Source: Oscillospiraceae bacterium (lineage in GTDB: Bacteria; Bacillota; Clostridia; Oscillospirales; Ruminococcaceae). Taken from it: a DNA stretch of 46,124 bases. Shown in pieces: positions 1 through 46,124 of this stretch. A program made the translations under genes and the position numbers. The stretch lies in assembly GCA_009783695.1 (NCBI GenBank), contig WRCY01000014.1, positions 1 through 46,124 of the forward strand. Direction: 5' to 3'. How positions within the stretch are numbered: position 1 is the stretch's first letter; each line of letters starts with the position of its first letter. The notes beneath the pieces were generated by a model, which had not been told where the DNA came from, searched no databases, and worked only from the letters and a program-made list of their open reading frames with translations.

Positions 1-435
1 CAGGGTGAGCAGGGAATTCAAGGTGAACGAGGGCCAAAGGGTTGTCGCGGACCTCAGGGCGAGCAGGGTATACAAGGCGAGCGCGGCCCAATAGGACCGC
101 AGGGTATGCAAGGCGAGCACGGGATAATCGGACCGCAGGGTATGCAAGGTGAGCGCGGACCAATAGGACCGCAGGGTATGCAAGGTGAGCGCGGACCAAT
201 TGGACCGCAGGGTATGCAAGGTGAACAGGGACCTATAGGTCAGCCGGGCGAACAGGGGGTTCAAGGTGAACCGGGACCTCAGGGCGAAATCGGACCGCAG
301 GGTATGCAAGGCGAGCGCGGACCAATCGGACCGCAGGGTATGCAAGGCGAGCAGGGACCTATAGGTCAGCCGGGCGAACAGGGAGTTCAAGGTGAACCGG
401 GGCCTCAGGGTGAAATAGGGCCGCAGGGACCTCCG
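1..435 (+). repeat. In-frame 36-bp-type and longer tandem repeats encoding Gly-X-Y
   Basis: Units of about 36 bp encoding [12 protein letters not shown] recur with mostly synonymous differences. A longer block (about 214-339) containing [17 protein letters not shown] is repeated once more from about 340. Such DNA expands and contracts easily, so copy number may vary between strains and may be misassembled. Confidence 0.85.
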
Positions 436-924
436 GGTGTATGCGGTTGTGAGTGTTTGAATACAGGTGAATTAATCAGAAACGGCGGAATGGAATTATT
501 CACGGGAAATGTTCCTATAAACTGGACTACTACGAGCCCCGACGCGATTTCCCGCCAGACGCAGCAGGGCGGAGTTCATTCGGGGCAGGCGGCAGTCGGA
601 ATATCAAACGGCGGTAATTTAAGCCAAATTGTTCCCGTACACACAGGCTGCACATATGAATTATCGTTCTTCGCACGAGGTGAAGACGCGCTGGTGGGCA
701 TTACCGCGACGGTTACGTTCAGAACAAGCAGCGGTGGAGAATTAGGATTGGAAATCATCATCAGGCAGCAGGATTTACCAAACAGCAACAGAGACTTCGG
801 TTACTATAGAGGTATTACAATTCCTGCACCTGCAGGCACGTCGTCAGCAGAAATAAAATTTGAAATAAATGCTAACGGCGAACAACATGCGATTATAGAC
901 GATGTTTCTTTTTCCGCTCAGTAA
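1..924 (+). CDS. Collagen-like (Gly-X-Y) surface protein, 5' end outside window
   Basis: The frame is open from base 1, so the start lies upstream. About 147 visible residues are uninterrupted Gly-X-Y triplets (units such as [13 protein letters not shown]), followed by a short Cys-rich hinge (VCGCEC) and a C-terminal domain of about 155 residues. That domain begins with an [11 protein letters not shown] strand and ends IIDDVSF, the pattern of jelly-roll carbohydrate-binding modules. Collagen-like proteins with a globular C-terminus are known on exosporium and cell surfaces of spore-forming Firmicutes; a spore-surface role here is inference. The stop is followed directly by the tRNA-Leu promoter with no obvious terminator. 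Identity of the collagen part is certain; the name of the C-terminal domain is not. Confidence 0.85.
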
Positions 925-933
925 ACACGGATG

Positions 934-962
934 TTGACATTCCGCCATAGCTGTGATAAAAT
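934..962 (+). promoter_or_regulatory. Promoter of tRNA-Leu
   Basis: TTGACA (934-939), 17-bp spacer, TAAAAT (957-962). It lies about 40 bp upstream of the tRNA, so a 5' leader must be removed by RNase P. The spacer holds one arm of an inverted repeat of the tRNA 5' end (939-951 against 1005-1017). Confidence 0.8.
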
Positions 963-1001
963 GATAATGTTGCCCCTTTTTACCGGTAACGTGTATCATT
1001 T

Positions 1002-1081
1002 GCGGCTATGGCGGAATTGGCAGACGCGCCGGATTTAGGTTCCGGTGGGAAACCGTGCAGGTTCAAGTCCTGTTAGCCGTA
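1002..1081 (+). tRNA. tRNA-Leu (anticodon UAG)
   Basis: The acceptor arms GCGGCTA and TAGCCGT pair, with a G-U first pair. The anticodon stem CCGGA/TCCGG encloses loop TTTAGGT, giving anticodon TAG, which reads CUA leucine codons. The T-arm carries GTTCAAGTC. The variable arm is that of a class II tRNA. CCA is not encoded and must be added by the CCA-adding enzyme. Confidence 0.95.
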
Positions 1082-1082
1082 T

Positions 1083-1118
1083 AACCCCCGTCTACCTTTA
1101 AGGAAGACGGGGGTTTTT
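1083..1118 (+). terminator. Intrinsic terminator of tRNA-Leu
   Basis: Perfect arms AACCCCCGTCT and AGACGGGGGTT with an 11-nt loop run into a T-tract. It sits directly after the tRNA. Confidence 0.93.
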
Positions 1119-1188
1119 CTTAACTTTATTGAAAAATCATTATCAAGTTCAGATATTTTATTAGTAGCGAGCCGCATAAACAATAATC

Positions 1189-1217
1189 TTGACATTTTGC
1201 ATTTTTTGTTGTAAAAT
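1189..1217 (+). promoter_or_regulatory. Promoter of the Cys-rich secreted protein gene
   Basis: TTGACA (1189-1194), 17-bp spacer, TAAAAT (1212-1217), about 40 bp before the start codon at 1260. The gene has its own terminator and so forms a single-gene unit. Confidence 0.8.
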
Positions 1218-1259
1218 AGTTTTATATTCAATACAGGAAAAATACTTACATAGAAAGGT

Positions 1260-1937
1260 ATGAAAAAAGTGAAAAAAGCATTATCTTTCATTACATCATC
1301 AGCGTTTATCTTTGTTTTAACCGTGATTGCGGCGATGGCGGCGCCCGCCGACCACCCCTGCCATGAAGACAACGGCGGACACCTTTACAGAGCCGTTAAC
1401 TCAGACGTGCATGACTGCATGCGTGACTGCGGTTATCTGCCTATTGATAACCGCCATGACGGGCACAGATGCGAAGCGCTCGACCACTGGCCTCCATTAA
1501 ACTGTACGAAATGCGACTGGAAACGTCCGGATGCTGTCGCTTGCGGAGTCTGCGACCCCTGCATAAGAGATTGGGAAGATTGTGCGCTTGACTGCTGTCC
1601 TGTCTGCAGCTTATGCGGGGACTGTGACAGGTGCAACGCTTCCGACCCTGAACCTGAAATTCCGGCTGAGCCCGAACCCGTTACGACTCCTGATGAACCT
1701 GCCGTAATCCCCGCCGAACCGGAAATCCCATCCGATGAATCTGCCGAGCCTCCCGATGAATCTGTCACCCCTCCTGTCATTGAAACGGGCGCAGGCAGAG
1801 GAGGAACAGGCGGCGATACGGGCGGAAGCGGCTCCGGCGGCGTTAACTTTTTTACCATTGCATTAGCGGGTTTAACGGCTGTTGTATTTGCAGCGGCGGC
1901 TTTCGGGGCGACTGTGCTTAAAAAAGCAAATGGTTAA
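1260..1937 (+). CDS. Secreted Cys-rich, Pro/Glu-rich protein with C-terminal membrane anchor
   Basis: This 225-residue protein has four visible parts. First, a Sec signal peptide (about residues 1-27, cleavage near AMA-AP). Second, a segment to about residue 130 with 16 cysteines, many in CxxC spacing (CTKC, CGVCDPC, CCPVCSLCGDC). Third, a Pro/Glu/Asp-rich linker and a Gly-rich stretch. Fourth, a C-terminal hydrophobic helix followed by LKKANG. The layout is of an exported protein held on the membrane by its C-terminus, with no LPXTG sortase motif. The CxxC pairs suggest metal or disulfide chemistry, which is inference. The Shine-Dalgarno is AGAAAGG. It stands just before the secA2-type gene; whether it is exported by that route cannot be told. 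I recognise no family. Confidence 0.8.
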   Translation: MKKVKKALSFITSSAFIFVLTVIAAMAAPADHPCHEDNGGHLYRAVNSDVHDCMRDCGYLPIDNRHDGHRCEALDHWPPLNCTKCDWKRPDAVACGVCDPCIRDWEDCALDCCPVCSLCGDCDRCNASDPEPEIPAEPEPVTTPDEPAVIPAEPEIPSDESAEPPDESVTPPVIETGAGRGGTGGDTGGSGSGGVNFFTIALAGLTAVVFAAAAFGATVLKKANG

Positions 1938-1939
1938 CC

Positions 1940-1966
1940 GATGACTTTAAATCCGTCATCTTTTTT
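1940..1966 (+). terminator. Intrinsic terminator after the Cys-rich protein gene
   Basis: GATGAC and GTCATC arms (1940-1945, 1955-1960) are followed by six T. The stem is short (6 bp) but correctly placed just after the stop codon. Confidence 0.7.
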
Positions 1967-2001
1967 ACAGCGAGGATTTAGGTTTATTGCAGAAATATTT
2001 A

Positions 2002-2045
2002 TATAGCATAAATTTGTTGACTAAACGGCAAATTTATGCTATAAT
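2002..2045 (+). promoter_or_regulatory. secA2 promoter embedded in a perfect 15-bp inverted repeat
   Basis: The -35 TTGACT (2017-2022) and -10 TATAAT (2040-2045) are 17 bp apart. A perfect inverted repeat, TATAGCATAAATTTG (2002-2016) and CAAATTTATGCTATA (2029-2043), encloses the -35 in its loop and overlaps the -10. The expected transcription start falls at about 2052, next to the ATG at 2053. The arms are long enough to be an operator. Confidence 0.8.
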
Positions 2046-2052
2046 TACGTTT

Positions 2053-4299
2053 ATGAAAAATTCTAATTTTGAAAAAGCCGCAGAGGCGTTCCGTGACGCC
2101 TGCATTAAAGGTGTCGGTCTGCCGCCTTATGACGAGCAAATCAAGGCGGCATTTGCGCTTTATAACGGCAAAGTAATTGAAATGAAAACCGGCGAGGGCA
2201 AGACTATATCAGCGGTAATGGCGGCGTATCTGCATTTTTTAGATAATCGTAAGGTGCATATTCTGACATATAACGATTATCTTGTAAAGCGCGATTATAA
2301 CTGGATGAAGCCGATATACGACCTGCTCGGCATGAAAATCGCCTATATAGTCGAGTCGACGCCTAAGGCTGAGCGCAAAGCAGCTTACCGCGCCGATATA
2401 GTCTATAACACCGCAAAAGAATCCGGCTTTGATTTTCTTAGGGATTTTGTCTGCGACAAACCTGAGGATGTATTGCATGATAAGTTCGATGTCGCCATTG
2501 TTGACGAAGCGGACAGTATTTTAATAGACGAGGCGCGGATTCCGCTTGTAATTGCGGGAAGTGTGCCTGCGGATACTTTCGCCGGGCTCGAAAAGGCGCA
2601 TGAGTTCGTGAAAACACTGACTGAAAAAGACTACGGGATTTCCGATGAGCTCGACAACGCCTATCTCACTGACAGAGGCATTGAAAAAGCCGAGAAATTT
2701 TTCGGTGTCAACCTATATGACGAGGAGAGCCGGTCGCTGCTCTCGGATATAAACGACTGTCTTAACGCAAATTTTGCTCTCAAAGAAGATATTAATTATA
2801 TTGTTAAAGATAATCAGGTATTAATAATTGATGAGTTTACCGGCAGGGCGGCGTTAAACCGCCGCTTCCCGGGGGCCCTGCAGGGCGCGGTAGAGCTCAA
2901 GCACGGCATAAAAGCCGGGCAGCGCGGTATTGTGATGGGTACCGTTCCGCTTCAGTATTTCATGCGGCAGTACGAGCATCTTTCGGGAATGACGGGCACA
3001 GTTTATCCGTCTGACGAGGAGTTCGAGCTGCTTTACGGCTTAAAATCAGAAAAAATCCCGCCGCACGTACCCTCCCGCAGAACCGACCATCCGATGGAAA
3101 TATATTTCAATAACAAAATAAAACTCGCCGCCGTGAAGCAGGAGATAATCCGCGCACATAAAAAAAACCAGCCTGTTTTAGTAGGCGCGGAGAGTATAGA
3201 AGAAAGCATAAAGCTCGCGGCAGAGCTTCAAAAAGAGGGAATAGAAGCAGCCGTTTTAAACGCCAAGAATAACGAGGCGGAAGCAGAGATAATCAAAAAC
3301 GCGGGAGCGGCCGGAGCCGTTACAATTTCCACGAGCATGGCGGGGCGCGGCGTTGACATTCTGCTCGGAGGGGCATCCTCCTCAAACGAAAAGAGCAGGG
3401 AAGCTGCCGCAGAAGCGGGCGGATTATATGTAATCTGTACGTCAATGCGCGAAAGCTCGCGGATAAACCGTCAGCTGCGCGGCAGGGCGGGGCGGCAGGG
3501 TGACGTGGGAGAGAGCAAGGCATATACTGCGCTTGATGACGAAATAATGATTAAATACGAGCTCGAAAAACTGATTCCGAAAAACCGCTACCCAAAATTC
3601 ACGGAAGACAGAATTACCGAAAGGGCAGTCGTAAAGGAAGCAGGGCGAATCCAGCGCATTTCCGAGGGTGACAGGCTTGACGAGCGTAAGCGGCTGCTAA
3701 AGTTTTCGATGATTTCCGAGAAGCACAGGGACGCTATTTTCAAGGCGCGTAAAAAATACGTAACGGGCGAGAGCGAGCCGTCATTTTGGCAGGAGTCAAG
3801 CGCCGCAGCACATAGCATTGGTATCTCTCCATACGATGAAGCAGTAAATAAATTCGGCAGGGAAGCCGTAAATAATCTACAGCGCGAACTGGTTCTCAGC
3901 GTGATTAATGGGGCGTGGAGCGATTATCTGGATTACACATCGTCGCTGCGCGAGGGGATTCACCTAACAAGCGTAGGCGGGAAGAATCCTGTCGAGGAGT
4001 TCAACATAACAAGCCAGAAATATTATGAAAGCATGGAGGAGCAGGTACTCGGCGAAATGGAGCAGGGCCTTGAAAAACTGCTCATGCTCAACAAAATAGA
4101 AGATTTTATTATCAGCAAACCCGAAAGCGTCTACACCTATTTGCAGAATGAAAGCGCGGACGAGCTCGTAAAGAAGCCGATTCTTCTCAAGTTTGTCGAC
4201 GATACAAAGCTCATTGATGATGAAGACGATGATACCTCTGCAGTTTTAGAAACAGAAAAACCAAAGAAAAAAAGCTTTTTCGGGAGGCTCTTTTCGTAA
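2053..4299 (+). CDS. secA2: SecA-family preprotein translocase ATPase, short SecA2-like form
   Basis: SecA drives export of preproteins through SecYEG using ATP. From the ATG at 2053 the product is 748 residues. It shows Walker A GEGKT (47-51), Walker B/DEAD (151-154), LSGMTGTV, STSMAGRGVDI and the RQLRGRAGRQGD motif VI, so both nucleotide-binding folds are present. It is shorter than housekeeping SecA (about 800-900): about 60 N-terminal residues are missing and there is no C-terminal Cys/His zinc tail, the end being basic (KPKKKSFFGRLFS). This suggests an accessory SecA2 rather than the main SecA. No Shine-Dalgarno precedes 2053; an in-frame TTG at 1987 would lie upstream of the promoter. 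The stop overlaps the next frame by one base. Confidence 0.85.
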   Translation: MKNSNFEKAAEAFRDACIKGVGLPPYDEQIKAAFALYNGKVIEMKTGEGKTISAVMAAYLHFLDNRKVHILTYNDYLVKRDYNWMKPIYDLLGMKIAYIVESTPKAERKAAYRADIVYNTAKESGFDFLRDFVCDKPEDVLHDKFDVAIVDEADSILIDEARIPLVIAGSVPADTFAGLEKAHEFVKTLTEKDYGISDELDNAYLTDRGIEKAEKFFGVNLYDEESRSLLSDINDCLNANFALKEDINYIVKDNQVLIIDEFTGRAALNRRFPGALQGAVELKHGIKAGQRGIVMGTVPLQYFMRQYEHLSGMTGTVYPSDEEFELLYGLKSEKIPPHVPSRRTDHPMEIYFNNKIKLAAVKQEIIRAHKKNQPVLVGAESIEESIKLAAELQKEGIEAAVLNAKNNEAEAEIIKNAGAAGAVTISTSMAGRGVDILLGGASSSNEKSREAAAEAGGLYVICTSMRESSRINRQLRGRAGRQGDVGESKAYTALDDEIMIKYELEKLIPKNRYPKFTEDRITERAVVKEAGRIQRISEGDRLDERKRLLKFSMISEKHRDAIFKARKKYVTGESEPSFWQESSAAAHSIGISPYDEAVNKFGREAVNNLQRELVLSVINGAWSDYLDYTSSLREGIHLTSVGGKNPVEEFNITSQKYYESMEEQVLGEMEQGLEKLLMLNKIEDFIISKPESVYTYLQNESADELVKKPILLKFVDDTKLIDDEDDDTSAVLETEKPKKKSFFGRLFS

Positions 4300-4325
4300 T
4301 GGCATACAAAGGACTTAATGAAAAT

Positions 4326-5681
4326 ATGAATACAATTGCGGCTGTTGCAACCCCGCGCGGAACAGGCGGACTCGCGGTAATCCGTATATCGGGCGGGGAA
4401 GCCGCTGATGTGGCGCGCAAGGTCTTCCGTGCCGCCGGCGGTAACGAAATCGGGAAGTCGCACGTTGCTGTTTACGGTAATATTTTCGATGGCGGCGAAA
4501 AGCTCGACGATGGTGTCATGACGCTTTTTCTCGCGCCGAACAGCTACACGGGCGAAGACGTCGCGGAAATAACCTGTCACGGCGGAATTTATGTTACCGA
4601 GCGGGTTTTGCGCGCCTGTATTAGTGCGGGTGCACGTCTTGCCGGGGCAGGAGAGTTCACAAAACGCGCCCTGCTGAACGGTAAGCTCTCGCTTACGCAG
4701 GCAGAGTCTGTAATAGATATAATCAATTCGCATAACAAACAGTACCTAACATACTCCCTGGCACAGCGCGAGGGCGCACTTTACCGCAAAATCGAGGAGA
4801 TTTCCGCGATTATTCTCGACATAACAGTGCAAATCGCCGCATGGATTGACTACCCGGACGAGATACTCGACAGCTATGAAACAAGCTCGTTTTTAGGGCA
4901 GCTCGCCGACTGCAAAGCTAAACTGCAGTTGCTGCTCGAAACCTTTGAAATAGGTAAAGTGCTGCGCGAGGGTGTGCTGACTGCAATAGTCGGAAAGCCT
5001 AATGCCGGCAAATCTACGCTCATGAACCTGCTCGCTAAAAGCGACCGCAGCATCGTCACTGACATCGCAGGAACCACACGCGATATTATTGAAGAGAGCG
5101 TGAACATTGGCGATATGGTTCTGCGGCTCTGCGACTGCGCGGGGCTCCGAGATTCGGGGGACAAAGTCGAAGAAATAGGCGTAAATATAATGCTGAAACG
5201 CCTTGAGCAGTGCGAGCTTGCGCTGGCTGTATTCGATAATTCGTGCCCGCTCGAAAAGGAAGACTACACGCTGCTTGAGAAACTTAAAGGCAAAAATGCG
5301 ATTTGTATAATAAATAAAGCCGATTTAGAAAACCAGCTGGATTTAACATTTCTTGCAACGCAGTTCCGCAACGTGATTGAAATCACGGCGAAGGATTCAT
5401 CGTCGTTCGAGCCTTTAGCGGCGGTGATTAATAAAACTCTCAAACTTAAACGCGTGGATATGTCGGCGGGTTTCATCGCCAACGAGCGGCAGAGGGAATG
5501 TGCGCTTATCGCTGAAAGAGCCCTCGGAAAGGCAATCGACGGCATTACGGCGGGGCTGGCGCTCGACACGCTCGGCGTAACGCTCGAGAGCGCGCTTGAA
5601 AGTTTGTACGAGCTTTCGGGTAAAAATGTAAGCGAAACAGTAGTAGACGAAATTTTTAAAAGATTCTGTGTGGGGAAATAG
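4326..5681 (+). CDS. mnmE: tRNA modification GTPase MnmE
   Basis: With MnmG, MnmE modifies U34 of several tRNAs (cmnm5U) using methylene-THF and GTP. Visible are the N-terminal folate-binding domain beginning NTIAAVATPRGTGGLAVIRI, a helical region, an inserted G domain (P-loop GKPNAGKST, DIAGTTRD, DCAGLR in place of the usual DTAGLR, INKAD), and the C-terminal FCVGK whose cysteine is essential in the family. Length (451 residues) is normal. I chose the ATG at 4326 because family members begin there; an ATG at 4299 would add nine residues that merely translate the leader sequence AAAGGACTTAATG. An ATG-AAA-ATA-TGA micro-ORF overlaps this start. It follows secA2 and is far from the usual jag/mnmG context. 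Confidence 0.95.
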   Translation: MNTIAAVATPRGTGGLAVIRISGGEAADVARKVFRAAGGNEIGKSHVAVYGNIFDGGEKLDDGVMTLFLAPNSYTGEDVAEITCHGGIYVTERVLRACISAGARLAGAGEFTKRALLNGKLSLTQAESVIDIINSHNKQYLTYSLAQREGALYRKIEEISAIILDITVQIAAWIDYPDEILDSYETSSFLGQLADCKAKLQLLLETFEIGKVLREGVLTAIVGKPNAGKSTLMNLLAKSDRSIVTDIAGTTRDIIEESVNIGDMVLRLCDCAGLRDSGDKVEEIGVNIMLKRLEQCELALAVFDNSCPLEKEDYTLLEKLKGKNAICIINKADLENQLDLTFLATQFRNVIEITAKDSSSFEPLAAVINKTLKLKRVDMSAGFIANERQRECALIAERALGKAIDGITAGLALDTLGVTLESALESLYELSGKNVSETVVDEIFKRFCVGK

Positions 5682-5691
5682 TATTTTTAAA

Positions 5692-5758
5692 ATAAAACTG
5701 TTGAACGGGAAAACAGTTTTATTTATACATATTAGTAAAGAAAGGACATAATAAAAAT
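5692..5758 (+). repeat. Leader repeat (hairpin plus AAGAAAGGAC), bioY copy
   Basis: A perfect 10-bp stem ATAAAACTGT/ACAGTTTTAT (5692-5701, 5713-5722) with ACGGGAAA in the loop, then TTAGTAAAGAAAGGACATAAT and the bioY ATG. This is one copy of the dispersed leader family. It may also partly terminate transcription from mnmE. Confidence 0.8.
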
Positions 5759-6310
5759 ATGAACAAACAAAAAATATCAATCCGCGATTTATGCTTTATT
5801 GCACTTATGGTTGCGGTTGTTACTGTTTTGGCGCAGCTGACGGTGCCTATGCCTCTCGGCGTACCGCTGAGCCTGCAAACATTTGCCGTTATGCTTACGG
5901 GAATCATTCTCGGCGCAAAAAGAGCAGCGATTGCACTCATCGTTTACTTGCTGCTCGGGGCAGTGGGTATTCAGGTATTCGTTCAGTTCGGGAGCGGCTT
6001 TCAAAGGATAATAGGTCCCTGGGGAGGATATCTTATGTCCTATCCCTTTGTGGCGTTTATAATCGGGTTTGGAGCAGACACTGGTAAAAAGCATTGGCTT
6101 GCTGTTTGCCTTGCGGCGGGTGCGCTCGTGAACCTTTCAATGGGAACATTATGGCATTCCTTTCAGAATGAAGGCGGTCTGGCGGTGTCGTTTGCTGCAT
6201 GTTTTATGCCTTTCGTCATACCGGAGGTGATAAAAATAATCATGGCTTTCAGTGTAGGGTTGCCGGTGCGTTATGCCTTGAAAAGAATAAAAGAAAAGGG
6301 AACAGTTTAA
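5759..6310 (+). CDS. bioY: Biotin transporter substrate-binding component BioY
   Basis: This 183-residue membrane protein has about six hydrophobic segments and the BioY signature: an N-terminal half with VPMPLGVPLSLQTFAVMLTG, a GxKRA turn, and GPWGGYLMSYPFVAFIIG, which contributes to biotin binding in the S component of ECF transporters. No energising EcfA/EcfT genes or biotin-synthesis genes lie nearby, so it probably uses a shared module, as is common in Firmicutes. I see no BirA operator upstream. Its stop codon overlaps by 4 bp the stop of the convergent beta-lactamase-like gene. Confidence 0.93.
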   Translation: MNKQKISIRDLCFIALMVAVVTVLAQLTVPMPLGVPLSLQTFAVMLTGIILGAKRAAIALIVYLLLGAVGIQVFVQFGSGFQRIIGPWGGYLMSYPFVAFIIGFGADTGKKHWLAVCLAAGALVNLSMGTLWHSFQNEGGLAVSFAACFMPFVIPEVIKIIMAFSVGLPVRYALKRIKEKGTV

Positions 6311-7254
6311 TTGTTTTCTGCATAGAACTTGCTGACCTGCTCATAAATTTCTTCAGCCATCGCGACAATCGCGGGGCGCGCAGCAGAGTACGTAATCTCG
6401 CTGTACGGTGCGAACGAATAGAAAACGAGCGCATACGCGAAAAGGATTTCTCCGTCATCATCATAACTCACGACAATCGCCATATCGTGGTCTGCGGTAT
6501 CGTCGCCGTCTGCGTACGAGCCGGTTTTATTTGCGACTCTGACATTTGCGATTCCCTCGGTCGCCGCCGGAATTTTTTCACGGGACCAAATCGTCCCGAA
6601 CATAATGTCGAGCATCTGCCTGTAAGGTTCCTCGTTTCTGCGCTCCCACAGCCGCTCCAGGAATTCAACCGTATCTTCGACCGTGGTTTCGTTATATTTG
6701 TTGTTGTGGTGGTAATTCCGCCAGTCTGAGTTAAGATCCGTGCCGGGATAATTTCCGTCAAGCCAGCTTTGTATGTTTGCCCGCCCAAAGCGTGCAACGA
6801 GCGTGCCCGTGCTTTCATTGCACGACATTTGAATCATCTGCTCGATGCTGTAAAGCAGCGTATAGCTGTCATATACCTCATCGGGGCTTGCGTTGCCCGC
6901 ATGGATTTGCAACAGCGCATACTCCATAATCATAGATTTTATGGTACTTGCCGGGTGGATTCTGCCCGAGTCGTCGATATACCTGTAGCCGCCGGGGTAG
7001 GTGAGGTCTGCCATTCCCACATAAATCCTGCCATGACTGCCGCTCAAATGCGCCTTAGCAATCTCTATGAAGTCGGGCGGCTCGGGGCGCGCGGGTTCAG
7101 GCGGGAGGGGGTAATCCCCGATATTGTCATCGTCAAAAGAAGCTGATGAATAATCTAAGACCGTCAGTTTTTCATCATTTATTCTCAGCTCCCCGCCGCT
7201 GCTGCAGGCGGCAAATATAATCAATGCCGGTATTAATCCCATTAGCTTCTTCAT
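6307..7254 (-). CDS. Class A beta-lactamase-fold serine hydrolase lipoprotein
   Basis: This 315-residue protein starts MKKLMGLI and has a lipobox FAAC (Cys17), so it is a lipoprotein outside the membrane. It carries the serine beta-lactamase/PBP triad of motifs: STIK (Ser103-Lys106), SCN (144-146) and KTG (243-245). The family includes class A beta-lactamases and non-hydrolysing relatives, so resistance cannot be inferred. A Pro/Glu-rich linker joins the anchor to the fold. The start at 7254 is chosen for the signal peptide; upstream in-frame TTG codons would only translate the leader repeat. The gene stands alone behind three tandem leader repeats and a divergent promoter shared with iorA. 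Confidence 0.85.
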   Translation of the reverse strand: MKKLMGLIPALIIFAACSSGGELRINDEKLTVLDYSSASFDDDNIGDYPLPPEPARPEPPDFIEIAKAHLSGSHGRIYVGMADLTYPGGYRYIDDSGRIHPASTIKSMIMEYALLQIHAGNASPDEVYDSYTLLYSIEQMIQMSCNESTGTLVARFGRANIQSWLDGNYPGTDLNSDWRNYHHNNKYNETTVEDTVEFLERLWERRNEEPYRQMLDIMFGTIWSREKIPAATEGIANVRVANKTGSYADGDDTADHDMAIVVSYDDDGEILFAYALVFYSFAPYSEITYSAARPAIVAMAEEIYEQVSKFYAENN

Positions 7255-7497
7255 ATTTTCATTAAGTCCTTTCTTCACCAATGAGGAATTGAAAAGTTTC
7301 GTTTTCCCCGATTCAGTTATATTTATTTTCAAACATATTTTTATTAAGTCCTTTCTTCATCAACGGGGAATAAAAAGTTTCGTTTTCCCCGTTTTTATGT
7401 CAGTTTTTTCAAATATATTTTTATTAAGTCCTTTCTTCACCAATGAGGAATGAAAGGTCTCGTTTTCCCCGATTCAGTTATATTTATTTTCAAACTT
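7255..7497 (-). repeat. Three tandem leader repeats upstream of the beta-lactamase-like gene
   Basis: Three copies of about 80 bp (about 7255-7335, 7336-7412, 7413-7497). Each reads, on the minus strand, TTTGAAAATAAA, AACTGAATCGGGGAAAACG, a TTTTC-containing loop region, then GAAGAAAGGACTTAAT. The middle copy has a different stem with a perfect 9-bp pairing (AACGGGGAA/TTCCCCGTT at 7362-7370 and 7385-7393). Between the middle and proximal copies lies the 7-codon ORF MFENKYN (7313-7336). This accounts for most of the gene-free 7255-7695 stretch. Confidence 0.9.
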
Positions 7498-7525
7498 TCT
7501 GCACTTCCTTTACTTTAATAACTAA

Positions 7526-7571
7526 ATTCTACCATAAATTCGTTGACACGTCAACGTTTTTGTGGTATAAT
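7526..7571. promoter_or_regulatory. Divergent promoters with a palindromic -35 region (beta-lactamase-like gene / iorA)
   Basis: Plus strand: TTGACA (7543-7548), 17 bp, TATAAT (7566-7571), towards iorA. Minus strand: TTGACG (complement of 7549-7554), 17 bp, TAGAAT (complement of 7526-7531). The two -35 boxes abut and form the palindrome CGTTGAC-AC-GTCAACG (7541-7556), a possible operator. Confidence 0.8.
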
Positions 7572-7621
7572 TAATGGCGTATATAAAATAAAGTGAAGAA
7601 AGCAAGAAAGTAAAAGCTTTT

Positions 7622-7695
7622 AAAAATCAAAAACATTAAAACGGGAAAATGATGAATTTAATTCCTCGTTGGTACAGAAAGGATATGTAAAAAAG
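7622..7695 (+). repeat. Leader repeat, iorA copy
   Basis: Contains AACGGGAAAATG and TTCCTCGTTGGT, which pair as AACGGG-AA/TTCCTCGTT with one bulge, followed by ACAGAAAGGATATG and the iorA start. An ATG-TAA start-stop pair sits directly after the Shine-Dalgarno. Confidence 0.7.
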
Positions 7696-9447
7696 ATGAA
7701 AAAGGAATTGCTTCTCGGCAATCACGCAATAACAAGAGCATTATATGAGGCCGGCGTTGAGGTTGTATCAAGCTATCCCGGAACCCCGAGCTCCGAAATA
7801 ACCATGAACTGCGCCGCTTACAAAGGTACGGGAATGTACGCGGAATGGGCGCCTAACGAAAAGGTGGGCATGGAAGTTGCAATCGGCGCAAGCATAGCGG
7901 GCGCACGGGCTTTTTCGGGCATGAAGCACGTAGGCTTAAACGTCGCCTCCGACCCGCTCTACACCGCCTCCTATTCGGGCGTAAACGGAGGGCTCGTATT
8001 CGCCGTAGCGGATGACTCGGGTATGCACTCCTCGCAGAACGAGCAGGACTCACGCAATCATGCAATCGGTGCCAAAGTCCCCATGCTGGAGCCGGCAGAT
8101 ACCGGGGAGTGCCTTGAATACACGAAGCTTGCATTCGACATGTCTGAGGAGTTCGACACGCCTGTGCTTATTCACCTCACCACAAGAATCTGCCACTCGC
8201 AGGGTATTATTGAAAAAAGCGAGCGGGTTGTTAAAAATAAGGAGCCTTATAAAAAAAACCTGCATAAGTACGTGATGATGCCGCTTTTCGCGCGGGCAAA
8301 GCGCGTTATGGTTGAGGAGCGGACTAATAAGTTAATCGAATACGCCGAAACCTCGCCGCTTAATAAAATCGAGATGAACAGCGATGAAATCGGTATAATT
8401 ACCTCCGGCGTCGCATATCAGTACGCAAAGGAAGCGCTCGGCGATAAGGCAAGCTATCTTAAATTGGGGATTGTAAACCCTCTTCCCGTAAATCTTATTC
8501 TGGGCTTCGCCGCTAAGGTAAAGAAGCTTTACGTTGTTGAAGAGCTCGACCCCGTAATCGAAACGCACTGCCGCTCACTCGGCTTAAACCCAATAGGAAA
8601 GATGCCAAACGGCAGGGAAGCACCCATTTTCTCAAACATAGGCGAATACTCGCAGAACATCATAAGGGAAGCAATACTCGGCGAAAAAATCAGCTTCAAA
8701 GAATTTCCCGAAGCTATTCCCGTTCGTCCTCCCGTGCTTTGTGCGGGCTGCTCGCACAGAGGCGTGTTCACGGTGCTGAACAAGCTCGGCGTTGTGGTCA
8801 GCGGTGACATCGGATGCTACACGCTTGCCGCTACGCCTCCGCTTTCCGCAATGGATATGCAAATCTGCATGGGCGCGGGCATAAGCATGGCGCACGGCTT
8901 CGTAAAAGCGCGCCCCGATTACGCGGACAGGACAGTCGGTCTGATGGGCGACTCGACCTTTGTGCACAACGGCATTACAAGTCTTATTGACATTGCATAC
9001 AACCGCAGTAACACGCTGACGCTGCTGCTCGACAACCGTACTACCGGCATGACCGGCGGGCAGAACCATCCGGGCAACGGGCTCGACATTTACGACGACC
9101 CCGCTCCCGAAGTAGACTTTGAAGCGCTTATAAAATCAATCGGGATTAGTAAAGTCAAGACTCTGAGCCCCGACAACTTGAGTGAAATTGAAAGCGTCTT
9201 AAAGGAATATCTTACGCTCACCGAACCCGCTGTCATTATCTTCAGCAAGCCCTGTGCGCTCACCAAGGGCGTAAAGCATAACCCCGCGCTTACCTGCGAC
9301 GCAAATAAGTGCACGGGCTGCAAGATTTGCATGAAAGTCGGCTGCCCCGCACTCACCATGAAAGACAAAAAGGCGGTCGTCAACAAAACTCTCTGCGTAG
9401 GCTGCAAAATCTGTTCGCAGCTTTGTAAGTTTGACGCCTTTAATTAA
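7696..9447 (+). CDS. iorA: Indolepyruvate:ferredoxin oxidoreductase, alpha subunit
   Basis: The enzyme oxidatively decarboxylates indolepyruvate and other aryl 2-oxoacids to acyl-CoA, reducing ferredoxin. The 583 residues show the N-terminal pyrimidine-binding region (SSYPGTPSSEI), the thiamine-diphosphate region (GDIGCYTLA, MGDSTFVHNGI, DNRTTGMTGGQNHPG) and a C-terminal 2[4Fe-4S] domain with CTGCKICMKVGCP and CVGCKICSQLC. Start: ATG at 7696 (MKKELLLGN), as in the family; an in-frame TTG at 7669 lies in the leader repeat. The beta subunit gene is not next door but at 33925-34494 on the other strand, beside paaK and an ACT-domain gene, its usual partners. Confidence 0.94.
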   Translation: MKKELLLGNHAITRALYEAGVEVVSSYPGTPSSEITMNCAAYKGTGMYAEWAPNEKVGMEVAIGASIAGARAFSGMKHVGLNVASDPLYTASYSGVNGGLVFAVADDSGMHSSQNEQDSRNHAIGAKVPMLEPADTGECLEYTKLAFDMSEEFDTPVLIHLTTRICHSQGIIEKSERVVKNKEPYKKNLHKYVMMPLFARAKRVMVEERTNKLIEYAETSPLNKIEMNSDEIGIITSGVAYQYAKEALGDKASYLKLGIVNPLPVNLILGFAAKVKKLYVVEELDPVIETHCRSLGLNPIGKMPNGREAPIFSNIGEYSQNIIREAILGEKISFKEFPEAIPVRPPVLCAGCSHRGVFTVLNKLGVVVSGDIGCYTLAATPPLSAMDMQICMGAGISMAHGFVKARPDYADRTVGLMGDSTFVHNGITSLIDIAYNRSNTLTLLLDNRTTGMTGGQNHPGNGLDIYDDPAPEVDFEALIKSIGISKVKTLSPDNLSEIESVLKEYLTLTEPAVIIFSKPCALTKGVKHNPALTCDANKCTGCKICMKVGCPALTMKDKKAVVNKTLCVGCKICSQLCKFDAFN

Positions 9448-9469
9448 ATAAGTATTAAGGAGAATCATC

Positions 9470-10582
9470 ATGTCAGAGAAAAAAGCAAGCCCTGTAGCGT
9501 ATTTATTCTTGTTCCTCGCAACGGCAGTTACCGGCTCTGCACTCAGCTTCCTCTATCTTTTGATAAACAGAGTGAACCCGATTATCTACCTCAGCATACT
9601 CGCGGCTATTGCGCTCGGTGCGGCTATGGGTTTCGTTTCAACGAAAATTGTGAAGCTGTTTAAGATTAAATCCGTTGTTCCCGCGGTCGCCGTGGTAGTG
9701 CTTGGCTGCCTTGTCTTTACATACTTCAAGTGGGCTTTGTATGTTGCGACCGACGCAAGAAGGGAATTGAATGATTGGAGCTTTGAGGAAATATATTTAA
9801 GCGCAATTTGGATTGAAATTTTAAATAACGAATTTGTTGACGAAAATGATGTAATTTACTCTAATTTAGAGCATATAATAACGGATATGCAAAACTTCTC
9901 CGCTTACGATTACGGGATAACTGATAACGAATTAGCGTTATGGTGGGCATATGGAGCAGAACTTCACGAACTTTCAAACAGAGATATAAGAAATCTTCAA
10001 GCCATTTCTTTTTATGAAGCAATGGGATTTGACTACGATTTCGGCATGAATCCGAGGATTGCCGCTAATGAAATAAGAGAAATTATCGGCAGTTCGGGTT
10101 TTATTTACATCAAACATTTTGGTGAGCATGATGAAGCTCCTACTGTTGTTTATTTCATGACAAGCCCTGCAGCGCTCTTTGACGCGGTTGTACGCATTAA
10201 CGGCGAGGGGCGCTGGACGTACTCTTCCTCGCCCGGCTCTTCCGGCAGTGATACGCTTATTAGCGGCGTTTTCCTGTGGATAGTTTGGCTTGTGGAGTTC
10301 TTCATTATCTGCGGTTATGCTGTTATTGCCGCGCCTAAAGCAATTAAAGCGCTTAACGCGCCTCAATCGGAATCTATGGTTTTCAATTACGACACCAATC
10401 CGCCGCCTGTTTCTGCAGTTTCACAAAACGACAGCGGCTGGGGAAACAGCGGCTTCGGTGCAACCGCGCCTTTGGAGCAGGTTGATGAATTCGGGCGTCC
10501 GATTGCCCAGTCCGACCAATTTGACAGACCGCTTAGCCCGGTTCAAACCATAAACGCAGTCGAGGAGAGCAAAGCAGAATGA
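9470..10582 (+). CDS. Hypothetical multi-pass membrane protein
   Basis: This 370-residue protein has three N-terminal transmembrane segments (about residues 10-30, 38-58, 66-86), a soluble domain of about 150 residues rich in aromatic and acidic residues, a fourth transmembrane segment near residue 270 and a Gln/Asn/Pro-rich cytoplasmic tail with FGRPIAQSDQFDRPLSP. Start ATG at 9470 has AAGGAG eight bases upstream. Its end overlaps the next gene by 4 bp (ATGA), indicating co-transcription with the DJ-1, cyclo-ligase and mltG genes. I recognise no family. Confidence 0.75.
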   Translation: MSEKKASPVAYLFLFLATAVTGSALSFLYLLINRVNPIIYLSILAAIALGAAMGFVSTKIVKLFKIKSVVPAVAVVVLGCLVFTYFKWALYVATDARRELNDWSFEEIYLSAIWIEILNNEFVDENDVIYSNLEHIITDMQNFSAYDYGITDNELALWWAYGAELHELSNRDIRNLQAISFYEAMGFDYDFGMNPRIAANEIREIIGSSGFIYIKHFGEHDEAPTVVYFMTSPAALFDAVVRINGEGRWTYSSSPGSSGSDTLISGVFLWIVWLVEFFIICGYAVIAAPKAIKALNAPQSESMVFNYDTNPPPVSAVSQNDSGWGNSGFGATAPLEQVDEFGRPIAQSDQFDRPLSPVQTINAVEESKAE

Positions 10583-11118
10583 TTTATGTGTTTTTGGCTG
10601 ACGGCTTCGAGGAAATTGAAGCGATTGCGCCTGTTGATTTGCTCAGACGGGCAGGGAAGCAAATTTTGATTGCGGGTGTCGGCGGTAAGGAGATTGTAAG
10701 TTCACGCAATGTAAAAATAATCGCCGATATTGAAGCTTCCGAAATCGAATTAAACAGCAAGCTTGAGATGATTATTATCCCCGGCGGTATACCCGGGCGT
10801 GATAACCTTGAGGCTTCGGAAAAAGTCATCGAAGCTATTAAATACTGCGCCGATAATGATGTTTTTATTGCTTCGATTTGCGCCGCACCGTCGATTATTG
10901 GGAAAATGGGCTTGCTTCAAGGCAAGCGCGCAACCTGTTATCCCGGTTTTGAAAAGTTTCTTGAAGGTGCAGAGATTTGCGTTGATTCTGTTGTAACTGA
11001 CGGAAAGTTTATTACAGCAAAAGGCGCGGGGAATTCGATTGAGTTCGCTCTAAAGCTTGTTGAAGTTCTTTGCGGAAGTGAAATAGCCGGCAACATGAGC
11101 AAGACAATGCAATGCTGA
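10579..11118 (+). CDS. DJ-1/PfpI (ThiJ) family protein
   Basis: This 179-residue single-domain protein begins MIYVFLADGFEEIEAIAPVD, containing the conserved acid (GFEEIE), and has the nucleophile elbow FIASICAAPSIIG with its cysteine, followed by GKRATCYPGFE. Bacterial members are variously deglycase/glyoxalase-like, proteases or chaperones; the substrate cannot be assigned. It is translationally coupled by 4- and 7-bp overlaps to its neighbours. Length is typical of DJ-1 proteins. Confidence 0.9.
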   Translation: MIYVFLADGFEEIEAIAPVDLLRRAGKQILIAGVGGKEIVSSRNVKIIADIEASEIELNSKLEMIIIPGGIPGRDNLEASEKVIEAIKYCADNDVFIASICAAPSIIGKMGLLQGKRATCYPGFEKFLEGAEICVDSVVTDGKFITAKGAGNSIEFALKLVEVLCGSEIAGNMSKTMQC

Positions 11119-11651
11119 CTAAAAACGAAATAAGACGCAGATTGCTGCAAAATCGTAAACCCGACTGCGAAAAAGACTCTTTAATCTTAGAGAATCTGCT
11201 TTCCTTAAAGGAGTTCAAGGAAGCAGATTTGCTCTTGACCTATATTTCAACAGAAAGTGAAATAGACACCCGCGCTTTAATAAATGCTTGTTTTAAGCAG
11301 GGAAAGCAAGTGGCAGTGCCGAAAACCGATATTCGTGAGATTGTTTTTCATGAAATAAAAAGTTTATCGGAAACTGTTAAGGGTAAATTTGGAATTCGCG
11401 AGCCGCTTAAAACATGTAAAATCGCGCAAATTAGTAGTAATACGCTTTGTATCGTGCCGGCGCTCGCCTGCAATGAGCGCGGGTTCCGCCTTGGCTACGG
11501 CAGGGGGTATTACGACCGGTTTCTATCAGGATACAGTGGGAAAAGCGCAGTTTTATGCTATAATGAGAACATTTTTGAAATACCCGTTGAACCGCACGAC
11601 CGCGCGTCCGGTATGATTATAACAGAGGGAGGGACTTTACATGGAAGATAG
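11112..11651 (+). CDS. 5-formyltetrahydrofolate cyclo-ligase
   Basis: The enzyme converts 5-formyl-THF to 5,10-methenyl-THF with ATP. The 179 residues show the N-terminal LTKNEIRRRLL helix, YISTESEIDT and the signature RLGYGRGYYDRFL near the C-terminus, whose Gly/Tyr/Asp residues line the nucleotide and folate site. It overlaps the DJ-1 gene by 7 bp and mltG by 11 bp, so it sits inside a tight operon. Confidence 0.93.
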   Translation: MLTKNEIRRRLLQNRKPDCEKDSLILENLLSLKEFKEADLLLTYISTESEIDTRALINACFKQGKQVAVPKTDIREIVFHEIKSLSETVKGKFGIREPLKTCKIAQISSNTLCIVPALACNERGFRLGYGRGYYDRFLSGYSGKSAVLCYNENIFEIPVEPHDRASGMIITEGGTLHGR

Positions 11652-13182
11652 AACCGGCGTGTTCGCGCTTGCTGACGTTATAAAAGAAAGAGAAGCCAAA
11701 GAAGCAACGAGAGAAAGAAAAGAAGAAGACGCCCTCGCTTCCATTTTTGCAAAAAGAGGCATAGCCGCTGCCCCTGCGTTGGAAAGCAATCCGAACCTCG
11801 AAAAAACCGCTGTCATTGATAAAGTTAGGCCGAATGAAGTAAAACCCGCCGATATCACCGCAGAGCTGCTGCCGTATGAAGAACCGGAGCAGTCGGAAAG
11901 CGACGAGCCTTTTTTCATAGAAAACGCCGCTCTGAACAGAGCTAAAAACCGGAGAAAAAGAGAGCAGCAGCGGGAAAGGCAAATACGCAAGCTGCGTGCA
12001 CGGCAAAGCCAGAAGACGTTCGTGTACGTTTTCGTCGGGATTTTGTTAGTAGTTTTAATTATATCTATGTCTTCGTTCTTGGCGTATCACATAGTACATT
12101 TTTCGCTGGATTTCACAGGAATTACAAGGAACGAGGTTGGCGCGGAGGTTATAATCCCGCCGAATTCAACGACCCAGGAAATCGCTGAAATCCTGCATGA
12201 AAAGGGGATTATAAGCCAGCCTGCTTTTTTCGTGACGTATTCGCAGCTGTTCGGGCATGACGGGAAGTATCTTGACGGGCTTTTTTATCTTGAATCCTCT
12301 ATGACCTACAGCGCGATTATACGGACGCTGCAGTCAATAACGAGAACACGTGAAACTGTGCGCGTAACGATACCGGAGGGACTGACGGCGCAGGAAATCG
12401 GGCTGCTGCTTGAAGAAAACTTTGTATGTCTTGCCATGGATTTCGAGCTTTTTTACACAGAAAAGCTGGATGTATACAGCTTTGAGCGGAGGGTAACAGA
12501 AAGCCCGATGAAATTTCATCAGCTTGAGGGTTATCTTTTTCCCGACACCTACGAGTTTTTTGTGATTAATGCGCTGCGCGACGGCGTAGACCTCGACTTC
12601 ATCAACGATGACGACAGGCAGTCGATTCAAAATAACGCAAAAACAGCTGCAAACAGGCTTTTTAATACTTTCAACTCGACAATTACCCCCGAGCTTTATA
12701 AAACTATGCACGAGCAGGGCTTTACGCTTGATGAGCTAATTACGCTTGCTTCGATGGTGCAGGCGGAAGCGGACAACTCCGCGGATATGAGGCTTGTCGC
12801 TTCGGTGTTTTTAAACAGACTCAACAGCACGGATTTCCCGCTTTTGCAATCCGACCCGACGTCGTATTACGTGCGCGACTTCATATTGCCGCGTATTCCG
12901 CAGAATAACTTATCGCGTTATCAGGATTTGATGGACGCTTATGACACCTATATTACCGCAGGTCTTCCGCCGGGACCGATTAACAACCCGGGAATCGATG
13001 CGATTATGGCTGTTTTAAATGCGCCTGCCACGAATTACTTTTACTTCTGCGCAAATATCGAAACGCGCGAGGTGTTCTATGCAACCAATCTCACCGACCA
13101 CGAAGCGAATCTCTCAAAAGTCGCGCAGCAGATGGCAGAGTCGGCAATGGAAAGAGCATATGCGTTAGCTGAAGCGGGGTGA
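11641..13182 (+). CDS. mltG: Endolytic murein transglycosylase MltG (YceG-like)
   Basis: MltG cleaves nascent glycan strands at the membrane and ends their elongation. The 513 residues comprise a long charged cytoplasmic N-terminus (about 1-120, Glu/Lys/Arg-rich), one transmembrane helix (FVYVFVGILLVVLIISM, about 125-147), a LysM-like region, and the catalytic domain with LEGYLFPDTYEF, LASMVQAEADNSADM, VASVFLNRL, LQSDPTSYY, PPGPINNPG and YFYFCAN. The catalytic motif reads ASMVQAEA where many members read ASIVEKEA; the second Glu is kept. A strong Shine-Dalgarno (GGGAGG) precedes ATG 11641. Linkage to a U32 peptidase gene recalls the yrrL-yrrM-yrrN-yrrO order of Bacillus subtilis. Confidence 0.94.
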   Translation: MEDRTGVFALADVIKEREAKEATRERKEEDALASIFAKRGIAAAPALESNPNLEKTAVIDKVRPNEVKPADITAELLPYEEPEQSESDEPFFIENAALNRAKNRRKREQQRERQIRKLRARQSQKTFVYVFVGILLVVLIISMSSFLAYHIVHFSLDFTGITRNEVGAEVIIPPNSTTQEIAEILHEKGIISQPAFFVTYSQLFGHDGKYLDGLFYLESSMTYSAIIRTLQSITRTRETVRVTIPEGLTAQEIGLLLEENFVCLAMDFELFYTEKLDVYSFERRVTESPMKFHQLEGYLFPDTYEFFVINALRDGVDLDFINDDDRQSIQNNAKTAANRLFNTFNSTITPELYKTMHEQGFTLDELITLASMVQAEADNSADMRLVASVFLNRLNSTDFPLLQSDPTSYYVRDFILPRIPQNNLSRYQDLMDAYDTYITAGLPPGPINNPGIDAIMAVLNAPATNYFYFCANIETREVFYATNLTDHEANLSKVAQQMAESAMERAYALAEAG

Positions 13183-13189
13183 CGGGCAA

Positions 13190-14422
13190 TTGACAATTAA
13201 CAATGGACAATGCACAATGCCACTTGAGCTTCTTGCACCTGCGGGCTCACCCGAAAGCCTCAAAATGGCTGTGCTTTACGGTGCAGACGCGGTTTATCTC
13301 GGCTGCAGGGACTTCTCGATGCGCGCAGGCCCGGAGAATTTCACGCCCCTTGAACTTTATGAAGCCGTAGCTTTTGCGCACGAACACGGCGTAAAAGTAT
13401 ATCTTACCTGTAATATAATTCCCACAAACGGGGAGGCAGAGCGCTTCCCCGCGTTTATTACAGAAGCGCAGAAAACGGGAATCGATGCAGTAATCGTAGC
13501 GGATTTGGGTATGCTTGAGGCAGTCAAAACGCACGCGCCAAAGCTTAACGTGCATATTTCAACACAGGCGGGCATTATAAACTTTGCCGCCGCTAACGCC
13601 TTTCACAAGCTCGGGGCGAAGCGCGTGATTCTTGCGAGGGAAACAAACCTTGCTGAAATTGCGCAGATTCGCGCAAAAACATCGCCGGAACTTGAGCTTG
13701 AAGCGTTCGTACACGGCGCGATGTGCGTTTCTTTCTCGGGGCGGTGTCTTTTGTCGCAGTATCTCGTGAACCGCGACGCCAACCGCGGCGAGTGCGCCCA
13801 ACCATGCCGCTGGGGGTATTACTTGGTGGAGGAAAAGCGCCTTAATCAGCCTTTTGAAACCGTTGAAACCGAACGCGGCACATTCATAATGAACGCCAAG
13901 GATTTATGCATGATTGAGCATTTAAATGCAATGAAAGAAGCGGGCATCAGCTCGTTTAAAATCGAGGGCAGAGCGAAGTCAGCGTATTACACTGCTGTGA
14001 TAACAGGTGCCTACCGCGCAGCGCTTGACGCGCTCGACAGGGGAGAGGAAGTGCCGCAGTGGGTTTTGTGTGAGGTATTCACGGTCAGTCACCGTGAATA
14101 CTGCACGGGGTTTTACTTGAATCATGAAGACGCAGCACAATTTTATGAGGACAGCGGTTATGTCCGCGAATATGACTTTATCGGCGTTGTGAATGATTAT
14201 AAGGACGGCGTCGCCGATATTACGCAGCGGAATTATTTTAGTATTAATGACGAAATTGAAGTTATTGCTCCTAAATCCCCGCCTCAGAAGCTTTTAATAA
14301 AATCCATGAAAAATGAAAAAAACGAGCCCGTCGAAATCGCAAATAAAGCGACCGAAAGGCTGTTTGTTGAGTGCGATATGAAGCTGAAGCCGTTTTCAAT
14401 ACTGCGAAAACCCGTTATATAG
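13190..14422 (+). CDS. U32-family peptidase / tRNA hydroxylation protein
   Basis: Of about 400 residues, it opens with PLELLAPAGSPESLKMAVLYGADAVY and bears the U32 signature around EAFVHGAMCVSFSGRC, followed by NRDANRGECAQPCRW. Some family members (TrhP/YrrO type) act in 5-hydroxyuridine formation in tRNA rather than as peptidases; linkage to mltG as in Bacillus favours that reading. The start is uncertain: TTG 13190 has GGGGTG eight bases upstream, while ATG 13217 begins the conserved part but has only a weak site. The bases between are low-complexity (ACAATT/GGACAATG) and may be an insertion. Confidence 0.9.
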   Translation: MTINNGQCTMPLELLAPAGSPESLKMAVLYGADAVYLGCRDFSMRAGPENFTPLELYEAVAFAHEHGVKVYLTCNIIPTNGEAERFPAFITEAQKTGIDAVIVADLGMLEAVKTHAPKLNVHISTQAGIINFAAANAFHKLGAKRVILARETNLAEIAQIRAKTSPELELEAFVHGAMCVSFSGRCLLSQYLVNRDANRGECAQPCRWGYYLVEEKRLNQPFETVETERGTFIMNAKDLCMIEHLNAMKEAGISSFKIEGRAKSAYYTAVITGAYRAALDALDRGEEVPQWVLCEVFTVSHREYCTGFYLNHEDAAQFYEDSGYVREYDFIGVVNDYKDGVADITQRNYFSINDEIEVIAPKSPPQKLLIKSMKNEKNEPVEIANKATERLFVECDMKLKPFSILRKPVI

Positions 14423-14425
14423 TCG

Positions 14426-14540
14426 TTTAACTTAAGAAGCATGAAATGCTTTTTAAGTTCGATGCGCTTTGCGCATTGGTCGGCTCTGCCGACAAACGCC
14501 GTATGAAATCGTAACTTCCGCGCCTGTTTCTTAAGTTAAA
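14426..14540. repeat. 115-bp element with 13-bp terminal inverted repeats and internal hairpins
   Basis: Ends TTTAACTTAAGAA (14426-14438) and TTCTTAAGTTAAA (14528-14540) are perfect inverse copies. Inside are ATGCGC-TTT-GCGCAT and GTCGGC-TCT-GCCGAC, plus a second pairing AACTTAA/TTAAGTT close to the left end. It lies between convergent genes, so it may serve as a bidirectional terminator; the terminal repeats also resemble a miniature inverted-repeat element. Confidence 0.75.
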
Positions 14541-14543
14541 TTA

Positions 14544-15089
14544 TTATAACCGGCTCATATCCGTAATAAACATTGTCATGATTTTACGCACGATATCAAG
14601 CGGTCTTTCCAAAAACCTGCGCTCAATATCCCGCGCGCTCTCCTCGGAGGGCGCGTATAAATTTATCTCCATCATATCCGGCCCGCCGAGCTCGTTCAGG
14701 AAGCGGATATTAAAATTGTATCCTTTTTCACGTTTCTGCACTTTCCAGCTCACGGTCTTGCGAAGCTCGATTTCGGCGTGAATCCGCTTACCCTCGCGTA
14801 TCGAATTCTCTCTTACAGAAAGCGGAACCGAACCTGCTTCGGCTGCGATTGTGCGTCCATTGTCGTTGATTTCGTAAAACCTCTCGCCTTTTTTCTCTAT
14901 CAAATCAGCGAGCTTTCTGTTTTCCAAAACCCCGAAAGCTTCGGTCAAGTCGAAGTGGTTAACGACTTCATCGAGGGTAAGTATTTTTGTGAGCTGATAC
15001 TGGGTCAGCGCACCGAGCTCATTCAGCAAATAACAAATGAGCACGGTGATTTTAAAGGAGTCTGTAAGTTTTATTATTGGCTTTTCCAT
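14544..15089 (-). CDS. DUF4364 family protein (winged-helix-like)
   Basis: This 181-residue protein matches the DUF4364 pattern seen in Clostridia: an N-terminal winged-helix-like half (LTDSFKITVLICYLLNELG, then LTQYQLTKIL and a wing with FYEINDNGR), and a C-terminal half with GYNFNIRFLN. The DNA-binding-like fold suggests a regulator, but no function is established that I can name. It follows the radical SAM gene with a 1-bp overlap, so the two share a transcript from the promoter at 16703-16731. Confidence 0.85.
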   Translation of the reverse strand: MEKPIIKLTDSFKITVLICYLLNELGALTQYQLTKILTLDEVVNHFDLTEAFGVLENRKLADLIEKKGERFYEINDNGRTIAAEAGSVPLSVRENSIREGKRIHAEIELRKTVSWKVQKREKGYNFNIRFLNELGGPDMMEINLYAPSEESARDIERRFLERPLDIVRKIMTMFITDMSRL

Positions 15090-16639
15090 TAATTTTTCAC
15101 TTCCTTTATATCTTTCATAGTCCGATTTTTTAGGAAAATAAATAATTTCGGCGAGATTTTTTTAATAAACCGCTTGAGTTTAATAAAAATATCTTCGTTT
15201 AATTTCGCAGTTCTGTAAAGGAATTTCCTCGGATAATACTTCGAGGTTATTTTTTTATCAAGCTTGGCTTCTTTTTTATCCGCTTTTTCAGCGGGAAGCG
15301 CGAAAATCGCGCGGTATTTTTTCACGAGCTTGTTAAAATTGAACGCCATATATAAAATATCATACTTCGGATATTGCGGCATGCGAAGCTGCACAGGGTC
15401 GTTGGGGTCAACTGCAGGGTCGATGAAACCTGCGTCACGGGCAGTTTTTTCAAGAATCGTCATGGGATAGGGATAGAAAATATTCGGAATCACTTTATCG
15501 ACGGAAAGCCGCGCGTTAAGCTTTACGGTTTCGAGAGAAAGCTCCAGCGTTTCATAAGGCAGTCCGACGATGTTGTAAGTCAGCGTGGTTATTTTATATT
15601 TTCTAAACCACTCCGCAACAAGTATCATGTGTTCATTTTTCATCGCCCTATGAAGATATTTCTTGCGGAACTCCTCATTACCGTTCTCGAGCCCTATGTC
15701 AATCATGTAACAACCGCCGTCTTTAAGCAATCTCACCATTTCTTCATCAAGAATATCGAAGCGGAGGTTACAGTTAAACGGAAGTCTGATTTTTTCAATG
15801 TACATCGGCATAAATTCAAAAAACCACTCCCTGTACATATTAAAAATAGCATCGCGGAACTCGAAGTATTTTATAAACGGATATTTCTCAAGTAACAGTT
15901 CAAGCAGCTCAATTGCCTTTTTCGGACTACGGAAGCGGGTAAATTTATTTTTATTGGGATAGATGTTGCGGAACTGCGAGTTTCCGCAATAGGTACAGGA
16001 AAACAAACATCCGCGCGAAAGCATGACCATCGCGGTAAAGTTTTTGGAGCGGTCAAGATTAGCATAGTCGAACAGCTCAAAGTCCGGGAAGGGAAGCGAG
16101 TCTAAATCCTCAATCAGCGGAGCGACAGGGTTTTTAATCACCTCGCCGTTTTCCTGCTTGAAATAAATGCTTTCTATGTCCGTGCGAGGCGCATTGTCGC
16201 GCATTGAATCCAATAGTTCTACAAACGGATACTCACCCTCACCGACAATAACCATATCTATTCCTTTTAGTTTAATGCACTCGTCGGGTACTAAAACCGC
16301 ATGGTATCCTCCGATAACCACGGGGGGGGCAAGAGTATTACCGCCTGTGGCACGCCGGTCTTCGTCTAACCATTGTGCCATCTCGGTGATGAACGGCATT
16401 GCTGTCGTGCGGGCGGAAAATCCGATTATATCTGCGTCAAAGCCTTTAACTGCGGAAATAAACTCCTTCCGGGAGGGCATATAAAGCTGATGGTAGAGTT
16501 TTACATCGTAGCCCGCCTGCTTCACCACCGCCGAAATCGAAGCGAGTCCCTCGCTGTAATTTCCGAGTTTGTTCCTGTTATATTTATCTTCTTCAAGGAA
16601 GTCAGGGTAGATTAATAATAACGTCAGCTTATTTTTCAT
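15089..16639 (-). CDS. B12-binding-domain radical SAM protein
   Basis: This 516-residue protein has an N-terminal cobalamin-binding Rossmann fold (about 1-150; DADIIGFSARTTAMPFI, VVIGGYHAVLVPDE, VGEGEYPF) followed by a radical SAM barrel whose CLFSCTYC (Cys211, Cys215, Cys218) binds the [4Fe-4S] cluster that cleaves S-adenosylmethionine. A basic C-terminal tail of about 80 residues follows. Many such proteins methylate unactivated carbons, but the substrate is unknown and no biosynthetic neighbour points to one. It begins behind a hairpin leader and the promoter at 16703-16731. Confidence 0.9.
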   Translation of the reverse strand: MKNKLTLLLIYPDFLEEDKYNRNKLGNYSEGLASISAVVKQAGYDVKLYHQLYMPSRKEFISAVKGFDADIIGFSARTTAMPFITEMAQWLDEDRRATGGNTLAPPVVIGGYHAVLVPDECIKLKGIDMVIVGEGEYPFVELLDSMRDNAPRTDIESIYFKQENGEVIKNPVAPLIEDLDSLPFPDFELFDYANLDRSKNFTAMVMLSRGCLFSCTYCGNSQFRNIYPNKNKFTRFRSPKKAIELLELLLEKYPFIKYFEFRDAIFNMYREWFFEFMPMYIEKIRLPFNCNLRFDILDEEMVRLLKDGGCYMIDIGLENGNEEFRKKYLHRAMKNEHMILVAEWFRKYKITTLTYNIVGLPYETLELSLETVKLNARLSVDKVIPNIFYPYPMTILEKTARDAGFIDPAVDPNDPVQLRMPQYPKYDILYMAFNFNKLVKKYRAIFALPAEKADKKEAKLDKKITSKYYPRKFLYRTAKLNEDIFIKLKRFIKKISPKLFIFLKNRTMKDIKEVKN

Positions 16640-16654
16640 TTTACTTCGTCCTCG

Positions 16655-16731
16655 CTCTTAAATCCGATAAATCACATTTAAGAGATTTATTTCTTGAGTT
16701 TAATTTTATCATAATATTTTCCATAAGTCAA
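16655..16731 (-). promoter_or_regulatory. Promoter and hairpin leader of the radical SAM gene
   Basis: On the minus strand: TTGACT (complement of 16726-16731), 17 bp, TAAAAT (complement of 16703-16708). The leader then forms CTCTTAAAT/ATTTAAGAG (16676-16684 with 16655-16663) immediately before the Shine-Dalgarno GAGGA. The layout resembles the dispersed leader family although the sequence does not. I see nothing else in 16732-16826 except the Shine-Dalgarno of yaaL (AAGGCGG). Confidence 0.75.
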
Positions 16732-16826
16732 GCATATAATTAAAGGACAAGCAGGAGAAAAACGGCGGTACAATACGCTTTCAGCCCGCTTGAAAAAGGT
16801 TACAACAAAATAAGGCGGCGTGAATT

Positions 16827-17057
16827 ATGTCAAATAAAGACGAAATAATTAACGAGTTGTACATATTAACTCAAAAGCTGAAATTCCATGAGCATGAATT
16901 TAATCTGACCGACGACGACGACCTTATCGAGGCTTTAATTTATGAGCAAAAGGCGTTGCAGTCGCGATTTTCATGCCTCATGAAGCGGGCTCGTGAATTG
17001 GAGATTGAGGTTGGTTTTTTTGACCGCTGCGTAATTGAAAGCAAGGAGTATAATTAA
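16827..17057 (+). CDS. yaaL: YaaL-like DUF2508 small protein
   Basis: A 76-residue, mostly helical, charged protein (MSNKDEIINELYILTQKL, then EALIYEQKALQSRF and a C-terminal FFDRCV). Size, helical pattern and position immediately upstream of bofA match yaaL of Bacillus subtilis. Function unknown. The Shine-Dalgarno AAGGCGG precedes ATG 16827. Confidence 0.75.
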   Translation: MSNKDEIINELYILTQKLKFHEHEFNLTDDDDLIEALIYEQKALQSRFSCLMKRARELEIEVGFFDRCVIESKEYN

Positions 17058-17059
17058 AA

Positions 17060-17135
17060 TTAATAATATAAAGAAATAAAATAGGGAAAATGCTGCTATT
17101 AACCCGCTTTTGTAAAGAAAGGAATTTTTAAGAAT
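17060..17135 (+). repeat. Weak leader repeat, bofA copy
   Basis: AATAGGGAAAATGCTGCTATT, which pairs only weakly, then TTTTGTAAAGAAAGGAATTTTTAAGAAT and the bofA ATG. The 3' half matches the copies at 19705-19920. Confidence 0.55.
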
Positions 17136-17390
17136 ATGTTGAACATTATTTTTATATTGATTGGTGTTATTTTATTGTTTAACTTTATAAAAGTGCTCGC
17201 GGCGAGTAAATCGCCGCTAAAAAAAGCCTCAGTTTCCATGTTTGCCGGAGCAGCCTCACTTGCCGCCGCAAGTCTTATTACAGGACTTTTGGGCGTACAA
17301 ATTATGGTAAATCTGTTCACGGTTTTTATCTCCCTTGTGCTCGGTGTGCCGGGAGTTGTCCTGATTTTATTAAAGACATTTTTAATTTAG
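17136..17390 (+). CDS. bofA: BofA-family pro-sigma-K processing inhibitor
   Basis: In Bacillus, BofA holds the SpoIVFB protease inactive in the mother-cell membrane until the engulfed forespore signals. This 84-residue homologue has two to three hydrophobic helices and the family C-terminus VNLFTVFISLVLGVPGVVL. Length matches the family (about 85-90). It follows yaaL and has its own terminator. Its presence supports an endospore-forming lineage, although BofA also occurs where sigma-K control differs. Confidence 0.88.
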   Translation: MLNIIFILIGVILLFNFIKVLAASKSPLKKASVSMFAGAASLAAASLITGLLGVQIMVNLFTVFISLVLGVPGVVLILLKTFLI

Positions 17391-17406
17391 CCGTAATATT
17401 ATAATA

Positions 17407-17434
17407 ATATCCGTCTGAAAGGGCGGATATTTTT
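17407..17434 (+). terminator. Intrinsic terminator of bofA
   Basis: ATATCCG (17407-17413) and CGGATAT (17424-17430) form the stem, followed by a T-run. Confidence 0.8.
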
Positions 17435-17438
17435 ACAT

Positions 17439-17467
17439 TTGACTTGAAAAAATTTTTATGCTATACT
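17439..17467 (+). promoter_or_regulatory. Promoter of the DRTGG/hydrogenase module
   Basis: TTGACT (17439-17444), 17-bp spacer, TATACT (17462-17467). It lies just after the bofA terminator and about 110 bp before the first gene; the leader repeat lies between. Confidence 0.8.
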
Positions 17468-17512
17468 ATAAATATTAATGATAAGAAAAATACAAAAGCT
17501 TTAAAAGCAAAT

Positions 17513-17575
17513 TGCGCTAAATCGGGGAAACGATACTTTTATTCCTCATTAGTGCAGGAAGGACATGGTAAAACT
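17513..17575 (+). repeat. Leader repeat, first DRTGG gene copy
   Basis: AAATCGGGGAAACG, TTTTATTCCTCATTAGTG and CAGGAAGGACATGG match the copies before the beta-lactamase-like gene. A micro-ORF ATG-GTA-AAA-CTA-TGA (17565-17579) overlaps the gene start. Confidence 0.75.
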
Positions 17576-17941
17576 ATGACTATAGGTGATATTGCGAAGC
17601 TTCTTGAATGTGAGGTTCTCTGTTGTGAAGACAGGCTCCTGAGCGAGGTACATACCGCGTGCGGCTCTGATATGATGAGCGATGTGCTTGCTTTTGTAAA
17701 AGACCAGGCGGTGCTTCTGACGGGGCTGTTAAATCCGCAGGTCGTGCGTACTGCGGAAATGATGGATATAATCTGCATAGTTTTCGTGAGGGGGAAGAAG
17801 CCCGACGACAGCGTGGTAAAACTTGCAGCTGAAAAAAACATAGCTATTCTTTCCACCTCGAGCCGTATGTTTGAGGCTTGCGGTATTCTTTACGAGGGCG
17901 GACTTCGAGGCGGAGCGTGCGCTAAAACGGGAGGTGCATGA
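17576..17941 (+). CDS. DRTGG-domain protein (module gene 1)
   Basis: A 121-residue single DRTGG domain (MTIGDIAKLLECEVLCCEDRL, IICIVFVRGKKPDDSVVKLA, IAILSTSSRMFEACG). DRTGG domains occur with CBS domains and phosphotransacetylases and are thought to sense ligands; here the domain stands alone. Start ATG 17576 is preferred, because an in-frame ATG at 17444 would only translate leader sequence. Its stop overlaps the next start (ATGA). It is the first of five genes expected to act with the sensory hydrogenase. Confidence 0.82.
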   Translation: MTIGDIAKLLECEVLCCEDRLLSEVHTACGSDMMSDVLAFVKDQAVLLTGLLNPQVVRTAEMMDIICIVFVRGKKPDDSVVKLAAEKNIAILSTSSRMFEACGILYEGGLRGGACAKTGGA

Positions 17942-18375
17942 TTATGAGTGCGAGCGTACTTCAACTGCACTACGATGTTCCCGGCGACGACTTCACCCGT
18001 GCGGGTGAGGCGAGCTCCGCTATAAAAAATAAACTCAAGCAAATGGGAATTGCGCCCGATGTTATACGCAACGTTGCGATAGCAACCTACGAGGGCGAAA
18101 TAAATATGGTAATCCACGCAAACGGCGGAACAATTGACGTTACGATTGACGCGGACGCAATTTCACTGGTTCTGAAAGACACCGGCGCAGGTATACCGGA
18201 CGTTGAGCTCGCCATGCGCGAGGGCTACACCACAGCAAAGGAAGAAATACGTGCGCTCGGATTCGGCGCCGGTATGGGGCTTCCGAACATGAAAAAATAT
18301 ACCGACGAGTTCGAGCTTAAATCCGAGGTAGGGCAGGGAACGGAAGTCAATATGAAAGTTTACCTCAAAAAATAA
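17938..18375 (+). CDS. GHKL/HATPase-fold ATP-binding protein (anti-sigma-factor-like kinase)
   Basis: This 145-residue lone Bergerat-fold ATPase has an N box (ATYEGEINMVIHANGG, with Glu and Asn), a G1 box DTGAGIPD and a G2 box GFGAGMGLPNMKK. It resembles RsbW/SpoIIAB-type serine kinases, which phosphorylate a partner or bind a sigma factor, but no partner antagonist gene is adjacent. The start may be 17938 (overlapping the previous stop) or the in-frame ATG at 17944, which is better spaced from GGGAGG. Its place before a hydrogenase-like sensor suggests it relays that signal (inference). Confidence 0.88.
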   Translation: MIMSASVLQLHYDVPGDDFTRAGEASSAIKNKLKQMGIAPDVIRNVAIATYEGEINMVIHANGGTIDVTIDADAISLVLKDTGAGIPDVELAMREGYTTAKEEIRALGFGAGMGLPNMKKYTDEFELKSEVGQGTEVNMKVYLKK

Positions 18376-18386
18376 TTTAAGAGAAG

Positions 18387-19706
18387 ATGATTAATTTGCT
18401 TAAACTTAACGAAAAATATGACAGCTTTTTTCACTCCATCAGCCTTGACGCCGGCTCATGCAGGGGCTGCATTAACTGCCTTAAACGCTGCCCGACAGAA
18501 GCTATTCGCGTACGCAAGGGCAAGTCGGAGATTATCAACGAATACTGTACTGACTGCGGCGCATGCATACGCGTCTGCCCGCACCACGCAAAAAAAGCGA
18601 CATTCGATTCACTCGACTATATGAGCGAATACGAATATAAAATTGCGCTCCCGCCGCCCGAGCTGTACGCGCAGTTTAACAATCTTGACGATAAGAATTT
18701 AGTTTTAAATGCGCTTGTTTCACTCGGCTTTGACGATGTTTATGAAGTTGCGTCGGCAGCAGAGCTTGTGTCGGAAATTACGCGCAAGCTGCTCAAAGAC
18801 GAAAAGACACGCCTGCCGGTTATATCGTCGGCGTGCCCGTCAGTGATAAGGTTGATTCGCGTGAGATTCCCGAATTTGGTGGACAGCATTTCGCCGATAG
18901 TATCACCAATGGAGATGGCTGCAAACGCCGCTGTACAGCTTGCCATGCTCAGGACACGGCTCCCGCGTGAGAAAATCGGCGTGTTCTACATAACACCCTG
19001 TCCCGCAAAGGTCACGGAAATATACGCACCGCTCGGCGTTTCAAAATCGCAGATAGATAAAGCTGTCGCTCTCAGCGACATTTATCCTCGTTTGCTGCCG
19101 CTCATGAAGAAAATCGCGGCTGATGAAACCGGGAGCTTCCCGAAAGAGCTCGGCAAGGCGGGCAGAATCGGCATCAGCTGGGGCTGCCACGGCGGGGAGG
19201 CAGGGGGTCTGCTTACCGACAAGTACCTTGCCGTTGACGGCATCGAGAATGTTATAAAGGCGCTTGAGGACTTGGAGGATTCCAAATTCAAGGACCTTGA
19301 GTTCATAGAGCTCAACGCCTGCAGCGGCGGCTGCGTAGGGGGAGTGCTTGCCGTTGAGAATCCGTATATGGCGAAAGTGAAGCTTACGACTTTGCGTAAA
19401 TACCTGCCGGTTTCCGGCACACACATAGACGAGGCGGTGCCGCCTTATGCCTACCACGACAAAAAAATCGAGTACCAGCCGGTTTACAGCCTCGGTGAAA
19501 CGCTTGAGGAATCCATTTCGCTGATGAATAAGGTCGACGAGCTGGTCAAAAGATTCCCCGGGCTCGACTGCGGCTGCTGCGGCGCGCCAACCTGCAGAGC
19601 TCATTCCGAGGACGTCGCAAGAGGCATTGCAAGTGAGCGGGATTGCATACACATTCTGCGAAACTACGTTAATAAGAAAGAGGAGCTAAAAAAGTTTGAG
19701 GATTAA
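18387..19706 (+). CDS. Sensory-type [FeFe]-hydrogenase homologue with ferredoxin domain
   Basis: The 439 residues run in order: two [4Fe-4S] motifs (Cys25-28-31-35 and Cys54-57-60-64); an H-cluster domain with L1 SSACPSV (Cys150), L2 TPCPAKVTE (Cys205) and L3 ELNACSGGCVGG (Cys312, Cys316); and a C-terminal Fe-S domain with CGCCGAPTC (395-403). All four cysteines expected to hold the H-cluster [4Fe-4S] are kept, but the proton-transfer cysteine of TSCCP is Ala149, and the L2 methionine is Thr. Catalytic enzymes keep both; sensory groups C/D do not. It is therefore more likely a hydrogen or redox sensor than a bulk hydrogenase. No maturation genes are in view. Confidence 0.9.
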   Translation: MINLLKLNEKYDSFFHSISLDAGSCRGCINCLKRCPTEAIRVRKGKSEIINEYCTDCGACIRVCPHHAKKATFDSLDYMSEYEYKIALPPPELYAQFNNLDDKNLVLNALVSLGFDDVYEVASAAELVSEITRKLLKDEKTRLPVISSACPSVIRLIRVRFPNLVDSISPIVSPMEMAANAAVQLAMLRTRLPREKIGVFYITPCPAKVTEIYAPLGVSKSQIDKAVALSDIYPRLLPLMKKIAADETGSFPKELGKAGRIGISWGCHGGEAGGLLTDKYLAVDGIENVIKALEDLEDSKFKDLEFIELNACSGGCVGGVLAVENPYMAKVKLTTLRKYLPVSGTHIDEAVPPYAYHDKKIEYQPVYSLGETLEESISLMNKVDELVKRFPGLDCGCCGAPTCRAHSEDVARGIASERDCIHILRNYVNKKEELKKFED

Positions 19707-19920
19707 AACAACTGAATCGAGGTAAACGTTGTTTTTATGATTCGTTTGTTAGGAAAGGACTTTTAAAATTTTAAGAATAAACAACTGAATCGGGAAAACT
19801 TCGTTTTCATGATTCGTTTGTTATGAAAGGACTTTTAAAATTTTAAGAATAAAACAACTGAATCGGGGTAAACGTCGTTTTCATGATTCGCTTGTTAAGA
19901 AAGGACTTAATTAAATATAT
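19705..19920 (+). repeat. Three tandem leader repeats before the second DRTGG gene
   Basis: Copies start at about 19705, 19779 and 19851 (period about 73 bp). Each has arms AACAACTGAATC and GATTCGTTTGTT (11 of 12 pairs, including one G-U; GATTCGCTTGTT in copy 3) around a loop holding TTTTCAT or TTTTTAT, then GAAAGGACTT. Copies 1 and 2 continue TTAAAATTTTAAGAAT, and copy 3 continues AATTAAATATAT before the gene's ATG. They lie inside an operon. Confidence 0.92.
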
Positions 19921-20250
19921 ATGAAAGTTAAGGATTTGGCGCTTAAAGACGGCTTTGAAGTTATAAACGAGGGTGATTTTGACAGGGAAATCACGGGCGC
20001 TTACTGCTGTGATTTGCTCAGCTGGGTCATGGGGCGCGCCCCCGCCGGCAGCGCATGGCTCACGGTTATGGGCAATATGAACGCTGTAGCGGTGGCTGTT
20101 TTAGCGGATATATCTGTGATTATCCTCGCTGAGAGCGCGGCTGTTGACCAGCCGGCAATCGCAAAGGCAATGCAGCAAGGCGTAAACATATTAAAAACAA
20201 GCAAACCCGCATTTGAGTCGGCGCTGCTCATACACGAATGTTTGAGCTGA
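19921..20250 (+). CDS. DRTGG-domain protein (module gene 4)
   Basis: A 109-residue second lone DRTGG domain (MKVKDLALKDGFEVINEGDF, GAYCCDLLSWVMGRAPAGSAW, ISVIILAESAAVD). It is distinct from the first, sharing the fold pattern but little sequence. It starts directly after three tandem leader repeats and overlaps the PHP gene by 13 bp. Function unknown; partnership with the hydrogenase is inferred from gene order. Confidence 0.82.
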   Translation: MKVKDLALKDGFEVINEGDFDREITGAYCCDLLSWVMGRAPAGSAWLTVMGNMNAVAVAVLADISVIILAESAAVDQPAIAKAMQQGVNILKTSKPAFESALLIHECLS

Positions 20251-20960
20251 CTTACGATTTACATATCCATTCCTGTCTTTCGCCGTGCGGCAGCGACGAG
20301 TCCACGCCGGCGAATATCGCAGGGCTCGCTTCTATTATTGAGCTTGACATAGTCGCGCTCGCTGACCATAACACATGCAAAAACTGCCCCGCTTTTTTCA
20401 AGGCGGCGCAAGGATTTGGCTTTATTTCGATTGCGGGAATGGAAATAATGACCGAGGAAGAAATACACGTACTGTGCCTTTTCGCAGAGCTTGAAGCCGC
20501 GATGGATTTTGACGAGTACGTGTATTCGCTGCTTTTCCCGATGAAAAACGATGTTAATGTCTTCGGCAACCAGTTTATCATGGACGAAACGGATAAAATT
20601 ATCGGCGAGGTTGAGAACTGCCTGATAAATCCGGCTGCAATCGGGTTCCATGCGCTTGGCAGCGAGGTAAAGAGCAGGGGAGGAATTATAATTCCTGCTC
20701 ACATCGAACGCGCTGCGTTCAGCCTTATATCGTCGCTGGGCTTTGTACCGGACGACTGCGGCTTTGACTGCGTGGAAATACGCTCTAAGGAAGCGGTTGA
20801 TAATTTAAAAATGCAGCATGAATACTTACAAAAGTGTAGGGTTATACACAACAGCGACGCGCATGATTTGGAATCGTTGTCGATAGCGGGGAATAAATTA
20901 ATTGTAAGTGAAAGAAATGCGAAAGGCGTTCTGGAAGCATTAATATATGGAGGGATTTGA
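20238..20960 (+). CDS. PHP-domain phosphoesterase (module gene 5)
   Basis: This 240-residue PHP-fold metal-dependent phosphoesterase shows YDLHIHSCLSPCG (HxH), VALADHNTCKN, GMEIMTEEEIHVLCL (Glu and His), IIPAHIER and VIHNSDAHDLE, i.e. the histidine/aspartate set that binds the metal ions. Substrates in this family range from histidinol phosphate to nucleotides. Linkage to DRTGG, HATPase and hydrogenase genes suggests a phospho-signal role, possibly degrading a messenger made or sensed by the module (inference). Confidence 0.88.
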   Translation: MFELTYDLHIHSCLSPCGSDESTPANIAGLASIIELDIVALADHNTCKNCPAFFKAAQGFGFISIAGMEIMTEEEIHVLCLFAELEAAMDFDEYVYSLLFPMKNDVNVFGNQFIMDETDKIIGEVENCLINPAAIGFHALGSEVKSRGGIIIPAHIERAAFSLISSLGFVPDDCGFDCVEIRSKEAVDNLKMQHEYLQKCRVIHNSDAHDLESLSIAGNKLIVSERNAKGVLEALIYGGI

Positions 20961-20961
20961 A

Positions 20962-22395
20962 ATGAAAAAAGTAATATCGGTTATCGCGATTTTAACGTTT
21001 TTATTGAGCTCATGCGCTTCCGGTGAAGATGTAATTCTTAATAATTTATCGGAAGAGATATTAAATGAAGTAATTAAGATTGAAGAGGAAATGATTGACG
21101 AAATTATTGAACTTTCCGAAGAATTCGTTCAACCTCCGCCAACTGAACCGCAGTATGAAGAAGTTGAATTGCCGCCGCATTTGGAGGACTTAAACTGGCT
21201 TGTCAAGCCCGGGTTTATAAACTATTCGCTCGGATATTGCGGTATGCACGATGCTTTCAGCGACGGCGGTATTTTTGTTGATGAAAGAACAGGCTTGCCG
21301 ACAGGTCATGAGCACCATGCGCATGGCGGCGGTGCCAGCAGAGGTGCATGGATATATGACATTGAGCTTGATTTAATGGGTAAATCGGGAAGCGATTATA
21401 ACGGTGCGCCTTTTATATTAGAACCACGCTCTGAATTCGCAGAGCTTTTTCCCGATGATACCGAGAGTATAAAAATAGTTTACAGCGTTGATTCTGCTAT
21501 GAAATTTGAAGAAGAATATGTTTCAAACGAGCTGCCTATTTCCGTATATACAGGTGTCGCAGTGGCTGTCGGGAACGAATTGATTACTGATATTATCTGC
21601 GAAAGCGTTTGGCTTTCAATACCGGATAATAAATTTTGGATTCGGCAGGGGAGAAGAACCTCGGATAGAATCGGGTTTATTGACGAAAGCGGGAAGTATG
21701 GGGTTATAAACAGAAATGGCGATGTTGTGCTTCCTTTTGAGTTTGAAACAGTGCTTGTAATAGACGCTTGGACGGCGTTTGTTATGTTTGACGGTCGCTG
21801 GGGGATTGTGGCTTTCGGCGATTATTATCCCGACTTCAGACCGAGGGGCGCGGACTATAATTATATAGACGGCGATTATTTAAACGAGCAGTGGCGTGTG
21901 ATTGAAAATGCGGACGGACTGCTCACAATCACCGACAATGACGGAAATATATTCGGTGGCTTGGATTTTGAAAAGCTCACGGGTAACTACGGAAAAAATA
22001 TTGACGGTTTTCGCGGCGGCGGCGACGATATTTATTACATGAATGTTCGGGATAATGGTCTTTTTGTTAATTATGTTGAGCTCAAAAGAGAGTGGGCGGG
22101 TTTAATCAGTATCGCCGGCAACTGCCTTTCAGGCGATATATCCGAAGCGGTTCACTCAGCCGAGCTGTTAGCGGAAAAGTCAGTGGATTATATCAAAAGC
22201 TTAGGCTATGAAATTCACCATGAAATAAAACGCTTCCCGTCAATTCATATAAACGACGGTTGGGGCGATTATACTGCTGATGGTGCTTTCAGCGTTTATA
22301 TTACTGCTACATACGGTGTCTTGTTGGAGGCATATTTGGAAAATGATGAATGGATTATCCGCGATTTTACATCGGAAGTCTGGGGTCATTATTAA
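20962..22395 (+). CDS. WG-repeat lipoprotein
   Basis: The 477 residues start MKKVISVI and have lipobox LLSSC (about residue 18). A Glu/Ile-rich spacer follows, then a His-rich patch (GHEHHAHGGGASRG) and, in the middle, WG-like repeats (IGFIDESGKYGVINRNG, VMFDGRWGIVAFG). WG repeats form beta-propeller-like surfaces of unknown ligand. ATG 20962 is chosen because the signal peptide begins there and GGAGGG lies upstream. It follows the PHP gene by 1 bp, but membership in that module is doubtful. Confidence 0.82.
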   Translation: MKKVISVIAILTFLLSSCASGEDVILNNLSEEILNEVIKIEEEMIDEIIELSEEFVQPPPTEPQYEEVELPPHLEDLNWLVKPGFINYSLGYCGMHDAFSDGGIFVDERTGLPTGHEHHAHGGGASRGAWIYDIELDLMGKSGSDYNGAPFILEPRSEFAELFPDDTESIKIVYSVDSAMKFEEEYVSNELPISVYTGVAVAVGNELITDIICESVWLSIPDNKFWIRQGRRTSDRIGFIDESGKYGVINRNGDVVLPFEFETVLVIDAWTAFVMFDGRWGIVAFGDYYPDFRPRGADYNYIDGDYLNEQWRVIENADGLLTITDNDGNIFGGLDFEKLTGNYGKNIDGFRGGGDDIYYMNVRDNGLFVNYVELKREWAGLISIAGNCLSGDISEAVHSAELLAEKSVDYIKSLGYEIHHEIKRFPSIHINDGWGDYTADGAFSVYITATYGVLLEAYLENDEWIIRDFTSEVWGHY

Positions 22396-22400
22396 AAATC

Positions 22401-22430
22401 AAAAAAAAGCTCGCTTATACAAGCGAACCG
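22401..22430 (-). terminator. Terminator of the mazG-divIC cluster (minus strand)
   Basis: TCGCTT (22411-22416) and AAGCGA (22421-22426) form the stem; on the minus strand it is followed by eight T. It lies about 50 bp beyond the divIC stop. Confidence 0.75.
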
Positions 22431-22476
22431 TAATTGAGATAATAACAAAAGAAGTAAGAGTAAAAATGAAAAAATA

Positions 22477-22827
22477 CTAAGAACTTGGCATAATATAATA
22501 GATTCTCTCCCGCGGATGCGCGTAGGAGAGTTTGCCGCGTGCGATAGTCTCCATGTATTCTGCGAGATATTCCTCACTGCGGAGATAACGCTCAAGCTGT
22601 TCGTTTGCGGTGCGAACTTCCGTCAGACTTGCGCTGAGCACGTCCAGTTCATTACGCTTTTCCCGGATTTCAATCTGCGTTGATATAAGCAAAAAGACAG
22701 CATATCCCGCAATCAACAGCAGTATTAAATACGGGAAAAAGTTTTCACGTTTTTTTAACCGCGGCTGCCGCTGCGCCTTGCTTCCGGGTTTTCCTGATAA
22801 TACCTTTGACGACATTTCGATGAACAC
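22477..22827 (-). CDS. divIC: Cell-division protein DivIC/FtsB-type
   Basis: A 116-residue bitopic protein: basic cytoplasmic N-terminus, one transmembrane helix (FPYLILLLIAGYAVFLLI), a coiled coil (EIREKRNELDVLSASLTEVRT) and a conserved tail ending in the HPRERIYY type. DivIC works with FtsL and DivIB in septal wall synthesis. The GTG at 22827 or the ATG at 22815 may be the start; neither has a good Shine-Dalgarno, and both lie within yabQ, overlapping it by 83 or 71 bp. The order yabO-yabP-yabQ-divIC matches Bacillus subtilis. Confidence 0.9.
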   Translation of the reverse strand: MFIEMSSKVLSGKPGSKAQRQPRLKKRENFFPYLILLLIAGYAVFLLISTQIEIREKRNELDVLSASLTEVRTANEQLERYLRSEEYLAEYMETIARGKLSYAHPRERIYYIMPSS

Positions 22828-23410
22828 CTGCGTTCGTTTTTACTTCGGGAGCATTTTTTGCTCTCGCTGTTCCTTTATTATACACCACTTTAACCCTGCT
22901 TTTCAAGTGGTTTGATGAATTTATTGCTTTTTTTCTAAGAAAAACGTAGATATTACCAATTTTAGTCTTCAAAAACTGTATAAATTTACATAACATTTTC
23001 CAAACAGGCACCAAAATATGCTTTTTAGTGAACACGAAAATTACTTTCATGCATTTCATGACAAATGATACAGCCCGTTTTATACACTTGACTATAAAAT
23101 TAGACGCGAGCGAAACAAGCCGCCCTATTGTCAGAAAATAAACAGTTCCGCCGAAAATTATACCCGCTGCGTAAAACCAGCGGAAGCGTCCGCTCCCCAG
23201 CTCCATTGAGTAAGCAAACGCGACGAGCCCCGCCAGCGATAGAAATACAAAGTCGGTTATGCTGACAATGAGGTCGCTTTGCTTCTTAAAAAGTCGGATT
23301 ATCCTTATAGCTTCATAAAAAACGGCAAGGAAGAAGCCCAGAACTGCAAAAGACGCAAGCTGCGAAAGGCTTGCGGAAATCGGCTCAAACATATTATCTA
23401 TATTAGCCAT
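22745..23410 (-). CDS. yabQ: Spore cortex biosynthesis protein YabQ
   Basis: YabQ is a mother-cell membrane protein needed for spore cortex in Bacillus. This 221-residue homologue has four hydrophobic segments in its first about 110 residues (FAVLGFFLAVFYEAIRII, FVFLSLAGLVAFAYSM) and then a long, very basic tail ending RKTRKQGAAAAAVKKT. The order with yabP and divIC makes the call firm. The basic extension is longer than the membrane part needs and overlaps divIC. Confidence 0.9.
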   Translation of the reverse strand: MANIDNMFEPISASLSQLASFAVLGFFLAVFYEAIRIIRLFKKQSDLIVSITDFVFLSLAGLVAFAYSMELGSGRFRWFYAAGIIFGGTVYFLTIGRLVSLASNFIVKCIKRAVSFVMKCMKVIFVFTKKHILVPVWKMLCKFIQFLKTKIGNIYVFLRKKAINSSNHLKSRVKVVYNKGTARAKNAPEVKTNAGVHRNVVKGIIRKTRKQGAAAAAVKKT

Positions 23411-23421
23411 GACATCACCCG

Positions 23422-23694
23422 TTATTTAAAAAACTTGGTTATAATATTATTAGGAACACGCTCGGTGTTATCGGTATAGACCGAGCTGTATATTCTACCG
23501 GTAATCTCCATATCGCCGCTCTCGACGTTCACTGTGACGACTTGAAGCTCTTTGCCTTTTATGCGCAGCTCGCCCTGCGTGGTGTAGGCGATTACTTCCG
23601 TTTCATTGAAGCTCCCAACCTCATGCACGCCGCTGAGAATAAGCTTCGAACGGTTCTCAAGTATAAAGTTGTGCGGCTTTGGTTTGTCCTGCAT
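23422..23694 (-). CDS. yabP: Sporulation protein YabP
   Basis: A 90-residue protein with the YabP-type pattern: HNFILENRSKLILSGVHEVGSFNETEVI and TQGELRIKGKELQV, then ESGDMEITGRI. It is expressed in the mother cell in Bacillus; its molecular role is unclear. Its Shine-Dalgarno (GGGGGGA) sits in the 3' arm of a long hairpin (23701-23746). Confidence 0.92.
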   Translation of the reverse strand: MQDKPKPHNFILENRSKLILSGVHEVGSFNETEVIAYTTQGELRIKGKELQVVTVNVESGDMEITGRIYSSVYTDNTERVPNNIITKFFK

Positions 23695-23700
23695 AAAAAT

Positions 23701-23746
23701 CCCCCCTGCCTGTCCGAATAGTTAATTCTATTCGGGGCGGGGGAGG
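23701..23746 (-). promoter_or_regulatory. Hairpin enclosing the yabP ribosome-binding site
   Basis: On the minus strand, CCGAATAG/CTATTCGG (8 bp) is extended by GCC/GGC and CCCCC/GGGGG with small bulges, and is followed by ATTTTTATG. It covers the yabP Shine-Dalgarno, so it could limit translation; the following T-run could also make it a partial terminator after rqcP. Confidence 0.75.
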
Positions 23747-23750
23747 ATTA

Positions 23751-23990
23751 TTACAAAGCCTCATACATAAACCCTGCGGCGTCCTTGCCTACGGTTTCTT
23801 TAATCGCAAGTACTTTGACTTTAAGCGGCGTTCTGCCCATGTTTATTTCAATTATATCGCCGATTTTTACTTCAAGCGAGGCACGGGCAGGCTTATCGTT
23901 CACGGCGACCTTTCCCGCATCACAGGCTTCGTTTGCAACCGTGCGGCGTTTAATAAGGCGAGAAACCTTTAAGTATTTGTCAAGTCTCAT
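23751..23990 (-). CDS. rqcP: S4-domain RNA-binding protein RqcP (YabO/HslR-like)
   Basis: A 79-residue single S4 domain beginning MRLDKYLKVSRLIKRRTVANEACDAGKVAVN. In Bacillus, RqcP works with RqcH on obstructed 50S subunits to add alanine tails to stalled peptides. It stands at the usual site between mazG/hup and yabP. The leader has GTGAAGAAAGGATTCAATAAAT before the ATG, the 3' half of the leader repeat. Confidence 0.92.
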   Translation of the reverse strand: MRLDKYLKVSRLIKRRTVANEACDAGKVAVNDKPARASLEVKIGDIIEINMGRTPLKVKVLAIKETVGKDAAGFMYEAL

Positions 23991-24033
23991 ATTTATTGAA
24001 TCCTTTCTTCACAATAATTAAACATACACAACC

Positions 24034-24058
24034 AAAAAGGGGACCGTGAAGTCCCCTT
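24034..24058 (-). terminator. Terminator after hup (minus strand)
   Basis: GGGGAC/GTCCCC stem followed on the minus strand by five T (complement of 24034-24038). It probably reduces transcription from mazG-hup into rqcP. Confidence 0.85.
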
Positions 24059-24062
24059 AATT

Positions 24063-24347
24063 CTATTTCTTCTTCGAAGCAACAGCGTCTTTAAGCGCTT
24101 TTCCTGCTTTGAAAGCGGGAACCTTGCTTGCGGGAATCTTGATTTTCTTTTGAGTTTGGGGGTTTACGCCTTCTCTTGCCGCGCGCTCACGAACTTCAAA
24201 GGAACCGAAGCCTACGAGCTGAACCTTTTCGCCTTTTTTAAGTGCTTCAGTAATCGAATCGATAACCGCTGTTAAAGCCGCGTCTGCATCTTTCTTGGTA
24301 AGTTCTGCTTTTTGTGCAACTGCTGTGATTAAATCTGCTTTTGTCAT
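24063..24347 (-). CDS. hup: HU-family DNA-binding protein
   Basis: A 94-residue HU histone-like protein: [20 protein letters not shown], then [19 protein letters not shown] and [21 protein letters not shown] in the DNA-binding arms. Basic Lys-rich C-terminus. It overlaps mazG by 4 bp (ATGA); its Shine-Dalgarno GGAGGAAG is made by the last codons of mazG. A strong terminator follows, in keeping with high expression. Confidence 0.96.
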
Positions 24348-25153
24348 TTTTCTTCCTCCAAAATTTTATTATGTTTGGCAGCTTCCCACAACTCGTCGAG
24401 TTCCGGTTGAGGTATATCGCCGAGGCTTTTACTTTTTTCCTCTGCTAACTTTTCGACTGCCCTAAATCGCATTATAAACTTATTTATCGCTCTTGTCAAG
24501 GCTTTTTCACTATCTTTTTTTAAAAATCTCCCTAAATTACAACATGTAAATAAAATATCACCAAATTCATCTTCTATTTCGTCATTATCTTTATTAATAA
24601 CAGCAAATTCGAGTTCGGCTACTTCCTCCTTTAACCTTTGTATAACCTCATTGGTATCACGAAAATCGAAGCCCGCGCTTGCCGCCCTTTTTCCCACTTT
24701 TTCGCCGCGCATGAGAGCAGGGAGGAGCTTCGGAACATTTTTAAGGCTGTCGGAGGACTTTTCCTCTCCCTTGGATTTGCTTTTAAGGCTTTCCCAGTTT
24801 CGCAGCACTTCACCCGTGCTGTTTACCGTTAATTCACCGAATACGTGCGGATGCCTGTAAATCAGCTTCTTGCATATTTCATCGCAAACTCCGTTGAAGT
24901 TATATCCGCCGTTTTCATCGGCTATCTGCGCATGAAAGACGATTTGCAAAAGCAAATCTCCGAGTTCCTCTTTGAGAAGCGCTCTGTCGCCGCTGTCGAT
25001 GGCTTCAGCAACCTCGTAGGCTTCCTCAAGGACGTTCATGCGTATGGAGGCGTGAGTTTGCTCAATGTCCCACGGACAGCCGTTCTCGGAACGCAGCAGG
25101 CGCATAATGGCAAGCAGGTCTTGGATATCGTAGTTGTTTTTAAGTTCAATCAT
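24344..25153 (-). CDS. mazG: Nucleoside triphosphate pyrophosphohydrolase MazG
   Basis: MazG hydrolyses NTPs to NMP and pyrophosphate and is thought to clean aberrant nucleotides. The 269 residues carry two MazG domains: [29 protein letters not shown] with [14 protein letters not shown] (ExxE and ExxD metal ligands), and a second with [10 protein letters not shown] and [12 protein letters not shown]. Length is typical of the two-domain form. Its promoter diverges from that of the recombinase gene. Confidence 0.95.
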
Positions 25154-25159
25154 ATTTTA

Positions 25160-25217
25160 AGTATAATAAAGAATTAAGGTTTTGTCAATTGACAGATAAG
25201 AAATATTTAAGTATAAT
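25160..25217. promoter_or_regulatory. Divergent promoters mazG / tyrosine recombinase with palindromic -35s
   Basis: Minus: TTGACA (complement of 25183-25188), 17 bp, TATACT (complement of 25160-25165). Plus: TTGACA (25189-25194), 17 bp, TATAAT (25212-25217), which is full consensus. The two -35 boxes abut as TGTCAATTGACA. Confidence 0.85.
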
Positions 25218-25240
25218 TAAGAGGAATAATAATTATTTAT

Positions 25241-25274
25241 CCTATTTCGTATAATTAATATTATACGAAATAGG
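25241..25274. other. Perfect palindrome resembling a dif/loxP-type recombination site
   Basis: Arms CCTATTTCGTATAAT (25241-25255) and ATTATACGAAATAGG (25260-25274) are perfect inverse copies around TAAT. It can be read as 13-8-13, like loxP, with the inner arm TTCGTATA identical to that of loxP; or as 11-6-11, like dif, with arms ATTTCGTATAA and TTATACGAAAT. It lies in the 5' UTR of the tyrosine recombinase gene, after its promoter and before its start. As RNA it would form a 15-bp hairpin touching the Shine-Dalgarno. Confidence 0.85.
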
Positions 25275-25294
25275 GGGAAGTGGAAATTCAAATC

Positions 25295-26314
25295 ATGGAG
25301 AAACAAAGCTATCGCAACGACGCGCCTGCGTATCTGCTGGAATTTTTAAACTACGCCGCTACTGTCAAAGGCCGCTCGGAAAACACAATCATAAGCTATT
25401 ATGCCGATTTGAAGCAGTACTTTCGCTTTATGAAGCGTAAGCACGGGTTCGCTTCCGGTGTTTCTTTTGAGGAAATAAAAATCGCCGACCTGCCCGACGA
25501 TATTATTAAAAACTCGGGGCTCGGCGATGCGCTTGAATTTCTGCACTTCATCAGCTCCGAGCGCGGCAACAACGCAAAAAGCCGTGCTCGGCGCGCCGTG
25601 GCTCTGCGGCAGTTTTATAAATATCTTACTTATTATAAAGCGTGGTTCTCTGTCAGCCCGCTCGACCGTTTGGAAATGCCATCTGTTAAAAAGCCGCTCC
25701 CGAAGCACCTCACGTACGAACAGGCAATCGAACTGCTCAGCACAGTACCGGAGATGAAAAACATAGCCGATGCGCGGGATTTCTGTATACTGACGCTTTT
25801 TTTAAACTGCGGAATTAGACTCAGCGAGCTTGTGGGCTTGAATACAACCGATTATAAACAGGAACGCGACTTTGATACAGGCGAGCCTGTGCACACCCTT
25901 CGCGTTACAGGAAAAGGCAGTAAGGAGAGGATAATTTATCTTAACAGTGCGTGCGTTGCGGCTTTCGATGTTTATAAAAATGAAAGAGCAAAACTGCTTG
26001 CCGATAACAAAAGCCTTGCAAACGAAAAAGCCATGTTTTTAAGCAAGCAGAAGAAACGAATAACTAACCGACGGGTTCAGCAGGTCGTTGAGGAGGCGCT
26101 GAAAAGAGCAGGTTTGGACGGTATGGGTTTCTCGCCGCACAAGCTGCGCCACACAGCCGCCACGCTGATGTTTCAAAACGGCGTTGACGTGCGGGTGCTC
26201 AAGGAAGTTTTAGGACACGAAAACCTCGGCACGACGCAGATTTACACTCACGTAGCCAACAAGCAGGTTAAAGAAGCGATGGAGAAGAATCCGTTGGGCG
26301 GGAATCTGAAGTAG
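25295..26314 (+). CDS. Tyrosine recombinase (XerC/XerD-like integrase)
   Basis: The 339 residues comprise an N-terminal SAM-like core-binding domain (about 1-110) and a catalytic domain with all conserved residues: Arg in NCGIRLSEL, Lys in TGKGSKERII, HKLRH, His in LGHENLGTT and the nucleophile Tyr in QIYTHV. It is complete and Xer-sized rather than phage-sized. Start: ATG 25295; an in-frame GTG at 25280 would touch GGGGGAAG and leave no spacing. It is preceded by a symmetrical candidate target site. It could resolve chromosome dimers or carry out a local inversion or excision. The 3' end overlaps the convergent transferase gene by 47 bp. Confidence 0.93.
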   Translation: MEKQSYRNDAPAYLLEFLNYAATVKGRSENTIISYYADLKQYFRFMKRKHGFASGVSFEEIKIADLPDDIIKNSGLGDALEFLHFISSERGNNAKSRARRAVALRQFYKYLTYYKAWFSVSPLDRLEMPSVKKPLPKHLTYEQAIELLSTVPEMKNIADARDFCILTLFLNCGIRLSELVGLNTTDYKQERDFDTGEPVHTLRVTGKGSKERIIYLNSACVAAFDVYKNERAKLLADNKSLANEKAMFLSKQKKRITNRRVQQVVEEALKRAGLDGMGFSPHKLRHTAATLMFQNGVDVRVLKEVLGHENLGTTQIYTHVANKQVKEAMEKNPLGGNLK

Positions 26315-26783
26315 CAGCGATTCCAATGTATGCCGCCGGCAGCGAACCGTCCGCTTCCCTTTTGAATGTGTACAAGTTTTTGATTTTGGTAGTGTCAATA
26401 GTGCGAAATACCTCTGCAAGCCCTTTTCCCGTCAGCTTTGAATAAGCTTCCTTTAAAACCCAGAACCTGCACAGTAAATCCTGCTTGTCTTCTGTATCTT
26501 CGAGTAAAGCGAGTTCGCTTTTTGTACAAATTCTACGGGCTATTCTTATATTCATTCGGGATATTTCTTCAATATCAATGCCCACGGGCTCATTTGAAAT
26601 AATAAAAGCAATTCCCGCACGGCAGTGTGAAATGCTCATATGCAGCTTTGAATTTGGGATAAACGGCTTTCCGCGTTCATCTTTGATATAATCAACACCG
26701 GTAATCCTTTTAAAAAGACAGCGCGCTAAAGCACGCTGTTTTTTTATATCGGTTTCATTGCATTTATAAAAGTAATAGTTCAT
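26268..26783 (-). CDS. 4'-phosphopantetheinyl transferase (Sfp/AcpS superfamily)
   Basis: Transfers phosphopantetheine from CoA to carrier proteins. The 171 residues show GKPFIPNSKLHMSISHC, PVGIDIEEI (the Mg-binding Asp/Glu) and FWVLKEAYSKLTGKG (Glu and Lys). It is shorter than Sfp (about 220), lacking part of the N-terminal half. ATG 26783 is chosen; upstream in-frame codons translate antisense to the acidic tail of the cyclophilin. It starts 1 bp after the cyclophilin stop, which indicates coupling. No carrier-protein or polyketide/peptide synthetase gene lies nearby. Confidence 0.88.
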   Translation of the reverse strand: MNYYFYKCNETDIKKQRALARCLFKRITGVDYIKDERGKPFIPNSKLHMSISHCRAGIAFIISNEPVGIDIEEISRMNIRIARRICTKSELALLEDTEDKQDLLCRFWVLKEAYSKLTGKGLAEVFRTIDTTKIKNLYTFKREADGSLPAAYIGIAATSDSRPTDSSPSLL

Positions 26784-26784
26784 T

Positions 26785-27849
26785 TTATTGTCCGTCAAGT
26801 TCGTCTTCAGGTTCAAAAGACTCAGGCTCGTCAAATTCATTTGCTTCTTCTGCCGCAGGCGGTGTTTCTGCCGGAGGTTCGACGGAGTTTTCCTCAGGCT
26901 CGTCAACTTCATCCGCTTCTTCCGCCGCAGACGGTATTTCTGCCGGCGGTTCACCCGCGGGTTCGTTCAAGTCTATGCTGATAGAACCGTCATTGCTTGG
27001 CGGTGGTGTTTCCGTTCTTCTCGCAGTCGTCACCTGCGCTTCTTCCTCTTCGTCCTCAAGCGGCGGTATTCTAATTATTTTTATATATTCGATGATAATC
27101 TCCTCAACCGGCTTTGACATAATCCCGAGCTCGTCGTCCGACGGATTCCCGCCCGCGACATAAACAGACGCGATGGCGTCAAGCACGGCGCCGCCCGACA
27201 CCAGCTGCCCGAAAACGGAAACGCTTCCGTCAAGGTGCGGCAAGCCGCCGCGCGAAAGATACTGCTGTCTGATATTTTCCGGGATTGATTTCATTATGTC
27301 AAGGTTAATTTGCAGCCGTGTTCTCGCTTCGGGCGTGAGCTCCCTTCCGCTTTCAAGATAACTTTCGATGACCTCAATTTCTGCTTCAATGTCAACAGGA
27401 TTTTTATTAACGACCACGTAAAACTGGCAGTAATTAAACATAAACTCGTCCGATACCAGCGCGAACGCACCGTAAAAATTCCGCGCGTTCGGAGAGGATT
27501 CAACAGTGAATAATTCGCCCAGTTCAACATTGCCTTCGGTTCCGTCAAACCCAACCGAGCCGCCTTGAATAATAAAATCAGGAATTACGCGGTGTATATT
27601 TCTGCCATTATAAAACCCGCGTTCCGCTCTTGTGGTAAATTCTTCGACAGCAACTGGGGCAAGCTCGGGAAACAGCTTAAAAACTACTTTTTCGCTGTAA
27701 TCCAAAAACTTTATTTCCGCGTAAATGTCGCCCGGCCCCGGCTCGGATAAATCTGATATATTCCCGACAGAGCCGCTCGCCGCGTCATTTTTGCAGGATG
27801 AAAGCAGCAATGCTGCAGCAAGTAAAAAGCATAATAAACATTTTTTCAT
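26785..27849 (-). CDS. Cyclophilin-type peptidyl-prolyl isomerase lipoprotein with acidic tail
   Basis: The 354 residues have lipobox LLLSSC, a cyclophilin domain (about 45-250; AERGFYNGRNIHRVIPDFIIQGG, SVFGQLVSGG), an inserted helical stretch (EAEIEVIESYLESGRELTPEARTR shortened here by its Glu-rich core) and a C-terminal tail of about 90 residues rich in Pro/Glu/Ala. The tail holds two copies of a unit like PPAETPPAAEEANEFDEPE. It probably assists folding of exported proteins at the membrane surface. The tail may reach into the wall. Confidence 0.88.
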   Translation of the reverse strand: MKKCLLCFLLAAALLLSSCKNDAASGSVGNISDLSEPGPGDIYAEIKFLDYSEKVVFKLFPELAPVAVEEFTTRAERGFYNGRNIHRVIPDFIIQGGSVGFDGTEGNVELGELFTVESSPNARNFYGAFALVSDEFMFNYCQFYVVVNKNPVDIEAEIEVIESYLESGRELTPEARTRLQINLDIMKSIPENIRQQYLSRGGLPHLDGSVSVFGQLVSGGAVLDAIASVYVAGGNPSDDELGIMSKPVEEIIIEYIKIIRIPPLEDEEEEAQVTTARRTETPPPSNDGSISIDLNEPAGEPPAEIPSAAEEADEVDEPEENSVEPPAETPPAAEEANEFDEPESFEPEDELDGQ

Positions 27850-27936
27850 GCTTATAAAGTCCTTTCATTACAAAACATTATAAAACCAAAATGAAAATTT
27901 CATTTATTGATTTTTTACAATTTATTTTCATGCTTT
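27850..27936 (-). repeat. Leader repeat, first cyclophilin copy (diverged)
   Basis: On the minus strand, ATGAAAATAAATTG, AATGAAATTTTCATTTTGG and TTTTGTAATGAAAGGACTTTATAAGC precede the start. AAATGAAA/TTTCATTT pair. Confidence 0.6.
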
Positions 27937-28665
27937 TTAATTTTCGCTGTATTCCCAAAGCACAATCTTCTCAATTAATATTTCATCGAGCGGCCTGCTT
28001 GATTCTTCCTCGGTAGGCAGTGAAAGAAGCTTGTCCAAAACATCAAATCCGCCGGTCATATGTCCGAAAATCGTGTACATTCCCATCGCACCGGGCAAGC
28101 TCTCATGCTCATCTAAGGCTGTAATCAACTCCTCTGGGAACAGCTTTGTTTCGTCAGAGCGGACTGTGTTGCGCATCGCATCGGCGTTTTCATCGCTTAA
28201 AGGAACGCCTCCTATTAACCAGAACCTGCTGTCCCCGAAGCCCTGTCTGCCGGAAAAAGCAAGCATAGAGCCCTTAAACGGCCACAAATCCACCGAGTAT
28301 TCGTTCTCGATTAACTTTCCGTCATTGGTCATGCCCTGATGCCCCTCTTCATCATACGCGCCGGTAAAAAGAATTTCACCTTTTATAAGAGCTACGACCG
28401 GCTTATTCTCGTAAAAACCGTCTTCGATTCTTTCAATGAAGTTCGCGACTGTATTGGGCGCGTGCTCCGGGAAAAGCATTGCCGTAATTTCACCGTACGC
28501 GGTGTGAACCGTAATCATCGGCTGACCTTCATGCGGCGGCTGGAGCTGAACTAAATCCATCTCGGAATAATTATAATCCCACACGGGATTGCGCGGCATA
28601 TCGTAGAAAAAGCAGCCGCCTAAAAGCACTGCGATTATTAGCATTACCGGAAAAATTCTTCTCAT
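27937..28665 (-). CDS. Cyclophilin-like lipoprotein (diverged)
   Basis: The 242 residues have lipobox LLGGC and a cyclophilin-like fold: MITVHTAYGEITAMLFPEHAPNT shortened to VHTAYGEITAMLFPEHAP, NFIERIEDGFYENK, GDSRFWLIGG, YTIFGHMTGGFDVLDKL. The usual catalytic FHR(V/I) segment is replaced (VVALIKGEILFTG), so isomerase activity is doubtful. It lies head to tail with a better conserved cyclophilin gene. Confidence 0.8.
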   Translation of the reverse strand: MRRIFPVMLIIAVLLGGCFFYDMPRNPVWDYNYSEMDLVQLQPPHEGQPMITVHTAYGEITAMLFPEHAPNTVANFIERIEDGFYENKPVVALIKGEILFTGAYDEEGHQGMTNDGKLIENEYSVDLWPFKGSMLAFSGRQGFGDSRFWLIGGVPLSDENADAMRNTVRSDETKLFPEELITALDEHESLPGAMGMYTIFGHMTGGFDVLDKLLSLPTEEESSRPLDEILIEKIVLWEYSEN

Positions 28666-28741
28666 TTATACTTTATTAAGCCCTTTCTTCACAAAAAAAT
28701 CATTGCTTTCCCGATTCAATTGCTTTATTCTCAAACTTAAA
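28666..28741 (-). repeat. Leader repeat, second cyclophilin copy
   Basis: On the minus strand: TTTGAGAATAAAGCAATTG, AATCGGGAAAGC, TTTTTTTGTGAAGAAAGGGCTTAATAAAG, then the start. The consensus parts are kept but the stem is weak. Confidence 0.7.
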
Positions 28742-28751
28742 ATCTTAATTG

Positions 28752-30173
28752 TTAAGTTTTCTTAATTACAATGCCCTGCCGGGATTCCTCAATAGTATAG
28801 CCCAGGTTTGCAATTCTCTCTCTGATTTGGTCTGCAAGCGCGAAATTCTTTTCTTTTCTTGCCTCAGTACGCTTTTCGGCGAGCTCAAGCACCTCTGCCG
28901 GAATCTCGTCTGCTTTTGTGTAGAGCAGCCCTAAAATATTAGTAAATTCATTAAATATCGTATGAAGCGCTACTATATCGGCTTTTGTGGTCGCTTCGCC
29001 CGAAAGCGTTTTGTTAATCTCCCGCGTGAGCTCGAAAACAACAGCGAGCGCATCGGCAGTGTTCAAGTCGTCGTCCATGGCTTCGGTAAATCGGTTTTTA
29101 TGCGTGTTTATAAGCGCCGCGACGCTTTCATTTACGTTTTCGCCTGTTTTCGTTCCGAGTGCGCGTTCGATTGCGTTTTTGCAATTGTAAAGCCGTTCTA
29201 AAGACGCCTGCGCGCTTTTAATTACCTCTTCGCTGTAGGTCAGTTTGCTGCGGTAATGCGCGGCAATCAGCATAAAACGAATGGGTTCATATCCATAAAT
29301 CCCGGCGGCATTTCGTACTGTGAAAAAATTTCCCGCCGACTTCGCCATCTTTTGAGCGCCGCTGCCGTTCGTAACGACATTCACCATTTCGTTGTGCATC
29401 CAAATTGAAGCCAGCGGCTTCCCTGTCGCCGCCTCGCTTTGTGCGATTTCATTCTCGTGATGCGGGAAAATAAGGTCTGTGCCGCCGCCGTGAATGTCAA
29501 TCGTATCGCCGAGATACTCGCGCACCATTGCCGAGCACTCGATGTGCCAGCCGGGTCTGCCATTCCCAAAAGGCGATTCCCAGAAAACTTCGCCCTCTTT
29601 TGCTGCTTTCCAGAGTGCAAAGTCCATCGGGTCACGTTTCAAATCCGACTCACTTACACGTTCGCTCGCCCCCGCGCGCAGCTCCTCGAGCGGCATTTTG
29701 GATAGCTTCCCGTACTCAGCAAACCTCTCCGCCTCGAAATATACATCGCCGTTCGCTTCATATGCGAAGCCTTTGTCAATCAGCGTTTTTATAATTCCGA
29801 TGATTATATTCATGTTTTCGGTGACTTTAGGGTGAAGGTCGGCTTCGGAGATGTTAAGCCCCTTAGAATCTATGAAATAATCTTTTATTGCATTCTCGGA
29901 CACTTCAAGCGCAGATGTGCCAAGGTCGGCAGCTTTCTTGATAATCTTATCGTCAACATCGGTAAAATTCTGAACATATCTTACTTTATAACCGCGGTAT
30001 TTCAAGTATCGGCGCAGCACATCAAACACGCAGAGAGGACGCGCGTTACCTATGTGGAACAGGTTGTAAACCGTGGGCCCGCAGGCATAGATATGCACTG
30101 TATCGCCATTTACAGGTTTTAATTCTTCTTTTATGCGGGACATTGTATTATATATTTTCATGCTTATTTTCAT
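28752..30173 (-). CDS. cysS: Cysteinyl-tRNA synthetase
   Basis: Class I synthetase of 473 residues: YACGPTVYNLFHIGNARP holds the zinc-ligand Cys and the HIGH-type motif HIGN, WHIECSAM and HHENEIAQSEA supply further zinc ligands, and KMAKSAGNF is the KMSKS motif. The C-terminal RIANLGYTIEESRQGIVIK is standard. The start may be the ATG at 30173 (four bases after GGACTTA, adding MKIS) or at 30161 (MKIYNTMSR, the family's usual start). I found no T-box leader. Confidence 0.96.
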   Translation of the reverse strand: MKISMKIYNTMSRIKEELKPVNGDTVHIYACGPTVYNLFHIGNARPLCVFDVLRRYLKYRGYKVRYVQNFTDVDDKIIKKAADLGTSALEVSENAIKDYFIDSKGLNISEADLHPKVTENMNIIIGIIKTLIDKGFAYEANGDVYFEAERFAEYGKLSKMPLEELRAGASERVSESDLKRDPMDFALWKAAKEGEVFWESPFGNGRPGWHIECSAMVREYLGDTIDIHGGGTDLIFPHHENEIAQSEAATGKPLASIWMHNEMVNVVTNGSGAQKMAKSAGNFFTVRNAAGIYGYEPIRFMLIAAHYRSKLTYSEEVIKSAQASLERLYNCKNAIERALGTKTGENVNESVAALINTHKNRFTEAMDDDLNTADALAVVFELTREINKTLSGEATTKADIVALHTIFNEFTNILGLLYTKADEIPAEVLELAEKRTEARKEKNFALADQIRERIANLGYTIEESRQGIVIKKT

Positions 30174-30235
30174 TAAGTCCTTTCTTCATAAATGAATCAT
30201 GAAAACAACATTTATGAAAAATTAAATATAGTATC
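30174..30235 (-). repeat. Leader repeat, cysS copy
   Basis: A perfect 10-bp stem TTCATAAATG/CATTTATGAA (30209-30218 and 30185-30194), loop containing GTTTTCATGATT, then GAAGAAAGGACTTAATG. The distal arm overlaps the end of the 50-residue ORF. Confidence 0.85.
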
Positions 30236-30364
30236 GCCGAAGCTGTAAAACAAAATAGCGAGAACAAGCGAAACCCCGCCTATAATCCAGTTTCTCGCGA
30301 TTTGCTTTCTTCTTCTTTCCTCGTCAATTCTTCTTTGCTCGGCGCGCTGTTCACGTTTGTTCAT
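30212..30364 (-). CDS. Small single-pass membrane protein (50 residues)
   Basis: MNKREQRAEQRRIDEERRRK is a very basic amphipathic N-terminus, followed by one hydrophobic helix (WIIGGVSLVLAILFYSFG) and a short tail. The leader repeat supplies GAAAGGAC at proper spacing before ATG 30364, which favours real translation. The layout is that of a positive-inside membrane peptide. No family recognised. It lies between ysxC and cysS on the same strand. Confidence 0.7.
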   Translation of the reverse strand: MNKREQRAEQRRIDEERRRKQIARNWIIGGVSLVLAILFYSFGDTIFNFS

Positions 30365-30487
30365 ATTTTAATATGTCCTTTCAAAACTAATCTATAAATG
30401 AAAAGTATCGTTTTCCCCGATTCAGTGCAATTTATTCATAAGCTTTTGCCTTTCAAAACTAATTTATAAATGAAAAGCATCGCAATC
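30365..30487 (-). repeat. Two tandem leader repeats before the 50-residue membrane protein
   Basis: Proximal copy: CACTGAATCGGGGAAAACG, ACTTTTCATTTATAG, TTTTGAAAGGACATATT. Distal copy: GATGCTTTTCATTTATAAATT, shortened here to CTTTTCATTTATAAATT, then TTTTGAAAGGCAAAAGC, followed by the 5-codon ORF MNKLH (30422-30439), whose TGA lies in the CTGAATCGGGG of the proximal copy. Confidence 0.8.
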
Positions 30488-30490
30488 TAC

Positions 30491-31111
30491 TTATATAGCT
30501 TTTGCTTCAATAAATTTTCGCAGTTCTGTTACACCCTCGCCTTTTTCGGCAGAGAATTCGATAATTTCGATATCATTGAAAGGTATTTCGTTTTTTAGAG
30601 CAGCACGTCGCTGTTCACGCTGCTTTTTTCTTAGTTTATCCGCTTTTGTGAGCGCAATTACAAATGGAATTTCTTTCTGCTTTAAAAACGAAAGCATTAA
30701 TAAATCATCTTCCGTGGGCGGATGCCGAAAATCAATCAGCTGTACCAAAAGCTTCACCCTGCCTGATTTCAAATACTGCTCAGTTAGCTCGCCGAAGCGC
30801 TCTTTTTCTGACTTTGCTGTCTTCGCATATCCGTAACCGGGCAGGTCTACAATGAAAATCCCGCGCGGCGACGGCGTGCTGTCTGATTTGAGCCAGCCGG
30901 TCGTGAAAAAGTTAATCGTGACTGTTTTTCCCGGCTTTGAGCTTACGCGGGCAAGTGACTTGCGGTTCAGCAGCTTGTTGATAAGCGACGACTTCCCGAC
31001 GTTACTGCGCCCGGAAAAGGCGACCTCCGCCCTGTCCTCATCTGCCGCGGGTATCTGTGGAAACTGCCCATAGGAAGCGAAGATTTCGGCTTTGTTCCAG
31101 TTAATCATCAT
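30491..31111 (-). CDS. ysxC: Ribosome-biogenesis GTP-binding protein YsxC/EngB
   Basis: An essential GTPase in 50S assembly. The 206 residues carry G1 GRSNVGKSS, the switch region GKTVTINFF, G3 DLPGYGYAK, G4 TKADK and G5 SAEKGEG. Length is normal. Either of two adjacent ATGs (31111, 31108) may start it. It is preceded by a repeat-rich leader with alternative pairings and two small ORFs (31112-31221). Confidence 0.96.
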   Translation of the reverse strand: MMINWNKAEIFASYGQFPQIPAADEDRAEVAFSGRSNVGKSSLINKLLNRKSLARVSSKPGKTVTINFFTTGWLKSDSTPSPRGIFIVDLPGYGYAKTAKSEKERFGELTEQYLKSGRVKLLVQLIDFRHPPTEDDLLMLSFLKQKEIPFVIALTKADKLRKKQREQRRAALKNEIPFNDIEIIEFSAEKGEGVTELRKFIEAKAI

Positions 31112-31221
31112 GTAAAATCCTTTGTTATAATCCGATTAATCAAAATCATGTTAAATCCCTGTTCTAATCCGATTTATCAAACCCATGTTTAACCCTGTTC
31201 CAATCGGATTAAATAAACTCA
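31112..31221 (-). repeat. Three degenerate 36-bp repeats in the ysxC leader
   Basis: On the minus strand, units share TTTAATCCGATTGGAACAGGG, reported here as AATCCGATT or AATCGGATT, then AACAGGG or AACAAAGG and TTAACATG or TTTACATG. The first unit's AATCCGATT is the inverse complement of AATCGGATT in units 2 and 3, so alternative hairpins are possible. Each unit ends in a Shine-Dalgarno-like run and an ATG. Confidence 0.8.
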
Positions 31222-31650
31222 TATTAAATCTTCGGGAGTGATGAGATTTACGCCCGCCTTTTTTAATATTTTGCCTGCCTCAGCAGCCTTTTGCGCGTCC
31301 TTAATATAAACCGCTATACCTGCCTCGCTTTGGTTCTTGCCGATGAGCGAGTAGGAATACTCAATGTTTATTCCGTTGTCGCCGAGCAGTTTAATTACTT
31401 CATAAAGTGCACCGAACTTATCGGGAATCGTAAACGCAATCACATCGAAAACTTTTGCGGTGAAGTTTCCCGCGCTCAAGGCTTTAAGCGCGTTTCCGGT
31501 GTCGTTGACAATCAGCCGCACAATGCCGTAATCAGCGGTGTCGGCTATATTCATCGCGCGTATGTTTATCCGAGCCTTGTTTAAAACCTCCACAATCGCG
31601 CATAATCTGCCCGATTTATTCTCAACGAAAACCGATATTTGTTGAAGCAT
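31219..31650 (-). CDS. ACT-domain protein
   Basis: The 143 residues contain two ACT domains (QQISVFVENKSGRLCAIVEVL and FTIPDKFGALYEVIKLLGDN), folds that bind amino acids and regulate enzymes. This stand-alone type is typically found beside phenylacetate-CoA ligase and indolepyruvate oxidoreductase genes, as here (paaK next, iorB two genes on), suggesting a sensor for aromatic amino-acid metabolism. Confidence 0.9.
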   Translation of the reverse strand: MLQQISVFVENKSGRLCAIVEVLNKARINIRAMNIADTADYGIVRLIVNDTGNALKALSAGNFTAKVFDVIAFTIPDKFGALYEVIKLLGDNGINIEYSYSLIGKNQSEAGIAVYIKDAQKAAEAGKILKKAGVNLITPEDLI

Positions 31651-31727
31651 ATTCTTAATTAAGCCCTTTCTTTACAAAACCGGCATGAAAACACCGTTTA
31701 CCCCGATTCTGTAATATTTACATAAAA
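31651..31727 (-). repeat. Leader repeat, ACT-gene copy
   Basis: Twelve paired bases (two G-U): TTACAGAATCGG/CCGGTTTTGTAA (31703-31714 with 31672-31683), loop GGTAAACGGTGTTTTCATG, then AAGAAAGGGCTTAATTAAGAAT. The best-formed stem of the family. Confidence 0.88.
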
Positions 31728-31732
31728 CCTTA

Positions 31733-33049
31733 TTAACTCCCGAATTTATTTTTAATCTTCCTGTTATCCACAACACGAACCGCCTTGCCCGTCGAGCGGT
31801 CAAGCGATTTGGGCTCTTTAAGTTTAATCGTCACGCCTACGCCTATTGCCGAGTCTATTACGGATTTTGCTTTCTTTTCATAAACCTGCAGGTCGGCTAT
31901 GCTTCCGACTATTTCCGCGGGTGTTTCTATCTGTACCTCGAGTGTGTCAGAATTATTCACTCTGTCAACCACGAGCAGATAGTTTGTCGCCCTGTTGTCG
32001 AAGCCGAGCAGCGCGGCCTCAATCTGCGACGGGAAGACGTTTACGCCGCGTATAATAAGCATATCGTCGGTACGTCCCTGCGGCTTCAGCATACGAGCTA
32101 AAGTCCTGCCGCACTCGCACTTGTCATAAACGAGCGTTGCAATATCGCGCGTCCTGTAGCGAATGAGCGGCATCGCTTCCTTTGTGATACATGAAAATAC
32201 AAGCTCGCCCTGCGTGCCTTCGGGCAGCGGCTGAAGCGTGTCGGGGTCGATTATTTCGGGTATAAAGTGGTCTTCGCAGATGTGCATACCGCACTGATAA
32301 ACACACTCGCACGACACAGAAGGCCCCATCATCTCTGAAAGCCCGAAAATATCGTAGGCTTTAATCCCGAGCCCGCTTTCTATTTCGCGGCGCATTTCCT
32401 CCGACCACGGCTCTGCGCCGAAGACTCCCGATTTAAGCTTGAAATCGTCCTTGCTGAAGCCGTTTTCGTTCATGAGCTCAATCAGGCTGATAGCATAGGA
32501 CGGCGTCATGCAGACTATGGTCGAGCCAAAATCGCGGAACATTTCGAGCTGGCGCATGGAATTTCCTGCCGATGCGGGAATTGTCACCGCGCCGAGTTTC
32601 TCAGCACCGTAATGCATGCCGAGCCCGCCGGTGAAAAGACCGTAACCGTAGGAAACATGCACAAAATCCTCACGCGAACCGCCCACGCTCACCAGCGAAC
32701 GAGCCGCACACTCCGCCCAGATATCAATATCCCTTTGTGTGTGCCCGACGACGGTCTGCTTGCCTGTTGTGCCGCTTGACGCATGAATCCGTACGACCTC
32801 GCTCAAGGGCACGGCAAACATACCGTAGGGGTAGTTGTCGCGCAAGTCCTGCTTGGTCGTGAACGGCAATTTTTTTAAGTCCGCAATGGATTTTATATCC
32901 TCCGGCTTCACGTCCGCTTTGTTCATTTTATCGCGGTAAGGCGCAACGTTTTTATAAGCGTGCCGGATTTGCTGCGATAAGTGAAACGACTGCAGCGCCT
33001 CTATTTCATGGCGCGGCGCACATTCGATTTCTTTCATGTAATAGTTCAT
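31733..33049 (-). CDS. paaK: Phenylacetate-CoA ligase family protein
   Basis: AMP-forming ligase of 438 residues: ATP motif ASSGTTGKQTVVGHT, FGAEPWSEEMRREIE, YDIFGLSEMMGP, YRTRDIA, GRTDDMLIIRGVNVFPSQIE and a C-terminal domain ending in DRSTGKAVRVVDNR with the catalytic Lys. In organisms with IorAB it links arylacetates and their CoA esters; direction is inferred from the family. Neighbours are the ACT gene and, two genes upstream, iorB. Confidence 0.94.
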   Translation of the reverse strand: MNYYMKEIECAPRHEIEALQSFHLSQQIRHAYKNVAPYRDKMNKADVKPEDIKSIADLKKLPFTTKQDLRDNYPYGMFAVPLSEVVRIHASSGTTGKQTVVGHTQRDIDIWAECAARSLVSVGGSREDFVHVSYGYGLFTGGLGMHYGAEKLGAVTIPASAGNSMRQLEMFRDFGSTIVCMTPSYAISLIELMNENGFSKDDFKLKSGVFGAEPWSEEMRREIESGLGIKAYDIFGLSEMMGPSVSCECVYQCGMHICEDHFIPEIIDPDTLQPLPEGTQGELVFSCITKEAMPLIRYRTRDIATLVYDKCECGRTLARMLKPQGRTDDMLIIRGVNVFPSQIEAALLGFDNRATNYLLVVDRVNNSDTLEVQIETPAEIVGSIADLQVYEKKAKSVIDSAIGVGVTIKLKEPKSLDRSTGKAVRVVDNRKIKNKFGS

Positions 33050-33078
33050 GGTTGGATTCCTTAATATGTTAAATAGAT

Positions 33079-33840
33079 TTAATAATTTTCTTCCGGCAGC
33101 CTTACAATTTCAACATTCGTATTTTCAGTTAGAATTTTTACCAGTTGGGCAACACCAAAAATCTCTGTATTGGTATGACTCCCTATCATAAGGTTTATTC
33201 CCGCGAATTTTGAATACTGCTGTGAATACAAGCCGTATTCGCCCGTTATGTATGTATCGCAGCCGCTGTCAACGGCGGCTTTTATATCATTAGACATATT
33301 GCCGGCGCCTGTTACAACGCATATTTTACTTACAGGATTTTTATTATTTTTAAATGCTCTAATCGGTTCGCCGAGAATATCTGACAGTTTTTCGGAAAAT
33401 TGCTCAAAATCAACTTGATTATCCAACTCGCCTATTACGCCCATAAAATATACTTCTTCATAAGGAACGGCTTTATTGCAGTTTTTTAAGTTTAAGGCAT
33501 TTGCAAGGGACGAGCTTGTGCCGAAATCGGCGTCGTCAAGCGGCGAATGAAAAAAAGCGTGCGCGATATTATTTTCTTTTAAAAGTAATTGACATTGCTC
33601 TTTCATTCCGAAAACAAAAAACCAGGCATCATGATGCGTAATGATAAAATCTACATTATATTTTACCGCTTCTTCAATTGTTTCCGGTGTTAAGTTTACA
33701 GAGTATCCGATTCTCTTGACATTTCTGTCGATTTCATTGTTAAATCCCCATTCAGTTCCCATTTTCCCGTCTAACTTCTTTTGTTCAAAGAGAGAAATTA
33801 ATTTTGCTTTTATATCTTGAAATTTCATTGTTATTTCCAT
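33079..33840 (-). CDS. Nif3-like dinuclear metal-centre protein
   Basis: The 253 residues show metal-binding motifs of the NIF3 family: ITHHDAW (HHxxW), HSPLDDADFGTS (HxxxD) and GSHTNTEIFG (HxxxE), plus GEYGLYSQQY. The family includes proteins annotated as GTP cyclohydrolase 1 type 2, without clear activity. It interrupts the paaK-iorB pair. Codon use looks more AT-rich than in its neighbours. Confidence 0.85.
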   Translation of the reverse strand: MEITMKFQDIKAKLISLFEQKKLDGKMGTEWGFNNEIDRNVKRIGYSVNLTPETIEEAVKYNVDFIITHHDAWFFVFGMKEQCQLLLKENNIAHAFFHSPLDDADFGTSSSLANALNLKNCNKAVPYEEVYFMGVIGELDNQVDFEQFSEKLSDILGEPIRAFKNNKNPVSKICVVTGAGNMSNDIKAAVDSGCDTYITGEYGLYSQQYSKFAGINLMIGSHTNTEIFGVAQLVKILTENTNVEIVRLPEENY

Positions 33841-33909
33841 TAAGTCCTTTCTTCACAAACGAACAGTGAAAACAACATTTCCCCGGGTCAGTTGTGTTTA
33901 TTTTCAAAC
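33841..33909 (-). repeat. Leader repeat, Nif3-like gene copy
   Basis: On the minus strand: TTTGAAAATAAACACAACTGA, given here without its first base in consensus form, then CCCGGGGAAATG, TGTTTTCACTGTTCGTTTGTG and AAGAAAGGACTTAATG. CACAA pairs with TTGTG and GA with TC. Confidence 0.8.
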
Positions 33910-33924
33910 TATACACCTCCGCTT

Positions 33925-34494
33925 CTATGCTTTTCTCCCAAGCTCAAACGCCTTTAGGTTCACGTCAACCGCGGCAGCCGGTGCACATTCGCGTATTGCG
34001 GCTTCCCAGCGTGAAACGTCAAACTCAAGCTTATTTGACAACGCGCCCATCATGACTACGTTTACCGAGCGCGCGCTGCCCGCCTGCTCGGCGAGCTCAA
34101 GCGCGTTTAAGACAATCGAGTCGATTCCGACGCTCTTGATTTTACCGATAATATCCTCGTTATACTCCGCCGCGCCCGTGATTACGGGCATGGGTTCAAG
34201 CTTTTGCGTGTTAATAATCATGAGCCCGCCCTCTTTGACATAGCTCACCCAGCGCGCGGCTTCCATGAGTTCAAACGCGACGATAATATCAGCCTCACCT
34301 TTGTCTACGATGGGCGAGTGAACCTCCTTGCCGTACTTGACGTAAGTAGAAACAGAGCCGCCTCTCTGGCTCATGCCGTGAACCTCGCTCACCTTTGCAT
34401 CAAAACCCTCCGCGAGCACCACGTGCCCTATAATCCTCGAAGCGAGCAGCGTCCCCTGCCCTCCTACTCCTACAAACATAATTGATTTAGTCAT
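33925..34494 (-). CDS. iorB: Indolepyruvate:ferredoxin oxidoreductase, beta subunit
   Basis: The gamma-type domain of 2-oxoacid:ferredoxin oxidoreductases, 189 residues: MFVGVGGQGTLLASRI, VSEVHGMSQRGGSVSTYVKYG, and a hydrophobic C-terminal half. It needs IorA, encoded about 24 kb away on the opposite strand. It has no leader repeat of the usual kind, only a weak site (AAAGGAAT). Confidence 0.93.
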   Translation of the reverse strand: MTKSIMFVGVGGQGTLLASRIIGHVVLAEGFDAKVSEVHGMSQRGGSVSTYVKYGKEVHSPIVDKGEADIIVAFELMEAARWVSYVKEGGLMIINTQKLEPMPVITGAAEYNEDIIGKIKSVGIDSIVLNALELAEQAGSARSVNVVMMGALSNKLEFDVSRWEAAIRECAPAAAVDVNLKAFELGRKA

Positions 34495-34513
34495 GATTTA
34501 CAATTCCTTTCTT

Positions 34514-35410
34514 TTATATACAAGATTTATTAACTGCTTTAAACTTTTCTTCCAAAAAAACCGGATGATACGAAAGCTTTGCTTTTCGCAGGTTTTCGAG
34601 CCCCATGTCCTCTTCGCGGTTGATATAGTCATAGTTTACACAGGCATGATTGACAAATTCATTGTTAATGGCGGGATAAGCGCCGGGTATTCTCGCAAAA
34701 GCTTTCTCGGCGTGCACCACAAAGGTATCGCAGTTCACCGGCTCTCCGAAAGTAAAAGCTACAACTTCGCCGTCTATTCTAAGCAGCCCGCCGGTAAAAT
34801 CTAAATCAAAGAAGTGCTCCAGTCCTGTATTGACCACACAGTTCTCGCGGACCAGGCTTTTGTCGCCGGTTGAGTTTGCCGCCGTTTCACACTCTTTTAA
34901 CCAGCGCTCATTCATGCAGGCGCACTCGCAGATATTCTTCGGGGTTATCGGCTCGTAGCACCAATTGTTCATGCGAAATCTGTTTATGAAATTCCTTTTT
35001 GAGTGATACTTCTTGCCTTTAAGCTCCGACAAGTCGGTAAAATTATAAATATAATCGCAAAAAGCGCGGTCAGTACAGAATTCAAATTCATCCGGGTAGT
35101 TTTCATTAAGCCATTGCATCGATGCTTTGTTCATAGTGACGAAGCGAAGTGCCTCGCCGTCTTTAGCGGCATCTTCACGGAGAACTTCAACAGCTTCACG
35201 GAAGTCGCCCCTGCCGGCAGGGAAAAAGTATCCGCCATTCCCGCTTTTAATCAGGTAGAAATCCTTATAACGTGCGATTTTTGTATAAAAAACGCATTTC
35301 CACAGAAAATTATTGCCGAACGTATATTCACAGCCGCGGTAACCCGAATATGACAAGAGCTCTCTTGCCCACTTTTTATCTGAAAGCTCAACTTCCTTAA
35401 ATTCTATCAT
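34514..35410 (-). CDS. DUF2156 / phosphatidylglycerol lysyltransferase-domain protein
   Basis: The 298 residues have a GNAT-related fold: YTFGNNFLWKCVF near the N-terminus, CDYIYNFTDLSELKGKKYHSKRNFINRF with a KGKKYHSKR loop, and a C-terminal acceptor half (LRIDGEVVAFTFGE, INREEDMGLENLRKAKLSYHP). Stand-alone soluble members lack the MprF flippase. Substrate unknown; aminoacyl transfer to lipid is the family's best-known activity. Confidence 0.85.
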   Translation of the reverse strand: MIEFKEVELSDKKWARELLSYSGYRGCEYTFGNNFLWKCVFYTKIARYKDFYLIKSGNGGYFFPAGRGDFREAVEVLREDAAKDGEALRFVTMNKASMQWLNENYPDEFEFCTDRAFCDYIYNFTDLSELKGKKYHSKRNFINRFRMNNWCYEPITPKNICECACMNERWLKECETAANSTGDKSLVRENCVVNTGLEHFFDLDFTGGLLRIDGEVVAFTFGEPVNCDTFVVHAEKAFARIPGAYPAINNEFVNHACVNYDYINREEDMGLENLRKAKLSYHPVFLEEKFKAVNKSCI

Positions 35411-35530
35411 TTTTCATTATGTCCTTTCAACACCAACGAAGAATGAAAAGTCTCATTTTCCCCGATTCAGTGCCGTTTATTTCAAACTTCATCCTACCTC
35501 TTTCCGACACTGCCGAGGTATGAAGGTTTT
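35411..35530 (-). repeat. Leader repeat and second hairpin in the DUF2156 5' UTR
   Basis: 35411-35489 is a leader-repeat copy (TTTGAAATAAACGGCACTG, AATCGGGGAAAATG, CTTTTCATTCTTCGTTGG, TTGAAAGGACATAATG). Upstream, about 35488-35525 forms CTTCAT/ATGAAG plus ACCTC/GAGGT with a 3-base bulge. The UTR is about 180 nt long. Confidence 0.7.
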
Positions 35531-35599
35531 TTTAATACAAGATTTTATTTTCATTATTTATTATCCTCTGATTTGTGCGAATTATCTTTATATTTTTTT

Positions 35600-35628
35600 A
35601 TGATACCATAAAATGGGATTTTAGTCAA
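35600..35628 (-). promoter_or_regulatory. Promoter of the DUF2156 gene
   Basis: On the minus strand TTGACT (complement of 35623-35628), 17 bp, TATCAT (complement of 35600-35605). Confidence 0.7.
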
Positions 35629-35649
35629 GTGCTGTACTGCAAAAAATAG

Positions 35650-35678
35650 TTGACAAATCAAAATTTCTGTGCTATACT
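35650..35678 (+). promoter_or_regulatory. Promoter of tRNA-Gln
   Basis: TTGACA (35650-35655), 17 bp, TATACT (35673-35678), about 20 bp before the mature tRNA. It may also serve the M3-like peptidase gene downstream, since no T-rich terminator separates them. Confidence 0.85.
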
Positions 35679-35698
35679 AATTTGGTTCATGAAAATGC

Positions 35699-35770
35699 TG
35701 GGCTATCGCCAAGCGGTAAGGCACCAGACTTTGACTCTGGCATTCTCAGGTTCAAATCCTGATAGCCCAA
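35699..35770 (+). tRNA. tRNA-Gln (anticodon UUG)
   Basis: Acceptor TGGGCTA/TAGCCCA; anticodon loop CTTTGAC gives TTG, reading CAA. The first pair is U1-A72, typical of tRNA-Gln species aminoacylated through the Glu-tRNA(Gln) amidotransferase route. CCA not encoded. The route matters here because gatCAB lies 2.4 kb downstream. Confidence 0.95.
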
Positions 35771-35863
35771 GCGACGAGCTGCCGTATATAAAATCAATGC
35801 CGTCATAATGGTTTGCATGGTTTTGCGTGTTGCGGTTTATATTCAGAACAATATAATTATTAA

Positions 35864-35903
35864 AACTTATCCCCGCTCTCCAAACGGATTGCGGGGATAA
35901 GTT
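35864..35903 (+). promoter_or_regulatory. Perfect 13-bp hairpin in the leader of the M3-like peptidase gene
   Basis: AACTTATCCCCGC and GCGGGGATAAGTT with a 14-nt loop. It stands between tRNA-Gln and the peptidase gene, followed by TTTTAATTAAGGCGGTGAAG and the ATG. No U-run follows directly, so it is a poor terminator; a leader hairpin or processing site is as likely. Confidence 0.75.
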
Positions 35904-35931
35904 CACAAGTTTTAATTAAGGCGGTGAAGAC

Positions 35932-37698
35932 ATGAAAAATAAATTGTTTACTGTTCTTTTAATTATGGTTTTATTTTTAACGTCATGCGCCGGCAAAGCC
36001 CGCGAAAAACCTGTCCTCGAGCGGGAAAGGCCGGGTACTGTAACAGAAGAAGCCACGCTCGCAGCTGCGAGCACGCTGCAACATGAACACCGCCGTACAG
36101 TTCATTTTAATGATATGGTTTATGAGCGCCCCGATGTCAATGAAATTCTTGAATCAATCCGCGGGCTGACCGAGGAGCTGAAGTCGGCTCCCGATTTCGA
36201 CACAGTGCTGCTTTTGGAGCTGCAGCTGCACGAGGCGGCGGAGCACTTTTATACAATGAACTCTCTGGCTTTAATTCGGAATGACCTCGATATGTTTGAC
36301 GATTATTATGAGATTGAATATCGGTTCATGAGAGAAGCTGATATAGATATTAAACTTGCGATTGCACAATTCAACCGTGAATTAACAGAGGGAGTATTCG
36401 CCGGGGAGTACCGTAAACATGCAGGTGAGCATTACTATGCTTCGCTGCTGCGCAGTCTTCTGTTTGAATGTGAGTCGGTGACGGATTACAAAAAAGAGCT
36501 TGCCGACCTTTATATTGACTACGAAGCGATGTTTTTTTCGCTCGCTGTTGATTATGAAAGATACGAGCTGACTTATAACGATGTTCTTTACGCGCAGTGG
36601 CTTGGCATGGATTTCCTGATGGAAAAATATCTGGAGCAGTATTTATCCCTATATGTTGAAATGTATGCACGAATTATTGAGCTTTATAAACTGATGGCTT
36701 ATGAGCTGGGTTTTGACTGTGCTGCGGAAATGCTTTACCTCCTGCAGTTTAACCGCGACTACAGCCCTGATGATGCACGGATTATGTTTAATAATATAAA
36801 AAAGTATTTAGTACCGCTCACTCCCCTGCTCACAGGGTATGAGGAAAACCCGGGTGTGTTTAAACTGAAAGCGGTAATGGAAGTTATGCCGGAAGTGCTC
36901 GGCGGGCTGGACGAAGAGCTTGCCGGGGTATGGGATTTTATGATTAGGTACGGAGTTTATGATTTTGAGCCGCTGCCGGAGAAATCAGTTTCCGGATACA
37001 TGGTTAACCTGTACGCATACGATACCCCGTTTATTTATACCTACTGGAACCATGATTTTTCGGGGGTTTACACCATTCTGCACGAATTCGGTCACTTTTA
37101 CAACGACTGGCTCCGACTTGCTCCCGATAACTTTGATTATGGTATTCTTGACCTTGATGCCAGTGAATTTTACGCGGAGGGCATAGCTGTTCTTTTGCGT
37201 GAGTACTACTCCGCTTTTACAGACGAACCCGTTGTAGCTCAGCGTTTTATTATGTTTAATTCGGTTTATAACGCGATAATAGTCCAAAGTATGTTCGAGG
37301 AATTCCAGCTGCGTGCATTTGAACTTGAGGATGTCAGCGCAGACACGCTGGGGATTCTGTACGCACAGCTTTTCCTGGAGTACGGTTTTGAGGACGATTT
37401 TATGGGTATGCCGCTTGATGCGAATGTTCCGTATCACGACTGGCTGCGGATTTCACACTTCTTCTACCTGCCGTTTTATACCGTGAGCTACGTTACCAGC
37501 TCAATCGCCGCCATGCAGCTTTGGGAGATTGCTGCAGAGGATGCCGGCGCCGCTGCAGATATTTATCTGAACATGATTCGGCAGACGCAGGATAAATCGT
37601 TCACGGAGCTGCTTGAAAGCGTTTCTCTGCGCCCTGTGCGCGAGCCTGAAGTGCTGCACAGTATTGCAGAGCAGGTTAAAAGATATTATGCAAATTAA
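35932..37698 (+). CDS. M3-family (oligoendopeptidase F-like) metallopeptidase lipoprotein
   Basis: The 588 residues have lipobox LFLTSC, a long helical N-terminal region, and the zinc site ILHEFGHFYND (HExxH) with the third ligand in DASEFYAEGIAV, as in M3 peptidases. Conserved tail features include YVTSSIAAMQLWEIA. M3 oligopeptidases are usually cytoplasmic; a lipoprotein form would act on peptides outside the cell. The Shine-Dalgarno is AAGGCGGTGAAG. It fits functionally with the peptide-binding lipoprotein at the window's end, though they are not linked. Confidence 0.88.
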   Translation: MKNKLFTVLLIMVLFLTSCAGKAREKPVLERERPGTVTEEATLAAASTLQHEHRRTVHFNDMVYERPDVNEILESIRGLTEELKSAPDFDTVLLLELQLHEAAEHFYTMNSLALIRNDLDMFDDYYEIEYRFMREADIDIKLAIAQFNRELTEGVFAGEYRKHAGEHYYASLLRSLLFECESVTDYKKELADLYIDYEAMFFSLAVDYERYELTYNDVLYAQWLGMDFLMEKYLEQYLSLYVEMYARIIELYKLMAYELGFDCAAEMLYLLQFNRDYSPDDARIMFNNIKKYLVPLTPLLTGYEENPGVFKLKAVMEVMPEVLGGLDEELAGVWDFMIRYGVYDFEPLPEKSVSGYMVNLYAYDTPFIYTYWNHDFSGVYTILHEFGHFYNDWLRLAPDNFDYGILDLDASEFYAEGIAVLLREYYSAFTDEPVVAQRFIMFNSVYNAIIVQSMFEEFQLRAFELEDVSADTLGILYAQLFLEYGFEDDFMGMPLDANVPYHDWLRISHFFYLPFYTVSYVTSSIAAMQLWEIAAEDAGAAADIYLNMIRQTQDKSFTELLESVSLRPVREPEVLHSIAEQVKRYYAN

Positions 37699-37703
37699 TA
37701 AAA

Positions 37704-37733
37704 GAACGGCTCCCTAACTAAAGGAAGCCGGAC
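37704..37733 (-). terminator. Terminator of the tRNA-Pro transcript (minus strand)
   Basis: On the minus strand CGGCTTCCT/AGGGAGCCG (one mismatch) is followed by TTCTTTTATT. On the plus strand no T-run follows, so it serves the minus strand. Confidence 0.8.
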
Positions 37734-37761
37734 ATATCGCATGCAGCGTCATGCTGCTCGG

Positions 37762-37941
37762 GCACACTGCTCTGAATACGAACTGTAACATACAAATCTT
37801 TGAGAATCTTTAAAGCCGCAGGGATACTGCGTGCCGGGGCTCTCGACCCGAGCACACTGCTCTGAATACGAACTGTAACATACAAATCTTTGAGAATCTT
37901 TAAATCCGCAGAGATATTGCGTGTCGGGGCTCTCGACTCGA
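37762..37941 (-). repeat. Tandem 90-bp repeat downstream of tRNA-Pro
   Basis: Two copies (37762-37851, 37852-37941) differ at only five positions, all in the half nearer the tRNA. On the minus strand each has GTCGAGAGCCCCG, a CGCAG/CTGCG-type hairpin, ATTCTCAAAGATTTGTATG and TTCAGAGCAGTGTG. The array runs from the tRNA 3' end to the terminator, so it would be transcribed with the tRNA. The 30-codon period keeps one frame open, but no start or ribosome site supports translation. Confidence 0.9.
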
Positions 37942-38011
37942 GGCGACAGGACTCGAACCTGCGGCATCTTGGTCCCAAACCAAGCACTCTACCAAACTGA
38001 GCTACGCCTCG
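37938..38011 (-). tRNA. tRNA-Pro (anticodon UGG)
   Basis: Acceptor CGAGGCG/CGCCTCG; anticodon stem CTTGG/CCAAG with loop TTTGGGA, giving TGG; T-arm GGTTCGAGTCC. CCA not encoded. Followed by the 90-bp tandem repeat. Confidence 0.96.
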
Positions 38012-38056
38012 GGAGTTATATTTAAAGAGGCGTATGCCTCTGAAATCAACTTTTTT

Positions 38057-38085
38057 ATTATACTACGGCTTGAGATTTTTGTCAA
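38057..38085 (-). promoter_or_regulatory. Promoter of tRNA-Pro
   Basis: On the minus strand TTGACA (complement of 38080-38085), 17 bp, TATAAT (complement of 38057-38062). The leader contains the hairpin AGAGGC-ATAC-GCCTCT (38025-38040), whose TACGCCTC could also pair with GAGGCGTA of the tRNA 5' end. Confidence 0.88.
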
Positions 38086-38097
38086 GTCGAATTTTTA

Positions 38098-38126
38098 TTG
38101 ACTTATTGATAGAGATATGTTATAAT
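38098..38126 (+). promoter_or_regulatory. Promoter of the gatCAB operon
   Basis: TTGACT (38098-38103), 17 bp, TATAAT (38121-38126), about 45 bp before gatC, divergent from the tRNA-Pro promoter. Confidence 0.85.
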
Positions 38127-38171
38127 TTTTTTCATATGGATAATATTAACTAATAGTTAGGAGGCATAATT

Positions 38172-38447
38172 ATGGAAACCTCGACCTTTAAGCTTTTATG
38201 TGAAGCTTCGCAGCTCTCTTTCACCGATGATGAAGCAGCAGGCTTCAGGGAGCGGCTGGATTCATTGATTGAGTTCGCCGACATTAAAAGTATTAGCTGT
38301 GATATGAGCAGCGCTATTGAGATGAACAGCGTTTCGCTCGGTGATTTGCGTGAGGATACAGCTTTGCCCTCCCTCCCGCCGGAGAAGCTGCTCGCCAATA
38401 CGGAGCCGCTTTTCGACTGTTACGTAATCCCAAAAATGATGGAATGA
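38172..38447 (+). CDS. gatC: Asp/Glu-tRNA amidotransferase subunit C
   Basis: GatC wraps around GatA and GatB and stabilises the complex. The 91 residues start with ATG 38172 after AGGAGG and show FTDDEAAGFRERLDSLIEFAD and the C-terminal LREDTALPSLPPEKLLANTEP...VIPKMME pattern (two conserved blocks), typical of the family. First gene of gatC-gatA-gatB. No degeneration is visible. Confidence 0.92.
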   Translation: METSTFKLLCEASQLSFTDDEAAGFRERLDSLIEFADIKSISCDMSSAIEMNSVSLGDLREDTALPSLPPEKLLANTEPLFDCYVIPKMME

Positions 38448-38529
38448 AGACTAAAATTAATAATAAAATCTGACGCTTTGGTATATGAATTTCCATGGCT
38501 CGTATATGCCGGAAAGGAATAGTGACAAT

Positions 38530-39903
38530 ATGTTTGACATAATGCAAGAAACAGTAAAAAGCCTGCGTACGCGGCTCGACCGCCGCGAAATCAGCGCGCA
38601 GGAGCTTTGCGCCGAGTTTTTGGAAGTATCGCATGCTATGAACCCCGACTTAAAGGCTCTCGCTCTCATCACGGACGACGAGGCACTCGCAGCTGCTAAA
38701 AAAGCGCAGTTGTGCATTGACAAGGGCAGCAGCGGCGCGCTTACGGGAATCCCCGCCGCCGTGAACGACAACATCATGACCGAGGGCATAATCACCGCCT
38801 GCGGCTCAAAAATGCTTGCCGGTTTTATCCCGCCTTATGACGCGGGAGTTATCGAACTGCTTAAAAATGCAGGCTGTGTGCTGCTCGGAAAGGCGGCTAT
38901 AGATGAATTCAGCCTCGGCGGCTCGCCGCGGTCGGGTGTGGCGGTAAGCTCGGGCTTTGCGCCGTATTCGCTCGGTACTGATACAGGCGGCGCAATTCGC
39001 CGTGCCGCGGCTTTCTACGGGCTGACGGGGCTTCGTCCCACTTACGGGCGGATTTCTCGCTATGGATTGGCGGCTTTCGCAAGCTCGCTTGACCAAATCG
39101 GGCCGATTGCTAAGACTGCTGAGGATTGTGCTATTATATTAAACACGATTTCTGCTCGCGATGAGCGCGACGCGACCTCTTTCGGTAATCCCGACAGTGA
39201 AGATTTTACCTCCGGAATCAATAAAGGCGTTAAGGGGCTTAGAATCGCCGTTCCTAAAGAGTTTTTCAGCGATAATGTATCCGATGAAGTTAAAGCCGCA
39301 GTCCTTGAAGCCGCGAAAACGCTTGAAAAGCAAGGCGCGGAATTAACTGATATTTCTGTTGAGATGACCGAATATGCCGCACAGGTTTTCTGCATAATCG
39401 GGAGCGCGGAAGCCGCAAGCAACCTTGCGCGCTACGACGGCGTAAACTTCGGGCTGCGCGGCGAGGGCGCGGGTTACGCCGAGCAGATTGTTGACTCGCG
39501 TAACAGGGGCTTCGGAAGCGAGGTAAAGCGCAGAATCATGTTCGGAAATTTTGTGCTTTCGGGCGAGAATTACAACGATTATTTTATGAAAGCCCATGTG
39601 CTTCGCAGCAAAATCAAAGCTGAATATGATGAAATTTTCAAAAATGCCGATATTATTTTAACCCCGACAGTTTCCGATTTGTCCGAGAAGGATATATCAA
39701 CAAAGCGGCATCTTGCGGACTTTTGCACAGTTTCAGCGAGTCTTGCGGGTCTGCCGTGCGTGACGACCACCTGCGGCTACAGAGCAAACGGGCTTCCCGT
39801 CGGTATGTCGCTCACGGGCAGGAAGTGCGGGGAAGCTGTGATTCTGCAGGCGGCAGACTGCTTTGAGCGTATATTCAGCCCTGAATTATTTGGACAGTTT
39901 TAA
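38530..39903 (+). CDS. gatA: GatA homologue lacking the whole amidase catalytic triad
   Basis: GatA normally hydrolyses glutamine and passes ammonia to GatB. This 457-residue homologue is clearly GatA (YDAGVIELLKNAG, RPTYGRISRYGLAAFASSL, DQIGPIAKTAEDC, SEVKRRIMFGNFVLS). The catalytic Lys of VKDN is Asn79; the GGSSGGS loop with the cis-Ser is absent within a gap of about 23 residues between GGSPRSG and YSLGTDTGG; and the nucleophile Ser of DTGGSIR is Ala155. The frame is intact to a normal C-terminus. ATG 38530 begins the conserved part (MFDIMQETV), with AAAGGA upstream; an ATG at 38485 is possible. It is probably a structural pseudoenzyme or a new function. Confidence 0.9.
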   Translation: MFDIMQETVKSLRTRLDRREISAQELCAEFLEVSHAMNPDLKALALITDDEALAAAKKAQLCIDKGSSGALTGIPAAVNDNIMTEGIITACGSKMLAGFIPPYDAGVIELLKNAGCVLLGKAAIDEFSLGGSPRSGVAVSSGFAPYSLGTDTGGAIRRAAAFYGLTGLRPTYGRISRYGLAAFASSLDQIGPIAKTAEDCAIILNTISARDERDATSFGNPDSEDFTSGINKGVKGLRIAVPKEFFSDNVSDEVKAAVLEAAKTLEKQGAELTDISVEMTEYAAQVFCIIGSAEAASNLARYDGVNFGLRGEGAGYAEQIVDSRNRGFGSEVKRRIMFGNFVLSGENYNDYFMKAHVLRSKIKAEYDEIFKNADIILTPTVSDLSEKDISTKRHLADFCTVSASLAGLPCVTTTCGYRANGLPVGMSLTGRKCGEAVILQAADCFERIFSPELFGQF

Positions 39904-39977
39904 GGAAAACAAATATAAACTAATCGGGAAAACGTTGCTTTATTTCTCTCTTAGTGAAGAAAGGACTTAATGAAAAT
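39904..39977 (+). repeat. Leader repeat, gatB copy
   Basis: ACTAATCGGGAAAACG, TTTATTTCTCTCTTAGTG, then AAGAAAGGACTTAATGAAAAT and the gatB ATG. ACTAA pairs with TTAGT, and GGGA with TCTC. The micro-ORF ATG-AAA-ATA-TGA (39970-39981) overlaps the gatB start. Confidence 0.8.
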
Positions 39978-41414
39978 ATGAAATTGATTCCGACCATCGG
40001 ACTTGAAATACATGCGGAGCTTATGACTGCTTCCAAAGTTTTCTGTTCCTGCTCCGCCGAATTCGGCGGCAGCCCGAACAGCCGTTGCTGCGCGGGGTGC
40101 TCGGCGTTCCCGGGAACGCTGCCGATGTTGAACAAAAAAGCTGTCGAGCTTATAATTAAAGCGGGGGCGGTGATGAACTGCGAGATTGCCCCCCTTACAA
40201 GCTGGGACAGGAAGAATTACTTCTACCCCGACCTGCCCAAAGCTTATCAGATTTCGCAGTTTAATGCGCCTGTTTGCACGAACGGAAGCGTTGAAACGGA
40301 CGGTAAAAAGGTTCGTATTAAACAGATTCATCTTGAGGAAGACGCGGGAAAGTTAATCCATGACCAGTCCTCGAAATACAGTCTCGCCGACTATAACCGC
40401 GGCGGAATGTGCCTTATTGAAATCGTTACCGAGCCGGATATGCATACAGCAGAGGAAGCTTGCGCTTTTGTTGAGAAAATCCGCTCCATGCTTCAATATG
40501 CAGACGTGTGCAGCGGCAGGATGGAGCAGGGCGCGCTTCGCTGTGATGTTAATATTTCGCTCGCTCCCGAAGGCGCGCCACTCGGCGTCCGCGCTGAAAT
40601 CAAGAACCTTAATTCCGTGCGTTCGATTGCGCGGGCGATTGAACACGAGATATACCGTCAGACCGAGGCGATTCAAAATAATCAGCCATTAGTACAGCAA
40701 ACGCGGCGTTTTAATGACGCGACGGGCGAAACCTACGCAATGCGAACCAAGGAAAACGCCCATGACTACCGCTATTTCCCCGACCCGGATATACCTGCGC
40801 TTGTGCTGACGGACAGCGAGATTAAAGCCATTATCGCGACTATTCCCGAGATGCCCGAGAAGCGTTATGCGCGGTACACAGACGAGTACGGCATTACCGC
40901 CGGCGATGCGGAAATTCTCACTGCAAACAAAGTTTTAAGTAATTTCTTTGAATCTGCGCTGAAAGAATATAACAATCCTAAAGCCGTCTGCGCATTCACA
41001 CTGACCGAGCTTCTGCGCCGTGTGAATCTCGGCGAAATAGAGCTTGATTCGCTTCCCTTCTCTGCCGCCGATTTCGGGCTGTTAATTAAATATGGCTATA
41101 CAGATAAAATAAACCGCGGCGATATGAAAGACGTTCTGCGAGCTATGATAGACCGGCGAGCCGCCGGCGGCAGTATTTCATCTTCACCCAAAGACATCTG
41201 CGATGAAATGGGCTTGTTCATCAGCGAGGATTTAGGACTTGTCGAGAGCGTAATTGACGAGGTAATCAAAAACAACCCGAACCCTGTTGCGCAGTACCGC
41301 GCGGGCGAGCAGAAAGTTTTCGGCTTCCTTATGGGACAGGCAAGCAAAGAACTGAAAGGTAAGGCAACCCCGGCGATTATAAAGGAAACGCTGGAGAAAA
41401 AATTGAAAGTGTAA
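39978..41414 (+). CDS. gatB: Asp/Glu-tRNA amidotransferase subunit B
   Basis: GatB phosphorylates tRNA-bound Glu (or Asp) and joins ammonia to it. The 478 residues look fully functional: IGLEIHAEL, the zinc-site cysteines (VFCSC and RCCAGC), IHLEEDAGKLIHD, LRCDVNISLA, RYFPDPDIPAL and the YqeY-like tail domain for tRNA binding (VFGFLMGQASKELKGKATP). ATG 39978 is used; an upstream TTG/ATG would only translate the leader. Its integrity contrasts with the altered gatA. Confidence 0.95.
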   Translation: MKLIPTIGLEIHAELMTASKVFCSCSAEFGGSPNSRCCAGCSAFPGTLPMLNKKAVELIIKAGAVMNCEIAPLTSWDRKNYFYPDLPKAYQISQFNAPVCTNGSVETDGKKVRIKQIHLEEDAGKLIHDQSSKYSLADYNRGGMCLIEIVTEPDMHTAEEACAFVEKIRSMLQYADVCSGRMEQGALRCDVNISLAPEGAPLGVRAEIKNLNSVRSIARAIEHEIYRQTEAIQNNQPLVQQTRRFNDATGETYAMRTKENAHDYRYFPDPDIPALVLTDSEIKAIIATIPEMPEKRYARYTDEYGITAGDAEILTANKVLSNFFESALKEYNNPKAVCAFTLTELLRRVNLGEIELDSLPFSAADFGLLIKYGYTDKINRGDMKDVLRAMIDRRAAGGSISSSPKDICDEMGLFISEDLGLVESVIDEVIKNNPNPVAQYRAGEQKVFGFLMGQASKELKGKATPAIIKETLEKKLKV

Positions 41415-41416
41415 CC

Positions 41417-41800
41417 ATGAAAAACGATAATAAAATTTCATCAACTTTATCGTTAATATTCGGAATAATAACCTTACTCAGTTTGATTTCATCTGCTTTA
41501 TATGTCATCATCGCATTATCAAATGCAGATTTAAGCACATCAGACGATTTAGGTGTATTCTATATATTTTATATATTATTCGGAATCTTTATTTTTGACT
41601 TATTAGCAGAGCTCTTTGTTATAATTTCAACCGCCATGCTTATAGCCGCTATAGGTTTTCCTTTCAGTGTTGCCGGTACTGTACTGGGTATAATAGCAAT
41701 TATAAAAAAACCGACAGGGAAGGCTATTGCAGGTTTATTATTATCGGCAGGTTATATTTTGCTCTCAATAATTTTAATCATTTTAGGTTTATTAGCTTGA
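41417..41800 (+). CDS. Small DUF4190-like membrane protein
   Basis: A 127-residue protein of mostly hydrophobic segments: SLIFGIITLLSLISSALYVII, then a short acidic loop (DLSTSDDLG), a second block of two helices, and FSVAGTVLGIIAIIKKPTGK, the type of pattern seen in DUF4190 proteins. It starts 2 bp after gatB and precedes aspS. Codon use is more AT-rich than in its neighbours. Function unknown. Confidence 0.75.
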   Translation: MKNDNKISSTLSLIFGIITLLSLISSALYVIIALSNADLSTSDDLGVFYIFYILFGIFIFDLLAELFVIISTAMLIAAIGFPFSVAGTVLGIIAIIKKPTGKAIAGLLLSAGYILLSIILIILGLLA

Positions 41801-41837
41801 TTAAATAAAATAATAACAGAAAAGGACAATTAGAACT

Positions 41838-43592
41838 ATGCAATTCACTGCTAACAAATACCGCACACACACCACCGCCATGCTCTGCGAAAATAACATC
41901 GGGGAGAGCGTCCGCACCTCCGGTTGGGTAGAAAACATCCGCGACCACGGCGGAATCCTGTTCGTGGATTTGCGCGACCATTACGGCGTTGTTCAGATTA
42001 CGTTTCAGGACAGTGCAAAACTGCTCGACGGGATTCACCGCGAGTGCTGCGTCAGTATCGGCGGCGAGGTAATCAAGCGCGCCGAGGAAACCGTCAACAA
42101 AAAAATCATCACGGGTACTATTGAAATCAAAGCGAAAACCTTGGAAATCCTTGGAAATATCAGCGAGAACCTGCCTTTTGAAATCACCGACTCCAAATCA
42201 ACCAACGAGGAGCTTCGTCTGCGTTACCGCTTTTTGGATTTGCGTAACTGCGACGTGCATAAGGCAATTGTTTACCGCAGCGAGGTTATTTCATATATGC
42301 GGCAAATTATGAACGAAATGGGATTTTTGGAGCTCAATACGCCGGTATTATCGGCTTCTTCGCCCGAGGGCGCGCGGGACTTCCTTGTGCCGAGCAGACG
42401 GCATCACGGCAAGTTCTATGCGCTTCCGCAGGCGCCGCAAATTTTCAAGCAGCTGTACATGATAAGCGGGTTTGACCGCTATTTTCAGATTGCTCCCTGC
42501 TTCCGTGACGAGGACGCCCGCGCTGACCGCACGGCGGGCGAGTTTTATCAGCTTGATATGGAGATGGCGTTTGCCGAGCAGGATGACGTCTTCAATGCAG
42601 GTGAGGAAGTGCTCGGCAAGACGCTCGAAAAGTTTAATATTACTGCTAACCCCGCCCCTTATCCGCGCTTGACCTACGCGGAAGCTATGCTCAAGTACGG
42701 CACGGACAAGCCGGATTTACGTAATCCGCTGTTTATAATAGAGCTGTCGGATTTGTTCGCCGGCAGCGACTTTAAGCCGTTCGCAGGCAAGACAGTCCGC
42801 GGTATACGCGTGCCCGGCATGGCGGCGAAGTCCAAGTCTTTCTTCAAGAGCATGGAGGAGTTCGCGCTGTCCATCGGAATGGGCGGGCTCGGCTATGTTG
42901 AGGTTCAGGAAGACACGAGCTTTAAGGGGCCGATTGATAAATTCATAACTGATGAAGTGCGCACGGAGCTTAAAACCCGAGCGGAATTGCAGCCCGGCGA
43001 TGTATTGTATTTTATTGCAGATACCGCAAAAAACGCCGCGAGTTATTCGGGACAGATTCGAGTTGAACTCGGTAATCGGCTTGAACTTATTGACAGTAAA
43101 CGTTTTGAAATCTGTTGGATTTATGACTTCCCTATGTACGAGGAGGACGAGCACGGCAAGCCCATGTTTTCTCACAATCCGTTCTCGATGCCGCAGGGCG
43201 GGCTTGAAACTCTCTCCGGCGACCCGTTTAAAGTACTCGCTTACCAGTACGACGTGGTGATTAACGGCGTGGAGCTCGCTTCCGGTGCGGTACGTAACCA
43301 CAGCAACGAAATCATGGTCAAAGCTTTTGAAATATCGGGTTACACTGAAGAAGACCTAAAGAGCCGTTTCGGCGCGCTCTACGGCGCGTTCAAGTTCGGA
43401 GCGCCTCCGCACGCGGGCATGGCTTACGGCGTGGACAGGCTTCTCATGCTTATGCTCGGCGAGGACAGCGTGCGGGAGGTTATCGCGTTCCCCCTCAACG
43501 GCAACGCGCAGGATTTACTGCTCGGCGCGCCGTTGGAGGTGACGGAGCAGCAGCTTCGTGACGTGCATATAAAGGTTAGGGAGAGGCATTAA
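41838..43592 (+). CDS. aspS: Aspartyl-tRNA synthetase
   Basis: Class IIb synthetase of 584 residues, the bacterial length with the GAD insertion domain: N-terminal OB fold (RTSGWVENIRDHGGILFVDLRD), motif 2 region FQIAPCFRDEDARADRTAGEF, QLDMEMAF, and motif 3 YGVDRLLMLMLGEDSVREVIAF. Whether it discriminates tRNA-Asp from tRNA-Asn cannot be read here; this matters because gatCAB is adjacent. AAAAGGAC precedes ATG 41838. Confidence 0.96.
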   Translation: MQFTANKYRTHTTAMLCENNIGESVRTSGWVENIRDHGGILFVDLRDHYGVVQITFQDSAKLLDGIHRECCVSIGGEVIKRAEETVNKKIITGTIEIKAKTLEILGNISENLPFEITDSKSTNEELRLRYRFLDLRNCDVHKAIVYRSEVISYMRQIMNEMGFLELNTPVLSASSPEGARDFLVPSRRHHGKFYALPQAPQIFKQLYMISGFDRYFQIAPCFRDEDARADRTAGEFYQLDMEMAFAEQDDVFNAGEEVLGKTLEKFNITANPAPYPRLTYAEAMLKYGTDKPDLRNPLFIIELSDLFAGSDFKPFAGKTVRGIRVPGMAAKSKSFFKSMEEFALSIGMGGLGYVEVQEDTSFKGPIDKFITDEVRTELKTRAELQPGDVLYFIADTAKNAASYSGQIRVELGNRLELIDSKRFEICWIYDFPMYEEDEHGKPMFSHNPFSMPQGGLETLSGDPFKVLAYQYDVVINGVELASGAVRNHSNEIMVKAFEISGYTEEDLKSRFGALYGAFKFGAPPHAGMAYGVDRLLMLMLGEDSVREVIAFPLNGNAQDLLLGAPLEVTEQQLRDVHIKVRERH

Positions 43593-43599
43593 AATAAGA

Positions 43600-43637
43600 G
43601 GGCGAGGGGTTAACCCTCGCCCGATTTATTTTTATTT
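43600..43637. terminator. Terminator after aspS
   Basis: GGGCGAGGG/CCCTCGCCC (43600-43608, 43614-43622) followed by a T-rich run. The end of the convergent 55-residue ORF lies inside the stem-loop. Confidence 0.88.
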
Positions 43638-43777
43638 CTAAGTTCCTCCATAGGGGGTAGCTGCATCCCTTCTACAGTCGCGGCTATTCTGATAACTTCA
43701 TAAACTTCTTTGACTGTTTCCGCGTTTGCAGTCCTTTCAGCTAATAAAGTTAATATTACCTTTGTTTCATAAGCCAT
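43610..43777 (-). CDS. Small hypothetical protein (55 residues)
   Basis: Reads MAYETKVILTLLAERTANAE and ends with KNKSGEG. It looks like a short helical protein with a conserved-looking VEGMQLPPMEEL tail. AAAGGAGC stands ten bases before ATG 43777. It is on the thioesterase strand, 17 bp after it, so the two are probably co-transcribed. I do not recognise a named family. Confidence 0.65.
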   Translation of the reverse strand: MAYETKVILTLLAERTANAETVKEVYEVIRIAATVEGMQLPPMEELRNKNKSGEG

Positions 43778-43794
43778 CTTACTGCTCCTTTCGC

Positions 43795-44217
43795 TTATAC
43801 CATTGTGTTTTTGAATAAATTATATAGCTCCGGCAGTGCCTTTTTAAGCGACACGGGGCGTTTCCTCTCCGAGTCCCAAAAGCAATGCCGCGTTTCCCCT
43901 GTTGTGTGAAGTTCGCCGGTTTTATAATCCCGGACCTCATAAGTAACGTACATGCGCGCGTTTGTGAGTGCGGTTATGCTTGCTTTTATCTGCACGGTTT
44001 CCCCGAAACGCACCATGGACTTATATTCGCAGGAGAGCCCCGTCAAAGCGAAGTCGATGCCTTTTAACACCGACTTATCATACCCGAAGCCCACCTGCTC
44101 CATGAAATCAACACGTGCTTCCTCAAACCATCGGATATAGTTAGAGTGGTGAATGATTCCCATCTGGTCGGTTTCATAATAGTTTGCCTTACGAATTAAC
44201 GGCTTTATTAATTTCAT
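43795..44217 (-). CDS. Acyl-CoA thioesterase (4HBT/YbgC type)
   Basis: A 140-residue hot-dog fold enzyme with YYETDQMGIIHHSNYIRWFEEAR, whose Asp is the YbgC/4-hydroxybenzoyl-CoA thioesterase catalytic residue, then VRFGETVQIKASI and RMYVTYEVRD. It hydrolyses acyl-CoA; substrate unknown. Its first codons overlap the 44-residue ORF upstream by 29 bp. Confidence 0.9.
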   Translation of the reverse strand: MKLIKPLIRKANYYETDQMGIIHHSNYIRWFEEARVDFMEQVGFGYDKSVLKGIDFALTGLSCEYKSMVRFGETVQIKASITALTNARMYVTYEVRDYKTGELHTTGETRHCFWDSERKRPVSLKKALPELYNLFKNTMV

Positions 44218-44323
44218 TTTTATCGGTTTTCCCTTGCTCCGCTTCTCCGTCGGGTAAAACTGACGGATTGGCCAAAAGTTCTGCTAATATATTATCTATT
44301 TCCGATTGTGACAATACTCTCAT
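44189..44323 (-). CDS. 44-residue peptide with FliM-like N-terminal motif
   Basis: MRVLSQSEIDNILAELLAN, then a polar tail. LSQSEIDNILAEL closely resembles the LSQ(A/S)EIDALL motif at the N-terminus of flagellar switch proteins FliM/FliN, where it contacts CheY-phosphate. AAAGGGG lies before ATG 44323 at good spacing. The ORF ends inside the thioesterase gene. No flagellar gene is in the window. Whether it is a real small protein or a remnant is open. Confidence 0.55.
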   Translation of the reverse strand: MRVLSQSEIDNILAELLANPSVLPDGEAEQGKTDKNEINKAVNS

Positions 44324-44379
44324 TTAACCAATTCCCCTTTATATAAACTACAACTGTATTCATTATAACATAATTCCAA

Positions 44380-44520
44380 TCGCCTGCGGCAATTGCGGCG
44401 GTAAAACCGCCGACGGCGCGAACGCGCTTAATTATTGTTGAAATAAAATCACCGTTTCGGCTTTGCCGAAACCATCCGCAAAGCGGATGCCAAACGCTTT
44501 GCGTTTTGATACGTGATTTC
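44380..44520. repeat. Cluster of short GC-rich hairpins with CTTTG/CAAAG loops
   Basis: In order: GGCGGT-AAA-ACCGCC; GTTTCGGC-TTT-GCCGAAAC; ATCCGC-AAA-GCGGAT; AAACGC-TTT-GCGTTT. The last three are flanked by AAATCAC (44446-44452) and GTGATTT (44513-44519). The module type also occurs within 14426-14540. Between 44324 and 44562 I see nothing else except CATTATAACAT, repeated at about 44361 and 44520. Confidence 0.7.
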
Positions 44521-44562
44521 ATTATAACATGAATCTGTTGTCTTGTCAACAGCTTTTATTAC

Positions 44563-46124
44563 TTAAAAATACTTCCCCTCCCTAAATATTACCGCCCCCG
44601 TGAATGGGTTATAAATCAAGCCTTCGCTCCTTTTATCATAGAAAAACATCTCTGTCTGGAAGCATACGGGAATGAAAACCGCCTGCGTTAGCAGCGTTTC
44701 CTCCGCCTGCTCGTAAAGCCATGCGGCTTCTGATATATTCGCAGTGCGCCCCGCCTCCTCCAAAAGCCGGTTGAAATCGCTGCCGAGCGTGAACCTGCCC
44801 AAATAGGCATCAGGGCTGTTATACTCGCCTGTGAGCTTCATCATTGCAATATCGTAGCCGCCACTGCCGAGCGCACGGTCGAATTCACCCGCCGAAAGCG
44901 TTTCAATAGTGCAGAAGAAGCCGAGATTCTTCTGCCATTCCTGTAAAATCCTGCTTAAATATCCGAAAACCGCGCTTTCCTCACCCGCCGGAATAATCAC
45001 GCGGAGCCCCGTCAGATTATCATGCCCTGCGGAAATCCTGCCGCGTTCATAAGAGGCCAAAGCTTCATCGGGGTCAAATTTAATATACGGTGAACCATGC
45101 ATTTCAGCCCTCGCCGTGTAATACGGCAGCCCCGCAATGTTCGTAAAAACAGGTATGATTTCGCGGGCTTCACGGAAGCCGAAGTCACTGACACTAATTT
45201 CATTGCGGTCGAAACCTGCCGCAAGCGCAGTACGTAAATCGGCATGCCTGAAAATACCTCCTGTATTAAACGTAATCCCCCAAACCGAGTTTTCATATGC
45301 GTCGTAAGGATAATCCCGTGCCATTAAAGCTTCCGCCGCCGCTCCCTCCGCAATCAACGAATGTGTCGTTCCCTCCGTGAAATGCCCGAGCGGGTCTTCA
45401 TAATTTATAAAGAAGTTAAGCCCGCGGGGATAAACTGCGCTCGTTTCGCTATTCTTCTCATTGCGGCGCATTATTATGATGTTATTCTCGCTGCTGCGGC
45501 TGAACGGGTCATAGTTCCAGTGTGTTATATAAAACGCGCCGTTGGACGGTATGCTGTTCGCATTTAACCCGTAACGCCCCGCTGTCTTTTCAAAAAGCTC
45601 CTCGCTGCACGGCATTGCGGGTGTTGTTGTAAGCAGCAAGGGCAGCAGCGGGTTCGGATGCTCGAGCGTGATTACAAGCTCAAACTCGCCCATAGCTTCA
45701 ACGCCCACTGCGTCAGGATACGGGATTTCTCCGTTGTGAACTTCGCGCGAGTTTTTTATGCTGTAGAACTGATGCGCGTTTTCTGATTTAATCGCAGGAT
45801 TGAACAGACGCCGGAACGCAAAAACAAAGTCATAAGCCGTACACCGTACGGAATAGTCGCCGTCATAGTACCAATAAACGTCGTCGCGCAGCAAGAATGT
45901 GTAAGTCAGGCCGTCTTCAGAAACAATATATTCCGCAGCGACGTTTGCAGTTATTCTGCCGCCGGTTTCAATACGCAGAAGCCCGTCATACAAGTTTGCA
46001 ATCAGCAGCGCGGAAACGCGGCAGTTTGCGGTCTGCGGGTCAAGCGTATGCGGGTTTGACGGAATGTCGTACTTAAACACAAAGCCGCCGCCGTCGCTTT
46101 CAAAGCATCCTGCCGTAAATATGC
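44563..46124 (-). CDS. ABC transporter substrate-binding lipoprotein (family 5, peptide type), start outside window
   Basis: About 520 visible residues. The frame stays open to the window edge, where its first residues read IFTAGCFESDGGG, the end of a lipoprotein signal with its Cys, so the gene starts just beyond base 46124. Family-5 features: PSNPHTLDPQTANCRVSALL, LRDDVYWYYDGD with AYDFVFAFRRLFNP, IPSNGAFYITHW, WGITFNTGG and LRTALAAGFDR. It would bind oligopeptides outside the membrane for import; the permease and ATPase genes are not in view. Confidence 0.9.
   Translation of the reverse strand, partial: IFTAGCFESDGGGFVFKYDIPSNPHTLDPQTANCRVSALLIANLYDGLLRIETGGRITANVAAEYIVSEDGLTYTFLLRDDVYWYYDGDYSVRCTAYDFVFAFRRLFNPAIKSENAHQFYSIKNSREVHNGEIPYPDAVGVEAMGEFELVITLEHPNPLLPLLLTTTPAMPCSEELFEKTAGRYGLNANSIPSNGAFYITHWNYDPFSRSSENNIIIMRRNEKNSETSAVYPRGLNFFINYEDPLGHFTEGTTHSLIAEGAAAEALMARDYPYDAYENSVWGITFNTGGIFRHADLRTALAAGFDRNEISVSDFGFREAREIIPVFTNIAGLPYYTARAEMHGSPYIKFDPDEALASYERGRISAGHDNLTGLRVIIPAGEESAVFGYLSRILQEWQKNLGFFCTIETLSAGEFDRALGSGGYDIAMMKLTGEYNSPDAYLGRFTLGSDFNRLLEEAGRTANISEAAWLYEQAEETLLTQAVFIPVCFQTEMFFYDKRSEGLIYNPFTGAVIFREGKYF

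Follow-up and report, generated by a model that had tools for sequence, protein, structure and literature searches.

A GatA homologue without the glutaminase triad in an aspS-linked gatCAB operon of an Oscillospiraceae bacterium

How can a GatCAB complex amidate its substrate when the subunit that should release the ammonia has lost the residues for doing so? In S. aureus GatA, the triad Lys79, cisSer154 and Ser178 forms a glutaminase that supplies ammonia to GatB, and this glutaminase, from which an ammonia channel leads to GatB, is regarded as one of the features that define GatCAB. The question is raised by a gatCAB operon and the aspS gene beyond it (Table 1), which lie in a 46,124-nucleotide stretch of DNA (the window; contig C14 of genome G000). 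The stretch belongs to a 2.23 Mb draft genome of an Oscillospiraceae bacterium (94% complete, 0.85% contamination).

Table 1. Features of the gatCAB-aspS region in the window.
Feature	Position	Strand	Evidence
putative gatC, divergent, 91 aa	38172-38447	+	ORF; weak matches to GatC chains in PDB
gatA, glutaminase triad gone	38530-39903 (ORF open from 38485)	+	ORF, alignments
gatA codon 79, AAC, Asn replacing catalytic Lys79	38764-38766	+	alignment
gatA junction of 23-residue deletion, Arg134/Ser135	38929-38934	+	identical gap in 5/5 window-type proteins
gatA codon 155, GCA, Ala replacing nucleophile Ser178	38992-38994	+	alignment
gatB, transamidase/kinase subunit, intact	39978-41414 (ORF open from 39954)	+	PF02934, PF02637; 3h0l_B; NCBIfam GatB over cut-off
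127-aa ORF between gatB and aspS	41417-41800	+	ORF
aspS (a second AspRS gene was found elsewhere in the genome)	41838-43592	+	PRK00476, 739 bits

A conserved defect at the glutaminase site

The ORF of gatA has no internal stop, and its ATG at 38530, which gives a protein of 457 aa, agrees with the start in the closest relatives. The original prediction held that all three triad positions had been lost, and the codons together with an alignment to 2df4_A confirm each loss: Asn79 sits at S. aureus Lys79, Ala155 sits at Ser178, and S. aureus residues from about 135 to 157, including GGSSGGS and cisSer154, have no counterpart. The offset between 178 and 155 was also rightly taken to equal the deletion. 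Matches to Pfam, NCBIfam and phmmer are all interrupted at this point, and the score against the TIGR00132 equivalog model is 415.6 bits, below the cut-off of 481.1. The protein has the amidase-signature fold and the ancestry of GatA, and lacks the Ser-cisSer-Lys triad. The fold is kept in a structure prediction of the window GatA.

An assembly error can be set aside, since the window shares its deletion and its two kinds of substitution with four more genomes or contigs, and isolates of at least three different names are represented. We call these proteins, which belong to uncultured bacteria, window-type GatA; they come from G000 itself, from G012, G023 and G020 (80%, 80% and 57% identical to the window protein) and from contig L106 (62%), and as a set span 55 to 80% identity. 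The deletion is identical in all five and no gatA has a frameshift; the original prediction had already described the window gene as free of one. The Ser178 column is Ser in 26 of 26 intact GatAs and Ala in all five window-type proteins, and the Lys79 column is Lys in 26 of 26 intact GatAs and N, N, S, S and T in the five, so that gap and Ala are clade-wide and the residue at the Lys position varies.

Three of these sequences (L105, L106 and L107) were among the best 80 of 327 relatives in a scan of genome contigs, and further window-type contigs may lie beyond those 80. L105 is the sequence of G012 (Oscillospiraceae Pal332_bin19) and L107 that of G020 (Th196P3bin75). L106 (Nt197P3bin111) is a 99.8 kb contig with a window-type gatCAB operon that is filed as Promicromonosporaceae, an actinobacterial MAG; its genes are not suggestive of that family, and it is probably misbinned. 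G412, suspected by its score to be window-type, is left out of the count with its GatA type unassigned. In the available text of PMC4660790, Th196 is Termes hospes and Nt197 is Neocapritermes taracua, both humus feeders, and P3 is a hindgut compartment; the isolate codes apparently refer to those termite samples. The host of Pal332 is not given in the text of PMC9137090.

Fifteen columns that are invariant in the 26 intact relatives are altered in all five window-type proteins: Lys79, eight columns in the lost loop (whose numbers, counted across the gap, are approximate), Ala159, Ser178, Pro182, Cys186, Lys192 and Ala408. Thirteen of them are the two triad positions, the loop columns, or the nearby 159, 182 and 186, whereas 48 other invariant columns, including Arg358, stay unchanged in all five. 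This clustering places the centre of the damage at the glutaminase site, and the triad residues are not found elsewhere in the protein.

All three motifs occur in exact form in 71 of 77 ordinary GatA loci (L108 to L184, within the best 80 of the 327 relatives). Of the six that miss a motif (L130, L144, L147, L157, L162 and L167), L130 and L144 carry GGSSGGA and GGSSGGV, and L147, L157 and L162 retain the Lys in KDA, KDI and KDL. The column comparison drew on 26 intact GatAs; a strict motif pattern failed 9 of 29 intact loci, six of which were recovered, and G043, G049 and G056 stay outside the tree. The GatA of G037, a candidate defective protein on account of a broken Pfam match, was rejected because Lys, GGSSSGS and Ser are all in place.

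The five window-type GatAs form one clade (100/100), with the intact GatAs of three genomes from the same genus (G006, G010 and G021) on the sister side (92/79, a branch that is not starred), and the clade is nested in a set of 26 rows that are all from the same genus except contig L106 (99/98). This position among same-genus intact proteins argues that the window GatA is an altered orthologue rather than an old paralogue. Across the whole of gatA, dN/dS is about 0.1 in close pairs and 0.11 to 0.18 in more distant ones (one pair undefined), and gatB of the clade is likewise under purifying selection. The ratio of gatA to gatB protein divergence is 1.4 to 1.9 in six full pairs, so that gatA evolves faster than gatB; intact pairs range from 0.8 to 2.3 (40 of 276 pairs), which places the window clade in the upper part. 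Sharing among five, purifying selection on gatA, and the fold kept in the model support the earlier suggestion that the scaffold is selected without its glutaminase.

The neighbouring subunits were both predicted to be intact. For gatB this holds, with the catalytic and YqeY-type domains (PF02934 and PF02637) over cut-off and a PDB match to 3h0l_B at E 1e-120. The putative gatC is poorly conserved and can be recognised only weakly: its product has no Pfam match and two PDB matches, both to GatC chains and both weak (3h0l_C, E 0.016; 2df4_C, E 0.61). An ORF of similar length stands before gatA in L106. The gene beside gatB probably encodes a non-discriminating AspRS, and would be a candidate for charging tRNA-Asn: the two AspRS proteins of the genome, the second of them on contig C52, read RDHGG and RDKGG at a motif that we take to mark the window enzyme in this way. 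There is no tRNA-Asn gene in the window.

The start of gatB is probably the ATG at 39978, and the GTG at 39954 falls within a repeated element. This is the 16-mer TGAAGAAAGGACTTAA, of which the window has 11 copies with at most 2 mismatches (7262, 7344, 7424, 19895, 30173, 33840, 39955 and four more), against 0.02 expected by chance. Several copies lie just upstream of ORFs, gatB among them, and the element resembles a leader, present in repeated copies, that includes an extended ribosome-binding site. Two other repeats were seen in the window. At 37762-37942, a 90-bp unit is repeated twice (94% matches) and reaches a tRNA-Pro gene; at 63-428, tandem repeats of 36 bp and 126 bp overlap the start of an ORF (106-924), and their unit, judged by eye, encodes what looks like a Gly-X-Y repeat of the collagen type.

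Other routes to Asn-tRNA

Is there a normal enzyme elsewhere in these genomes? It had been suggested that the window gene is a paralogue beside a normal copy. In G000, as far as the genome is assembled, a profile search found no second gatA, the window gene being its one PF01425 locus, and G012 and G023 likewise have the defective copy only. The suggestion does hold for G020, where an intact gatA and a further gatB share a third contig; its defective gatA is probably continued by the gatB and aspS that begin another contig.

GlnRS, which the original prediction proposed to look for, is over cut-off in the window genome and in the other three window-type genomes (G012, G020 and G023), and neither AsnRS nor AsnB, the glutamine-dependent Asn synthetase, is over cut-off in any of the four. 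AsnB is present in five of six other same-genus genomes searched; the one without it is G412. AsnA is reported only in organisms with AsnRS, according to the accessible part of PMC4206432. The presence of glnS and the absence of asnS and asnB over cut-off sharpen the finding: with one defective gatA each, G000, G012 and G023 appear, within the limits of draft genomes, to have the window-type complex as their sole route to Asn-tRNA. The three drafts are 94, 87 and 97% complete, so an intact gatA or asnS could be missing from any one of them; the product of the three gaps is 2e-4, if they are independent.

Within the genus, a defective GatA occurs in four of nine genomes that have GlnRS and lack AsnRS and in one of 27 others (G027). 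For these 36 genomes p = 0.009 with kinship ignored, G016 and G017 being without a gatA match and the other gatA genes partly read. This gene set does not force the loss, since G006, G010 and G021 have GlnRS, lack AsnRS over cut-off and keep the triad.

Some unusual arrangements were seen elsewhere. G008, G032 and G001 each have a second gatB without a neighbouring gatA (L088:3043-4449, L090:3013-4449 and L089 near 2938-4341), in genomes that also encode a further gatCAB and have both AsnRS and GlnRS over cut-off. In G010 (L071:584-3821), gatA stands directly before aspS with no gatB between, and the only gatB match is on another contig.

Possible sources of the ammonia

What would a GatA without its glutaminase do? 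Since GatA has lost the parts that release ammonia from glutamine, the Asn-tRNA step probably runs on ammonia from elsewhere. We consider it fairly probable, judging from the genes, that the glutaminase-dead GatA is kept as a structural subunit and that the complex uses ammonia not made by GatA, most simply free ammonia. The adjacent AspRS would put Asp on tRNA-Asn, and GatB, being intact, would activate the Asp side chain with ATP and then amidate it with nitrogen from, most simply, the NH3/NH4+ of the cell. GatA would hold GatB and GatC and probably form a wall of the ammonia path, which the missing active-site loop perhaps opens. Gain of GlnRS may have freed the complex from Gln-tRNA synthesis, after which loss of the glutaminase would have become possible; the genomes with the nearest intact GatAs (G006, G010 and G021) fit this order in their synthetases.

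Enzymes of this kind are known to be able to use free ammonia. In the available text of PMC4027206, assays of yeast GatFAB used 20 mM NH4Cl, and the NH4Cl-dependent activity went up when a truncation disturbed the GatA site. Ammonia in termite guts of several feeding guilds ranged from 68.7 to 899.6 umol per g dry weight in one study (PMC4675541, as far as its text is available).

Several observations count against a scaffold that works on free ammonia. Arg358 and Asp425, which we presume to be glutamine-binding residues, are kept in five of five and four of five window-type GatAs, and a pure scaffold needs neither. The triad survives in G006, G010 and G021 despite the same synthetases, G020 has its intact gatA, the drafts are 87 to 97% complete, and gatA outpaces gatB within the clade.

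The ammonia might instead be brought by a dedicated amidase, an asparaginase or glutaminase, docked on the complex as GatD is on GatE in archaea. For the window-type clade, where the candidate would be unlinked, we regard this as the main rival, though an unlikely one; it is the leading idea for a second clade in the same order. When 394 genomes of the order were searched with a profile, 16 proved to have a short GatA (about 390 aa), all scoring at least 378 bits; the next match scored 287. Adding G027 gives a set of 17 genomes. Left out of it are G040, which has a 293-aa remnant and AsnRS over cut-off, and G712, which has the short operon and, after it, an intact GatCAB; outside the order, G712 is the only genome that scores like the short GatAs among the 398 searched in the phylum. 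G160 is within the 17 and outside the tree, its short gatA having a stop that leaves a 330-aa ORF (perhaps a pseudogene or an assembly fault). An internal stop suspected in G186 was rejected, the flagged stop being the end codon of an open ORF. Together with that of G712, the short GatAs form a separate clade (17 rows, 100/97).

The N-terminal part is missing from these proteins, the Lys position is Asp in four of four aligned, GGSSGGS is absent from all 16 examined (G160 left out), and at the nucleophile position some have Ser, the rest Ala or Thr. Their operons (L215-L227, L077, L080 and L082) have the order aspS-gatC-gatA-gatB where it could be read, with that of G046 split over two contigs; in G059 and G389, aspS runs on into gatC as one fused gene. 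AsnRS is over cut-off in none of the 17 genomes and GlnRS in 14 (the exceptions are G027, G045 and G217). A further gatA in G045 lies across two contigs and carries each of the three motifs.

An asparaginase-like gene is next to the short-GatA operon in nine of the 17 genomes. In five of them (G046, G059, G389, G237 and G186) it directly follows gatB, and in three (G331, G298 and G160) it lies upstream of aspS; G177 has it some 1.8 kb beyond gatB, with a single ORF on the opposite strand in the interval. Among 60 genomes, PF00710 falls within 10 kb of gatB on one contig in none of the 29 others with a PF00710 match, of which G017, G050 and G055 have no gatB match. The distinct subfamily to which the linked proteins belong, defined by a dividing line of 148 bits that was chosen after the scores were known, is found in 13 of 17 short-type genomes, none of four window-type genomes and one of 39 others. 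That one, G049, also has an AspRS that ends in a GatC-like part. The association (13/17 vs 1/43) has a Fisher p of 6e-9, and without the seven genomes that built the profile (6/10 vs 1/43) a p of 6e-5, kinship being ignored in both. The third-best PDB match of the profile is archaeal GatD over its full length (1zq1_A, E 2e-27); asparaginases also match.

Other evidence speaks against a docked amidase. The subfamily is absent from four of the 17 short-GatA genomes, and the linked proteins keep the Thr and Thr-Asp motifs but have Gln in seven of seven aligned where four ordinary relatives have Lys, which makes their catalysis doubtful. The window-type clade scores at best 57 to 73 bits, compared with 148 to 532 for the 13 carriers, and its ordinary asparaginase, a protein widespread in the genus, is encoded on a different contig from gatB. 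The window genome accordingly has no GatD-type partner beside the operon, its PF00710 locus being on C50 and gatB on C14.

It is possible, if short of probable, that the GatA glutaminase has been given up at least twice in one Clostridia order, both times in an AspRS-linked complex that is apparently the sole Asn-tRNA route; the window clade would then use free ammonia, and the short-GatA clade would be a hybrid with a GatD-like replacement of the asparaginase family.

Alternatively, the complex could be a decaying leftover, and the drafts could lack the AsnRS or the intact GatCAB that makes Asn-tRNA. G020 with its second operon, AsnRS over cut-off in 24 of the 60 genomes of the set, and the somewhat faster gatA are in keeping with decay. 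Against it stand a dN/dS near 0.1 across the gene in close pairs and the lack of frameshifts in five sequences of such divergence, and G000, G012 and G023 have neither a second gatA nor AsnRS over cut-off; we think this improbable. A new glutamine-hydrolysing centre built from other residues of the pocket is a good deal less probable still. The presumed glutamine-binding residues are mostly retained, and what is left of the loop has two conserved serines, Ser135 and Ser140, but Lys, cis-Ser and nucleophile are gone along with the loop, and no new candidate nucleophile stands out because Ser135 corresponds to S. aureus Ser158, which ordinary GatA has too. That the complex binds Asp-tRNA-Asn and AspRS without amidation, Asn codons being read partly as Asp, would explain the loss of the ammonia-producing centre but is scarcely credible given a GatB intact over both domains and under purifying selection, and a change from Asn to Asp across the proteome that would hardly be tolerable.

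Relation to known systems and significance

Compared with GatCAB of S. aureus (2df4) and A. aeolicus (3h0l), the window GatA differs by the loss of three catalytic positions and the 23-residue loop. The placing of aspS after gatB, with one small ORF between, recalls the Asn-transamidosome of AspRS, tRNA-Asn and GatCAB (4wj3, 3kfu), the likeness being one of genes alone. To our knowledge, the known members of that group have an active GatA. In archaeal GatDE, GatE is a relative of GatB and GatD, of the asparaginase family, supplies the ammonia, with neither GatC nor GatA; only the short-GatA clade, with its asparaginase-like protein, is comparable, as the window clade has none linked.

The use of ammonia or glutamine by NAD synthetases is set by the presence of a glutaminase domain (PMC3376133, in the text available). 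There the domain is present or absent, whereas in the window GatA the subunit is kept and its catalytic centre removed. The accessible part of PMC4206432 describes a duplicated GatCAB and AspRS in Clostridium acetobutylicum, one GatCAB being thought to serve Asn; that species shares with the window genome the possession of more than one AspRS. The same work, a survey of 547 genera with active sites validated against known enzymes, lists 98 genera with GlnRS and GatCAB and without AsnRS, and its accessible part makes no mention of a defective GatA. Our literature search, with most subscription papers outside its coverage, found no report of a natural GatA that has lost its glutaminase, nor of a GatCAB that is partnered by an asparaginase.

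What would a glutaminase-dead GatA mean for these organisms? The presence of gatA alone would lead to the wrong inference that they make Asn by a glutamine-dependent route. If our reading is true, the scaffold of GatA is needed for itself, apart from its chemistry, and an essential step of translation is tied to free ammonia or to a new partner. The complexes would then be natural examples of enzymes that separate channelling from glutamine hydrolysis, and the asparaginase-like protein of the short-GatA clade would allow one to test directly whether a subunit can be replaced between the GatCAB and GatDE types.
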